Shown here piece by piece: positions 1 through 64,000 of a stretch of 64,000 bases of DNA. Position 1 is the stretch's first letter. Each line of letters begins with the position of its first letter. The translations under genes were made by a program, and so were the position numbers. The notes beneath the pieces are model-generated. The model was not told the origin of the DNA, made no database searches, and worked only from the letters and a program-made list of their open reading frames with translations. The stretch is from Marvania coccoides (taxonomy: Eukaryota; Chlorophyta; Trebouxiophyceae; Chlorellales; Chlorellaceae), in the NCBI GenBank assembly GCA_963854735.1, contig OY978097.1, positions 2,542,001 to 2,606,000 on the forward strand. The letters are read 5' to 3'.

Positions 1-979
1 CGATGCCCACGCACCACTGCAGCCCCTGGGAGTAGGTGTACACCGTCTTTTGGCGCTCAATCATTTGACGGAGAATCATAGACCGCAGATTGCCACCACC
101 CATGAACTCCTGCACCAAGAACACCGTGCGCCACTCGGCCTCCTCGGAGGAGGTGTCCAGCGAGCCAAAGCCCACGAAATCGACAATGTGCCTGCATAGG
201 ACAAAAAAAAGGGCGAAGATTATGTCAGATATTGTATTTATTTTCTATAAAAAAAAAAAAAAAGGCGGCGGGGAAACTTGCTTGTGGCGCATCCTGTGCA
301 GCACGCGGACCTCCTCCAGGAAGTCCAGCACGTCTGTTCCGCACTCCATGACCTGGACCTTCAGAGTCTTGACGGCCACCAGCTGGGGCGACGGGAAAGG
401 GGCGGCCGCGGGGCCAGCGTACTCGGCAATTTCCACTTCTGCAGACGTGTAGTATAGGTGGTGTTCATAGGTTGGGGAGAGCATCAAATTGCACGTAAAA
501 ATGCCGAATGAGTAGGCACATACAGCTGACCGCCTGCATGGTATTTCAAGGAAAATCGTCTCCAACTCGCCTGCATACGCCCCCTGGCCCAGCGACTTGA
601 TATGCCGCAGCTCTTCGCCATCGATGTAGATGTCCCGCTCGTCTCTGCCGCACAGGTCGCGCAGATGCTGAATTCGATGTTTGTTCGTGATTGTCTCGCT
701 CACCTCACGGGATGTCCTCCAAAACTCGTCTCCAGGGGCTTTGCTCTTGCGATAGAGCGTGGCCATGGTCTGTCCTCGGCCATCCACAGAAGGTCGCGGG
801 AGAAAACCACCTCGTGTGCCGCTCTTTGCGCTCCCCGAGGAATCCCTGCTGGTGCCCTCGCTGCTGAGGACAGGTGGAACAACGGTCATAGGTGATCGGA
901 GAGAGAGGTTGTCGGTAGCGTCTTTGTCTATGGGGGCTGGCCCAGTGAGGAAGGGCGACGCGATTGATATTTTTCGCAT
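1..979 (-). CDS. Raf-like protein kinase, 3' part beyond left edge
   Basis: Protein kinase of the Raf/MAPKKK-like (tyrosine-kinase-like) class, cut by the window edge in the N-lobe. Exons on the minus strand are 979-571, 438-282 and 191 to the edge. A basic, Ser-rich N-terminal region of about 120 residues precedes the glycine loop (SLGQGAYAEVEIAEY, completed across the first splice). Next come the VAVK lysine, the helix-C FLEEV glutamate and HKHIVDFVGFGSL, and then the hinge-like VFLVQEFMGGGNLRSM. The insert between beta-4 and beta-5 and the GGGNLR motif are typical of plant and algal Raf-like kinases. Both introns have GC donors (GCGAGT at 570-565, GCAAGT at 281-276), and the kinase motifs read through only with these splices. 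The start ATG at 979 is the first in frame. The catalytic loop lies outside the window, so activity cannot be judged. Confidence 0.8.
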
Positions 980-1503
980 CTTTCGTGGGAGTCCCCAGCG
1001 GCGAGCTTTTTCAGTTGAAAATTTGAAAGTAACCTTTAAAGTATGAAACGACGAGAGTGGTACTTCGGCAATTAGCAGGGCCAGCGCGGCAGTCGAAAAA
1101 GAATGCGGGACACTACATGAAATTTACAAGAAGAATATACGCCATTAATGCCATGGAACGCCCGATTATAATAAAGAGTACATGCCGAGCTCGGAAGGGA
1201 GGCAATAAATATGCGCATTGGTGCGAGGTGTGGCTGGACAATCCTCCCACCATGGAGAATATTAATTAACCCATTAACCCATTAACCCATTAACCCATAT
1301 ACCAAGTTTCCAGTTTCAGGCGTCATTTTCTTATTTATTTTTAGAGAAGATATGGAGCTAGCCTGCGCCAATTTCGGATGCGGTGGCTATTCTTGCTCTC
1401 TAGAAGTAGTTGTAGCATCGCCAGCTAACCTTCGTACACCAAGCTTAACTATCCTCGGAGTACACTGGCTTCATTTTCAAGATTATTTCATTTACACGCG
1501 CAT
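980..1503. other. Intergenic stretch with a short tandem repeat
   Basis: This lies between the 3' end of the Maf gene and the 5' end of the kinase gene, both on the minus strand. It is AT-rich and has no supported coding region. The only structure seen is the 8-bp tandem repeat listed separately. Confidence 0.6.
1265..1298. repeat. Tandem repeat of ATTAACCC
   Basis: Four perfect copies of the 8-bp unit ATTAACCC plus two further bases. It is too short to be a telomere and is probably a simple microsatellite upstream of the kinase gene. Confidence 0.9.
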
Positions 1504-2329
1504 TTATGGACTGCTTCTCAACTCGAGGTCCCCATTTTCAATCATTCCCTTGAGCTCTTTGCACAGCTGGTGAATCGGCAAACCCATTACGTTAAAATAA
1601 CATCCATCGAGTTTTTTCACAAACACTGCAGCCCGGCCCTGAATGCCATAGGACCCCGCCTTGCCAAAGGGCTCCCCAGATGCCACGTAGGCATCAATTT
1701 CACTCCCCGACAGCTCATCAAACACTACAGTGGTTGAAGTAACAAAACTTTTCACCGCCCAGTCACTGCCCTTGCCAGATGTTGACGATGGTGGAGTCAG
1801 TAGTGCCACTCCAGTGTGCACCTCGTGTGTTCTCCCGCTGAGCAGCGCCAGCATGCGCTTGGCGTCATCAGCGTCTGTCGGTTTCTCCAGAATGTGGCTG
1901 CCACACTCGACCACGGTGTCGGCGCCGATGATCAAATGGGGGGGCGGGGAGGGGAGGTTGCGAGCGACGTCCAGGGCCTTGTGGGTGGCTGTGAGCTCGG
2001 CGTAGCGGCTGCCGGCGACTGAATCCTTTGGGAGGTCCTCTTCAAAGCTGCTGACAACTACCTGCGTTATTCTTTTTATTTTTTTAATAATGAATGTGCA
2101 AAGCAAATAAGCTGATAGAATTAACAGAATGGGGAAGAGGATATTGGGGGGGGGGGGGGAATTGAACGCCAGTGGCGATGAAAGTGAATTAAAGCGTTCT
2201 CGGAGAAAACAACGGGAAACCCACCTCAAATTTGATTCCAATTTGTGACAGTAGCTCTCTTCTCCGTGGAGAAGCAGAAGCAAGCACAATTTTCTTAGTG
2301 GCCAAATGAGGAATTCTATCAAGAATCAT
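1504..2329 (-). CDS. Maf/HAM1-like nucleotide pyrophosphatase
   Basis: Maf family nucleoside-triphosphate pyrophosphatase (related to human ASMTL), which hydrolyses non-canonical nucleotides to monophosphates. Exons are 2329-2225 and 2061-1504, giving 220 residues, normal for the family. The N-terminal KIVLASASPRRRELLSQIGI is the Maf signature (SxSPRR). Exon 2 continues with SRYAELTATHKA, IIGADTVVE (the catalytic-base region), the ILEKP motif, and the GRTHEVHTGVAL and GKAGSYGIQGRA motifs. The start ATG at 2329 is upstream of the longest single-exon reading and is required for the SASPRR motif. The intron (2224-2062) contains a 14-base G run. The gene is divergent from the GRIP protein gene across about 230 bp, suggesting a shared promoter region. 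Confidence 0.92.
2146..2159. repeat. Homopolymer G tract in Maf intron
   Basis: A run of 14 G on the plus strand inside the only intron of the Maf gene. Simple-sequence feature and a possible assembly weak point. Confidence 0.9.
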
Positions 2330-2557
2330 AGCTCGGGTTCCTGGTGGACGGGCAGGGCGCATGTTACGTCTGTTTATATATTATTTATTTTATACTTTTG
2401 TATTCTTTTCCAAAAACTTTTATTTATTGCAGCGAAAAACAACAATTTTTCTTCCTCCTTTTGTGCCCCCCATTTTCTCGCAGGAGAGCTGAATTGGAGT
2501 TTAGATTTTTAATTAATGCTGTGGATGGGTTGAGGCGAAATAAACGCACCCTTCAAA

Positions 2558-4846
2558 ATGGATTGGAGCACCTACAGCAAAAAATTAGACTTTAGCAAAG
2601 TTAAGAAGTTTCAAAACCAGCTGCAGGCATCTGTGCAGGACCTGAACACCAACTTCACCGATCAAGCACAGAGGTACATTAACGCCAAAGCACGCGTTAA
2701 AGTCAAGTCGACCACCGAGCATCGATCTCATCGATCCCCCTTTCGCTCGTGCAGATTGCGCAACCAGGTGGCGCAGCAGGTGGCCGCTACCGCCCAGACT
2801 GTTGCCACTAGTCCGTTACTCACCCAACCCCCCTCTTCTGACGCCCCTGGCCCCTCCCCTGGGCCCTCGCCCTCCAAGACCGATGGCGCCTTTGTTCGCC
2901 TCCCTGTGGAGAGTGCCAAGAAGCTGCGGTGGTACGACCAGCACGACGTGAAGATGCTCATCCAGCTGCACCTCCGTGAGAAGCACGAGCTGCACCAGGC
3001 CAACGCCGTGCTGCGAGAAGCGCTGCAGCGGGTGGCGGGCGGGTCCCAGCCCGAAATGGTGGCCTCTGTGCTGCACACGGTGGACACAATGCGCGCAGAG
3101 GAGGAGGCAATCAACGGTATATTGGTGCTGTCCGCCAGTGCGGAGGTGGAGCGGCTGCAGGAGGAGGTTTCCGACCTTTCAGCCGAGCTGCAAGCGGTGC
3201 AGGAGCGGCTGTCGGCAGGCATGGAGGCTGCCCCCCTTCCTGAGGTCCACACGCCGCGCACGGGGGCCGACGGCGAGGAGGTGGAAGCTACAGATGAGCA
3301 GGAAGGTGAGGTGCACGAGGGGTGTGCGTCCTGCGCGTCCCTGCGGTCGCAAATCGCAGCGATGAGTCGGGGGCAGGCAGAGGCGGTGGCTGCCAAAGAA
3401 TCGGCAGAGCGGCAGGCCGCCAAGGCGCGGGCAAAGTCCGTGGAGGTGCAGCAGGCCCAGATAGACGTGGTGAGGCTGGCGCAGGACGAGCGGCTGCAGG
3501 CTGAGTCGCGGTGTGAGGCCGCCGAAGCTAAGGCGACGGCGGAGACGAAAAAAGCTGAGAAACTGCAGCGCCAGGTGGACAGCCTGGCAGAGCTGGCCAG
3601 CGCGTCGTCTTCTACTGTAGCCAAGCTGGAGGCGGAGCTGGCGAACGAGCGCAGCAAGGGGGCAGCCCAGGCAACGGCAGATGCAGCGGCGGTGCGCAAG
3701 CGGACTATCGAACTGGAGGCTGCTGTGGCGTCCCTCACGCAGCAGCTCACAGCCTCCACTGCGCAGGTGGCCGCCCTGGAGACCCGTCTGGCAGCGTCAG
3801 AGGCTGCGGCGGCGCGCGCAGTGGCGGACGCTCGTGACATGGAGGCGGCAGCTTCCGAGTGCGACGGCTTGGCGGTGCGCTTAGCGGCAGCGGACGCTCG
3901 CCTAGCGGAATCCCGCGCCGCGCAGCTCACGGCCGGGTCTCTGCGGGAGATGCTGGACCAGAGCGAGTCCAGGAGAGTGGTTGCCGAAGAGGAGCTAATC
4001 ACCACAGCAAAACTGGCGTCGGAGCTTGAAGCGAAGCTCACGGAGGCCACCATGGCAGCGGAGCGGGCAGTGATTGAGGCGCAGGAGGCGGCGTTGAGGG
4101 CCACTGCGGCGTGGGAGGCTGTGGAAGAGGAGGTGGAGCGGCGGTGGGAGGATGCAGGCACCGATAAATCCCGGTGGCCCGCCAAGGCTCAAGATGAGCT
4201 CGAAGCGGTAGAGGCACGCGTGGCAGCGCTGATTTCGGCGCACAAGAACGCGCAGGAGAAGCTGAAGGAGGATCAGGCGGCGCTGGAGGCGGCCGATAAG
4301 CGGGCGGCGGCGGCGGAGCAAAAGGTGGCCAACGCAGACGGCGCAGTGGAGCGAGTGGCGCGGTCGGCGGAGCAGCGGGAGAGGCGGCTGGAGGCGGCTG
4401 CTCTGGCGGCGGCGCGGCAGGTGGATGAGTTCAGGGCGGCATTGGCGAAGATGGAGCGTGAGAGGGACCGTCTGGTGGAAGAGAAGAAAGTTTGGGACTC
4501 TGCTGCAGCGTCATTCACAGGGATGAAGCGCCGTGTGGGCGGGGGCAGCATCAGCGACGGCTTGGAGGCGACCTCCAGCAATGGCAGCGAGGTGCCAGCT
4601 GCGGGGCCGCCGGTGCCGCACTCAGGCACTGTGCCGCGCAAAGAAGGGATGGACGCCACCGACATAGTTTACCTGAAGAACGTGCTGATGAAGTTCTTGC
4701 TGGCCCACATGGAGGGGAGGCATCAGGAGTGCGATGTGCTGCTGCCTGCGCTGGCAGCAGTGCTGCGAGCCACGCCGCCAGAGTTCCAGAAGCTGAGGGG
4801 GCTGCACGCCGGGTCGCATGCCGTCCTTGGGTGGCTCACCGGCTAA
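2558..4846 (+). CDS. GRIP-domain coiled-coil protein (golgin-like)
   Basis: Probable trans-Golgi golgin. Exons 2558-2673 and 2755-4846 give 735 residues. The centre, roughly residues 100-640, is almost continuous Ala/Glu/Lys/Arg/Gln heptad coiled coil. A flexible Pro/Ser stretch follows the first 60 residues. Near the C-terminus, the segment beginning DIVYLKNVLMKFLLAHMEGR and ending in LLPALAAVLRATPPEFQKL matches the GRIP fold, including the tyrosine that binds Arl1-GTP in other golgins. The 81-nt intron is divisible by three and stop-free, so an unspliced 762-residue form is also possible. The splice is preferred because it has clean GTACAT/GTGCAG ends and removes a basic Ser/His-rich segment unlike its surroundings. 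The family role is vesicle tethering at the Golgi; the target vesicle cannot be deduced. Confidence 0.82.
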   Translation: MDWSTYSKKLDFSKVKKFQNQLQASVQDLNTNFTDQAQRYINAKARVKVKSTTEHRSHRSPFRSCRLRNQVAQQVAATAQTVATSPLLTQPPSSDAPGPSPGPSPSKTDGAFVRLPVESAKKLRWYDQHDVKMLIQLHLREKHELHQANAVLREALQRVAGGSQPEMVASVLHTVDTMRAEEEAINGILVLSASAEVERLQEEVSDLSAELQAVQERLSAGMEAAPLPEVHTPRTGADGEEVEATDEQEGEVHEGCASCASLRSQIAAMSRGQAEAVAAKESAERQAAKARAKSVEVQQAQIDVVRLAQDERLQAESRCEAAEAKATAETKKAEKLQRQVDSLAELASASSSTVAKLEAELANERSKGAAQATADAAAVRKRTIELEAAVASLTQQLTASTAQVAALETRLAASEAAAARAVADARDMEAAASECDGLAVRLAAADARLAESRAAQLTAGSLREMLDQSESRRVVAEEELITTAKLASELEAKLTEATMAAERAVIEAQEAALRATAAWEAVEEEVERRWEDAGTDKSRWPAKAQDELEAVEARVAALISAHKNAQEKLKEDQAALEAADKRAAAAEQKVANADGAVERVARSAEQRERRLEAAALAAARQVDEFRAALAKMERERDRLVEEKKVWDSAAASFTGMKRRVGGGSISDGLEATSSNGSEVPAAGPPVPHSGTVPRKEGMDATDIVYLKNVLMKFLLAHMEGRHQECDVLLPALAAVLRATPPEFQKLRGLHAGSHAVLGWLTG

Positions 4847-5056
4847 GCAATTACCTCTTCTTGCAAATTCTTTACTGTATTGGCTACTGCTGCATTTGTA
4901 AATTATTTCGCCCCCCTTGAACAGTCTAACTCCCAATTTTTCATTATAATGCTCTACACTACAAGTCAATTTAATAAGAGAGACTCCCGATATAATGCGT
5001 CACTATTGACTTTGTATTTAAAGTTCGAGTTGTAGTTATAACAGAGGTATGCATAT

Positions 5057-8000
5057 TCAATGACGAGAGTGCTTGCGCTTGCGGCCTTCTCGTTCATGCC
5101 GCCCCTCTTTGCCTTTATCCCGCCCCCGCTCCTCAGAACGGCCACGCTTCTCACCCCGCCCGCCCCCGCTACCGCCGCCCTCCGGCTCAGCCTTTGCGGC
5201 AGAGCCTCCCAGGCGACCACGCATTCGATCCGAGAGGACTGCAACTCCACCGCCGCCGCCGTTGCCAGCATCGCCGCCTTCACCGCGGCTCCGCGGGCGT
5301 TCCCTATCCCTCCCTCTCTCCTTTTTGTCTTTCTTACTGCGCTTGCCAGCGTTTCTCCTCTTTGCGCCGCCACCGCCTCGCTCGTGGTCATCAGCGTCAG
5401 GCTGCTGCTGCTTCCGCTCGAATCCCCTTTCGTCACCACCGCCAGCATCGCCAGCGTCCTCAACGCCGCCACGCCGCTTCTCCGACGACTCGGGCCTCTT
5501 CTCTCTCTCTGCCCGCTTTGCAGCGTCCTGCTGCTGCGGCGGCGGCGGCTCCTCCCGGTCGCTGCGCCGCCGCTCCCTCGGCTGCTCACGCTCCTCTTTA
5601 GCGCCACCAGAGGGCGGGCGCGCGTCCTCAGAAGACCGCCGGCGTCGCCCAACAGACCGAGAGTCCTTCTCCCGCTCTTTCTCAGCAGTGGTGGCAGCAT
5701 CGCGGCCCTCCTCGCCCGCACCCCGCTCCTTGCGATCAGAGCGTGGGGTAGCGGAGATTCCACCGCCACGGGAGGACTCGGGAGCAGCAGGCTGGTCGTC
5801 GCGCCTGCTGCTGCGCTCCTCTTTCCTGGGGCGCTTGCTGTCTCGCTCAAGCTCCTTCTCAACAGCAGTTGCTGGCGGTAAATCCTCGCGGCTGCGGCGC
5901 AATCCGCCGCCGCCTTCCTTGCGCTGCTCCCTCTCGCGCAGGCGCTCCCGCACGCGCTCTTGGTCCCTCTCCCGTTCCCCGACTCGGTCGCTACTGCCGG
6001 GGGCGCTGCCGCCGCTGCCAGGCTGGAACTCCGCGGCGTCCGCGCGCAGGGTGCCCCTGCCGCGCACGCGAGGCCCCTCCCTGGGCACCGCAGCGCTCTC
6101 ACTGGGCAGCTCACTGGTTGAGCGTGGTGCCCGGGGCGGAGGCGCCTCTCTGCCGCTGCCGGCATCCCTGCCACCGCCGCCGCCGCCGCGCTCGGATCGT
6201 TCAGGGCGTTCGTCACGATCGCGGCCACGTCCGCCATGGCCACGATCACCGCCGCCGCCGCCAGCCGGCTTGTCGTCCTTTGCCGCCGCCTGCTGGTCTT
6301 TAGACGCCCCTACTGCGGTTTCCGTGCCACTGCGGTCGCGTTCCTCTGCTTTGCGCGCATCCCCGCGCCGCTGCGGCTCGTCTTTCCTGCTCTTTTCCTT
6401 GTCATCATCCCGTCGCCGCTGATCAGCTTTGCCCAGCTCCGCCTTGCGCTCCTCCTCCCGCGAACCGCCGCGCTCCCTCTTGTCCCCGCTGCGCTCATCC
6501 TTGCGCACGTCATCCCTGCGGCCAGACCTACGCAGGTCCACTCCACGCCCCTTCCCTTCATCTTTATCAGTTCCTCCGCTCCTGTCCCGCACTTTCTCCC
6601 GAGCGTCGTCTTTGCCGCGCAGCTCCTCCTTCACTCTGTCCCCATGCGCCCCCCGCTCCTTTCCAGCCTCCTTTTCCCCCTCCCCAGCCTGCGACCGCCT
6701 GGGCCGCTTCTTGGGGGGAGGCTTTCCAGCAAACTCCGCCCTTGTGGCGACCAGCTGGCGGTTCTTGTCGCGCCCCGCCATCTCGAGCGCGGTGCAGTAC
6801 ATGCGGGCCAGGATCTTGAGGTCCTCGCGGGGGTCGGTGTCGCGGATGGGGCTCAGCACGCGCAGCAGGTCGGCAGCGTCCTCTTTGGTGGCTGGGTAGA
6901 TTCGCACCTGCAACAGAAAGAAAGAAATGTGAAAAAATAAATATTAATATATTATTGTGAGAGTATTGAAGAGAAAACAATCAGCTTTAAGCAAGCAATT
7001 TAATATATACACTCTGATTAAAGCGGGACACAAAGCAAACACTTCAAGTTTCTCTTTCATAAGCGATCAACTCACCATGCGGTTGAGAGCCAGCAGGGCG
7101 TTCTTCATCTGCATGTAGTCTGCCGACCCCAGGCACATGCAGAACACGTCCTGCGTGAACTTGCGGTGCCAGTTTGCCGACAGCTTCACAAACTCGGAGT
7201 GCGTCACAGCCTCCAGCTTGCCGCCCTTGTAGTTGCGGAAGGCCTCAGAGGACGTGCACTCCTTGGCATAGGTTTCGGGCGAACGCCACCGCGCCACCAG
7301 GGCCAGCAGCTCCACGAAAAATATTCCGACGTTGGTGGCTTCACGGGGGGTGGAACAGCGCACCAAGTAGCCCAGTTCTTTGAATAGACGGTCCATCACG
7401 GGCAGCAGGCGGAACCCAGGGGGCCCCAGGGGGTGCGCCTTGCGCAGGAAGCGCGCGCAATAGACGGCGTCGGTGGGAGAATTGAGGACGCGGGGAAGGA
7501 TGCAAAACTGCACGAACTCGCGGGTAGTGGCGGCCTCCGCCTCGGGCGTGTCGCCCGTGACCCTGCGCAGCGAAGAAAGGGCGTCAATGAAGGGTGGTTG
7601 GATGAAAAAAGATTCGTGTTAAACAAATGAACAAGTGAAGGTGGGAGTGACAAGAAATTTATCCTAAAAAAATTAAAGAAGATATTTAAAAAGGTAGCAG
7701 CAACTTTCACTATATGCTATGTATTAAAATTGTGGAACCAGCTTAAAATAAAAAATGCTTACCACGCTCCAGCGGTGGCCCTCAGGCGGGCATTCACGGC
7801 AGCAGCAGCAGCCCGCTGCTCCTCCAAGTCCTTGGGCAGCTTCACAGCCACCGCCTCCAGCCGCTCCAACTCCCACTTCAGCGCCTCGGTGTCCACGCTG
7901 GCCGGAGGGGGCGGTGGCGGCGGCGGCGGAGCGCCGTAGCCGCCATATCCGCCCTGTCGGAACATTCCAGAGCCGTAGCCGCGCTGCGACTCGCGTCGTA

Positions 8001-11000
8001 CCGTCTCCAAATCCTCTCGAGCCGCCCTGACGGCGCTGCGCACCTGCGCGAGCGTCGTTTCGTAGCACGCCGACGGCACGTCCAAATCGTACAAAGACAG
8101 CGCCCAAAAGGTGAGGAACAGCGTCTGAGACATTCCCTTGAACCCCCCTTCTGGAATGACAGCCGTAGCCTGGTCCACCAGGGCTTCCCAATCGGGCCCA
8201 CCGCCAATGGAAGGGTCCCCGGCGACTGCCGCCGCCGCTGCACCGCTGCCGCCGCCAGCATTGGGGCTGAGGGCGCCCTCTTCCTCTTCCGACACCTCGC
8301 CGTCCTCCACGTCCACGTCCATCACGGCAAGGGGCACAGCCCCCTCAGACAGCTCCCCCTCTTCGCTATCATCACCTTTGGTGGTGGTCGGAGCGGCAAC
8401 AGCTGCAACTGCACGGGACGGCGCAGGAACGGGCGCCTCCTTTTCCTTGCTTTCACCCGCCGTAGTTCCTTCCACGGTAACGCCACCCTCACCCTCACCA
8501 GCAGGCACTTCTCCAGCTTCGGCGATGGTTCCCTCGCCGGTAGCTGGGGCGTCCGCGGGCGTGGGCTCTGGGAGGGGGGCTGCAGGGGGGAGGATGCCCC
8601 GGATGAGCGGCCTGTGCAGCTCAAATATTATCTCCGGGTCCACACGGTATTCCAGCGCTAAGTCTTTGATGCTGGGCAGCATGGCAGCGTAGGTCTGGAG
8701 CGGCAGGGCCCGCCGCAGAAATTCTGCGTACTGCACGGTGACCTCCTGACACCGGTCGTACAGCTCTGCCACCAGCTTAAGGTGCGAGGTGGAGGGCTGC
8801 AGCGTGATGAGCTTGCGCTGCTGCGCCAGCAGCACCAGCAGCGGCATCGCCAGCTGCTGCTCCTCCGGGCCCACCGTCAGCGCGCGCAGCAGCCGCTGCG
8901 TGCCGCGTGCCAGCGCCCGCTCGTTGGCGTCCTTCTTCTCCACCGCAACGGTGGCAGCCACCAGCGCTTGGCTGCCCGCCAGAGCGTCCAGCTGGCTGTC
9001 GCTGATGTCAAACACGGGGGACACCCCAGTCATTGTGGCCACCATTTCCTTCAGCAGCAGCAGATCCAGCGACTCGCAGCTCTTCAACTGGTTTGCTACG
9101 TACTGAGCCAGGGCAGTAACCTCCACGGCGTCGTGCTTGCGCGCCAGAACGCCCGAGAAGGCCGCCAGCCACTGGAACCACTCCTCCAGGTTGTGGCCGT
9201 CCTGCTTGAGCTTCTTGCGGTTGCGGGTGAGCTGGCGCAGGATGGCAAATGTGAAGACGTCGAAGAAGTAGGGGGTGAGGTACTTGAGGGCCTCGGAGAT
9301 GGAGGCCACCATGCCTGGCATGCCCATGACCTACAGAATTGTGGGAGAAGAAGGAATAAAGCATACTAGTCATGGCAAATTCTCAGGGGGGTTTATGGTG
9401 CCATTAATAACACTTAATTTGTTCAAGAGAGAAAAATTGGGGGGAAACAACCCTGTTGAGGCTGCACTCGGTGTCAAACTGATGCACGTGTCATTTCTCA
9501 CCTGGCGCAGCAGTTGGTCGGCGACAGCCAGAGGCACAGCGTGCGCAATTTTGGCCAGCTGGCGTCCCAGCGGGCGCATCACCCGTCTGGCCTCCTCGCG
9601 GTTGGCAGGCGCGGTGACTCGGCGTAGAATGCGCCGCACCTCGGTCTCAGCCAGCATGCTGGCAGCGCCCAGCAGCGGGGCGGAGGCCGCCTGCCCCGCC
9701 AGATCGCTGTACAGGCAGAAGCGCTGGGTGTAGGGCAGCTTAGACAGCGCAGCCCATGCCTCCCCGCAGTGAGCAGGGCAGCCGGGGACGAGGGCCATCG
9801 CCGGCAGAACGTGGGCTCCCAAAACCTCAACCGCAGCTTCCCAGCGCGTGTCCCCAGGGGCAGCAGCCTCTAGTACCGCCGCAGCGACCCTGGTGACCTT
9901 TGTCAGCGTGCGCATGTCATGGTACAGGTGGTGGCCGATGATTCGCAGCAGCTGCATGGTGCGCTCGGGGATGGCGATTAAAGCCGCTTCCTCGGGGCTT
10001 CCGCGGGGGGCCGCCCCCGTGTACGCCGCCTGCACGCCACCCGGGTACAGTCGCGCATATTCAGGCGCCAAAGCCTCCGCCAGCAGCGCGCAAAGCGCGG
10101 TGCCAACGTTGGGCAGTACCGCCACGTCACGCACGCCCAGCGCCGCCAGCCACTTGATGAGCCGCAAAGCCGGGTCCCAGGCGCCCACCCGCAGCAGCGC
10201 GGCGAGCAGCTCTCCGCGCTGGGAGAGGACACCGTCGCCAGCGGTCACCAAATGCACCGCAAACTGCTTAGCATCTAGGTCCATATCCGCCGCAGACTGC
10301 CCTGCGCGGCGCTGCTGGGTGGGCTGCGCCGCGTCCGCGCCCTCTGTTTTCGTTCCAGATGTAAGAGAGACAATGCCGATGCGCTTCACCGCTGCCTCCA
10401 AGTCTGCTTGGCCCTGCTTCCATGCAGCTGCAATCCCCTCGCCCTTAGGGCTCAAGTGTGCCAGCAGCGCCTCCAGGGTGACGTGACCCGCACCAATGAG
10501 CTTGGCAGCGACGGTGTACAGCCCCTGCGGCAGGGCGCCGCTTCGAGAAAAGCGAAATCCCAGGATTTGCGAGAGGGATTCGGTGCCGAAGGTGGCAGCC
10601 AGCTGCAGGAAGGCGTTATTGGAAGGCTGAGCTGTAAAGGTGTCCAGCACCAGGCTGCAGATGCGGTTCGGATCCAAGGCAAAGTAGCCGATGAGAGATC
10701 GGTTTTCCGCCAACTGCGAAATGAAGAAAGAAAATTGAATTCAGATGGATGTGACAGAAGATGACCGGGATTATATGGAATATGAGAGGCGGGAAGGTTG
10801 AAAGAATAAATATCTACGAAGAAGACAATAATTGACCCCCGCCCCACAAAAAACAATAGCACACCGTAGCACCCAGGCCGTCAGTGGTCAGCGCCCCAGA
10901 GCCCGCTTGCGACAGCAGCGTGACCAGCTTGGCGTACCCCTCGCTCTCCTCCCTCAGAAGGTTGAATTTTCGCTGCGTGAACACAGCTCGAGTGTTGACC

Positions 11001-11493
11001 TGGATCTCCCGCCGCCGAAACACCTTGTCGTAGCTTGGGACCAGCTCCACCGCCTGCAAAAACTCTCCCTCACCCGTCTCCATCAGAACGCGCTTCGAAA
11101 CCACGCCCCCGTCCATTAATTTCTTCGCCAGCGATGCCACCCGGGTTTTCGACTCTCTGGGGCTGGCCTCGCACTCAACCCAAGCGCACCACAGGGCGTC
11201 TGCGAGGGCGGAATCCGTGGCGGGAGAAGGTTCCAGCCCCACCAGCTTGGCGGCGGCAAGTCCCTTGGCAGGGAGCAGCCAGTTGGCACGAGCGGCACGG
11301 ACAAGCTCCAAAGCCGCGTCTGCTGGAGGCAGCGTCGCACTGGAAGGCTTCGCATCCTGCAAGCATGGCTGAACACGATTGATTTGCACGTTTGTGGGGT
11401 TATTGGGCTTCGAATTTGGTGCCGCACCTCGTCTTTATTGATGGAATGGCACACGTCTTTGGTAAAAATGACGGCACAGTCTACGAAATCCAT
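5057..11493 (-). CDS. THO2: THO complex subunit 2 (THO2/THOC2)
   Basis: Scaffold of the nuclear THO/TREX complex, which couples transcription to mRNA export. Six exons: 11493-11428, 11356-10865, 10713-9502, 9330-7763, 7562-7076 and 6907-5057, all closing in frame to 1,891 residues. Family landmarks are LIGYFALDPNRICSLVLDTF followed by ILGFRFSRSG in exon 3, then ALKYLTPYFFDV, QYVANQLKSCESLDLLLLKE and LVAELYDRCQE in exon 4, and DAVYCARFLRK and RWRSPETYAKEC in exon 5. The tail from about residue 1340 is low-complexity Arg/Glu/Lys/Asp/Gly, as in other THOC2 proteins. An Asp/Glu/Pro/Ala-rich insert with a polyproline run lies near residues 840-1060. The long plus-strand reading frames opposite the last exon are composition artefacts. 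The first exon codes only 22 residues, so the start is somewhat less certain than the rest. Confidence 0.95.
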
Positions 11494-11938
11494 TTTGATT
11501 GGACAAAAGTCACGATCTAGTAGCGACGCGCATTGTGTTCTTGCAAAATTTTGTTTTTAATCATCCGAAATGCGCTTCAGGTGAATGATCACTGTGTTCA
11601 GCAGCTAAATCATTCATATGCACTATTTATAGAATTTAGAATTTTTGTTTTATGCTGGGAGGGACGTTTGATGAGTGAACAAGCAAATACATTTTTTTCA
11701 AAAAGACCGCCTCCATTTTGCTTTTCCAGGCAGCCCCATCATTGATTTTGGTTAATTAACGCATACTTGGTATGTTGTCTATCGACTGCCAGACGAAGGT
11801 TCCCAATAATAAGTGAAATCTTGTTCATTTTTTAGACCAAATCATTTCGGCACTCGTTTGTGGCGATGCTGCAATTCTAATCTAAGTAAAACACAATTCG
11901 TGATCGGCGTGTTTTGATCATTGAAAAATAGAAGCATC
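11494..11938. other. Divergent intergenic region THO2 / HlyIII-like
   Basis: AT-rich spacer between two head-to-head genes, probably holding both promoters. I see no defined motif beyond scattered TATA-like AT stretches. Confidence 0.5.
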
Positions 11939-13018
11939 ATGGCCCGCACCAGATCTGCCACTGCTGCTGTCTCTGGTCACCCGCCCCGCTCCACTAAGCA
12001 CCAAAAGGACGAGGCACCATTGCACTGGCGCGACGTCCACGATCCTCACACCGGGAGGCTGCTCCGTTGCCGTCCGCATGGCGCGCCCGCCGGAAGCTGG
12101 CCGCCTACCCCGTACTGGCACTGTAAGATTATTATTTAATATTAAGAAAAATCCACAATGACAATGTAACCCCCCTTGCATACCATGCTGTAAAAAAGAA
12201 GCCGCCCTTGAAATTGATATTGTTTCTATCTTTTTCAGGCGTATTTCATGACCCCTACGAGCGAATTAACTTCTGGAGCCACGCCACGCCAGCCGTCGTC
12301 TTCCTGGCCATCGCTGTGGCAAACCTCGCGGGTTTGACCAACAGCGACGCTGCAGGCGCTACCGTGTTGGCCCTTTTTGCCGGCTGCGCCTTCGCCACTC
12401 ACATCGTGTCAGCGCTGACGCACGTTTGGCCAGACAACCACTCAATTGAAAAATGCGACCACGTCGGCATAGTATTTACTATTGTCGGCACCCCCATGAG
12501 CGCGCTGATGGCCAAGGAGCACGGCCACATGCCCCCCTTGCTCATCTGCATTGCGCTGCAGCTGCTGGTCGCTGCTGCTCTGCGGCCGGTCCCGAGGGTG
12601 GTTGGCTTCCTTTCAGGCGGGGCCGTGTTAGGTAGGAGAGCTTGTATAGCAAGACTGATGATGTTTTCACATGCATGGTTATCACTAATGTATGTTTTTA
12701 AGCACTGTCGAATGTGTGTTTCCTTCTTTTAGTGTGGTTCTTTGGAGGACAACTCGTGGACGGCGTCTTCCTGGCCGAGCTGATTTTATACGTGTCGGGC
12801 GCGCTTTTTTTCCTGCGAAACGATGGACACGCCAGGCGAGGATGCACAGCATTTGATTATCAGAAAATACAAATGAAAAATAAAAAAATTAACCCTGCGT
12901 AGTTTTTTCTTGATCTTTTTGCAGGGGCGTTGGGCTCTCAGACCATCATTTCCTCCATTACTTCGTCACCGTGGCCTCATTCATGCACATCTACTACCTG
13001 CAATCCTGTGTACAATAG
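11939..13018 (+). CDS. Hemolysin-III/PAQR-like membrane protein
   Basis: Seven-transmembrane protein of the HlyIII/progestin-adipoQ-receptor superfamily, 257 residues. Exons: 11939-12122, 12239-12631, 12733-12835 and 12925-13018. After a basic Ser/Thr-rich N-terminus come NFWSHATPAVVF, a helix with HIVSALTHVWPDNHSIEKCD, HVGIVFTIVGTPMSAL, two further helices, and the terminal SDHHFLHYFVTVASFMHIYY. The family's metal-site residues are visible: the TM2-region His, the CDHVGI Asp and the final HxxxH. Intron 3 has a GC donor (GCGAGG at 12836); only this splice joins the last zinc-site helix in frame. The substrate is unknown; related proteins are ceramidase-like hydrolases or receptors. It is shorter than animal PAQRs and lacks a long N-terminal domain. 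Confidence 0.8.
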
Positions 13019-13220
13019 GCACATTATCATTTAGCATTACATAGCCCGGCCGGCAATATATTACGAATGTCGATTTGGACAAAAGAAGAGGGGGAAAAAA
13101 ATGCTCAGCTCTAACATCTTTCTAAGTGAACGCTACTATGTCACACCAGGATGCGTTAGTTCGTGAGTAAAAAATGCCAAAATAAATTTGTTTCTTGTAA
13201 ATAAAAAAGGTAGAAACCTC

Positions 13221-14117
13221 TCACAGCTCCTCGTGCGCGTCATCCTCCTCCTCTTCGCCTTCCAGCAACTCCATGTCGTCTTCCTCCTCCTCCAGCATCT
13301 CCTCTTCTTCTTCTTCCTCCTCCCATTCCTCCTCATCCTCACCCACAGGAGGCTCAACATCGCCATCTCCCTCCTCCTCCTCATCGCCGCTCTCCGAAAG
13401 TTGTCTCAACTCGTCTCCTTCCCACTCCTCCTCATCGTAAGCCTCCTCCTCCTCCTCCTCCTCTGCCCATTCGCCTCTCTCCTCTTCCTCTTCGAGGAGC
13501 TCCTCCTCCTCTTCTTCCGCCATGTCCAATTCAGCAGGAGGCGCCGCCACCTCGTCATTCGAGGGCTCAGGAGGCGCCTGCAGCTTCACCCACGCCAGCG
13601 CTTCTGGCCGCTCCCATTGACTCTCGCCGGTCACCTCGTTCCAGTAGTAAACTCCGTCGGGTGAATCCTCTGCAAACCACGCCAGCGTCTCCGGCTTCTC
13701 CCAAAAGGTCTCTTGCGTCTTGGGGTCGAGATAATACTTCTCTCCTTTTTCTACACCATTCATTTGAGTTGTTTCTGAGTAACATAGGGCCACACATAAA
13801 AAATAAATTCAAAATGTCGGGGGCAGCGCCGCACCTGTGAAAAACTCGTATTCGGGCTCGTGGGACGAAATCTCGCCCGTTACCTCGTTGAACCTGCATT
13901 TTATAATTTATTACAGATGAGGGGCACGCGCAAAAGCCTCGAATGTGCTGGGGGCGAAAAAGTGCCACCCTCACCATATGAACTCTGTGCCAGCAATACT
14001 GGGAGGCTCTGCAGCTATCGGGGCGTCCACATTCTTCGCGGCCCAAAACGAGTAACTGAGGGAGGCTCCCAGCAGCAGAAACGCCGCGGTTGTGCCCTTC
14101 TGGCGCCAGCCCATCAT
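13221..14117 (-). CDS. Membrane-anchored WW-repeat protein with acidic tail
   Basis: Unrecognised protein of 243 residues. Exons: 14117-13975, 13893-13835 and 13750-13221. The N-terminus MMGWRQKGTTAAFLLLGASL is a signal-anchor-like hydrophobic segment. Three WW-like repeats follow, each with an aromatic strand and a terminal Pro: EFIWFNEVTGEISSHEPE, KYYLDPKTQETFWEKPE and VYYWNEVTGESQWERPE. The last 100 residues are nearly all Glu/Asp. WW domains bind proline-rich ligands. The third repeat is closest to canonical; the first has His where the second Trp should be. The two introns split the repeat region, and both repeat 1 and the anchor appear only after splicing. The compartment is not determined, and no homologue with this architecture came to mind. 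Confidence 0.68.
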
Positions 14118-14549
14118 CGGGCTTTTGTTTGCAGATGTACCAGCTTTATTTTTCGTCTCGTGCGTCTTTGCGTGCTCAAATCGTTTCTTATTTTAGCTTT
14201 ATGTTAATCAAAGCCTTATGTGGTGAAAAAGTAATCGCTTCAGCTATATGCCTCCTTCCTCTCTCTGCCTACGTTTTGGAGCCATTTGTTTCTTTTCAAC
14301 AAACGCACTTCCATGCATATTTGGGGGGCAGCGTCTTGCACTCAAAGAGCGTCTAGCACCGCTATAATCACGCCGAGAATGAAAAATCAAATGTCAGCAG
14401 AGTTGTATTGCGCTGCCTCTCAAAATCAACCACTGTTGTCTCAATAGGTATTAAAAAAAAATGCAATCAAACAATTGAGACTGACAAACATAAAAAAGCT
14501 GCCTCTTTACCTCCATAAAGTGCCATTTCGCTTTATTTCAAGTTATCGC
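14118..14549. other. Intergenic region, nothing recognised
   Basis: Spacer between the 3' end of the orphan gene and the 5' end of the WW protein gene, both minus strand. AT-rich with no supported coding or RNA feature. Confidence 0.5.
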
Positions 14550-16320
14550 TCACTCCGGCAAATTCTCCAATGCAACACCACCACCTCCTCCGCCTTCCGA
14601 TTCCGACCCCTCCTCGTTGTCCTCCCCCTCGCTCCACTCCCCATGCTGCAGCGCCGCAGCGTCGTCGTCTCCAGCTGTGCTGACGTAGAACAACAAGTCG
14701 TCAGCAGCAGACGGACCCTCGCGCTCCGTCCTGCCCGCCATCCCCAGGGATCGCGTGGCGTCAGCCAGCGCCCGCACCGCACGCTCATCAGCCCCCTCCA
14801 TTAAGTGAGCGCTCAGCCCCCGAGGGCCAGCCTTCAACGAGTCTAAAGCTCGAGTGACGATGCTGCTGGGAGGCTGGTTGCGCAGCCATTCCAGGGCAGA
14901 GGGCGGGGGCGTAACGGCAGCGGCGGCGGCGGTCAGCCGCGTCGCTGCCAGTGCGTCGTTGAGCGAGGATGACGCCAGAGAGGAGGCCTTCCGAGAGGCC
15001 AACATGCGCTCAAAGTACAGCTCAGTTCCTGACAGTTCTGCACACAATGTATGTGGTAATTCGTTGAAAGAAAGTGCCGGCTGTAAACAAAATAAATGGC
15101 TGTGTGAAAAATAACTCAAAAAATCGACAGTCGTCTCGAAGTGCAATATTACCTTGATCCACTGCTGCAGCAAAGGCTGCAAAAACGCAGCGCGCCTCAG
15201 CCTCCGACAGCTCCTCCATCGGCGTTTCCACCACGTGACGCACGCTTCCAGCTGCTGCATGGGGCGCCAAGAGCTTCATATCATGCCCCGCCGCCGCCAC
15301 TGCTGCTGAGTGCGAAACGCCCCCAGCCAGCCGTACTGCGGTGCGCAGACGCACCACAGACGATGCTACAGCCTTTGCCGCGTCGTCTTGGTCGCTGGGA
15401 GCCGCAGCATCCCCCCACTCAAGCCACCATCTAGAGCTCCTTTCTTCTTTGGCACCGCCGCTGGGCGCAGCATCATTCGCAGCAGCGACCTCGCCGGCAG
15501 CTGCGTGCATGCACGCAACCGTCCGCGCAGCTAAGCCCCCTAAACGCTGCAAACTGCCCCCTTCCTCTTCTTCCTCTCCCGCTGCTGCTCGCTGCAAAAG
15601 CGCCACAGCAGGCGCAAATGAAGCTAGCGCGCGCTCTGGGGACGTGGCCTGCCCTGACAGCGCGCTGCAAACTTTCAAAGCTTGCTCTGCTGCGTCCAGC
15701 ACCCTGCCTACGGTTGTCACAGCGCCGGTTGGATGCTCCCTGCCAACAGCCCACTCTACGACTCCCTCCGGAGCCGGCACGCGGCACACCAGCGGCACTG
15801 CGGATGGCAGATCCGTTGGGGCCTCACCAGCCAGAATCCCGCCAACCATTGCTTGAAGGGTGTCGTCCAAAAGAACATGCGGTGCTGCTACAGGCTGCAC
15901 AGCGGCCTTTTTCGCGCGTTTGGCGCGCTTGGGAGGCGCCTCTTCCTCTTCCCGAGCAGGCTGCAGGTGCTGCAGCAGGGCGGCGGTGGTCTCTCCGGGC
16001 GAGCGCTGCAGGGCGGCTTTCAGAGGGCCTTCTGGCAGGGCGGCGACCGCCTGCTCCAAAGCTTTGGCCACTGCCTTTTCCTGTATCCAGACAACGAGTC
16101 GTGAGATGCTGGTTTCGCATCATTGTCGAAGGCGTGAAAAAGATGGGGAACGAATTTACGATGCACTTGCCTTCCATGCTCGTTTTCCACGCTGTTCAAG
16201 CGCAGCTGCCAATTTGATAATGAAGCCAGTCACCATATCGCCAGCTTGGGCGGTGTTTGAGGCAAGCTCCAGAAATTTGCCGCCAGCTTTACTCGCTCTT
16301 CCTTTGCGAGTGGCCACCAT
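14550..16320 (-). CDS. Unrecognised Ala-rich protein
   Basis: Orphan of 521 residues. Exons: 16320-16171, 16080-15153 and 15037-14550, which join in frame. I recognise no family. Seen features: a basic N-terminus; predicted helices in GKFLELASNTAQAGDMVTGF; a lysine cluster PPKRAKRAKKAA near residue 90 that could be a nuclear localisation signal; long Ala/Glu helices; and a C-terminal acidic Ser/Glu/Asp patch followed by a Gly run. No signal peptide or membrane segment is seen. Intron 1 has a GC donor (AAG then GCAAGT at 16170-16165), and it joins two helical segments without interrupting the frame. The composition suggests an alpha-helical nuclear protein, but that is inference. Confidence 0.65.
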
Positions 16321-16593
16321 CTGGGCAGCAGAGATCGCAGATGACTGTTGGATGTGTTTGCAATTGAAAAAAATCAATTATAAAACTGCATGCATGTAAA
16401 TGTCCCGAAAAATAAAAAAGTTTAAACGTTGGAATACTTAATTTTGAAGAGCATTTTAATCTTAAAAACTTGAGATATATTGCATTTTGATTAAATATTG
16501 CAGTAGAAGAACAGAAACCTCAATTGGGCCCTCGAAACCTGTTTGCATCTTTTGAATCTTCAGTTGGGCACGCCTTGAATATGTGAATTGCAG

Positions 16594-18397
16594 ATGACCG
16601 AGCCAGCCCCACCCGATGGCCACATTGCGCCTGCCCCTGAAGCAACCAGCCCCTCTTTGCTGATAAACGGCAGCTCCAATGCACTGCGCTTCCCAGGCTC
16701 TCCTGCGTCCACCTGCACTGGCCAGGTTTCAGAAGGAAGGAATCTGGCCAGATGGGTACACGAAATGACGGTTGTCGTACGGTTAGCAATACCGCTTGCT
16801 GCCACCAACCTGTGCACCTTCTCCCTCTCCCTGGTCAACATCGCGTTTGCCGGGAGCTTGGGGCCCGCGGCGCTGGCCACCGCGGTCCTGGGCACCACGC
16901 TGTTCAACGTCACAGGCATGTCTATCGTCCAGTAAGTTGCCGATGATGACTTAAAATACCGACAAGCATATGAATTCTTGTTTTTTCTTTCTTCCCCGTC
17001 CCTTCCTGAATCACTGTCGCTGTTTAAATCAATCAACAGGGGCTTCCTTGCGGCACTAGAAACTTGCCTGGGGCAGGCTTGGGGCGCCGCCAACTACCCA
17101 GCAGTCGGCTCTGTTTTAGCTCGCGGCTTTGTGCTCACAATGCTGGTGTGCGTGGCCGTCACCGCCTTCTGGCACACCTCCACCGCCCCCATCCTCCTCT
17201 TCTTGCGCCAAGACCCAGCCCTGGCCGCCTCAGCAGCGCGCTATCTCACGCTCATGGCGCCAGCGATCTTCTTCCAGGCGCTCTTTGAGGCGCTGAAGCG
17301 CGTCCTCATGGTTCGGGGGGCGGTACATCCCGCCACCCTCGTCAGTTTCGCCACCCTGTGCATTAGCCCCTTTTATTATTATTTTTTCATGCACGTTCTC
17401 CAGCTGGGGCTGCGAGGCGTCGCGTATGCTTTCGTGGGGGTCTCCTTCACCATGGCTGCTGCGCTGGGGGGCTACGTTGTGGTCAAAGAGCGTGAGCTGA
17501 CGGCCTCCAACGACCCCCGCCGCACACTGCATGTGCTGTGGACCGCCGCAGGCTTTTCCGGGTGGGGCCCTTTTCTAAAGCTCGCTGCGCCTTCGGTGGC
17601 CATGATTTGCGTGGAGTGGTGGACTTTTGAGCTGCTAGTCATCATGTCAGGGTGGCTGCCATCGCCTGAAACCTCGGTAGGCACGGTTGGCATCTGCCTG
17701 AACCTGTCAGCGACCATTTGGTCAGCTGTAAGCGGGCTAGGCCTCGCATGCTGTGCCCGCGTGGCCACCTCGCTAGGAGCAGGCGCCCCTGCTGTCGCCC
17801 GCCGCGCCACCTTCAGCAGCCTGGTTGCCGGGCTAATTGTGGAGGTTTCGGCGGCGTTTGCAGTACTTTTGGCGCGTTACCAGGTGGCCAGAGCGTTCAC
17901 AACAGCGGAGGATGTGGTCACCGCCGTGGCGCTGCTCATGCCGGTATTTGCGCTGTCGCTGCCTGGTGACGGCGCGAATGCGGTGCTGCAGGGCATGCTG
18001 CGCGGGTGCGGCAAGCAGGGCATTGGCGCACTAAGTAATTTGACGTCATACTGGATAGTCGGCGTACCGGTGTCCTACTATCTAGCGTTTACGAACGGGC
18101 TGGGCCTGAGAGGGCTCTGGGGTGGTGCAGTGGTGGTGAGTTTGGGGAAAATGAAATGCAAGAAAATTGGCGCAGTACAATTTAATTCACTCTCTGCTAT
18201 TTTGCTGATGTTTTCCCCGCTGTACGCAGGTCAACACGCTGCAAGGCCTCATCATGCTTATAATTGCACTGCACACTGATTTTGAGAAAGAGTCGGCCAA
18301 GGCGGTGGACGAGCAGAGGAGGGCAGAGCCCATAACAGAGCCCCTCCTTGTCGACGACGATGATGTTCCTTCTCTCCTTCCCACCACCGTGCTATGA
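16594..18397 (+). CDS. MATE-family multidrug/toxin exporter
   Basis: MATE cation- or proton-coupled exporter, 533 residues with about 12 transmembrane helices. Exons: 16594-16931, 17040-18135 and 18230-18397. Seen: an N-terminal soluble tail, the first helix VVVRLAIPLAATNLCTFSLS, the family motif FLAALETCLGQAWGAANYPA just after intron 1, and a second half with SVAMICVEWWTFELLVIMSG and LNLSATIWSAVSGLGLACCA that mirrors the first. The C-terminus is acidic and cytosolic. Plant MATEs move flavonoids, organic acids, xenobiotics or toxic cations; the substrate cannot be read from sequence. The ATG at 16594 is the first real ATG in frame. The gene is divergent from the orphan on the minus strand. 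Confidence 0.93.
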
Positions 18398-18616
18398 CTG
18401 CTGTTTATTCTTCATGTTTTTATTGAAAACTTTATTATCCATGTTACTTTTAAACTCAAATAAAAATAAAACGCACATTTGTCTTATCATTTTTTTCCTC
18501 CAAAATATGTTTTCTTCAATCTCCACCATTAAAGGAATGCCTTCAACGATCTTTCATTTAGACAAAAAAAACCCAACGGAGGAGTGCTCCCTCTCGCTCA
18601 CTCACTCTTCGACCCC

Positions 18617-19455
18617 TCACGGGCAGTTCAGGCTCTCTCGCGTGTCCACACCAGTGGTGGGGTTGGTTCCCTTGGCGATTTTGCACAGCCCCTGCGCAAC
18701 GTCTTTTCTGATCAAAGCATCCGTAAAATCAGCACCCTCTATGCTCTTCACCAGCCTGAACTGCGCGTTGCTCAGCAGCGCACCCTCCAGCACGGCGTTG
18801 CTGAGGTCTGCGCCCTCCAAATCTGCGCTCTCGAGGTCGGCACCGCGAAGGTTTGCGCCGACGAATTTGGCGTCGACGGCGATTGAACCAAACAGAGTCA
18901 CCCCCTCGAGGTTGCTGTTGGTAAAATTGACCCCTCGAAGGTCGGCCTTGACATCTGTTTTAGTAGAAAAGAAGAGGCAGAGGGGTGTGAGTTCACTTTC
19001 AGCGGCTCTGTTGTGATAAATAAAAAAAAAACAATGGAAATGGGCGGTTTTTAAGTATTTGAAAGGGCTGGATTGCGCTTACACTTGGCTTTGCGCATGT
19101 CCTGGCCGCTAAAGTCTGAAAAGGCCAGGGAGTTGCCGGATCCACCGCCGCCGGATACCGCAGAGGCGGAAAAGGGGGTGAGGAGCAAAGAGGCAGTGGC
19201 AGCGACGCCCAGAGCGGCGCCAGTCGCCCAGTTCAACGGCCCCTCCTGCTGGGCGGCGCAAACGAGCGGGGAAGGGCGAGGGGCAGGTCGGCAAGCGGAG
19301 GTGGAAGAAGTGAAAAGAGCCTGAAGGAAAATTTTAGGAAGAGGGAAGAGATGCACAGGGTGGGTTAGTGCGGCAACGGATTCATTGTTGTAAACACGTT
19401 ATATATTGTTTACCTGGCTCAGAGGTGCGGGCCTCAGGCTGCAGGACGAAACCAT
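18617..19455 (-). CDS. Thylakoid-lumen pentapeptide-repeat protein
   Basis: Lumenal pentapeptide-repeat protein of 205 residues (similar in kind to plant TL15/TL17/TL20.3). Exons: 19455-19414, 19320-19083 and 18954-18617. The first about 45 residues are a Ser/Pro/Arg plastid transit peptide. A hydrophobic lumen-targeting segment follows (GVAATASLLLTPFSASA, with A-S-A as the likely cleavage site). The mature part carries A(D/N)LxX repeats such as GANLRGADLESADLEGADLS, which form a right-handed beta helix, and ends in two cysteine-containing turns (GLCKIAKGTNPTTG, ESLNCP). Its function in the lumen is unknown in the family. It is divergent from the DUF300 gene. Confidence 0.9.
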
Positions 19456-19768
19456 GATTGATGAACTTTGATTTGCAAGTGAAGGCCACCGAGACCGCAA
19501 GGAGCGGGTTGATTGCTAGCGACGGATGCTAAAAACCAATAATAAAAAATTCCGGAACTGTAATGGGCGTTTTCAAACGGCTTTTTGGTGAGTGGACGTG
19601 ATACAAAATATTTCAATATCTCGCCCAAGCCGCAGTTTTTTAAACAAATTTTATCAACATTGTAGACTGAAACACAGCCAGAACACGGCAGAGTGGTCGG
19701 CATGGGTCACACGAACATTTTGAAATTTTTATAGTTGTGATCGATCGTTGAGCTCGCTCGACGGAACC
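19456..19768. other. Divergent intergenic region
   Basis: Short promoter-sized spacer between the lumen pentapeptide gene (minus) and the DUF300 gene (plus). No specific motif seen. Confidence 0.5.
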
Positions 19769-21475
19769 ATGCTGGGCAGGACCTTGTGTGGCGTCCCTGT
19801 GCGAAGGGTGATACGAGCGGTGAGTCGCCTGCAGCCTCAAACGCCCACTCGGTCCACCACTCGAACGCTCACCCAGTTTTTTCAACTTTTCCCCCCCAAA
19901 GGTGTGGGTGTTGCTAGCGGTCTGCACAGTGTCTGCCCTCCCATGGATGATTGTAGAGTTCAAAAAGGCGCACTTCAGCGTGCATTACCAAGGTAAACCC
20001 CACTCTTCCTCCTTAAAGAACGCCCCTTTCCCGCGTTCGCTCACCCTCCTGTTTTCTCTCCATTCAGCATGGTTCATCGCGGGAATCTTCGTCATTCTGT
20101 CGGTCTCTGCCTCCATCTACGAGGTGGCCATGCACCTGGAGTATTACAACCGCCCTAAGCTGCAAATAAGGGTGGTTCGCATTCTGTGGATGGTCCCCAT
20201 TTACGCCCTTGACTCGTGGGCCAGCCTGCGCTTCAAAGAGGCCCGCTTCTACATCGACCCCGTGCGCGAGTGCTACGAGTCGTTTGTCATCTACAACTTC
20301 TTCATGTACCTGGTGGCCTACCTGGAAGACGAGTACGGAGACGTGCTGGCATACTACTCAACAAAGGAGCAGGTAAATTTATTATCGTTATGCTATCAAC
20401 GAGAACAACTACCCCAAACGCTCGCAATTCTTTATTTGGTTCAGCAACTAAGGTAGCCAAAAACGCCTTTTCCCCTTTAAACCTCTAAAACCATATTTTT
20501 GTGTGGGGGCAGGTGCCGCACTTGTGGCCGCTTTCTAGATGCATGCGGCCCTGGCGCATGGGGGAGGAGTTCTTCTGGGAGACGAAGCGGGGGGTGCTGT
20601 CGTACGTCATCGCCCGCCCGCTGATGACTGCAGCGTCCGTAATAGCAAACGCTGCTGGATCCTACTGCGACGGAGAATTCAAAGCCGGCTGCGCCTACCC
20701 TTACGTCGCGTTCATCAACAACTGCACCCAAATGTGGGCGTTGTACTGCCTTGTACTGTTGTACAATGCCACCAAGCGCGAGCTCGCCCCCATCCGCCCC
20801 CTCCCAAAGTTCATCGCTATCAAGTCGGTGGTCTTCTTGACCTTCTGGCAGGCACTAGGCATTGAAATTGCGGCGCACGTGGGCCTCATCCGGCCCGCCG
20901 AGTTCTCCACGTACGACACCGACGACGTGGCGGCCGGCATGCAGAATTTCCTCATTTGTTTGGAGATGTTTGCTGCGGCGATCGGTCACGCCTATGCGTT
21001 TCCCCCTCGCGACTACATGGACCCCACTGTCCCGCCGCTAGGGTTTTTGAACAACATCAGAGTCATGTTTGACGTCAGCGACGTCGCCAACGATGTCAGC
21101 GTGAGTCTCCTTTCTGGTATTATTCTTGAACTGGCGTACGGGTTATTTTTTTTTAATTTTTTCCCCCATCAGTACCTTCACCGTTATTCCGTGTATACAT
21201 CCGCGCAGGGAGTGGTGATTGATACGCTGCAGGAGACCTCAGAAAACATCAACGAAGTGCGGAGAAAAGCCCGGGACACGGCGGTGGACCTTGTCTCCAA
21301 GCCTCTGTCGTTGATAGGATTCCAGAGGGAAAAGAGGAGGGGCCCAGGTGGGGCAGTGCGAACGGAAGACCACCACGAGGGCCGGGCGCTGCTGGATTAC
21401 AGCCCTACAAAAGGGCAGGGGAGCAGCAAAGGCGGCACAGGCGGGGGGCATGGGTCAAGACAGCCGAGCCCATAG
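19769..21475 (+). CDS. DUF300 / TMEM184 (LAZ1-like) membrane protein
   Basis: Organic-solute-transporter-alpha family protein, 433 residues with seven predicted helices. Exons: 19769-19819, 19902-19992, 20068-20372, 20513-21100 and 21209-21475. The diagnostic run VRILWMVPIYALDSWASLRF is followed by RECYESFVIYNFFMYLVAYL. Later come CTQMWALYCLVLLYNATKREL and a helix ending FPPRDYM. The C-terminal 90 residues form a soluble, Gly/Ser/Lys-rich tail. Plant LAZ1 proteins act at the tonoplast in brassinosteroid signalling and cell-death control; animal TMEM184 function is unclear. Four introns of about 75-140 nt all have GT-AG ends and join in frame. Confidence 0.92.
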
Positions 21476-21807
21476 CGAACGCTCATGTTAATATGCTTTT
21501 GACAATATGTTGTACACATTTACGTACTGACCATTATGAGACATTTCTACCCTTTCTGCCTTGAAAAATTTTCTTATGGGAAATGAAGTTGTCCTTCAAA
21601 TTTCAAAGTATTTGATTTTGCCAAAGCTGGCTCGTTTTTAAGACGTGAATTGTTGGTACGTTGTGCTGAAAACTGGAAACTTTCTCCCTGCTAGCTGTGA
21701 TTCAAACTATTGCAATCCTCCCCTGGCCTGGGATTGCCCGACCCTTTCTCCCTAAAACTGCCGCTGTACCTCTCAAAAGGGTAGCATTCTTTCTTTCTTT
21801 CCACTCC
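21476..21807. other. Convergent 3' intergenic region
   Basis: Tail-to-tail spacer between the DUF300 gene and SGT1. It presumably holds both 3' untranslated regions; no other feature seen. Confidence 0.5.
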
Positions 21808-23302
21808 TCACATTTCGAACTTCTTGATGTCTGCGCCCTCCGTCTTTTCCGGCGCGTACGACTTCTGCCCGACCTCTTTCCAGTTGGTGGACAGCGCAGT
21901 GCCGCCGCTCTCCTGGTAAGACTTGATCATCGCACGCCGGGTCTCCTCGTCAGCGTCGCCGTATAGCTTTTGGAAGAAACTCATCACGGCCTGGAGGGAA
22001 GAAGAGAAGAAAAATATTAAGCAAATGCTTGAGAAAATAATAAGCGAATCCTTCAGAAGAAAATGCGCCGGAAAACACACACACATACACACACACAGTG
22101 CTGCTGGAGTTTCAGACTCACCGCATCGCCAGCCAGCTCCTCCTTGTCCTCCGCCTCCACCTCCTTGCCCAGCTTGTCCCAGTTCACGTTCTTGCTGCAA
22201 TATCGTGAAAGATTGAGGAGAGAGGAAAGTGAGGCGTCACTAAAAAAATAGGCCAACAAGAACTCAAACAAAACACTATCGCACCCTGCGTAGGGAGAGG
22301 GAATGCTGCTGGCAGCAGGCTCAGCCGCCGGCGAGGAGGCAGCTCCCGCCGCCCCCTCGCCCTCCACTTCCTCCTCTTTTCCCCCCGCTGCTGCCGCCTT
22401 TTCCAGAGCCGGCCATTGCTCCCCTTTGACGGCCTTCACCAGCTTGACCTCGATCTTGCTGCCCAGCACCTCGTACTTGGAGCCCCCCACGTCAATCTCC
22501 CCAGCCAAATCCACAGCAAGCTCGAAATCTTTCTCTCCAGCGGCGTCCCTCGTGACCACCACCAGCCGCTGCTTCTCCATCTCCACACTGACATGTTCCT
22601 TCTTCAGCCCCTTGGCCAGAACGTGCACCTCCACCTTGGCGTCGTTCTGCAGCCACTGGTGCCGGTACTTGGCGCCAGCGGGGCCCTCCACCGCCGCCGC
22701 TGCCGCCGCCGCTGCTACCGGCGCTCGCCAGTATTTTGAGTACTCAGGGTCGTCGATGACCACCGATGTGGGGCCCGCAGCCGCCCCCGCTCCAGGCCTG
22801 GTGGAGGCGGCAGCCGGGGCCGGCTCAGGGCCGGCGGCAGCACCTGCTTGCTCTGCCTGTATAATTTCTTGGCCAAGGGCCACCCTGCACATGTTGGCCC
22901 AGTTTTTGTGGATCTTACGGGCGGGCTCGAGCACAGCGGCCATTTCGAAGGCCTCCTTGGCGCTCTCATACTCTTCTAGCGCATGCAGGGCGCGGCCGTG
23001 CTCGGCGTAGGCGGCAGCATCCTTGGGGTCCACTTCGATTGCGCGGTGCGCGTCTGAGACCGCTTCAAGGTGGTTGTCGAGCTTGTTGTTGGCTCGAGCA
23101 CGGCCCACGAGCGCGCGGAGGCTGGAGTCGTTCGCTTCTAGAGCCTGACACACAGTTGAAGGCGAGTTGTTTCAAAATTCTAGGTTCCCGAAACAATCAA
23201 TTAGGGAGGATGGGGCTGTACCTGGCTGAATAGATCCACCGCCTCTTCAAATCGCTTCTCCAACAGAGCAGTCTCTGCGCTGGTGAGCAGAGCGTCCACC
23301 AT
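21808..23302 (-). CDS. SGT1: SGT1 co-chaperone (TPR-CS-SGS)
   Basis: HSP90 co-chaperone that supports SCF ubiquitin ligases and NLR immune receptors. 398 residues from exons 23302-23222, 23144-22285, 22194-22122 and 21990-21808. Domains in order: TPR repeats (about residues 1-120; ALEANDSSLRALVGRARANN and AYAEHGRALHALEEYESAKE); a Pro/Ala linker; a CS domain from about 185 to 275 (YRHQWLQNDAKVEVHVLAKG, then VDLAGEIDVGGSKYEVLGSK); and the SGS domain, with NVNWDKLGKEVEAEDKEE followed by GDADEETRRAMIKSYQESGG and ALSTNWKEVG. The length and order are normal for plant SGT1. Intron 3 contains an AC dinucleotide run. It is divergent from the NC2-beta gene. Confidence 0.96.
22075..22097. repeat. AC dinucleotide microsatellite
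   Basis: Imperfect AC repeat, interrupted by a single T, inside the last intron of SGT1. Confidence 0.85.
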
Positions 23303-23589
23303 TTTGGTCTTTGGTCTTGAAAAAAATGCAAACTTGCGGCTTCTGTTCGAGCCTGGTGCGTCGATTTAAACAAGGAGCAATTCAAACGATATCAATAAAT
23401 TTAATACAGGGAGAAATGCCTCAGAGAAAGGCAAAATCAGCTGAACTTCAGCTATGTCTTCGGAAGACATACATTGGGCAGTGAACCCGCCTCGCAATTG
23501 TCAGTTATTGGCCCTAATTTATTTTATATATATATATTATTTTTTAATTCAAACAATCTTGCACTGGGCACCCGCGAGAACGAGGAGAC

Positions 23590-24200
23590 ATGGACGAGGA
23601 AATTTCTCTCCCAAAATCGACAATAGCACGAGCCATCAAGGAGCGTTTGCCGCCTGAAGTTCGCGTCAATGCAGAGGCCGTCGACATCATCATCCGATGC
23701 TGCGAGGAGCTCGTCCACATGATCGCTTCCGAGTCCAATTCATTGAGCGAAAAGGAGAAAAAGTCGACCATCCAGCCCGAGCACATCGTGAAGTCGCTGG
23801 AATCGCTAGGATTTGCGCCCTACTTGCCGGGAATCAATGCAGGTGAGCATGCCGGCACTTCAATTTCGCTGTTGGCAGTCAAATCAGCGTTGCCGCTCCT
23901 GCCACTTAGTTGCAACCCCCTCTCCCTGTCTCTCACCCGTCTGCTTTCCATCTGCTGCACGCAGCTTGGGAGGAGTGGAAAGTTGAGGACAAGGAGAGCA
24001 AAAAGGCGGTGAAGGAGAGGAAGGCGGCGCGCTCAAACACGGGGATGTCAGCTGAAGAGATGTTGGCGCTGCAGCAGAAAATGTTCGAAGAGGCGAGGAA
24101 GAGGACGCTGGCAGGGCCTCTGCCAGGTGTGCAGCAGCAGCAGCAGCCAGACGCGGCAGGAACATCAGCAGCAGCAGCAGCAGATGCTGGAGTTGAATAA
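23590..24200 (+). CDS. DR1: NC2-beta (Dr1) transcription repressor subunit
   Basis: Histone-fold subunit of negative cofactor 2, which binds TBP on promoters and blocks TFIIA/TFIIB. 162 residues from exons 23590-23842 and 23965-24200. Residues 1-85 are the histone fold: SLPKSTIARAIKERLPPEVR, then VDIIIRCCEELVHMIASESN and IQPEHIVKSLESLGF. YLPGINAAWEEWKVEDKE continues across the splice, as in other NC2-beta proteins. The Gln/Ala-rich C-terminus matches the family's repression tail. An AATAAA-type signal overlaps the stop region. The partner NC2-alpha is not in the window. Confidence 0.95.
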
Positions 24201-24701
24201 ATAAAACATTTTCCCCTTTTGTCCCTATTGACGAACTCACTCACTCGTTTGACCGTTACTACTTGACTGTGCTGTGTGCTTGACGACGTTTGTTCTTTGT
24301 ATGTGTACCCGTGTTAAATAAAAGGGCAAGGCAGCAAATTTATAGGGGTTAAAGAAATTTCAACAGTGGTGACGGGGGGAAGGGGGGAAATTTTAATAAG
24401 AAATGAATGACACGAACAGTGCCTGCCTAGCTGAGTTAGAAAATTAAATCTATAACTAAGGAAGGGGGTTGGGTAGCAATATATGAAAATGATGTATAGC
24501 GTAAATACTTGCTGTCGGGGTTTTTTGTTTCCTAAAATAAACTATTCCATGGTCTTGGCTGGTTATCCATTGAGAGCAGGCGGGGGGGCAGCAATGAGCG
24601 AAACAATGGCTCAATTGACCCCCCTCCCATGTCTCCCTACACTCTCCCTAGAAATCACAAATCCCTCTACGCGCATTGCAGTTGAACTTGTCCCGCCACC
24701 A
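24201..24701. other. Convergent 3' intergenic region
   Basis: Tail-to-tail spacer between NC2-beta and the HECT ligase. No supported gene; probably 3' untranslated sequence of both. Confidence 0.5.
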
Positions 24702-27700
24702 TCACTCCAGCCCGAAGCCTTCAGCGTTGAGGATGGCCAGCTTCAGGCGGTCTTCCAGCTTCTCCCTGGACCGGTACGACGGCAGCAGCAGCGTGTTGAA
24801 ACACGTGTGCGAGGTGGGCAGCTTGCTTGAGTCCGCGCCGTCCCGCTGAACTATCACCCGCAGATTGGCCAGACCCCCGATGGGGGAGCGGTCGGACCCC
24901 GTGAAGAACTTCAAAAACAGCTTCTTCTCCTCGGAGGTCAGCGTCGCCACCACCTGCCACAGCCACTGCACCACCCGGTGCTCTGGGTGATAGCCGCCCT
25001 CGTACCTCGCAGATCTCACTAAAGCGTCGAAATCCAGGCAAGGGGAGCCGCACACCAGGCGCTCCAGCTCGGTGGCCGAGAACAGCTGCAGCGCGGGGCC
25101 GCCGCACAGCATGAGGATGCCGCGGGCGAAAGCCTCGAATTGGCGGTGGATGGAGGCGTTCAACCACCACTCCACGTAAAGGTCCACAAACTCCTGGCGG
25201 TTGTCCTCAGTGACGGCGATGTCTGCGCCACCGGGGCACAGCTCTACCACCCGCGTCTCCCCGCAGGACGGCACCTCCACGGAGAAGGTCTGGCAGAAGG
25301 CGTCGGCCACCGCCGTGTCGCCTTCGTACTGCAGCAGCGAGCGCAGCGAGCGCCCCAGCGTGGGCTGCATGTCCTCCAGGTCCCTCAGCCGCACCTCCTG
25401 GCCCAGCACCTTGCGGTACAGCGCCAGGGGCAGCGGCAGGTCCAGCAGTACGCCGTTGTACATCGCAAGCCCCAGAACGAGGCCAAACAGTAGGAACTCG
25501 TCGTCACCCTCCATGGTCGAAGTATTAAACCAATATGTATTGGATTCTGTCTGGTTGATGAGCATGCCGTAGTCCGGGCTCAGGATCTCTACCAGCAACA
25601 GCTGGAAGAACTCCTTCTTCACGCCGCCCGCGTCCACGCCGTCCTCGCCGATAAAGTGCACGCGCAGCGGCTTGAACAGATCGCGGGGGCGCTGGCGGGC
25701 CACCTCGTTGAGCGCGTCCTCCAGCAGGTGCCCCCGCCGCACCCGCAGAATGCACATCTCAGGGTGAGTTGCCGGGAAGCCCGACTCGTCAGGGGGCGGC
25801 AGCCCAAAGGAGCCCTGCTTCCACAGCGCACCGCCCACAGCAGGCGGGGAGGCGGTGCCAGCGGGGGCAGGGGCCGCGGGGGAGCGGTCCCGAGGCGGGG
25901 AGACCGGCGAGTTGGGCTCAGGGGAGTGGCGAGGGAAGAGCCACCGCAAGCCGCCTCCGCCGCTGCCAAAGGAGCGCCTGCGCCGGTGGGAGGGCGCCGT
26001 CGCCCCCACAGAAAATGCTGGCGCCACGGTGGGGGCCGGCGGGGGCGTGGTGGCGGGCGCAGTGACCGGCGGCGGGCGGGGGCGGGACTTGGTCGTCGCC
26101 ACCACTCTTTCTTCCTCGTCGGGGCGGCCTGCCTGGTGCGCTGCGCGCGCGTCTGCCACCGTCTGGTCCATCTGGATGCGGGCCTCGGTGTGCAGGAGCT
26201 TGCTTTTGGCCCTAGGGTTGAGCAGGAAGGGGTAGGAGCAGAAGGAGAAGGGGCCGTCTGCTGTGGAGGCGTGCTGCGGCATGTCGTGGGTCTGCCGCCA
26301 GGCCACGTAGTGATCCAGCACGTCCAGCTTCTCGCTGCAGCGGTGGAATCGTAGGAAAGTAGAAACATGTTAGAATAAAGAGCAGAACAGAAACCAGCGA
26401 CAATTATGAATCAAAGGCTTAGTAAAAAGCTTGATAAACGAAAGGAAGACGGGGGTGTTAATTACCTGATGAGCTCATTGTAGAAGGCCTCGGGGGGCAG
26501 GCGGCGCCCCAGTTGGTTGGCCTCCTCCACCATGGCCAACACCTTGATGGCATTCATCACCGACACAGTCAGCTTCTTAGTGGCATACAGCTCATCAGTC
26601 AGGTAGCGCTGCAGCGGGCGCACCACGCGGCGTTCCAGCAGGTCCGCGGGGTAGTCCGACCACCACCGCACCAGCATGTGCCTGCAGGAGGTCGGCGCAG
26701 CCAGCACGATGTTGCAGATGCGGGGGATGAGGGAGTTGGCGCAGCGGGAGTCGCCCAACAGGGGAGACTGCAGCGCCGCCAGAACCACCTGCGCGCGCTC
26801 CGGCGTGCCCAGCAGCTTCATGTTGAGCTCCAGCTCCAACACCAGAGCGTCTGCCGCCTTTTTCATCGCCCGGTGCAGCTGGTCCTGTTCCGGCTGGGGC
26901 TCGCCCAGCTTGGCCGCAGGAGGCGGCTCCAGGTCCATTACCGCCCCTTGCACGGAGTCCAGCAGCGCCACATCCAGCCCCACGCGGTCGCAGAGCCCAA
27001 AAGCAGCGGAGATGGCGGCAGCGGAGCCAAACACCCGCTCAACCGCCGATGCGATGGGCAGGACGTGCGACTCCAGGTCCACATGGGAGGACTCTTTCGC
27101 GGAGGCCACTGCGGCCTGCAGCCGCTCCCACAGCCGCGGGGGAGGGGCGTCGATGAGCTCGTCTGCCGCCCGCGTCAAAAACGCCGAAGCAGCATTGCCA
27201 GCCACCGCATGCGTCACCACCGTGGCCTTCCCGCCATTGTTCGCCGCCAGGAAATCGAGCTGCAGCGGGGTGGGTGCAGCCACGTAGGACGGGGCGTTAG
27301 CCAGCGCCACTTGAGTTGCAGACACCGACGACGTCGCCCGCAGCAGCGCGGAAGCAGCGCTGGAGGTGGCGGTGTCGTGGTCAGGGTCGTCAAACACAGG
27401 GTCCGACGGCAGCGCCTCGTCAGCGCCCAGTGCGAGCGCTGCAAGACACACTGCAGGGTCGGGGTCCTCAAGAAACAACGCTCCCTGTCCCACGTCGCCG
27501 CAGCCCAGCACGCGGCCGTCGCGGCACACGAAAATGGAGTGCCGCGCGCCGCAAGCCACCTGCACCACGCCCGCTCCCTGCACGTCCTGCACCTCCATGG
27601 GATGCGTGGTGCTTTTGAACGTCCGAAGCCCCAGCTGGCCGCAAGAGTTGTCCCCCCATGCGTACACCTCCTCGTCCGTCACCGCCAAGGTGTGGCACCC

Positions 27701-29306
27701 GCCCGCCGCCATCGCGCGCACCCCCTGCAGCGGCACCCGCCGGGGACAAGGCACCACTGCGCCGCCGCCCTCCGCAAACGAGCCCACGATGTCCAGAGAA
27801 GAAGTGGGGGTCTCGGGGTCGCCGCTGAGGTGGGTCTCCAGCATGTCAGCGGGCATGGAGAACAGCCACTCTGCCGCCACTTCAACTCCCACGTTGCCGG
27901 TCTCCGCTAGGGCCAGTTCTGCTTGCTCCCGGGGGATGCCCATCTCGCCCATGGCCTGGAGGAAGCGCTGGTTGACGCGGCGCACCACGCGGCGGCGCTC
28001 GGAGGCGGTGCGCTGCGCCGCCTCCTGCTGCGCCTGGCTTGCGTCCACCGGCAGCCCCAGCTGCCCCTTGTCGTTGGCGCCCCAGGTGAACAGGAAGCCG
28101 TTGGAGGTCAGCGCCGCGCTGTGCGCCTCCCCCGCCGCCAGCTGCAGCACCGGCAGCGCCCACAGCGCGGTGACCACCGCCGGCGAGCGCCGGTCATTGC
28201 AATCGTTCAACCCTAACTGCCCGCTCTGATTCCGCCCCCACGCGTACACCACGGACGTCGCCGTCACACACAGCGTGTGGTGCCGGCCGCACACCACCTG
28301 CGCCACCATCTGGCCGTGCAGGCACTTCAGCGAGCGGGGCTTAACCCACTCCCGCTCCGCCCGCTCCCCATGCCCCGCCTGGCCGTGGTCGTTGGACCCC
28401 CAGGTGATGACATCAGCGGGGGTGATGGCCACGGTGTGGTCGGCGCCGCACGCGATGCCCCGCACGTCCCAGCCGTACAGCAGCTCCATTCGCCGAGGGA
28501 CGTCCCAGGTGCCGGCACGAGGGCCGCCCTGCGCTCCCAACTGGCCCTTGCTGTTGCATCCCCAGGTGCACACCTCACCCTACATGTAGTAAGCCACGAG
28601 ATTGAGCAAAAAATGGGCATTAAGAGGGTGTGCCTTTGGGATTTAACTGAAGAATTGTCAAAAGGCAGTGGAATAAAACAACGCACCCCATCGCCAACTC
28701 CGGCTGCGTGGCCGTCCCCCAGGCTGAGGGCCTTCCATCTGTGGGCGGCCAGGGGCTGCGGGGTTTCCACTGTGTTTTTGTGTGCGACTCCGAGCTGGCC
28801 GTGCATGTTTTGACCTGCGAAGGGGAGACGGGAGGGCAGAGAGTGCAAGGGGTGAGGCAAGCGAGAGAGGGTCGAGGGGTGTACGCGCGAGCTGAAGACG
28901 CCACTCACCGCATACCCAGCCGTTTACTGTGAGCGCGGTGCTGACCAACGGGCTGCGCGGACTAATCTGCAACGCATCTGCCTCGAGCTGCACATCGGGG
29001 GGCCGAAAGGAGGGAAAGTTAGTCACCAGGTGGCCTCGATTTGGGTCGCATAATTCATGCCGATGTATGTGAGGCGCGCTTGGGGGCACAGCCCGCAGAA
29101 GCAGTTGTCTCAACAGAAATTAATGGGATCTGGCAGTCGACAGTCCCGCATCTCACCTTGAGGGCCGCTATTCTTGATTGGCCGGACTTGCCACCGCCTA
29201 CGCGAACTTTAGGAGGCTGCGAGTACTGCGGAAACGGAAATTGTGTGTGGGAAGCTTTTTCATTATTTCGCCCAGCTGTGGCGTCAGCTTCCAACTTTAT
29301 TTCCAT
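24702..29306 (-). CDS. HECT E3 ubiquitin ligase with RCC1 repeats and UBA
   Basis: HERC-like ubiquitin ligase of 1,367 residues. Exons: 29306-29157, 28987-28909, 28814-28687, 28579-26466 and 26334-24702. RCC1 blades span about residues 60-490 (GQNMHGQLGVAHKNTV, CTWGCNSKGQLG, ITWGSNDHGQAGHG, YAWGRNQSGQLGLN, FTWGANDKGQLG, YAWGDNSCGQLGL). A UBA-like three-helix segment (QRFLQAMGEMGIPREQAELA then EWLFSMPADML) interrupts them at about 315-370. After a helical middle, the HECT domain covers about 1030-1367 and contains VHFIGEDGVDAGGVKKEFFQ and LPTSHTCFNTLLLPSY. Cys1335 is the predicted thioester cysteine. UBA-RCC1-HECT ligases are known in protists and plants; substrates are unknown. The ATG at 29306 is only a few bases from a TATA-like stretch, so the N-terminus is less sure. 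Confidence 0.92.
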
Positions 29307-29734
29307 ACTATATAAATTATAACTTCATCTGGACTAATAAACTTAAACTAATAAAGTAATAAACCTTCTAACTGTTTTTTTCCAAAAAAAAAGCGCAAAA
29401 TTTTTCATGGTTCGCGGTGAACATTCTGCGGTGGCGTGTTGGCGACAGATTAATATTAATAGACGAGCCACATAAACAAAATCCCATATTGCATCAAAAT
29501 CCCATATTGCGCATTTCATTCATTTTCTCCACATTCGAGGGCTCTTTTTCGAGGAATTCTCCCTTTTTCTCGCCTAATTCCATACCCAATTGTCGTTCAA
29601 GACATTGAACATATAGAACGGCGCTCGGAGGGTCTCATTTCTCTGCCACGCCGAGGAAATAAAGAACTCAGACGGAAACAGCACAGTCGAGGCTAGGGCT
29701 TGCTCCCTGGCGCTGCCCGCAGTAGCACTACCCT
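29307..29734. other. Divergent intergenic region
   Basis: Head-to-head spacer between the HECT ligase (minus) and the RING protein (plus). An AT-rich TATA-like stretch (about 29308-29325) lies immediately next to the HECT gene's ATG. A short direct repeat of AATCCCATATTGC is present at 29479-29510. Confidence 0.5.
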
Positions 29735-31066
29735 ATGAACCGCTGCTCCTTGTGCAGTCGGGATTTTTCTCATAGGGACGTGAGGAATAGCCCGGTAAGG
29801 ACAAACTTGCCAACATTTGAATTCCCCCAATTCGCAACTTTTTTTGCCACCCAATGCGCACGCTCATCCCTTTTTTCATGCCCCATTGCAGAACGGGTAC
29901 CTGTGTGAGGCCTGCTGGGCCGTCATTTCCCCTCAACCGTGGCCCAAGGATGATTCTGCCCACGGCGGCGCCTACGCCTCCCCTTTTGCTAATGGTGGGG
30001 CCACGCGGCCCGACGGGCACGCCGCGATGACCGCCAAAGCCGCCGCGCAGGAGGCCGCGGATGCCGCCAACGCGGCGCACCGCGCCACCATGCAGCGCCG
30101 CAGCCAGAGCGTCGCCAATCTTGCCGGCATGGCGGTGCCCACCAATCAGCGCAGAGCCCACCCCACGCTGCCACACTCCATGCCGGAGCATCCCGGCATC
30201 CTCAGCGGCTCCGCAGACAGCTATCGCTTCGGCGGGCTGGGGCAGCACCAGGCTGCAGCTTCCGCCCCCGCCTGGAGGAACGGTGTCCTAGCTGTCCCTG
30301 AGGCAGCGCCGCCGACCTTCTCCCCCGTGGAGCTGCGCAACATGATGCACGAAGAGAGCTTGGAGCTGTTTGAGAGCCAGAGCCATCTGCTGGACCCCGA
30401 GAGCCGTGCTGCGCTGCAGCGGCAGCGCCAGTACCTTCAGTGGCAAAACAGCCTGGAAGAGCCGGGCCTCATGCAGTCGGCGCTGGAGCGACAGGACTCA
30501 GCAGGCAGCGGGTGCAACGACGACGACCTGCGGCAGGGGATGGGGGGCCATTATAACAGCTTTGCTGCAGCAGCGACAGTAGCGGGGCACGGCAATGCCA
30601 ACGGCGGCACGTTCAACATCGTGGTGAACGGCGGGAGTGCTGAGGCGCACAGTGGGGACACAGACAGCGGTGGCAACGGCGCTGTTTCCCTGCGACACGA
30701 CCTGCAGGAAGCCAGGCGGCACCTGGCAGTGGTTTCCCGAGAGAGAGAGGCGCTGACCACACGAGTGCAGCAGCTAGAGGCGGAGCTGCAAGCCCAGCGA
30801 GAAGCTACGCTCTGCAAAATGTGCCACCGGGTCAGTTATTCAAGTATTAGTTGATCTTATTGTGTCGTTTTTGTTGCTTCCTTCCACTGTTTTCATCTTC
30901 CGATTTTTTTGTGATTCCTTTGCAGAGATCTCGGAACTGCGTGGTGCTTCCGTGCCTGCACTTCACCTCCTGCGATACCTGCTTCAAGAAGCACTGCGCC
31001 TCAACGCTGTGCTGCCCAAGCTGCAACTCCCGTGTCACAGGGTTTCAGACGCTGCTGGTGCTCTGA
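29735..31066 (+). CDS. C-terminal RING-finger protein
   Basis: Probable E3 ubiquitin ligase of 379 residues. Exons: 29735-29794, 29892-30830 and 30926-31066. The C-terminus is a RING of the C3HC4 type: CKMCHRRSRNCVVLPCLHFT, then CDTCFKKHC and CCPSCNSRV. The first two cysteines are on the middle exon and the rest on the last. The N-terminus carries two CxxC pairs, CSLC and CEAC, separated by intron 1, which may form a second small zinc site. Between them lie low-complexity Ala/Gln/Ser sequence, a helical segment near NMMHEESLELFESQSH, and a coiled coil just before the RING (HDLQEARRHLAVVSREREAL). The RING resembles that at the C-terminus of several plant kinesin-like and coiled-coil proteins. 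Substrate unknown. Confidence 0.85.
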
Positions 31067-31725
31067 ATGCTCACAGCGCGCGCACACCCACGCACACACA
31101 ATAATGGCTCTAGCAAGCTTATTAGCGTCGACTCCAGCAAGCCTATTTGCCTACCTTCCTGCAGCAGCTCGTCGGTTTATTCACAATTTTTAACGGGCCG
31201 CCATTTTGTACACTGGTATTACTATTACTCCCCATCGCTTTCAATACCCATTTTTTTATGGGCTGGGCAGCCCTGGTCCCCTGCTCCGTCTTGAAGCTCA
31301 TTTTTTTCCTCCCACCTCATTTTATCATTTAACCTCTGCTTTCCGACATTTTTCTCTCGAGGTCAGTTCTCCCTCTCCCCTCTACCTTTTCATTTAGATG
31401 TAGTTTGCTGTGGTTCTTTCGATTCTTTGACCATGCTATTTTTTCAGCCTCCCTAACTCATTCGAACTTGTTTGACTTTCGTTCCCCACAAAAACTCTGC
31501 CTCCACCATTTCTTCTACAGACGCATTGACTTCTAGCCAGCACACATAGAGCAATTGTAAATAACCCTTCCCCGCTACGTCTAAGAGCTCTCAACTCGAC
31601 CATATTTTCGCTTTTTTACAGAGAAATTAGCAGCGCGGCCCCATTTTTCACCGCCACCGCCTACACCCAAATCATCCAAACAATATTTTTCATTTTTTTT
31701 TCATTTTTTTTTTGCTGCACGCCCT
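31067..31725. other. Pyrimidine-rich convergent 3' region
   Basis: Long C/T-rich plus-strand tract downstream of the RING gene, meeting the 3' end of the eS4 gene. It probably holds the RING 3' untranslated region. No coding feature. Confidence 0.55.
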
Positions 31726-32866
31726 TTATGCCTGCACCGCCTTTCCGTACAGCTTGGCCTGCTCCTGCAGGATGGTCTGCCTGATGCCCTTGCCCTTGGG
31801 CAGCGAGATGAGCGGCTTGTCGCCCTTGCCGATCACAAACACGTTGGTGATGCGGGTAGCGAAGGTGTGGCCGGCCGCGTCCTTGACGTGCACGATGTCG
31901 ATCGCGCCCTTGTGCTTCTCCTTGTGCACGATGACGCCCACGCGCCCGTTGTTGTGGCCGCCGGTGATCATGCACAGGTTGCCCAGGTCGAACTTGATGA
32001 AGTCGCGGATCTTTCCGGTCTCCAGGTCCAGCATCACGGTGTCGTTTACCTTGACGTCGGGGTCAGGGTAGCGCACGGTGCGGCCGTCATGGGTGCCCAC
32101 GTAGGGGACGCCGCCCTTGCCGAACTGCATGCGGCGCACCTTGCACAGCTTGTACGAGGCCTCCTCCTTGGAGATGCGGTGCACCACGAAGCGGCCCTTG
32201 GAGTCGTAGACCAGGCGGAAGTGCTCGTCGGTCTTGGGGATGTCCACCACGTCCATGAAGCCCACGGGGTAGGTCTTGTCGGTGCGCACCTTGCCGTCCA
32301 CCTGAACCAGACGGTTCATGAGGATGGAGACCACCTCCTTGCCGGTCAGGGCATACCTGCGAGTAACGAAAGCAGCAAAGATGAGGTGGGATTCTATATG
32401 GTTTTTCAAATTTTTCCGGGGCGGCGTGCCGTTTCGCCGCAGTTATATGCGCCCAGCACTCCAATTGATATATTCCAAGCGGCAAAATACGTACTTGAGG
32501 CGGTTACGCAGCAGCAGAATGAGCGGAAGGCACTCGCGGGTCTTGTGGGGACCGGGGGAGGGCTTGGGGGCCTGCAATAAAAAATATCAAAGCGCCAATA
32601 TGTCAGCATTTATCCACGGCCGTAGGAACCTCCGGACACAGTCTGCCGCCGTTCTCCTTTGCGCATCAAAGTATATATTTATTTTATTTTCTCCGCTGAC
32701 GGCCCGCAATCCATTTCCGCCGCGTCCACCTCCGAAAATCCGTGTCCCAGATGCATATCCGCTCCCAGCAAAATCAAAGACTCACGAAGATGCCCGCCAA
32801 TTTCGACAATGCCCAGTGATGGGGGGCATTCAGCCGCTTGAGATGTTTTTTAGGGCCCCTGACCAT
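31726..32866 (-). CDS. RPS4: Cytosolic 40S ribosomal protein eS4
   Basis: Small-subunit ribosomal protein eS4, 262 residues (normal length). Exons: 32866-32786, 32571-32495 and 32356-31726. The N-terminus [20 protein letters not shown] and the junction [20 protein letters not shown] / [14 protein letters not shown] are almost invariant in eukaryotes. S4-like RNA-binding, central eS4 and KOW segments follow ([20 protein letters not shown]). The coding sequence is strongly GC-biased at third positions, in keeping with high expression. A TATA box lies about 50 bp upstream of the ATG. Confidence 0.98.
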
Positions 32867-33911
32867 CGTGCATAAATTGAAAAGAGGACGCAGCAGGCGA
32901 TGCGGTGCGCTTTATATAGAGGATCGATCGAGCCGTCGCCGCATTCCTTCTTTCTTCCTTCCTGCTGAATGGGGAGAATTGGCGAATTTCTTGTTTTAGC
33001 TGTGTTGGTGGACGCCGCCTTCCTCGCAATGAATCGGCCTTGGTGTATCTGCCGCTATCCGGGGGCAGCACGTCTCGGCCAGCAGCCCATTCACAGCTCA
33101 AATGTTGGTGGCAGCGGCGGCGGCAGTTCATTGCTGAATTGTAAACAAACTGGATTTGCGATATCTTATCAGCCTTATCAGTACAATCTCAAGCTGAAAA
33201 CTGTTTATGTTTCAATTTTACTCCGTTTAAATACCGTGCACCGAGAAGGCGGCAGCAGTGAAATTCCTGCTGCAGCCTGCTTCAAGCACTTTGCCTGAGA
33301 CAGAGAAAGAGCTTGAATTCTCAACCCCTCTCTATTTTTTATTTTTTTTTAATGGCATTGCACATTGAAAAGACATACCCTCAGGAAGGGAGACTCGGGG
33401 GAAAAAAGTAACATTTGACCCAAATTTTGAAGAGTTGTCAGTTACATGACAGCTCGTCCTTCTTCTCTTCAAAAAGTGATGGTCAAGTTTTATTGCGACC
33501 TCTCATTCCTAACGAACAATTCACCCTATCATATCAAAATTAAAATCAGGCTCTTAAATCCGAAATATTGGCCCAGCAGCGAACCACCGAAGAGGCATTT
33601 TCGAAATTCGCACCACCGTCTGGTGAGCCTCTTCAATTTTGATATATTAAACGCCTTGAATTAAGTTTATATAAACAAGAAATAGGTTTAATTTGTCGTT
33701 TCTTATTTAATTGAATGAGAGAATTTGAAGAGGCATGGAGGCGGTGCCGCTACTGAAATTTTCCAATCTCGAGCTCGAAGGCGCATGATAAATTTCAGAG
33801 TCGTACTCTGGAGGCTAGCAGCGAGGGCAGAGAGCGTGTAGCCAGTCAACTACCTTCAAAAGGAGCGGCGGCCAGCAGCGGTAGAAGAAACGCTTGAATC
33901 AAAGCAGAGCC
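32867..33911. other. Intergenic region upstream of eS4 and of a hypothetical
   Basis: Head-to-head spacer of about 1 kb. It holds the eS4 TATA box near 32915. A 109-residue open frame (32969-33298, plus) has no supporting features. The decamer GAAGAGGCAT occurs at both about 33590 and about 33729, with its complement between them. No RNA gene recognised. Confidence 0.5.
32911..32920 (-). promoter_or_regulatory. Probable TATA box of the eS4 gene
   Basis: On the minus strand the sequence reads TCTATATAAA, ending about 45 bp before the eS4 ATG. That spacing fits a short leader. Position and motif only; no transcript evidence. Confidence 0.55.
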
Positions 33912-34522
33912 ATGGACACTTTGCTACGAGGGGGAAGACAAACCCCTTGCGTTGCAGCGACGCTAAAGCGGCGGCGACTGACCAGCGCCGATGAAAACTG
34001 CATTGCTGAAATGGACCCACTGGCCGGCAAACGCTGCTGTGCCCATCAAGCTACAGATGCAGATACCCGATGTGCCGGAGGCGAAGGGCCGGCATGCGCC
34101 ATCGATTGCAATTCGGTGGTGGCAGCATGGCCCGCGTCGAGTCGAAGCGTCGACGTGTTGCTCGTGGGCGTTGAAGACAAGGTGCTGGCAATAGAGGCCA
34201 AGTGGGGGCCGCTCCACCCTCAAACAGGGCGGGCGTACTTGCTGCTGTACCGCGCCTGCGTTCATCACCCAGGATGCGCCGCTGCTGCCCAGCGAGCTGA
34301 CGTTGCATTGACGAGGTTAGAAAAAGAAAGGTTTTTTTCTCTCATTAAAACTCGCCTTTAAACATGTAGTTTTAATCAAACAGGGTTGGAAAAGCTTTGA
34401 CCCCCCATTATCTCTTCAATTGCAGAGCATACGACATAATGACTTTCAATTCCGGCGTGGAGGCATTCAAGGCAGCCTCCTCTGCACAACCCCAGCGCAA
34501 AGCTCAGAAAATGGCCCAATGA
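33912..34522 (+). CDS. Hypothetical Cys/His-containing small protein
   Basis: Unrecognised protein of 166 residues. Exons: 33912-34315 and 34426-34522, joined by a GTTAGA/TTGCAG intron, stop-free and in frame. The N-terminal half is basic (ATLKRRRLTSADEN) and cysteine-rich (KRCCAHQATDADTRC, then ACAIDC). The middle SVDVLLVGVEDKVLAIEAKW looks like two beta strands followed by a helix. Next is LLYRACVHHPGCAAAAQRA, a helix with paired Cys and His. The C-terminus is basic. The cysteine/histidine content could bind zinc, but no known finger spacing is visible. GC content matches neighbouring exons, which supports real coding. No function is proposed. Confidence 0.5.
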
Positions 34523-35057
34523 AGGGTCAGATTGAAGAATAAACGCCTCCCTGCCCTAAAAATGGCTGGGCATGGGGGGCATGGAGGACTGGGAATTTTT
34601 CGGCGGCGACAATTCTAGCAGCAACTTTTCCCTGCCTCAATAGCCCTCGAGGCCCCAGCTGAAAACTCAGCGATACGAGCATGGAACGAGAACTGGTGAA
34701 AATGCGTGTAAAGCAACGCAGCGATTCAATTTTTGCGATAGAGGCCATGTGCTATGGCGGCTGCTGAGGCCAAACTTTTCTTTTCAAAGATTACAAAGTC
34801 GCGCTTCCCCGACCTCCGACGCCTTTGCATTTGCCTGCATTTCATATACAGCCAACATCCACTGTTTAGACAGACAAGGAGCTCTCAGCGGCACATTTGC
34901 CTCGCCTTTGTTTTCAAGTATACTCACATTTCAAGAGTGCGGCGGGAGGAGCGAGTGGCTGCGGCTTGAGGCGTCCGCATAGCCTTTATTTCATTAGTAT
35001 CGTCGTGTACCCGGGAAACGCAGCTTTCGAGGGCCAGCGGAACTTGAATTTCTGAAG
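34523..35057. other. Intergenic region upstream of LARP1
   Basis: Spacer that probably holds the LARP1 promoter and leader. An open frame starting with ATG at about 34754 (MAAAEAKLFFSKITKSRFPD, about 70 codons) lies within it. It could be an upstream reading frame of the LARP1 transcript or chance; I do not call it a gene. Confidence 0.45.
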
Positions 35058-38000
35058 ATGTCGAGTGAAAGTGCACCCCAGCCTGCGGCTGAGCAGCCTA
35101 ACAGCCCAACAGCGAAGCAGAATGTCGAGCAAGACAAGCCACAAAAAGTAAAGGTACGCAATGCGCCAATCCTCCTCGCCTTTATTTGCGATATCAGCAT
35201 GCAAACATTGGATAATTGGGTCGTCGACCTCAACGCCTGCCCCACGGTCCTCATTAACGCGTTCTCCTTCATTTTATCGTGTTTTTCAGGAGCCTGTGCC
35301 GCCACCAAAGCCGCTGAGCACGCCCTGGTCTGCAGTAGTCAAGGCCTCCAGTTCAGCCGACCTGGCGACCGCTGCCAAGCCGCAGGAGGCCTCCACGACA
35401 GACGTAAAGCCCGCGAAACAGTCAAAAGCGGCGCCCAACGCGCCCAAGCCCGACGCTGCGCCCAAGCCGTCGGCGGCAGCGAAGCCATCCCCCGCGCCAT
35501 CCGCGCCTGCAAACGCGCCTCAGCGCGGCGACGGCGCTGAGCAGGCCGGCGATAAGCCGGATAAGCGCTCTGCGTGCGCTGCCGAGGGCTCTTCAATCAA
35601 AGAAAAGGAGGCAGAGGGCGGAGCTGCGGCGGCTGGCAAGGAAGGGGAGGCTGTGAAGCCCTCCTCCTCTGCCTCCCGCTCTGGCAAGGCAGCGTGGAAG
35701 GTGCCCACCCCCGCACCGCCCGCTGCCCCCCTCACGGAGAGCGGCGTGGCGTGGCCCTCCCTGGGCGACTCTAAAGAACCGCTGCCCAAAAAGAAGCTGC
35801 GGGCGCAGGCGGCAGCGCAGGCGGCGGCAGTCCCCCCGCAGCAGCAGCAACAGCAGCAGCAGACCTCGCACCCCGCGGCATCGGAGAAGCCGCAAAGGCG
35901 GAGAGAGCGAGGGCCCCGCCCGCCGCCCACCCTGGCAGACGCATTGCCGCAGGGAGCTGGCACTGGCGATAACAGCAACAGCAGCAGCAACGCTGCTGCC
36001 GCTGCGGCTTCTGCTGCTGCTGCCGCAGCGGTTGCCGCGGCCACAGCCAGCGCGGAGAAGGAAGCGGCAGCAGCTGCGGCAGCAGCCATCGCTGCAGCAG
36101 CAGCTGCTGCTGCTGGCGGCGGGGAGCGCGAAAGCTCCGGCCGCAGCGGCAGCGGGGAGGGAGGCTCCCGCTCTGGAGGCAGCTCCAGGGGCGGTGGCGG
36201 CCGGGGCGGTGCTCCCCGCGGCCCTTCCAGCCGCGGCCCGCGAGGGCCGCCAGCTGGTGCTGGTGCTGCACCTCAGCAGCAGCAAGACGCGGCGGTGCCG
36301 TCCAACGCAGCTGGGCCCGCTGCAGTGGTGTCAGCCCCTGCCCCTGCCCCGCTCGCTGCCCCTCCAGCGCCCACCGGTGGCGTTGGCCCTTCTCGCAACA
36401 GCAGCGATGGCGGCGGCCGCCCCCGCAACCCTCGCAGCTCTCAACGAGGTGGCTACGGCGGCGGTGGCGGCCGTAGTATGATGGGCGGCAGCGCCATTCC
36501 TGGCATCCCTATGGCGGCTTATGGCCAGCCGGTGCCGGCCTTTATGTATTCCGTGGCTGCGCCGGTGTTTTACCCGCCTGCAGCCTACGGCGTGCCCCCT
36601 GCCGCCATCGGCATGAGCGGCGGCACCCCGGTGGAGAAGCTGCAGGAGGCTGTGTGCAAGCAGATTGAGTTTTACTTCTCGGCGGGCAATCTCGTCCGCG
36701 ACCTGTTCTTGCGGTCAAAAATGAACGGAGAGGGGTGGATCCCGCTGGCGATGATCGCCAACTTCAACCGCGTGCGCATGTTGACGCCGGATCCCGCCAC
36801 AATCACTGCTTCGCTCATCGGGTCAACGTTGGTCGAGGTGTCGCCAGACAAGCTGATGCTGCGGCCCAAGGAGGGATGGGCAGGGTGGGTGCTTCCAGAG
36901 GCGCAGAGAGACCACAGCGTGCACGCGGCGGTGGCGGCAGCAGCGGCAGCCACGGCCGCTGCAGCGGCTGCTGCTGAAAAAGCGAATGCTGCGCACGCAC
37001 ACGCGAGGGCCAGCGAAAAGGCGGTCCCCGCCCCTGCTGCCCCTGCTGCACAAGCACCGCGGCCAGTGCCTGCTGCTGCGCCTGCGCCGGTTGCAGCATC
37101 TCCCGTTGCTGCCGCCCCCGCTCCTGCTGCTGCTGTGGAAGAGGAGCTCGCTGAGGACGACATGTTCCAGCTGGACGAGGAGCATGACTCCACCGCCAAG
37201 TCCGCGCCATCTGGCGGCGGCGCTACGGCCGCGCAGGACGCTCACATGCTGTCAGATGCCCAGCTGTCCCGTCTCATCGTGGTGAAGCAGTCCAAGAAGG
37301 GAGGCAGCCACCGGGCGGCGGCTGGGCAGCGCGGCAACGACGACATGGCCACCGTCATCAACGACGGGCTGGAACTGTACGCGCAGGAGCTGACGAGAAC
37401 CACCACCAGCAATAAACCCGCGCCCACCGCTGCGGCGCCCGTGCCCACGCGGCCGCCGCGCGCCCCCGGCGCGCGCGGCCCCACTGCCAACTTCTACCCC
37501 GCGTCTCTGCCCAAGGGCCACGGCGCGCGCCCTCGTGGCGGCGGCAAAATGGGCGAGAGCCCTCCGTCGGTGTCGGTAGGCTGGGTGCTGGGCTCCACGC
37601 CGCCTGCCACGGCTTCGCTGGGCACCTCCCCCGCAAGCTACGGCCGTCGCCTGGGGGTTTCCCCCCGCAGCGGGTCCTTGCTGGGCAGCTCGGCGCCGAT
37701 CGCCAAGTTCCAGCACCCCAGCTACGCGCTGCTGCAGGACAACGGGTTCACCCAGATGAAGTACGAGAAGTTCTTCGCGCGCTGCGTCGCTGTGAGTTTA
37801 ATCAATATTAATCATATTTACCTCTCCCCAATTATACTCTCCCCCCTGAACTGGTTTGTTTTCTTCTCCCTACTCCCCCAAAATTATCCCCTTCTGACCC
37901 ATCTCTATTCGATTTTTCTTTCCAATCGTCAACCAGGAGCGTGCTGAGAAGGGCGTCGGGCTGAGCGAGGAGATGAACACGCTGTTCCGCTTCTGGTCTT

Positions 38001-38652
38001 ACTTCCTCAGGGACCACTTCAACAACACCATGTACGACGACTTCAAGAAGTACGCGCTGGAGGACGCCGAGGGCGGCGACCAGTACGGCCTGGAGTGCCT
38101 GTTCCGCTTCTTCTCTTATGGCCTCGAAAAGTCTTTCCGGGAAGACCTCTACCGCGCGTTTGAGGAGCTGGTGCTGCGGGACTACCGCGCAGGGTATCTG
38201 TACGGGCTGGAGAAATTCTGGGCGTGAGTTACTTCCCATTTAACTTTGATTTTTTTTCCACGATTTATTAACTCTTTATTCTATTATATTTCCCTTACCT
38301 TGATTTGTTTTCCCTCTCTTTTTGTAGTTTCCATCACTACACCGGGTTCCCCAAGGGCTCGAACATCGTGGTGGAGCCTGAGCTGAAGCGGCTGCTGGAT
38401 GAGGAGTTCAAATCGCTTGACGACTTCAAGGCAAAAGCAGCAAAGTTCAAGGCCCACGAAAACGCAATGGCGGCTGCGGCTGCGGCAGCAGGCGGCAAAG
38501 TGGAGGGCAAGAAGCCTGCAGGGGCGGGCGGAAAGAAAGCTGCAGCGCCTCAAGCCAACGGCGTTGCTCCCCACCCAGCTAAGGCGCCCAAGCAGCAGCA
38601 GAAGACGGCAAACGGTGGCGGCGCTGCGGCGGTGGCTGCAGCCGAGGCATGA
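35058..38652 (+). CDS. LARP1: La-related protein 1 (La motif + DM15)
   Basis: RNA-binding translational regulator. 1,069 residues from exons 35058-35153, 35290-37791, 37937-38223 and 38328-38652. Residues 1-470 are disordered, with Ala, Gln and Arg-Gly-Gly runs. The La motif is at about 480-560 ([20 protein letters not shown], then [20 protein letters not shown]). The DM15 region, about 835-980, binds cap-adjacent TOP-mRNA sequence in animals. Its three helical hairpins begin [20 protein letters not shown], then [20 protein letters not shown], then [20 protein letters not shown]. Introns 2 and 3 cut the DM15 repeats. The C-terminal tail is Lys/Ala-rich. LARP1 represses or stabilises ribosomal-protein mRNAs downstream of TOR; here the gene lies near eS4, which is probably coincidence. 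Confidence 0.95.
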
Positions 38653-39218
38653 CACAGAAAGGCGATTCATTAATGGAGAGAGTTAAAAAAAAAAGCATGA
38701 TACAAAAATAGCCAATTAATTAACTTGCCTTGAACCCCTTTTACGTCCCCCCCCCCCCCCCCCCCCCCCAATTTTCGTTCTTGCCTGCTACCTGGAGGGC
38801 TGAGAAAAATGTGTGAAGGGGCCGTATGCATAGTATATCTCCACCCCTTCTTCTCTTCCTTTATATTTCGTCCGCTCTTCGTTTTGCTGTTCATTAACCC
38901 TTCGTTTTTATATCTGTCTCGCCCCAAATCATTATACTTTATTTTTGCTATTGTTTTTTCACTGTTTCCCAGGCATCCCCCCCCTTTTTAGACCCCAAAA
39001 GAAGATTCGAGACGTTCTTTGTCGAAGCAGCTATTTTAATTTTCCCCCTTTTTCTTTCGTCCCCTTATATGCATATTAATTTGTTTCTTTTTCTTCTTTT
39101 TCAACCACGTCAATATTACCCCCCTCCCCCCTCTTTTGCGTGTTCTGCCATCTCGTTGAAACAGTAACTCTTATTAACAAGCTTATTGCAACGCCATAGA
39201 GCACAAAAACCGCCGCGT
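38653..39218. other. Convergent, pyrimidine-rich 3' region
   Basis: Downstream sequence of LARP1 meeting the 3' end of the TEX261-like gene. The plus strand is strongly C/T-rich and includes a 23-base C run. No gene recognised. Confidence 0.55.
38747..38769. repeat. Homopolymer C tract (23 bases)
   Basis: Uninterrupted run of 23 C on the plus strand in the LARP1 3' flank. Length may be unreliable in the assembly. Confidence 0.9.
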
Positions 39219-39992
39219 TCAGATCTTTTCTTTCATCATGAACCCACTTGACGACGGCATCTTGGACATCACGTCCGGCAGCACCTCGTCGCGCTTTCGC
39301 CGCAGCATGTCGAAGATGCGCAGCGCCAGCCCGCGCCGCCGCTTCTTCCCGCTCTGCCACTCGATGCCGGAGGGCCCCGCCGCCGCGGGGCTGGCGCCGT
39401 ACCCAAAACCGCTGCCGGCGCCCGGGAGCACCGACTGGTCGCCAGCCATGCTCAGGAACAGCGCAAACGGCACCATCCAGGTGGTGACCACCAGGAAGGC
39501 GAGGATGTACTCCACCGTGTAGTGGCTGTGCCAGTAGTGGTGCACCCAGGCTGCCGTGCTGGCCAGGAAGCCTGCGGCGGCAAACAGGCCGTCGGGCGAC
39601 GAGGTCTTGATCCAAGGGAATTTGCGGAGGAGGCGGAGGTAGGCAAGGTGGCTGGCGAGTCCCAGGCCCAGGCAGTGCAGCGGGAGGCGGTCGATGAGGA
39701 GGAGGAAGTGGACAACGAGCTCCACCTTGATGGTTGTGCCAATTGCCTTCTTTGTCGTCAACGTATACTCCTCTATCAGCTCAGCTAAGTAGTACATTCC
39801 ACATGCTGCGCATTAAGAGGGGGGCAAACTGGGGGAATTGAGGGCACACCGGAGGGAAAGCAGACCGAAAGAATCAATCTGAAAAAACAGGTCACCAGAG
39901 AGTGCTGGTAACTCACCTATACTTAATGATAGAAATACTATGAAAAGATAGAATCCAAAATATACCAAAACAATCGACAATGTCAGCACCAT
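39219..39992 (-). CDS. TEX261/SVP26-family ER-Golgi membrane protein
   Basis: Homologue of human TEX261 and yeast Svp26, an ER-exit cargo adaptor that packs certain glycosyltransferases into COPII vesicles. 220 residues from exons 39992-39917 and 39805-39219. The first helix (VLTLSIVLVYFGFYLFIVFL) is in exon 1. The conserved SLSIACGMYYLAELIEEYT spans the splice. Later come VEYILAFLVVTTWMVPFALF and the basic tail GKKRRRGLALRIFDMLRRKR. About four transmembrane helices are predicted. The acidic residues in the LAELIEEYT motif are the family hallmark. Confidence 0.92.
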
Positions 39993-40615
39993 CTTGAGTT
40001 CACACAAGATTGAATTTCGCTATTATTTCTCTTGCTCTGCGCAGATCATCCGGCGCAGCGTTTTCCGTCGTAAAATAATCGTCTTTAATTAGAATTATAT
40101 AACTGCAATGGTTGCTACAAAATTTTTAGGGGCAAAAGCTTGATCTTTCTTTTCACATTTAAACGTCACAATAAAAGGGCCATGTGTTGAACACTTTTTG
40201 AGAGGAGACTGGCCCCCCACGTGTAAGGCAAGCAAGAGGTGTTTGCAGGACTGCATGAGAGAGGAGAAATTTTGAGAGGGGGCGCCAATTGTTGAAGATC
40301 CGGGCCTGCAAAACTTACAATTGTCTCTTCCTCATGTAGTTAAATTGTCTCAATGTGAAGGAACGTTCAGGTAATCGTAAATTCCTACTGGCAATTGATC
40401 CAGTAGCGAGAGCACTGGGGAATGGCCGGCATGCGCAGAAAAAAACGTACTTTTTCCCGCGATTCGTTGACTCTTGCATATTTTTGTGACCACACATTAT
40501 TATTGCGAAGCAGCCACATTGCCTACAAATTGATCGCATTCATCAATTCATTTCTTTTTTCATACATCCAGCCTCGCATCGCCTTACTCTCACTCTCAAG
40601 TAACCAATCAATAAA
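39993..40615. other. Divergent intergenic region
   Basis: Head-to-head spacer between the TEX261-like gene and peroxiredoxin Q. AT-rich; no defined element identified. Confidence 0.5.
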
Positions 40616-41297
40616 ATGAAGATGCTATCTATGCGCCCCGCCGGCTCCCGGATGCCCATGTCCAGGCGGCAGATGAGCGTGAAGTGCGCCGTCAAGACCG
40701 GCGACAAGGCCCCAGAGTTCACCCTCCCTAACCAGGACGGCAAGAATACCAATGTGAAATTTGGGGGATTCATTTCCAAGCCTACCGTCCTCTTCTTCTA
40801 CCCCAAAGACAATACCCCCGGCTGCACTCGCGAGGCCAAGGTAAGAAGAGCCCGTTTGAATAAATTGCAGTTTTTGCACTCGAAACTTCGCCACTCAGTC
40901 TCAGACTCATCAGCCCAGCCTTTCCCAAAAATTTCTCAGATAGATAAAAAAAAAATTTTTTCAAAGAAATATTCTCTGCAATTAAAAAAAAATGCAGGCC
41001 TTCCGCGACAACTTCAGCCGCCTGCAGAAGCTGGGCGCCAACGTCATCGGCATCTCCAGCGACTCTGTCGACTCCCACAAGTCCTTCTGCACCGACCTGG
41101 AGCTGCCGTACCAGCTGCTTTCTGACGAGGGCGACGAGGTGCGCAGCCTGTACGGCGTGCCCAAGGACCTCTTCGGCCTGCTGCCAGGCCGCCAGACGTA
41201 TGTTATTTCCAAGACCGGAGAGGTGAAGCTGGTGTTCAACTCGCAGCTGAAGCCCGAGGACCACGTGGAGGAGGCCATCAAGGCGCTGTCTAACTGA
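40616..41297 (+). CDS. PRXQ: Peroxiredoxin Q, plastid
   Basis: Thiol peroxidase of the BCP/PrxQ class, 174 residues from exons 40616-40840 and 40998-41297. A basic Met/Ser/Arg transit peptide covers about the first 24 residues. The mature protein starts near VKTGDKAPEFTLPNQDGKN. The active site PKDNTPGCTREAKAFRDN has peroxidatic Cys70 with the usual Pro/Thr and Arg partners. The common resolving cysteine five residues later is Lys75. Instead Cys106 in DSHKSFCTDLELPYQLLSDE lies 36 residues on, the spacing of PrxQ enzymes whose resolving cysteine is on helix alpha-3 (Xylella PrxQ, C47/C83). LLPGRQTYVISKTGEVKLVF completes the family signature. The enzyme reduces hydroperoxides using thioredoxin in the chloroplast. 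Plastid location is inferred from the N-terminus and family. Confidence 0.93.
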
Positions 41298-41692
41298 TGC
41301 GCACGCGCTCTGGTGTTTGGAGCTGGCTGGGGGAATTTAATGATGATTGCTGCCACGCTGCGGCTTTGAAATGAATTCGATTTATTATTTTTTGAAACGC
41401 GAATATACATATTTCATATGTATATACATTCCTTTATTAATTTTTGAAATGGAACCAATATAAAATTTTGAGTGCTCGTGAACGGAAGCACGAGCGTACC
41501 CCCTTATTAACAGGTTGTTGCTCTCATTCCACACAAAAAAGCAGGCAGGAACTTCTTACACTTTGGGGTGGCTTTTATTTATAATGAATATTCTTCTCGG
41601 GGGTCAGTTCATGCATAAAAAGGGGCGGAAAGACAGAAAATATGTTCAAGTTCTAGAAAGTCACAGCGCTGCGTCGTTCTCTCGCTCGCTCT
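41298..41692. other. Convergent 3' intergenic region
   Basis: Spacer between PRXQ and the translocator gene, tail to tail. No other feature seen. Confidence 0.5.
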
Positions 41693-43749
41693 CTACATGA
41701 AGCCGGTGAGCTTCCACCACACGGAGCCCACGGCCAGCCACATGATAAAGTTAAGGCTGCCCATCAGCGCACCGTACTTGAACACTTCGTTGAGGGTCAG
41801 GTAGCCGGCGCCGTAGTACACCGCTCCCTGTCCACTGCCGTAGTGGGTCATCGAGCCAAATAGGTTGGACATGAAGCCCAGGGACAGGGCGGCCAGCACG
41901 CCTGGCACGCCGGTGGACAGCATCATGGCCAGGAAGGCAGAGTAGAGAGCGCCGACGTGGGCAGTCTGCACAAAGGGAAGGAAAAAGAAGTAAAGTGGCG
42001 TTTTTTTAATATTAATTAAAGCATTTTTCAATCTGAAATTTTGTATGAAAAATAAGTCGTAAATTAGTATAATTGAATTTAAATTTTCAAAGGTGATAGA
42101 TGATATTAAACCGACCTGCGACGCAAACATGTAGTGCAGCACAAAGTAGGCGCCGTTGAGCAGCACAAACACCGACTGCCACCCCATGTTGGCCGCCACC
42201 AGCTGGTCTCCCACCATGCTGGCAAAGTGCGTGATCACGCCCAGGGAGTTCAGCTGCCCAGACATGCCCACCAGCACGGCGAACCAAAACAGCGTGTCCC
42301 AGGCGGCGGGGTACGTCAGACACTCCCGCCAGTGCAGCACGCCCGTGAGCAGCAGCACGCACAGTCCCATCATGGCGGTGGTCACCGCTGGAATGCCAAG
42401 GGCATCTCCCATCACCCACAGACACACCGCGCCCAGCATGGTGCCCAGCATGATGCGCTCATCGCGGGTCATGGGCCCCATCTTGTCGAGGCGCTGCTGC
42501 GCTAGGGCGGGCGCCTCGGGGGTGTCTTTGATCTCGGGAGGGAAAATTTTATACATGATGAGGGGGGTGGCCAGCAGGCCGATGAGCGCGGGCACGATGG
42601 AGGCTTTGAACCATGTGGTCCACGCGGAGGGCACCGCCACGCCCAGCTCGGTGGCCAGCTTCATGCACAGCAGGTTTTGGGCAGCGGCGGTGAGGAACAT
42701 CGCCGAGGAGTTGACGGAGCCCTGCAGCTGCGTGTTCACCAGGAAGGCGCCCAGCTTGTGGCGGGAGGGGTCGTCTGCAGGGGAGAGAGGAACGCAATTT
42801 TAGAGTTGAAGAAAAAAAACTGACGTTCGCCAATTTCTTGTTAAAATTAAAGTACGATGGTAAATATAATCGCATCAATAACAACCGCAAAATTAAAATC
42901 ACAATTCACTCACTGGGCTTGCTGCCGGCGTTGAGCGAGAGCGAGTTGATGATGGGCATGAAGATGCCGCCAGCCCTGGCAGTGGTGGAGGGCATGGCGG
43001 GCGCAATGAGGGCCTCGGCAATAGACAGACCGTAGGCCAGCCCCAAGGTGGACTTGCCCACCAATTTGACGAACATCTGGGCCACGCGCTCGCCCAGTCC
43101 CGTCTTTTCAAAACCCTGCGAGTTTGAGCATCAGGGAAAATAATGAGCAAAACAATGAAAAAAATATAGCACAAATAAAGATTGAATATATCTATATATA
43201 TTTATATGAGAAGATTGGACGTATCCAGGTATAAGAAAAGAGAAGAGAAGGGAAAGAAAGAAAACTCGCCCTTGCAAAGAAGAAAGAAACCACGATGAGC
43301 CAAATAACGTCGTTCGTGAAGGCCGAGAATGCGGCGGAGAAGGTGAGCGTCTTGGTGGCGATGGCGGTGGTCACGGCGAGGAAGGCCCAGGCGCCCACGG
43401 CCAGCGGCTCCAGCACTAAGCCGGCGATGGTGGACACAAAGATAGAAAGCAGTGACCAGCCCTGGGTGGTGATTCCCACAGGAATGGGCACCAGGAACCG
43501 CAGCGCCAGGCCCAACGATACGGATAGCAGCAGAGGGACGGGCTTGGCGCCGGGCCAAGAGGGCACGGGGGCGGGCGTTTCAGCAGGAGGCGGGGCAGCA
43601 GCGGCAGCGGCGGATGCGACTGTGGGGGTGGAGCGAGGGCGGCGGGGGGTGGGGAGAGGGGCACGGGCGCGGAGGGGAGCGAGGGAAGGGGTGCAGGGCC
43701 TGAAGGAGAGGAGAGATGGGGGGGAAATGAGGCAAAGGGCAATTTTCAT
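41693..43749 (-). CDS. DiT1: Plastid 2-oxoglutarate/malate translocator (DASS family)
   Basis: Inner-envelope dicarboxylate exchanger that supplies 2-oxoglutarate for ammonia assimilation and returns malate. Exons 43749-43270, 43115-42914, 42774-42116 and 41965-41693 give 537 residues with about 12 helices. A Ser/Pro/Ala transit peptide of about 60 residues is followed by the first helix LLLSVSLGLALRFLVPIPVG. Conserved motifs are WLIVVSFFFARGFEKTGLGE (formed only by splicing), KSTLGLAYGLSIAEALIAPA, SVNSSAMFLTAAAQNLLCMK and GSMTHYGSGQGAVYYGAGYL. Intron 1 has a GC donor (GCGAGT at 43269-43264). An ATG at 43815 is also in frame, adding 22 residues if the leader is unspliced; the internal ATG gives the more transit-like start. 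Confidence 0.93.
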
Positions 43750-44234
43750 TTGATGACTAGTGATGGGTGAATTGAGGGGCGATAGGGGGGTACCTGGCTG
43801 TGATTGATGGCACATTGTGTGTCAACGTGCATTTGGCAACCGGCGGGCGTCGCACCAGCAGCGAAGAGCGAAGAGCCCCCAAGGAGGTTTGCATTTTTTA
43901 TTTTTTCTCTTGAGGTTCTCAACTGCTGTGCTTTCTAGATCTTGTCGAACTGATCACAAGTATTTAAAGTTAAGTTATGATCGATGCCAGCTCTCACGCA
44001 TTGCCCAGAAAATTGGTGAATTTCACGAAAACGCAGCACACAGCAGGAAAAATCGGTTTTTGATCGATTTCTCCGAAATGCCGATGTGCAGCAGGTTAAC
44101 AAATATTTCTTTGAGTGTGTGAGCGCGATTAAACGTCCTGCACGCGACGGATCAGCCGTTCCGATTCAAATTATCCACAACTGCAGGTTCCTCTAGCTTC
44201 CAAGACTTCGTGTGGGGCCTTGGGGATCTCAAAG
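43750..44234. other. Divergent intergenic region
   Basis: Head-to-head spacer between the translocator and the DUF92 gene, including the alternative upstream ATG at 43815. No other element identified. Confidence 0.45.
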
Positions 44235-45750
44235 ATGACACGTCCATATTTAAATCAAATAATTAATGGCGGCAGGAATGCGCTGGGCGGCTCATTTCGA
44301 AGATTAAGTATTGCCGCTCCCGGCCGCTCCTTCCCTCTTCGCAGCGCCGCTGGGGTCAGTTCTGAGAGCCTTGCGCCATCTCGTTGTACTCATTTAAATT
44401 ATTGCATTTTTTTGCCGCCGTTCGTTTGTATTTAAACCAGAAATTTCTACATTTTTTGGGTGGCAGGACGCTGGCCGCTTATCAGAACCCACGCCTGAGC
44501 TGAACCCTGCGGTGGCTGAAGCGCTGGGGAAGGTTGCAGAAGCGATGGCAGTCGCCGAGGAGACGGCGCAGAAGGTGGAGACCCTGCCAAGCGCTCGAAT
44601 TCCCACAGTGGTAAGTTTTTCACATGATAACATGACTATCGCATGCGTAATGCCTAAATTTCAAAGCCCTTTATTTTCTACCCTCGACTGCAGTGGGACA
44701 GCGCTTTTGCTGCCGTCAAACCTGTCTTGAAATTAGGATTAATGGTGGCCTACTGCACCCTGATCCACTCTTTCCACGTCACCAGTCAGATCATCGGCGC
44801 CCTCTTTCTGGCGCTGTTCGTCGCAATGTCCGGCTACCGCAGCAGCTCCCTCAGCCCCTCTGGCGCCGTGGCTGCCGCCTTGGTGGGATGGGCCACGTTG
44901 GCCCCCAGTTTTAGAGCCGGCAACGTCCTGCTCGCGTTTTTCTTCCTTAGCAGCAAGCTCACAAAGGTGGGGGAGGACATGAAAGAGGGTATTGACGAGT
45001 CTCACAAGGCGGGAGGCCAGCGGGACTGGAATCAGGTGGCGTGCAACGCGCTGGTGCCGTCGATATTAGCGGTGGCAGCGGGAGTCCTCACCGGCGGCAT
45101 GGACGCCCCTCTCAAGGCTGCGTCGGCGCCACTGCTCACAGCGCTGTACGCCGGATTTTTGGGGTACTTTGGATGCTGCTGCGGGGACACCTGGGCGTCT
45201 GAGCTTGGGCAGCTGAGCCCGGAGGAGCCGAGGCTCATCACCACGCTGCGCCCCGTGCGGAGAGGAACCAACGGGGGTGTGACGTGGGTGGGGCTGGGAG
45301 CCAGCGTTGCAGGCGGTCTGTTTATGGGCATTGTGTTCTATGCCTCGGGAGCGCTGTCCCCCACTGGCAACGCTGCAGCGTCAACGGCGCAGTGGCAATT
45401 GATACCCTTAGGCAGGTTTTTAAGGTTTAAAACATGTTAAACTGTTTTTAAAGAGTTTTATATTGAATTCTTTGCTGATTTTTTCACTCTTTTCTCCTTC
45501 ATTTTAACGTCGATTGTTTATTTCTGCAGGGGTGTGGGCTGGGGTTGTTGGCTCGTTGATCGACTCTCTGCTGGGCGCGACGGTGCAGTTCACAGGGTAC
45601 AACCGGGAAACGGGCAAAATTACTGGGAAACTGGGCCCCGAGGTGACCCAGATCAGCGGCATTCCGCTGCTGGACAACAATCTGGTAAACGCAGTGTCGG
45701 CGACGCTCACAGCGGCCATTACGGGGCTCGTGGCACTGCGGGTGTTCTGA
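44235..45750 (+). CDS. DUF92/TMEM19 family, VTE6-like phytyl-phosphate kinase
   Basis: Polytopic membrane protein of 400 residues. Exons: 44235-44354, 44467-44610, 44694-45411 and 45530-45750. In plants and cyanobacteria DUF92 proteins such as VTE6 phosphorylate phytyl phosphate for tocopherol and phylloquinone synthesis; TMEM19 and PGR are related. Visible motifs: [75 protein letters not shown] and [19 protein letters not shown], then [15 protein letters not shown]. The N-terminal 80 residues look like a plastid transit peptide plus a short helix. The last intron must start with GC (GCAGGT at 45412): the nearby GT donor would put the conserved LIDSLLGA motif out of frame. Which family branch it belongs to needs a tree. 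Confidence 0.88.
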
Positions 45751-45857
45751 GAGTTTCGATAAACGGTGCACGGGGTTGAAACCTTTGATTGATTCGATCT
45801 GTAAGAAAAGCAGTCAAACTTTTTGAAATCAAAGAGCGCTAAAAACGGTGCCGGAAG

Positions 45858-48558
45858 ATGGGGTTTCTCATACCTGTGACAATTGATTTTTGTGATGGTA
45901 CCACGACGAAGACAACGTTGCTGAGGGTGGAGAGGTCTGGATTGGGAGCAAGGCGACACATGGACCTGTTCCTTGATTTTGGTTCCGAGTGAGTCGCATT
46001 TTTTTTGCTGGTTGTCCGTTAATTGGCGCTAGATTTCAAATCTGCCGCGAGATCCGGGCGACAAGCGGTCGCATTCCTCCGCACTGCTCACGGTCGTGAT
46101 GCAATTTCGAGTCCAAACATCTCATTTTCATTCTCCTGCGCAGGCCGGACACCGCCGAGGTCGACCTCCCTCCGCATCTGGCAAAGTATGGCGTGCGAGT
46201 GCGCAACAATTGCGAGTATTCGGGGCCTTCAGTGCTGGGAGGCGAGCGAGAGGAAGGCAACGTTGAGTACAAGCTGCGCCTCTCCGCAGACAACCCTGTG
46301 CGCTTCCAGCAGCTCGTCACTCAGCTCAAATTCAGGCTTTCAGAGGGCGGGGGCACCTGCCACTACTATATCGGCGTTGAAGACAATGGCCACCCAGCCG
46401 GATTGCTGCCGGGCGAGCTTGCTGCGTCGCTGGAAGCGCTGCACGCGCTGGCCGCGGAGGCGGGGGCCTCGGCAGTCGTCACGCAGACGCCGCTTGGCAC
46501 GGAGGGCCGGCGGTGTGCGGCGGTGGTGGTTCGCTCACTCTCCGGCGAGTTTGAGAGCTCAAAGGTCGAGATTCGGGTGGCTGTGGCTGGCGGGGTGGAC
46601 GGCGGGAAGACCACGCTGGTGTCGGTGCTGAGCCATGGCGTTGACGGCCGGCCAACCCTGGACAACGGCCGAGGGTCTGCCCGCATGGCTGTGCTGCGCC
46701 ACAAGCACGAGATAGAGAGCGGACGCACCTCCTCTGTGAGCCACCGCATCGTGGGGTACGACGCCGTCGGCAGCAGCGTGCTCAACTACTCCCGCCTAGC
46801 CGCGTTTACGCCCAGGGAGCTGGCAGCGGCGGCGACGCGGCTGGTGAGATTCGCTGACCTGGGGGGCTCCCCGCGCTACTCCAAGACGTCGCTGCACGGC
46901 ATGACGAGCACCCGACCAGATTACGTGATGCTGTGCCTTTGCGCAGCGCAAGGGATGTCTCCGGCGACGTTGGAGCGCCTGGCTGTTGCCATGGCGCTAG
47001 GCGTGCCTGCCTTCGTGGTGCTCACCAAAATTGACGCTGTTGACGCGCCCACAATACACTCTTTGGCGGCGGCGGTGGCTGAGGTGGTGGCAGCCGCGCC
47101 TCTGGTCGAGTCCGAGGCAGCAGCAGCCAAGGCCGCGGCGGCCCTGGCCTGCTCGCCGCCCCACGCCCCTGTGGTCCCCATCATCCCCGTTTCCAGCGTC
47201 TCTGGAGCCGGTATCTCCACGCTGCACACCTTCTTGTCAGTCCTACCGCCGCAGCCACCGCCAGCAGCGGCGCCGGTGGTTTCACAGCATGCTTCCGGCG
47301 CTGTGCCGGCCTCCTCCCAACAGCTCACGCACTTCCAGGTGGACAGCTCGATGCGGATGACGGGGGTGGGGGAGGTGCTGAGCGGGGTGGTGGTTTCCGG
47401 GCGGGTGGCGGAGGGCGACTCCCTGCTGTTAGGGCCGGAGGGCGACGGAGGATTTCGCTGCGTCAGAGTGGCCTCAGTCCACAGGTAAGCGAGCGCAGAC
47501 TTAACATATTGCGGAGATAAAAAAAAATAAAAAATTGGAAAGGGTTACATAAAATATTTTTGAATCCCTGCAGGGCGCAAGTCGAGGTCGTTGCGGCTTT
47601 GGCGGGGCAGCACGCCACAGTGGCGCTGTCCGGCACCGGTCCCGAGGAGCTGGAAAACGAGTGCGATGGAGAGGCCGCCTGGAACTGGCCTTCCTTCATC
47701 TCTGCTTCTGCTTCTGCCGTCGCCGCCACAGGCAGCGACCTCTCAACGGTGCTGCGGAGCCCGTTTGTGTGTCGCCAGGGGTCAGGATCGGGGTCCAGTA
47801 CCCCTGGGTCGATCGCCAGCTTGAGCCGCCTGGACAAGGGCGCTGGGTCTGTGGAAGAAAGAGAGGAAGAGGAGGGCAGGGCGGTGGCAACGCCGGCGCT
47901 ACCCTGCCCTGAGCGAGCGTACTCTTCCTCTTTCCTAAAAGAAGATTTCAAGCGACAGACGTCGCAGCGGGACCTGCAGGTGCTGGGGCGGTCGTGGGGG
48001 TTCGCGCGGCGGCTGTCGGGGGGCTCAGCCCCGCTGCCGCAGCTCAGCCGCTCCTCCAGCGGGGCATCCCCTCGCTTTGCCCGCAAAGGCGCGGTGCTGC
48101 TGGGCCTGGAGGTCGACCCCGTGGCTTCGCATTCCTTTGAGGCGCTACTGGTTTTGTTCAACGGGCAAAACCAGCGACAACAGGCGCAGCAGTGGGCTTT
48201 GTTAGCCGGGCGAGACGGCTCCTCCGCGAATCAGCAGCCTTCTCCATTCACAGTGCACTGCGGCGGGGTGCGGCAGGCGGCACAGATCGTGGAGCTTCAG
48301 GAGCTGGATGACGCCGCCGAGGGGCAGGCGCTGGGTGGGGTGGGGTGGGAGCGAGCGTTGGCGGGGAGCAGAGCAGCGGCAGCGGTGTTGCAGGCATCGG
48401 CCGCCGGCGACCGCCAGCTGCGCACCGCCAGAGCGGTGCTGCGGTTCCAGCATCGCCCCGAGTGGATGCTGCCGGGGAGCCGCTTGATTCTGGTGGACTG
48501 CGGGGTGGGGAGCCTGGCGGCGGCGGGAGTGGTGGTTCCATCGTCTTCTCCTTCGTGA
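45858..48558 (+). CDS. GTPBP1/GTPBP2-like translational-type GTPase
   Basis: 818-residue GTPase of the GTPBP1/2 group (ribosome-associated, linked in animals to stalled-ribosome rescue and mRNA surveillance). Exons: 45858-45988, 46144-47484 and 47574-48558. The N-terminal region contains GNVEYKLRLSADNPVRFQQL and CHYYIGVEDNGHPAGLLPGE. The G domain has P-loop GGVDGGKTT (about 190-198), the switch-I-like GRTSSVSHRIVG (about 236), G3 DLGGSPRY and G4 TKID. In animal homologues G3 reads DLAGH; here the catalytic-type His is Ser286. Beta-barrel domains 2 and 3 follow, interrupted by a Ser/Gly/Glu insert at about 560-660 relative to animal proteins. The stop leaves a short Gly/Ser tail. Confidence 0.85.
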
Positions 48559-48817
48559 TAAGGCGACAGATGTAGTCCCGCCCCTTGTAATAGTGGATGG
48601 TCGAGTCGTCCTCATTCTCGCCACATTTTTATGTCTCGGTGGAACACGCGGGGAGATAAGAAGGCAAGGTCGGAGTTCAATAAATACTAATCCAGGGTCG
48701 GTTCTGACGCAAGCAAACGAACTCGCCCAGGAAGAAAGGCGACAAAAACTCATCCTTTTCTAGGAAATAGGCATTCCCATTGGCCCCACAATTAAATTTT
48801 AATAGCTAAAAAACAAA

Positions 48818-50280
48818 ATGCTGGGCTCCCTGAAGTCGTCGTTCGCGGGCCAGGCCTTCCAATCTGCAGCCCAGACGCAAAACAATGCGTCTCGCGGCCA
48901 GCTGCAGGTGTGGGGGGGCTCATTGAAAAAAGACAGCTTTTATGAACAATGTGGCAATTCAACAGCAGATAGGGCGTGCTCGGTGGTGTCAGAGGCGCCA
49001 TCTTGTGATATTAACATTGAAATTGGAGTGCCAACGGCTGGGGATTGGCCATCGCCGCAAATTGAAGCGATGTTTAACCCGCAAATGTGTATTATGTGCT
49101 GCAGGTTCGCGCTGCCGGTCTCAAGGAGGTGCGAGACCGCATCGGCTCGGTGAAAAACACGCAGAAGATCACTGAGGCGATGAAGCTGGTGGCTGCCGCC
49201 AAGGTCCGCCGCGCCCAGGAGGCTGTTGTCAACGGCCGCCCCTTCGCGGAGAACCTCGTGAAGGTGAGAGCCGGCACCCCATCTTGATTTCATCAAGCTG
49301 CCCCTCAATTTACAGCACACATCCCCACTCTTTACCCCCCCTTCCTCTCACCCCGCACTCCTCTATCACTCCAACAGGTGCTGTACGGCGTGAACCAGCG
49401 CCTGCGCGTCGAGGACGTTGACTCCCCGCTCGTTGCCATTCGCCCCGTCAAGTCCGTCCTCCTCGTGGTGATCACCGGCGATCGCGGCCTGTGCGGCGGC
49501 TACAACAACGCCATCATCAAGAAGACCGAGCAGCGCTACGCCGAGCTCACCTCCATGGGCGTCAAGGTCACCCTGGTGACCATCGGCCGCAAGGGTGCCG
49601 CCTACTTCAAGCGCCGCCCCCAATACACCATCGAGGCCACCTACGACGTGGGACAGGCCCCCACCATCAAGGAGGCGCAGGCCATCGCCGACGAGATCTT
49701 TGCCGACTTCGTTTCACAGGAGGTCGACAAGGTGGAGCTGGTGTTCACTAAATTTGTATCGCTCATCTCCTCTGCTCCCGTCATCCAGACGCTGCTGCCG
49801 CTCACCCCCGCGGGCGAGACCTGCGACATCGACGGCAACTGCGTGGACGCCGCTGAGGATGAGATCTTCAAGCTGACCACCCGCGAGGGGCAGCTGGTGG
49901 TGGAGGCGGAGAAGGTGGTCACCGAGACCTCCGACCTGGACTCCTCGCTCATCTTCGAGCAGGACCCCGTGCAGATCGTGGACGCGCTGCTGCCGCTGTA
50001 CATGAACTCGTCGCTGCTGCGGTGCTTGCAGGAGGCGCTGGCCTCTGAGCTGGCTGCCCGCATGAACGCCATGAGCAACGCCTCCGACAACGCCAAGGAG
50101 CTGAAGAAGAGCCTTAACCGGATCTACAACCGCAAGCGCCAGGCAAAGATCACCACCGAGCTCAGCGAGGTGAGACTTGAAGAGAAAGAAAGAAAGAAAT
50201 TGAAGATTGTGATGCTGAAACTGACTCGATGAACCTCCCCACGTGCTTCGCAGATCTGCGCTGGTGCTGCCTCCGTATAA
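48818..50280 (+). CDS. ATPC: Chloroplast ATP synthase gamma subunit
   Basis: Rotor subunit of CF1. 355 residues from exons 48818-48907, 49105-49263, 49378-50169 and 50254-50280. A short Ser/Gln-rich transit peptide (about 33 residues) precedes [40 protein letters not shown] is the DELSEED-contacting region. [20 protein letters not shown] contains the light-regulated disulfide pair Cys232/Cys238 found only in green-lineage plastid gamma subunits, which shows this is not the mitochondrial form. The C-terminal helix [19 protein letters not shown] continues into an 8-residue last exon, ICAGAASV. It is regulated post-translationally by thioredoxin-f. Confidence 0.97.
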
Positions 50281-50965
50281 GTTAAGACGGAGAAATTGTT
50301 TTTTATACGTTAAATTTTTAGAGAGCCCACCCCTCCCCTCCTCTTTTGAGGAAATGGATCTATTGCGGAATAGAGATTAGTATTGTATCTTCTTCTTTTT
50401 TTTGAATGCACACCACCCTCCTTTGATTACCCACCCCCGCCCTGAGAAGAGCTCGTTAATGTATGGCGGGGTGAATTATGACTGGAGGCGGGCTTTCACA
50501 TGTCGCCCATACCTGAGAGTGTAATATGCTACAACACACACACCAATACTCGCCAAGAGGAGCCCTGGCTTGACAAGCTCTTTCAAAAGGAAAAAAAAAA
50601 GGAAAGAAACTATCAAATGGTGCGAAGGCCGTCTCCTGACGGTCCTACATATTTAATTTTACTGAGACGTTCATCTGGTTTAGTCCCCATCATTGCCGCC
50701 CCCTCCTTCGTACGAATTAAGCGAGAGTGATGTTCAATTAGTTTTTCACACCGAGAAGCGCTATTTCATCAACTTTGAGCGAGGATAATCTATTAAATTA
50801 TCAAAATGTTGCGCGACGCCCGTCTTCCTGCGTCGCGATAGGTAGCCCAAGTCTTAAATTTTTGAAATCTTTTTGCAATTTGTCAGGGGTAAGTGCAGGC
50901 AGCCTATACAACTGGTTTCCATTCCATCTGATGCGCATCCCCTCAAATTTACGTTCAGGAGCGAC
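50281..50965. other. Intergenic region, nothing certain
   Basis: AT-rich sequence downstream of ATPC and upstream of the CaaX protein. A plausible 3' splice site (TTCAG at 50954-50958) just before the next ATG suggests a spliced leader exon; the donor is not determined. Confidence 0.4.
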
Positions 50966-51721
50966 ATGGACCCGGGCCCCAGCGGCGTGGCGCAGTTTCA
51001 GGGCATGCAGCAGCCGCTGGCATCGCCAATCAGTCGACTGCCACTCCAGCGGCCAACACTGCGGGTCCAGGACGGGGACATCATCCTGGAGGATGCCATG
51101 CCCTCTGGGGAAGCGTCTCGGGGGCAGGCCACGCCTCAAACCGGCAGTTTATCAGTGCAGCAAGCGCCTGAATCAGCGGTGCTGGCAGCGGCACCCCCCA
51201 CAGCCACAGCAGCGCCGCTGCCGCAGCCTGGCCCGCAGCTAGTGAACAAACACTCTTCGCAGCTGACGTTCAACTCCATGCAAGCCATGAACTCCACACC
51301 GCAGCGAGAGAGCAGCCACGACATGAACGCTGCCGCAGATGCCGCGCTGGCGGGGCTGTCAGGGCAGACGCTGGTGTCGAGAGACGCATCAGGGCGCACA
51401 AACGGCGTGGGCAGCTTAAAAATGTCGTTACCGGCAGAGCTGCTAGGTGGAAAATTTAGGGCAACAGAGCTCACACCGTCAAACGTGCTGCTACTGGCAA
51501 AACAGGGCGGAGATTCTGGCAGAATGTCGACCACAGAACGAATGTGGCGATGGCTGGAGGATGCGGGACCGCCGTACGAAGTGCAGCCTTCATTGGGAGT
51601 GGCGTCGTCTTCTCGTTCTGCCCTCGCAGCAGGCCCCAGCGTGCCGCAACCCGGCAACAGGAGCAACGGCGACAACGGCGGCTTGAAGCGCTTCTTTTGC
51701 TTCCGATGCGCCGTCCTTTGA
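50966..51721 (+). CDS. Unrecognised protein with C-terminal CaaX box
   Basis: Intronless reading frame of 251 residues. I recognise no family. It is mostly disordered: Gln/Pro/Ala-rich to about residue 110, then a Met/Ser/Asn-rich part. A short possible folded or helical segment is at PAELLGGKFRATELTPSNVL and TTERMWRWLEDAGPPYE. The C-terminus FFCFRCAVL ends in Cys-Ala-Val-Leu, a CaaX box whose terminal Leu favours geranylgeranylation. The second Cys upstream, after Lys/Arg/Phe/Phe, could be palmitoylated as in small GTPases, but no GTPase domain is present. This predicts peripheral membrane attachment. The frame is open further upstream without an ATG, so additional 5' coding exons are possible. 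Confidence 0.6.
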   Translation: MDPGPSGVAQFQGMQQPLASPISRLPLQRPTLRVQDGDIILEDAMPSGEASRGQATPQTGSLSVQQAPESAVLAAAPPTATAAPLPQPGPQLVNKHSSQLTFNSMQAMNSTPQRESSHDMNAAADAALAGLSGQTLVSRDASGRTNGVGSLKMSLPAELLGGKFRATELTPSNVLLLAKQGGDSGRMSTTERMWRWLEDAGPPYEVQPSLGVASSSRSALAAGPSVPQPGNRSNGDNGGLKRFFCFRCAVL

Positions 51722-51752
51722 CACCCCTCCACGACATTGACGAATAAAAATG

Positions 51753-51784
51753 CCCCCCCCCCCCACCCACCCCCCACCCCCCCC
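51753..51784. repeat. C-rich low-complexity tract
   Basis: Nearly pure C run broken by three A residues, starting about 30 bases after the stop codon of the CaaX protein gene. Confidence 0.9.
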
Positions 51785-52660
51785 GGACCCCTTTAAACTG
51801 CTGCTTTGCTTTTTTCGCCAGCTAACTTTTTTTCTCTCTTATGTTTTCTCATCCCTGTATCTTTCATGAAATGAATCGTGCCAAGGTTATTTTGTATTGA
51901 TTAACACACACACATTGTGTAGAGGTTTACCTAGTCAGCTGTAAAGAGTGAAAGCTGAGCTGTTTCTGAGCCCCTTTTCTGGCTAGAGCATGGGGATAAA
52001 ATGGCGGGCTTCTTCCTCTTTCTGTATGTGCAGCATTGTCAGAAAATTAAAGAGTAATGTGAGGACGACTACAGAAAAGGGAGGCAAAGAAAAGGTACCA
52101 CAGCAACACGTTGGAACTAGTACCGTCAGTTCCCACTAAGTGAGCTTATTTAAGTGAACGAAATGAAATGGGGAGGGGCGCGGCGCGAACTCAGCGCAGC
52201 TACCCGAAATGCTGCCCAGCCAGCTGACTGACCACTCGTGTGCAGCGTAAATAGGCATGCATGCAGAGGAAAATAAAATGAAGGATAGAAACAAAATTTA
52301 GTTTGCGTTATGAGGGCTATTGCATAAGTCTGCAGACTCATTTTCAAACCGCTGTTTAGGACAGGCGGCGCCGCAGAAAAAAACGTGTTTCTAGGGGAGA
52401 AGGGAAAAAAAATGTTGGGCTAAGCAAATGGTATCATGGACAGCGCTAGCCGCTGACAGAAGGGGGGGGGGCGCCACCGCTGAAGGAAAAACTGAGTCGG
52501 TGAGGAAGAGTGTCATCTCGGAAAAATAGCAAATCAAAGGGGGAGAAATTGAATGAAAATAAAGGGGCATTGTTGTGAGGGTTAATATCATGTGGGTGGC
52601 CTGCAAGCCAGGGAGAACAAAACCAAAAACAAACTAGGTAGAGAAAATAATCTAAAAATA

Positions 52661-52680
52661 ACACACACACACACACACAC
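52661..52680. repeat. AC dinucleotide microsatellite
   Basis: Ten perfect AC units in the 3' flank of the response regulator gene. Confidence 0.9.
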
Positions 52681-52737
52681 AAAACTGTTACTGCTTTTTC
52701 AGAGGGAAGGAACCCTTTCTGCTATTTTACTGGTTCG

Positions 52738-54649
52738 CTAAGGCCCTGGTGCAGCCTCGCTGTGGTGCACAAAGATGTCAAAAAACTCGTGGTCGTTCTC
52801 TTGCTTGACCTGGCCCATGTCGGGAAGCAGCGACTCGCTCAGCGGCTCCTCCGGCAGCGGCGCCCCGCCGCCCAGCGACGGCAGCAGCGCGTCCACGCTC
52901 TCCGGCGAGGGATCATCGCCGCCGCTGCAAATGGCGTTGCTGTTGTTGGCGTGCCCGCTGTCTGGCCCCACCGCGTTGTTGTTATTGTTGTTGTGGTCGG
53001 CCTGGGCGGTGTGCAGGGCGCTGAAGTCGTGCACGCTGCCCGTGTGGTGGGGAGGCTGTGCATTGACGGCAACGACGCCCCCTGCCGCAGCGAAGCTCGG
53101 CTGCGCGTGGTTGCTGTAGCTGAAGGCCGGGCCTTGCGGTGAGGCCATCGGCATAGACTGCGTGGGCACTCCAGCGTGGGGCACAGGGTATGACGTTGGC
53201 GGCATCATCGCCTGAGACGCATAGTGGTTTGTGCCCATCATGGGGGTGCCAGACATGCCAGCGGAGGCGCTGCCGTGCATCACCCCGCCGGCAGCCGCCG
53301 CCGCAGCGGCCTGCATGGCGTGCATGGTCTGGTGCTGCTGCCATGCCGCCACGTGGGCGGCGGCCATAGGCGGGTGCTGCTGCATCCCGATGAAAGTGGG
53401 GTAGGCGGGCTGCACCGGCATCACCGGCTGCATGGGCTGCGTGTGCATGGGCATGGGTCCCGGGTGCTGCGGCTGCATGGGCGCCGCCTGGGGAGCCCCG
53501 ACCGAATGCTGGGCATGCTGCGTCTGAAGTTGGTCGCTGGGGAGGCTTGGTCGCTGCGGCATCTCTTCCTCCGTGTCCGTGCCCCCTCCCGCGTGCTGCT
53601 CCACAGCAAGGGGTTTGGGCATGCGGCCGCCCTTGCCACCGCCGTGCACCCCTTCCACCCGCTTGAGGTACAGGCGGTACTTTTGGAGGTGGGAAGCCAC
53701 GTTCTCGCGGGTGAGTCCCTCCACGCTCATCAGGTCCAGGATGCGCTTGGGCACAGCCTTGTCAATGCCCAGGATGTTGACAGCGTTCACAAACTGCTGG
53801 TGCATCTCCACCGACCACACCACCCGCGGCTTCTTGCTGCCGCTCACGCTCTCGTGCTCCGCGCGCAGCGTCTCCGTCTCGCCCTTGCGCTTGGTGCCGT
53901 GCGTGCGAGAGTCTCCATCGAAGTCGGCTGCAGAGTCGTCGCCGTTGCGAGAGATCTGAACGGAGCGGCGACGCACTACGTGCTGCCACACGTTGCGCAG
54001 CTCCTCGATGCGCACGGGCTTGATGAGAAAGTCCACAGCGCCGTGGGTGACGCCGCGCAGCACCACGTTGGTGTCGCCGTCGGAGGACATCATGATCACC
54101 GGGAGGTCGAGCTCAAGGCCGATGGCCTCCAACAGCCGGAATCCATCCATGTCGGGCATGTACACGTCGGATAGCACGAGATCAAACTGCTCGGTGCCCT
54201 CCTCCTGCCGCTGGCGCAGCAGGGCCAGCGCCTCGTGGCCATTGGACTCGGTGACCACTGGACACAGTGAAGAGAAAAAAATAGTGTGAGGGAGGAGGAT
54301 TGCGGTGAGGGGGGCGCTGTTCGAAAGAAGGTGGTGAGAAGCGTGTGATGAGGGGGAGAGTACGCACCAGTGTAGTTGCAGCGCTGCAGCATTGCTGAGA
54401 CAACTTTGAGACACATTGGGTCGTCATCGACCACCAGGACCTGCAGAGGGCGTAAATTTGGGGTGAGAAATAATCGAGGGGGCGAAAAGGCGCCTGCTTT
54501 TGCGCAGCAGCGCTGTCGACACCCACCTTCAGCCCTGCTGGCGAGAATGGACCGTCTGCTGCCGAACTATCCTGCCTCCCGACTGCCCCGCGGTCTTCTG
54601 AACGCCTTCCAGAGACTGAAGGGACGCTATGAGACATGAATTGCGCCAC
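52738..54649 (-). CDS. Type-B response regulator (receiver + GARP)
   Basis: Transcription factor at the end of a His-Asp phosphorelay; in land plants this is the cytokinin output. 571 residues from exons 54649-54527, 54440-54368 and 54257-52738. The receiver domain has the acidic pocket VLVVDDDP, phospho-acceptor Asp96 in [14 protein letters not shown], and the conserved Lys145 (DFLIKPV). A GARP/Myb-like domain at about 195-255 reads [35 protein letters not shown] and [19 protein letters not shown]. The C-terminal 300 residues are Gln/Met/His/Pro-rich, typical of activation domains. All catalytic receiver residues are intact. No sensor kinase or phosphotransfer protein is in the window. Confidence 0.95.
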
Positions 54650-55008
54650 GCGGAAGCCGGGATGAAAAAATGCTTAAAAATGCGGACTTGTTCTCTTTTA
54701 GAGGTGCCAACAATACGTATGAAAAAAAGACTACAATGTTTTAGTGATAACTCAAGGCTTTGCTATCTAATCTGTGCTCTATACTCCACATAGCTCGCTT
54801 AACGGGAGAAATCTAATCGATAATCACAAATATCTATGAATTTCAGTGGTGTGCGCTAACAACGAGATGAAATGGGCAGTGTAATTAAATGGGAGGATTA
54901 AATAACAGAATGGCTGGCTCCATATAATGTCGGGCGACCCGATCTATATACATGTGTAAAAGAAAAGGCGACTTTTTGTCACGATTTGTGTGCCTCATTC
55001 CGGCGAAT
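54650..55008. other. Intergenic region upstream of the response regulator
   Basis: AT-rich spacer between the 3' end of the putative lumen protein gene and the response regulator start, both minus strand. Likely promoter of the regulator; nothing specific seen. Confidence 0.5.
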
Positions 55009-56367
55009 TTACACGGCTGTTTCAGCATTATCCAACGCATTGGGCCGCAACCGAGGGGGGCGTGGCGTCCGCGAGCCGCTCGCCATGCCCTCTGCTGCCG
55101 CTGGCTCATTCTCACCGCCGTCGCCGCCCCGCTTTTGCTGCAGCTCTTCCATCGGCATTCGCCACAAATCCCGATCGCTGGCGCCCTGCTGCTGTGGTGG
55201 AGGGCCACCCCCACCCCCAGCGGCCTCCTCTCTGCGCCGCCACAACACTTGCACTTGGTCCGATGGGGGTGCAGCTGGCAAAAAGTCCCCCGCTTCCCCC
55301 GGTCCACTCCGCTGCCACAGCACGCCGCCAGGGGGGCCAGACCCGGAAGAAGGCGGCCGCCTGGGCTGGAACTGCGGCGGGGGAGGAAGACTGGGGGGCC
55401 TTGCCACGCTTTCTACCTGCTCCTCAGCAGGCAAGGCGCCGTTGCCGCTGCTTTGCCCCACCGGCGCCGCCACGTCCTTTTCCGCCTCTTTTCCAACGAA
55501 TAACCTCCCCAGCCACCCTCCGCTCGCCTCTGTTGATGGAGAAGATGTCTCCACAGCACTTTTTGGCTGCCTTGGCGTCTCGTTGCTTTGGCCCGGCTGC
55601 TGCTCCGCTGCAGGCGGTTGTTTTCGCAAGCCGATCGCTGCCGCCGCCGCCACGCCCGCCCCAATGCCTATCGCCCTGGCGGCTGTCGCCGCCTTGGGGC
55701 CCCATGAACCCGGCGATATTGCGTCCAGAATGCTCTGGGGGCTGCTGCTGCTGACTGCTTCGGTGGCCGTTTCCTTGACGGCGCTCTGCAGGGCTTTCAG
55801 CAGCTCTGCCGTGTCGTCTGCGTCCTCTTCTTCCAGCTCTGCTTCTTGGGGGAGTAGGAAGGGAGGCGGAGGAGGGGGTGGGGCAATTTGGGCGCGGGTG
55901 GGAGGGGCAGAAACGAGGTCAATGGGAAACGCAGCATTCTCCGCCAGCAGCCGCTCTGTGACCTGCGCCAGCTCGGCGTCCGACATCCCCTGGATGCGCT
56001 CTTTCAAGCGCTGCATCAACATGGTCTCCACGATGTCGCGGTTGAGCGGCACGGTAGCCTTGGTCTCCCTGTTGAAAGTAATAAAACGCAATGGAGATCT
56101 CAGTGAGGGTGGGCTGAAAAACAAAGTGGGCGCATTTTTATATGTGAATTCTTACGCTGCATGCGCTGGTGGAGCCAGCGAAAGGGCAACAGCCAGGAGA
56201 GGTCCAGCTAGTGTCGAAGAAGTGCTCCATTTTGCTTGAATTTGGTGTCTTGTGCTTCTCTTTGAAGGCTTGGGGTGTGCCAAAACATGTTTATTTATTT
56301 TGAGGCAGCATCCGTAACTATTTTGGAGAGCTGCCTTGCCAGTGGGTGACCGCACATTAATTGACAT
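55009..56367 (-). CDS. Unrecognised protein with lumen-type targeting signal
   Basis: 423 residues from exons 56367-56156 and 56068-55009. The N-terminus is basic and Ser/Thr/Lys-rich for about 50 residues, followed by the hydrophobic LAGPLLAVALSLAPPAHAA ending in A-H-A. This is a bipartite plastid-then-thylakoid (or secretory) signal that appears only in this frame. Next come a helical segment (VPLNRDIVETMLMQRLKERI, then SDAELAQVTERLLAENAAF), a polyproline run, an acidic helix and a Gly/Ala hydrophobic stretch (ATAARAIGIGAGVAAAAAIG) that may be a membrane helix. The remaining 230 residues are disordered Pro/Gly/Ser/Glu sequence. No family recognised. The phase-2 splice fits only the frame carrying the signal, which supports the start at 56367. 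Confidence 0.6.
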
Positions 56368-57069
56368 TGTTATTTGGTCAAAAATACGGCCCGCCGGCGC
56401 TTCTCTACCTACATGACAATGTGTTTAGATCATTGCAATTATTATTAATGGAATTTAAGGCTCGCATACGCAATAAAAGCTAAAAATAGCCTTTCCTAAT
56501 AAAATTACACCCGGTGCTTGAGGTGACCTGCAGCACGTAATTCATTCGCAGTAACTGTCGCCCCGCAGTCGAACTGGGGATGTGACTTGGTCCCGAGTCC
56601 GAGGGGGAAGCTATTGTCGTTAAAATAACCCTGGGATGAACACAAAATACGCCGCATGGAGATCTAAAAAAATGCAACTGATATCGCGCCGCGGCATCAG
56701 GTCCCTTGCAACAACAGCATCAACGATCACCAAAACTTTTATAGCGGTGGCTGCCATTTTGCGTCCCGCAGCGTGTTGCGAGCAATCGTTCTTATATAGT
56801 TAAATAGTTAATCCGTTCTTGTTCCACAACCCCCATGCCCGTGGCCAGTGCCAGTGATATTATATTTCAACGCTGCAGACTGCTTGCCCATAGAGTTTTT
56901 GCGCTTTGTTCATCTCATGAACGAATGACGTCCAGAGCAGTCCAGAGGCGGCGCGTTTTTTTCAGAATAACGCCATCTTGCGACATAAAAAAATATTCCA
57001 TTTAACGGGAATCAGCCCCCGCGATGGTTGTATAATTGATATAAATTAGCAGTGGAGGGCGCAAGTACG
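56368..57069. other. Divergent intergenic region upstream of the GAPDH gene
   Basis: About 700 bp between a minus-strand gene and the arsenic-type GAPDH. AT-rich with a TATA-like stretch at about 57031-57047, 20-40 bp before the GAPDH ATG. A motif near 56560 faintly resembles a tRNA T-loop but has no supporting stems. No arsenic-responsive element can be identified by eye. Confidence 0.45.
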
Positions 57070-58564
57070 ATGTCTGGACAAAAAGCAATTCTGAATGGTG
57101 AGATCGCATCGGCTATAAAATATTCTGTACATTGTGCAGTTTCCTGAGCAATTGACGCAGCATATCCCTGATTATACAATGCAATAGCGTTAATATATGC
57201 CCGATTGTCTTTATGTGCGCAGGATTCGGCCGCATTGGTGAGGTCTCCTCTGGAAGAGCGGGAAAAGGGTCATTGTTTGGAAGCCCCTGGTTTAAATGCC
57301 AGTGAATCTAACTTCATTTCGTGTCTGCGCAGGCCGCCTGGTCATGCGGATCGGCTTTGACGCCGGCTTTGATGACTATGAGGTCGTCCACATCAACGAC
57401 CTTGCCTCGGTGGAGAGCTCCGCCTACCTCCTCAAGTTCGACTCTGTCCACGGTGCGCAGATTTATAGAATTATAGAGAAAGATTATTATTACAAGTAAA
57501 GGAGCCCTGCTTTTAGCGCATACATTCATTCAACTATTTAGAACCAGACGCACACCACCATTCAACAACGAAGAATTTTAAGATTTTAAGAATTTTAAGA
57601 CCTCTATACTCTACTTTAGAACAATTCCTTTACATTCATGTTTTTTAATTCTTTCCTCCTGCTTTCTCTCTCAACTCCAGGCACCTGGCCCCACGAGGTG
57701 GACGTCGTGGATGACACCATCGTGATCACCCACGCCACCACTGGCGCCAAGTTCACCATCACCTACAGCCAGTGCAAATTCCCCGCCGACATCGACTACG
57801 CCAGAATCGGCGCCACCATGGTGCTGGAGGGAACCGGCGTGCACCTCAACCGCGCCACGCTGCAGCCCTACTTTGACGCCGGCATTAAAAAGGTGATCGT
57901 TTCTGCGCCCGTCAAGGACCCCAACCCTGTGCTCAACATCGTCTACGGCGTCAACCACGACCTATACGACCCTGCCGTCGATCACATCGTCACCGCCGCT
58001 TCGTGCACCACCAACTGCCTGGCGCCCGTCGTGAAAGTCATTCTGACGAAGCTGGGCATTGCGCACGGCTGCATCACCACCGTGCACAACGTGACAAACA
58101 CCCAGACCGTGGTGGACGCGCCGAACGTCAAGAAAACCGACCTGCGCCGTGCCAGGTCCGCGCTGGTGAACCTGGCGCCCACCTCCACGGGGTCTGCCAC
58201 CGCCATCGCCCTCATCTTCCCCGAGCTGAAGGGCAAGCTCAATGGGCTGGCCATCCGTGTGCCGCTCATCAACTCTTCGATCACTGACTGCGTGTTCGAG
58301 GTGAAGAGGAGCACCACCGCTGAGGAGGTGAACGCGCTGCTGAAGGAGGCGTCAGAAAACGAGCTGAAGGGCATCCTGGGGTACGAGGAAAGGCCGCTGG
58401 TGTCCACCGATTACGTCAACGACGCCCGTCCGAGCGTCGTGGATGCTCTCAGCACGCAGGTGATCGACGGAACAATGGTAAAGATCTATTCATGGTACGA
58501 TAATGAATGGGGATACAGCGCGCAAGAAGAAAAGGTAATTCGGATGGTGGCAAAGTCGATGTGA
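57070..58564 (+). CDS. ArsJ-associated-type glyceraldehyde-3-phosphate dehydrogenase
   Basis: Phosphorylating GAPDH, 348 residues. Exons: 57070-57097, 57223-57237 (15 nt), 57333-57452 and 57681-58564. The nucleotide-binding NGFGRIGRLVMR is assembled from three exons. The active site AASCTTNCLAPVVKVI has Cys163, with His190 in TTVHNVTNTQTVVDAPN. Sequence after the active site is telling: VTNTQTVVDAP, DLRRARSALVNLAPTSTGSA, IFPELKGKLNGLAIRVPLIN, EVNALLKEASENELKGILGY and DALSTQVIDGTMVKIYSWYD match my memory of GAPDHs encoded beside arsJ in bacteria, not the VHAYTATQ/SKTVDGPS pattern of glycolytic or plastid enzymes. In the bacterial pathway it uses arsenate to form unstable 1-arseno-3-phosphoglycerate for ArsJ to export. 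No transit peptide is seen, so cytosolic action is inferred. ArsJ lies 1.7 kb downstream on the same strand. Confidence 0.88.
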
Positions 58565-59308
58565 GCAGAAGAAGTCACCAAAAGCGGCGTGGGCAAATTT
58601 TTGGCTAAACCCCTCTCTACGCAAAGTAGTAGAACGCATGCATGCTCAGTTTTTGTTCCTTTTGTGTTTGGACATAATCTCAATCTTATAAATGAACGAT
58701 ATATGCTAATAACATAAAGGGGCGGAGAACTGCTGTCGGGGTAATATTCCTTCAAGGGATTGAGAAGTGCCGCCCCAATAAAGGGATCCCATAAAACTAA
58801 CAATCACAGACGACTTAGCACTCCATCTCGCATAAAATATGCCACATGAGAATGCATTCTCATATGACAGCACATTGGCCAAATGTTTTTTGAAATGAAG
58901 TTTTTTGAGCTCAGGCTTTCCAGTTCTAGTGGGCAACCCGCCAGCTATTATTTTTGCAGGGGTCTCACTCGCGAGTATCCCCCTTTAGCCACGCTTTTTG
59001 CGTTTTTCATTTTCATTTTCATATCGTCGGTGCACGAGGGGGAAATTCACGAAACCCTCCCCGGGCCCTGATTTCTTGATTCTAAAATTATATTGAATTG
59101 TTATCGTTAATTTACGAGCTGCAAGACAGCTCGTTCATGCCTTCACCGCCGAGAAATTATTATAATCCATATTTAAACTAGGTACGTGAACTCTGCGAAG
59201 GAAGCCTCACCTCCCGCACAATCTGTTTTCTATTTTTCTGGCATTGGTGATCAACGCAGGGAGCGCCCAACAGGAGACGTTTGTGTGGGACTCCTTAATA
59301 ACTTTAAC
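58565..59308. other. Intergenic region GAPDH to uncertain gene
   Basis: 3' flank of the GAPDH gene and upstream sequence of the uncertain gene at 59309. The frame of that gene is open back to about 59186, with a possible splice acceptor (ATCAACGCAG) ending at 59260, so a 5' exon could lie here. Confidence 0.4.
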
Positions 59309-59937
59309 ATGGAAAAGGAGGTTGACAGCGAAATTCGCGTGACGGAAGGAAGACTCCCTCACAGGCTTTTTCACCATGGCAAAACTACCCACATTGCACA
59401 CGATTACGTGCCGCGCAGCAGGAACGGCCCTGCCGCTGATGTCCTTGAGCGGAAGCGGCAAAGGGACGACGACTTCGATGACAGCTTCGTTATGGAGATG
59501 GAGGGGCGCGAGGAGTATGAAATTGGCGCTGTCACCATTGCAGTCACGGAGGGCGGCCCCATCCAACAACAAACGGCGCGGAAGACTCAGGCTGAGCGGA
59601 ATGAGGCTTCAGATAAAAATTGGACACCTGCGGTCGAGATGGTGGTGCCAAGCTTTCTCGAGATGGCCAGCTCGCAGGAGGAATTGCGGAAAATGCCGAG
59701 CCGGTCTGAGAAGGATGCATTTGAGCTCGGCATTCAAAAGGCAGCGTCCCACTCGACACCTTCTTGAATCTGAAAGAGCACGCCAACCGCCTCAGATTGC
59801 AGGGCTGGGCTGATATGATCCCCGTGAACCACGAAAGAAGCGGCTCACAGCTGCCGGAGAAAAAGGACGACCTGAGGAAGCTGCTGCTGGAGGTCATCCC
59901 CCAAGATATGCTGACCTCAAAGCGAGTTGGTGTATAG
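59309..59937 (+). CDS. Uncertain gene between GAPDH and ArsJ, frame interrupted
   Basis: Unrecognised coding-like segment. From ATG 59309 a frame runs 153 codons to a stop at 59767 (MEKEVDSEIRVTEGRLPHRL and RSRNGPAADVLERKRQRDDD are typical). A second frame, open from about 59719 to the stop at 59937, contains LKEHANRLRLQGWADMIPVN and KKDDLRKLLLEVIPQDMLTS, helical and charged like real protein. The two frames are offset by one base. Either a single-base frameshift (error or decay) separates them, or an intron joins them: weak GTGGTG donor at 59642, good TTGCAG acceptor ending at 59801, phase 0 on both sides. No domain is recognised. Its place between two arsenic-type genes on the same strand makes it a candidate accessory gene, but that is inference from position only. 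Confidence 0.35.
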
Positions 59938-60282
59938 CTTTTGCCAAAGCTTTATGAATCTGGCCCATGCCCTAAATAACGCTTAAATATTTAATCGAAT
60001 TTTGATGCAAAAAAATAGGGGGGAAACGCGTGTTTCCGTGAGGTACCTCCCGCTCAAAATAATAATCGCAGGGCCCTAATATGGTTTGTTAAAAAAATAT
60101 GGTTTGGGGGTTTTAGGGTTTAAGCTTTCTAGCTTGCCAGCTCGGTTTTTTTCATAACGAGAAGTTGCAACATTTAAAAGCGGCAGCCACCGTGAAGGAA
60201 TCTTTTAGTTTTATACTTGGAAACATGCTGCTGAAATCATTTTTAAATTGGGAGAGTGGGCGCTGCGCAAACTTGAGCAGAA
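59938..60282. other. Intergenic region upstream of ArsJ gene
   Basis: AT-rich promoter-sized spacer. An in-frame TGA just before the ArsJ ATG supports that start. Nothing else seen. Confidence 0.45.
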
Positions 60283-62309
60283 ATGAAGCTCGTTTGCTGT
60301 CCGAGCACCCATCTCGATGGACTGCTCAAATTGGGGCTAAAATGCGAGCTCGACGGCCTGCTGAGCGTCGATGGCGTGTATGAAGACGATGGGAAAGTAA
60401 CGTGCTGTCCTTCCAAGGTGAGGCGACGCAGAGAAAATAAAAAACTGTTAAATAAAAAAAGCCAAAATCAACAATAATTGCATGCATTCAATATAATTCT
60501 ACATCAAACCCCTTCATAATCAAGCGCAGGAGGAGCTGGGTGACTTGGGCTCCAAGGCGGTGAAGGCAGACCCTGAAAATGCCAGCGGCATCCCCTGCAA
60601 GGTGGTCGACGCCGATGGCGCCGTCCTCCACGAGGGCCACGCCGTCTCCCTGGAGGACCCCGGCGCCCCCGTCCCCCCCGCCAAAGCAACTTCTTTCATT
60701 GGCAGAAAGAAGGAAAAGTACGGCGCATTGCTGCCCTTCGCCATCATCTCCGTGTCGTATCTACTCTTCACCATCACCGACGGTGCGGTGCGCATGATTG
60801 TGCTGCTTCACGCCTACCAAAACAATTTCACCGCCCTGGACGTTGCCATCATGTTCACACTGTACGAGGCGGCAGGGGTGGTGACCAATGTGGTAGCAGG
60901 CATGCTGGGCGCGCGGTGGGGCATCAAAACCACGCTGCTGAGTGGCCTGTGCATCCAGCTCGCGGGGCTGGGCATGCTGTTTGGCTGGCAGACGTCGTGG
61001 AGCAAAGCGCAGGCAATTCTCTACGTCACCGCCTCGCAAATGCTGTGCGGCGTGGCCAAAGACCTGACCAAGCTGGGTGGCAAGACGGTGACCAAGCTGG
61101 TCACCCCCGAGGGCCGCAACTCCTCGCTGTTCAAGCTGGTGTCATTCATCACCGGATTCAAAAACAGCTTGAAGGGCGCGGGGTACTTCCTGGGCGCTGC
61201 CACCGTGGGCGTCAACTACTACATGTCGCTGGGCATTCTGTGCGTGCTGGTGCTGCTGGCGATGCCCTGGGCGGCGGTGGGGTTGTCCAACCAGCTCGGC
61301 CGCGCCCGCAAAGAAAACGTGCGGCTGTCGCAGCTGTGGAACAACTCCCACAACATCAACGTCCTGTCCCTGAGCCGCGTCTTCCTGTTTGGCTCGCGCG
61401 ACCTCTGGTTCGAGGTCCCGCTGCCCTTCTTCCTGCGGTCAGCGGCGTCTGGCCTCAGTTGGTCCCGCGCCCTTACCGGCGCCTTCCTCGCCATCTTCAT
61501 CATCGTCTACGGCCAGGTCCAGTCCTGGACGCCGCAGCTGCTGCTGCAGCCGCTGCGGCAGTCCCCGCCCGACAAGTACGCTGCGTTCTGGTGGTGCTCC
61601 ACGCTGGTGGTGCCCACCTCCATTCTGGGGGGCATCATGCTGGGGTCGGACCTCTTTGGCCCCAGCGTGCCGCAGGCAGGCCCCATCGTGGCCATCACCG
61701 TCCTGCTCTACTCGTTCTGCATTCTGTTTGCCGTCAACTCCGCCATCCACTCGTGAGTCTTATTAATTCCATGCACCACTGCATAAGATAGCATCATTGT
61801 GCAAATTCTATTAACACCAGGGCACGAAATTTTCCCCATTCCAAAATCTTAATTAGTTCATTAAATTCTTTCAGCTTTTTTGTCTGAACGCATAGTGCTC
61901 CTTCTTTCTTCTTCCTCCCCCTCGCAGCTACCTCATCGTGCGCTACTCCGAGGGCGACAAGGTGGCCATGCAGGTGGGCGTCTACTACGCTTCCAACGCT
62001 ATGGGCCGACTCACTGGCACAATTCTGTCGGGAGTGCTCTACACCTACGCTGGCAGCAACGATGTAGAAAGGTTTGGGGTGTGCCTGTTCGCGTCAGTGC
62101 TCTTTGCTGCCATTTCCACGGTCGTAGACATTTGGTTGCACGAGGACGCGCCGGGGTCGGGCTGGCTGCGACCTTTCAACCGCTGCATGTGCACTGAGGC
62201 GCCTGTGGCAGACGGAGAAGAGGTGAAGAGAGTGAAGGGAGAGGCTGAAGAAGAGGAAATCGGCGGGGCAGTGGCTGCGGCGATGGTAGTCTCCCCTTCA
62301 ATGGAATAG
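60283..62309 (+). CDS. arsJ: ArsJ organoarsenical efflux permease
   Basis: Major-facilitator transporter of the ArsJ family, 579 residues with about 12 helices. Exons: 60283-60417, 60530-61752 and 61928-62309. In bacteria ArsJ exports 1-arseno-3-phosphoglycerate, which decays outside to arsenate, completing arsenate detoxification. Seen family-like motifs: ITDGAVRMIVLLHAYQNNFT, YEAAGVVTNVVAGMLGARWG, SQMLCGVAKDLTKLGGKTVT, LVSFITGFKNSLKGAGYFLG, NINVLSLSRVFLFGSRDLWF, and AVNSAIHSYLIVRYSEGDKV followed by GVYYASNAMGRLTGTILSGV; the last junction is made by splicing. Before the first helix (about residue 110) is a soluble extension not expected in bacterial ArsJ, with CC at 5-6 and 41-42 and single Cys at 21 and 68, including a twice-used CCPS. 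The C-terminal tail is acidic. Membrane location (plasma membrane or vacuole) is unknown. Confidence 0.9.
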
Positions 62310-63423
62310 TGCAAGTCACTACGTCTTACGAAAATTTCTGTCAGTTTGTCAATAAAATTCGGCATGGTTACATATTTTTATTTTTTGTTTGCATGCAATA
62401 TGGAAACCACGCATAACATGTAAATGCAAACTCATCTATTCCCTCCCCTGAAGCAAAGCATCAATTATTGCACCAGCTTTTTTCTCGTACTACTCTTTTA
62501 TGCATTCATTTCAGCTGCTGTAACATGCAAAACAACAAGGAAGAAACGAAGAGGCACTCTGATTAGAGCCCAGCCGCCGCAGCAAGAGGACTTTGTAAAT
62601 CTCTTTTTGAATCTTTTTTTGAAAATCAGTTAGAATCAAGGACACGCAAAGGGCAAAGAGAAACGTGAAACTAAGAAAGCACAGTCAAATGCAACACCCA
62701 GCACAGTGAGAAGTAAAAATAAAGCAAAGCAGGTCATGCATGCAAATTCCCTGTCATTAGTCAGCTGCCTACAACGAAAATTTGTCGGAAGGCGCACAAA
62801 AATGCAAGCAAGAAACATAAAAGCAAGACGCACAAGCAAAGCGCAATCAAGCAGCGCACGAAAAAGAAGCATGAAGAGAATTTAAAACCATGTTGAAGGT
62901 TTTTCCGCCTACCAGTGATAGAAAAGCGGCAGAGGAAAGAATTTATTATTTAGTAAGGAAGGCTGGCGCGCACGCACGCCAAAAGAAAGGACCTACATGC
63001 AGTGGAGCGGGTTCCGCCTGCAGGATACCATGCTGCCCGCTCAAACAGTCCAAGTGCAAAGACAGAACAAAAAAGAAAGACGCACACACATGATCATGGA
63101 AGAAAGACAGGAAAACAAACAAACAGAAAAGCAGGGAAAGCAAAGGAAGGCAAGGCAAGGCAAGGAAACAAAGGCACGAGGAATGCAGATAAGAAAATAA
63201 TGGGGAACAGTGGAAATGCATTGCCAGAGGAGTGAAACGTAGCGGCAGAACCTTTTTAATGTTCCCTCTCTCAAATTCAAGTCAAGGCACACAGCATGCA
63301 CGACAAAAGCGCAAACCCCTCGTCATGCAAGCAAGCAATGCACAAGCACACACACACACAAGAACACTGCACTCTTCTTACACTTTGATTCCCTTCTCTG
63401 CGCTGCTGCCTCTCACTCGCCCT
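62310..63423. other. Long 3' region, purine-rich plus strand
   Basis: About 1.1 kb between the convergent ArsJ and WW genes. From about 62630 to 63370 the plus strand is strongly A/G-rich with many AAGCA and GCATGCA words, so the strand coding for the WW gene is C/T-rich. This looks like a long 3' untranslated region of that gene; no protein or structured RNA recognised. Confidence 0.5.
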
Positions 63424-64000
63424 CTAAAAGTTGGGGGGCTTCTCCCAGGTGGTCGCCCCCGTCTGGGTGTTGTAGTAGTAGGCCCGGCCTTGGTCATCGT
63501 GGTACTCCTGGTACACACCGCCACCGCCCGCCGGCGCGGGAGAGCCAGCCGGCGCCTGCTGCACCATGCCCCCCCCGCCACCACCCCCAGGCTGCATTCC
63601 CACTCCCATCTCTCCGCCGCCGACTCCAGGGCCGGGGTAGCCGCCCCCCATGCCGCCAAACTGGGGGCCGCCGGGGGCGCCGCCGCCGTAAGCGGCAGCA
63701 GCAGCGTACGGGTCGCCGCCGCCAGGGTAGCCCCCGTAGCCGCCGCCAGGATAGCCACCATACCCACCCGGGGCGACGTAGCCGCCGCCGCCTCCCCCGT
63801 AGCCGTAACCCCCAGGGTAACCGCCGCCGCCGCCGCCGCCAGGATAACCCCCGTAAGCGGGAGGCATGCCGTAGCCGCCGCCGCCGCCAAACCCGCCGCC
63901 CATGGGGCCCCCGCCGGGGCCACCTGGGCCGCCGGGCCCGGTGCCGAAGGGGTCCCCTCCGTTCATGATGTCAGCGATGAAGTTTTTCGCTTGGTCAACC
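63424..64000 (-). CDS. Gly-rich WW protein, probably KH-type RNA-binding, 5' cut
   Basis: C-terminal 192 codons of a gene that continues past the right edge. The frame is open to the end of the window. Its first residues VDQAKNFIADIMNGG look like the last helix of a KH domain, so the ATG at 63966 is probably internal. About 135 residues of Gly/Tyr/Pro repeats follow (GGYGGYPGGG-type). The C-terminus is a WW domain, EYHDDQGRAYYYNTQTGATT then WEKPPNF; the N-terminal Trp position is occupied by Tyr/Glu residues. KH plus Gly-rich plus WW suggests a splicing or mRNA-binding factor. The KH assignment rests on one helix and is tentative. Confidence 0.7.
   Translation of the reverse strand, partial: VDQAKNFIADIMNGGDPFGTGPGGPGGPGGGPMGGGFGGGGGYGMPPAYGGYPGGGGGGGYPGGYGYGGGGGGYVAPGGYGGYPGGGYGGYPGGGDPYAAAAAYGGGAPGGPQFGGMGGGYPGPGVGGGEMGVGMQPGGGGGGGMVQQAPAGSPAPAGGGGVYQEYHDDQGRAYYYNTQTGATTWEKPPNF

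What the first reader, a model, noticed from the sequence alone, without database searches (positions are those of the whole stretch)
57070..62309. Linked ArsJ-type GAPDH and ArsJ transporter in a eukaryotic genome
The GAPDH at 57070-58564 and the transporter at 60283-62309 both match, motif by motif, the two-component arsenate detoxification system known from bacteria (GAPDH makes 1-arseno-3-phosphoglycerate, ArsJ expels it). Here the two genes remain neighbours on one strand yet carry three and two spliceosomal introns and the GC-rich codon use of the host, so this is not bacterial contamination. I know this system as characterised in bacteria; a spliced, clustered pair in a green alga suggests transfer of a whole pathway, possibly as one fragment, followed by intron gain. 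Whether it has been described in algae I cannot check.
Basis: partly seen in the sequence, partly recalled or inferred. Interest (0 to 1): 0.9.

Follow-up and report, generated by a model that had tools for sequence, protein, structure and literature searches.

The report
Algal arsenate-detox gene pair, already published
A green alga carries, side by side, two genes that bacteria use against arsenate; the pair is real and belongs to the alga, but this gene neighbourhood was described and partly tested in green algae in 2020, so it is another case of a known system.

Summary
The GAPDH gene (57070-58564, three GT-AG introns, 348 aa) and the transporter gene (60283-62309, two GT-AG introns, 579 aa) are intact neighbours on one strand of a 22.46 Mb eukaryotic genome. 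The GAPDH passes NCBI's ArsJ-associated GAPDH model (476.9 bits, cut-off 450). The transporter's best model is ArsJ (367.9 bits, under the cut-off of 400), but 7 of 8 other eukaryotic ArsJ tested also fall under it, C. reinhardtii included. In the trees, eukaryotic ArsJ is one side of a branch from bacterial ArsJ, and eukaryotic ars-GAPDH is one clade among bacterial arsJ-linked GAPDHs, away from the alga's own GapA/GapC. Both window proteins sit beside Nannochloris among green algae: old, not private to this alga. Foflonker & Blaby-Haas 2020 (PMC7826186) already described this neighbourhood in green algae, proposed joint acquisition from bacteria, and showed that a Chlamydomonas arsJ mutant is arsenate-sensitive. 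Here no PGK gene lies beside the pair. Possibly unreported: a Cys-bearing N-terminal, mainly beta domain on many green-algal ArsJ, and ArsJ in acorn worms.

The parts
57070..57097 (+). ars-type GAPDH, exon 1 (start codon)
   Evidence: P0001-P0003 agree across the junction
57223..57237 (+). ars-type GAPDH, exon 2 (15-nt micro-exon, part of the GFGRIGR nucleotide-binding motif)
   Evidence: the motif is present in P0001-P0003
57333..57452 (+). ars-type GAPDH, exon 3
57681..58564 (+). ars-type GAPDH, exon 4 with Cys163 (SCTTN), His190 and stop
   Evidence: whole protein 476.9 bits to NF033735, cut-off 450
58565..60282 (.). 1.7-kb spacer: a short dispersed repeat (about 58956-59023), a stretch 83% alike to C3:488359-488755 (59034-59438), an ORF without family match (59309-59767); no PGK match
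60283..60417 (+). ArsJ, exon 1: N-terminal Cys-bearing extension
60530..61752 (+). ArsJ, exon 2: rest of the extension (to about 60715), then most of the MFS transporter
   Evidence: inner boundary by my arithmetic
61928..62309 (+). ArsJ, exon 3: last helices (to about 62138) and C-terminal tail
   Evidence: inner boundary by my arithmetic
60337..60411 (+). codons of the N-terminal motif (ArsJ residues 19-43)
   Evidence: coordinates from residue numbers by my arithmetic

Best explanation
An arsenate-detoxification pair of the known algal GAPDH3-ArsJ kind. The ars-type GAPDH (cytosolic by lack of an N-terminal extension, inferred) takes arsenate in place of phosphate and turns glyceraldehyde-3-phosphate into 1-arseno-3-phosphoglycerate; ArsJ, an MFS permease, moves this unstable compound out of the cytosol. 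Shown here: gene structures, family kinship, trees, linkage. Shown by others: arsJ is needed for arsenate tolerance in Chlamydomonas. Inferred: enzyme activity, exported species, membrane, expression, and the history (descent from bacterial arsJ-GAPDH operons, old gain in eukaryotes, later intron gain).
For: Family models; the alga's own GapA-like and one GapC-like protein score 370.1 and 300.8 bits to the ars-GAPDH model and prefer other models; the window carries the ars residue in 11 of 11 columns that separate ars-GAPDH from the alga's own GAPDHs (the window is itself one of the 66 ars rows and the own sequences are partial); trees; GAPDH before ArsJ on the same strand in 82 of 86 sampled bacterial loci, median gap 17 bases, the order seen here; the one ArsJ lies next to the one ars-GAPDH; no ACR3 and no ArsH match in this genome, in line with the published either/or pattern; published neighbourhoods and Chlamydomonas mutants.
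Against: ArsJ scores under the curated cut-off of 400, although the C. reinhardtii protein does too (380.0). Vibrio work argues that ArsJ exports free arsenate rather than 1-arseno-3-phosphoglycerate. PGK, shown to matter in Chlamydomonas, is not linked here. In Nannochloris, the nearest named relative, the two genes bear distant tags (g03529, g07519), so linkage is not needed for both to persist. The GAPDH tree has two long end branches (own GapA 1.49, L098 1.26) against which the program warns. No expression or biochemical data.
Confidence: 0.6

Rival explanations
1. Same arsenate-detoxification pair, but ArsJ exports free arsenate; the GAPDH product is a short-lived store inside the cell that is broken down before export.
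For: In Vibrio cholerae 1-arseno-3-phosphoglycerate was found in cytoplasmic fractions and not outside, and loss of ArsJ raised intracellular arsenate about 20-fold against about 3-fold for loss of the GAPDH (abstract and section 8 of PMC9601151).
Against: The Pseudomonas model (Chen 2016; not held; known here only as told in other papers) has the organoarsenical exported. In Vibrio a phosphatase-like partner helps; the one spacer ORF that I scanned has no family match, but the rest of the genome was not searched for such a partner.
Confidence: 0.35
2. A plain glycolysis cluster: an extra GAPDH and a carrier for three-carbon phosphates, without a part in arsenic handling.
For: GAPDH is glycolytic and the transporter is MFS; Foflonker & Blaby-Haas raised and set aside this idea. 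The predicted transporter fold matches, among many MFS carriers, organophosphate carriers such as G6PT and GlpT, which fits either view.
Against: Both proteins fall in the ars subfamilies, not the canonical ones; Chlamydomonas arsJ and pgk3 mutants are arsenate-sensitive.
Confidence: 0.04
3. Contamination, misassembly or a recent private transfer into this alga.
For: None found; the linkage rests on one assembly.
Against: Introns, host-like GC3, eukaryotic neighbours; both proteins nest among green algae beside Nannochloris; the same linkage is published in other green algae.
Confidence: 0.01

Closest known systems
Green-algal ArsJ-GAPDH3(-PGK) neighbourhood (Foflonker & Blaby-Haas 2020, PMC7826186)
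   Same: Same two gene families as genomic neighbours in green algae; same proposed bacterial origin and arsenate role; Chlamydomonas arsJ mutant arsenate-sensitive.
   Different: Here no PGK lies beside the pair; the genome's two PGK genes are on other contigs (C3, C9). The paper says that PGK is near in most but not all genomes and that the trebouxiophyte PGK2 genes are not near; I did not test which PGK type these two are.
Bacterial arsJ-GAPDH operon (Pseudomonas; Vibrio var operon)
   Same: Same families, same order and strand (GAPDH then ArsJ).
   Different: Bacterial genes lie close (median gap 17 bases) and have no introns; the window ArsJ core is 36-42% identical to 6 bacterial ArsJ and has 107 residues before the permease against a median of 6 in 86 bacterial ArsJ.
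Cyanidiales red-algal arsJ (PMC9812998)
   Same: Eukaryotic ArsJ, monophyletic with Viridiplantae and other eukaryotes according to that paper.
   Different: There arsJ stands alone, without the gene cluster (one passage read).
Pteris vittata GAPC1/OCT4 pathway
   Same: Works alike: a GAPDH plus a transporter against arsenate.
   Different: Convergent: plant GapC and an OCT carrier, not the ars families (as told in passages of PMC7826186 and PMC9454679).

Membership tests
ArsJ-associated GAPDH (NF033735) | Score over the curated cut-off of 450 bits, best of all NCBIfam models | tested here: met
   476.9 bits, best of 9 families listed
ArsJ-associated GAPDH (NF033735) | Catalytic Cys and His of GAPDH | tested here: met
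   Cys163 and His190, in columns shared with the alga's own GAPDHs
ArsJ-associated GAPDH (NF033735) | Groups with arsJ-linked bacterial GAPDHs, not with the alga's own GapA/GapC | tested here: met
   a branch with SH-aLRT 99 parts 66 ars-type rows from 3 own canonical rows (quick search)
ArsJ-associated GAPDH (NF033735) | Uses arsenate to form 1-arseno-3-phosphoglycerate | not testable with these tools
   needs an enzyme assay
ArsJ (NF033734) | Score over the curated equivalog cut-off of 400 bits | tested here: not met
   367.9 bits. Of 8 other eukaryotic ArsJ 7 are also under 400 (C. reinhardtii 380.0), Ptychodera over (407.0); 2 of 2 bacterial over. I therefore file it as eukaryotic ArsJ in the sense of PMC7826186, not as an NF033734 equivalog
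ArsJ (NF033734) | Best model is ArsJ over the whole transporter, other MFS models far below | tested here: met
   E 6.9e-110 over profile positions 3-390 of 392; the other listed model has 18.4 bits
Green-algal ArsJ of PMC7826186 | In one clade with Chlamydomonas ArsJ | tested here: met
   28 of 28 eukaryotic rows on one side of a branch (SH-aLRT 100); 17 green rows, window and C. reinhardtii included, in one set at 92, while Mesostigma and a pedinophyte lie outside that set. That the C. reinhardtii row P0144 (XP_001702048.1) is the paper's Cre07.g354150 is presumed, not checked
Green-algal ArsJ-GAPDH3 neighbourhood | GAPDH3 and ArsJ near each other | tested here: met
   1.7 kb apart, same strand
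Green-algal ArsJ-GAPDH3 neighbourhood | PGK next to the pair (most but not all genomes of the paper) | tested here: not met
   PGK matches only on C3 and C9; optional in the paper
Arsenate resistance system | Loss makes cells arsenate-sensitive | not testable with these tools
   shown for C. reinhardtii arsJ and pgk3 in PMC7826186, not for this alga

The most novel reading that the evidence does not exclude
Many green-algal ArsJ proteins are a domain-fusion variant: a roughly 80-residue, mainly beta, Cys-bearing N-terminal domain (perhaps of TIG/IPT type) was added to the bacterial permease after its arrival, and its cysteines sense arsenite or redox state, or the domain docks the GAPDH, to gate export.
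Probability: 0.15. Interest if true: 0.5.

Novelty: new member of a known kind. Interest (0 to 1): 0.2.

Why it matters
It adds another chlorophyte genome to a published case of a bacterial two-gene pathway kept together in eukaryotes. The open points are narrower: whether ArsJ exports 1-arseno-3-phosphoglycerate or free arsenate, why some algae have a PGK beside the pair and this one does not, what the algal N-terminal domain does, and how ArsJ came to be in acorn worms.

Tried and rejected
Recent private transfer: disfavoured by both trees. Canonical GapC/GapA: rejected by family scores and tree. Other MFS family: rejected. PGK nearby: no match on C1. Spacer ORF 59309-59767 as a third pathway gene: no family match, a 45-residue piece is 69% alike on C3; left unexplained, perhaps repeat-derived. 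TIG/IPT identity of the N-terminal domain: the likeness is recalled from memory; Pfam gives only weak TIG_plexin matches in 2 of 9 proteins (E 0.095, 0.24), so it stays a guess. A sequence search of solved structures with the ArsJ alignment found nothing at E 0.01; Foldseek on the whole model gave MFS-type carriers in the 50 rows shown (415 matches at E 0.001 or less), which says nothing of the N-terminal domain. A first extraction script mis-assigned some bacterial ORFs and was replaced; only one search is used. Donor: not resolvable, since eukaryotic ArsJ stands at the end of a long branch. Searches of the literature.
Full report
WHAT IS THERE. The window is G000:C1:2542001-2606000 of a 22,462,713-base, 15-contig genome. 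GAPDH has four exons and three GT-AG introns, ArsJ three exons and two GT-AG introns; both join to full open frames. The GAPDH splice model is backed by P0001, a 95%-identical 348-residue protein whose only contig has 1,237 bases. GC3 of the two genes, 0.81 and 0.82, fits the 0.54-0.85 of 23 other long ORFs of the window. Of 10 other window ORFs scanned with Pfam 9 had matches, among them HECT, La, RCC1 and Tho2. This is a native eukaryotic locus.

WHAT THE PROTEINS ARE. The GAPDH scores 476.9 bits to the ArsJ-associated GAPDH model (cut-off 450), its best model. As controls, 6 of 7 other eukaryotic ars-type GAPDHs and 1 of 1 bacterial pass 450 (Chlorella variabilis, 446.6, does not), while the alga's own GapA-like and one GapC-like protein score 370.1 and 300.8 and prefer other models; the second GapC-like protein was not scanned. 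The transporter scores 367.9 to ArsJ (cut-off 400). Of 8 other eukaryotic ArsJ 7 also fall under 400, C. reinhardtii (380.0) among them; only Ptychodera (407.0) passes; 2 of 2 bacterial pass. I take the missed cut-off to reflect a model made for bacteria, but it is recorded as not met.

WHERE THEY BELONG. Searches of the genome show one ArsJ, four GAPDH genes and two PGK genes, neither on contig C1. For the trees I used 27 of the 120 listed ArsJ homologues plus the window and 44 of 86 bacterial ArsJ after thinning at 72% identity; for GAPDH 24 of the 120 listed homologues plus the window, 3 own canonical GAPDHs, and 41 bacterial ones thinned at 78% from 78 of at least 270 residues (82 loci had a GAPDH; 4 short ones were dropped). 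ArsJ: the 28 eukaryotic rows are one side of a branch with support 100; the window is sister to Nannochloris (100) within a set of 17 green rows (92); red algae, diatoms with a haptophyte, three hemichordates, Mesostigma and a pedinophyte lie on the eukaryotic side too. GAPDH: 25 eukaryotic rows form one clade (98) among bacterial arsJ-linked GAPDHs, and a branch of support 99 sets all ars-type rows apart from own GapA/GapC. These were quick searches with SH-aLRT support only; the program warns of two long end branches in the GAPDH tree (own GapA, L098) and of odd letter make-up in L098 and L092.

LINKAGE. The sample is of the most alga-like bacterial ArsJ, not a census. The alga keeps the same order and strand at 1.7 kb. 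The most likely history is ancestral linkage kept in some lines and lost in others; this is inference.

WHAT IS IN PRINT. Foflonker & Blaby-Haas 2020 (PMC7826186; abstract, outline and passages read) describe the ArsJ-GAPDH3 neighbourhood, with PGK in most genomes; say that the two genes are both present or both absent in the genomes analysed; propose acquisition from bacteria as a functional unit; and show that C. reinhardtii arsJ and pgk3 insertion mutants grow badly on arsenate. PMC9812998 (one passage) reports that red-algal arsJ groups with Viridiplantae and other eukaryotes and stands alone in Cyanidiales.

MECHANISM. The pair most likely turns arsenate into 1-arseno-3-phosphoglycerate and removes arsenic through ArsJ. 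Whether ArsJ carries the ester or free arsenate is disputed: in Vibrio cholerae the ester was seen inside cells only and free arsenate is thought to leave (PMC9601151, abstract and section 8). Nothing in the sequence decides this. No ACR3 and no ArsH match was found in the genome, in keeping with the published either/or pattern; six-frame searches can miss split genes, and ArsC was not searched for.

A DETAIL THAT MAY BE NEW. The window ArsJ has 107 residues before the permease, with six cysteines. Over 121 eukaryotic rows (the window and the 120 listed homologues) the part before the permease has a median of 72 residues (0-276) and a median of 0 cysteines; 42 of 121 have at least 60 residues and at least 3 cysteines. 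In 86 bacterial ArsJ the median is 6 residues (0-34), and 1 has two or more cysteines. A motif, roughly L[RK]C[RE][FW]...V.C.P and searched as a looser pattern made after looking at the sequences, occurs in 39 of 121 eukaryotic N-termini, all among the 66 of 60 residues or more, and in 0 of 86 bacterial; 200 shuffles of the 66 gave a mean of 0.155 and a maximum of 2. Besides the window, the 15 hits that carry an organism name are all green algae. Against a simple green-algal rule: Mesostigma (Cys-rich N-terminus) does not match, nor do 16 named rows printed, which hold hemichordates, Ostreococcus, red algae, diatoms and a haptophyte but also a pedinophyte, Apatococcus, Raphidocelis, Ulva and two truncated models (C. 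reinhardtii, Chlorella variabilis). AlphaFold2 of the Nannochloris protein, on an alignment chosen for rows with this part, makes residues 1-80 a mainly beta unit of six strands and one short helix, block means of pLDDT 79-93 except one block of 59. In the main text of the 2020 paper 'cysteine' does not occur and the one 'N-termin' concerns another protein. Sensing or docking is a guess.

VERDICT. Real, correctly read, native, old, and already published as a system; this locus is one more member. Interest 0.2.

Noticed in passing
P0157, P0169, P0176: ArsJ occurs in three acorn worms (Saccoglossus, Glandiceps, Ptychodera), the last two on contigs of 27.5 and 44 Mb; they form one set (99) on the eukaryotic side of the ArsJ tree, and Ptychodera passes the ArsJ cut-off (407.0 bits). 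Among the 120 best matches to the Ptychodera protein, many of them unnamed, I saw no other animal name. No held paper has both 'ArsJ' and 'hemichordate'. Origin and a GAPDH partner were not checked.
   Followed up: partly
window 60283-60715: Cys-bearing N-terminal, mainly beta extension on many green-algal ArsJ, not seen in 86 bacterial ArsJ.
   Followed up: partly
window 58956-59023 and 59034-59438: The spacer holds a short dispersed repeat (24 further matches in the genome) and a stretch 83% identical to C3:488359-488755.
   Followed up: partly
window 59309-59767: ORF of 152 codons with no family match; a 45-residue piece is 69% alike on C3.
   Followed up: partly
window 57223-57237: A 15-nt micro-exon encodes part of the GAPDH nucleotide-binding motif.
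   Followed up: no
L085: A contig titled as a Bifidobacterium breve MAG carries an arsJ-GAPDH pair whose GAPDH groups with other actinobacterial MAGs; the title may be a mislabel.
   Followed up: no
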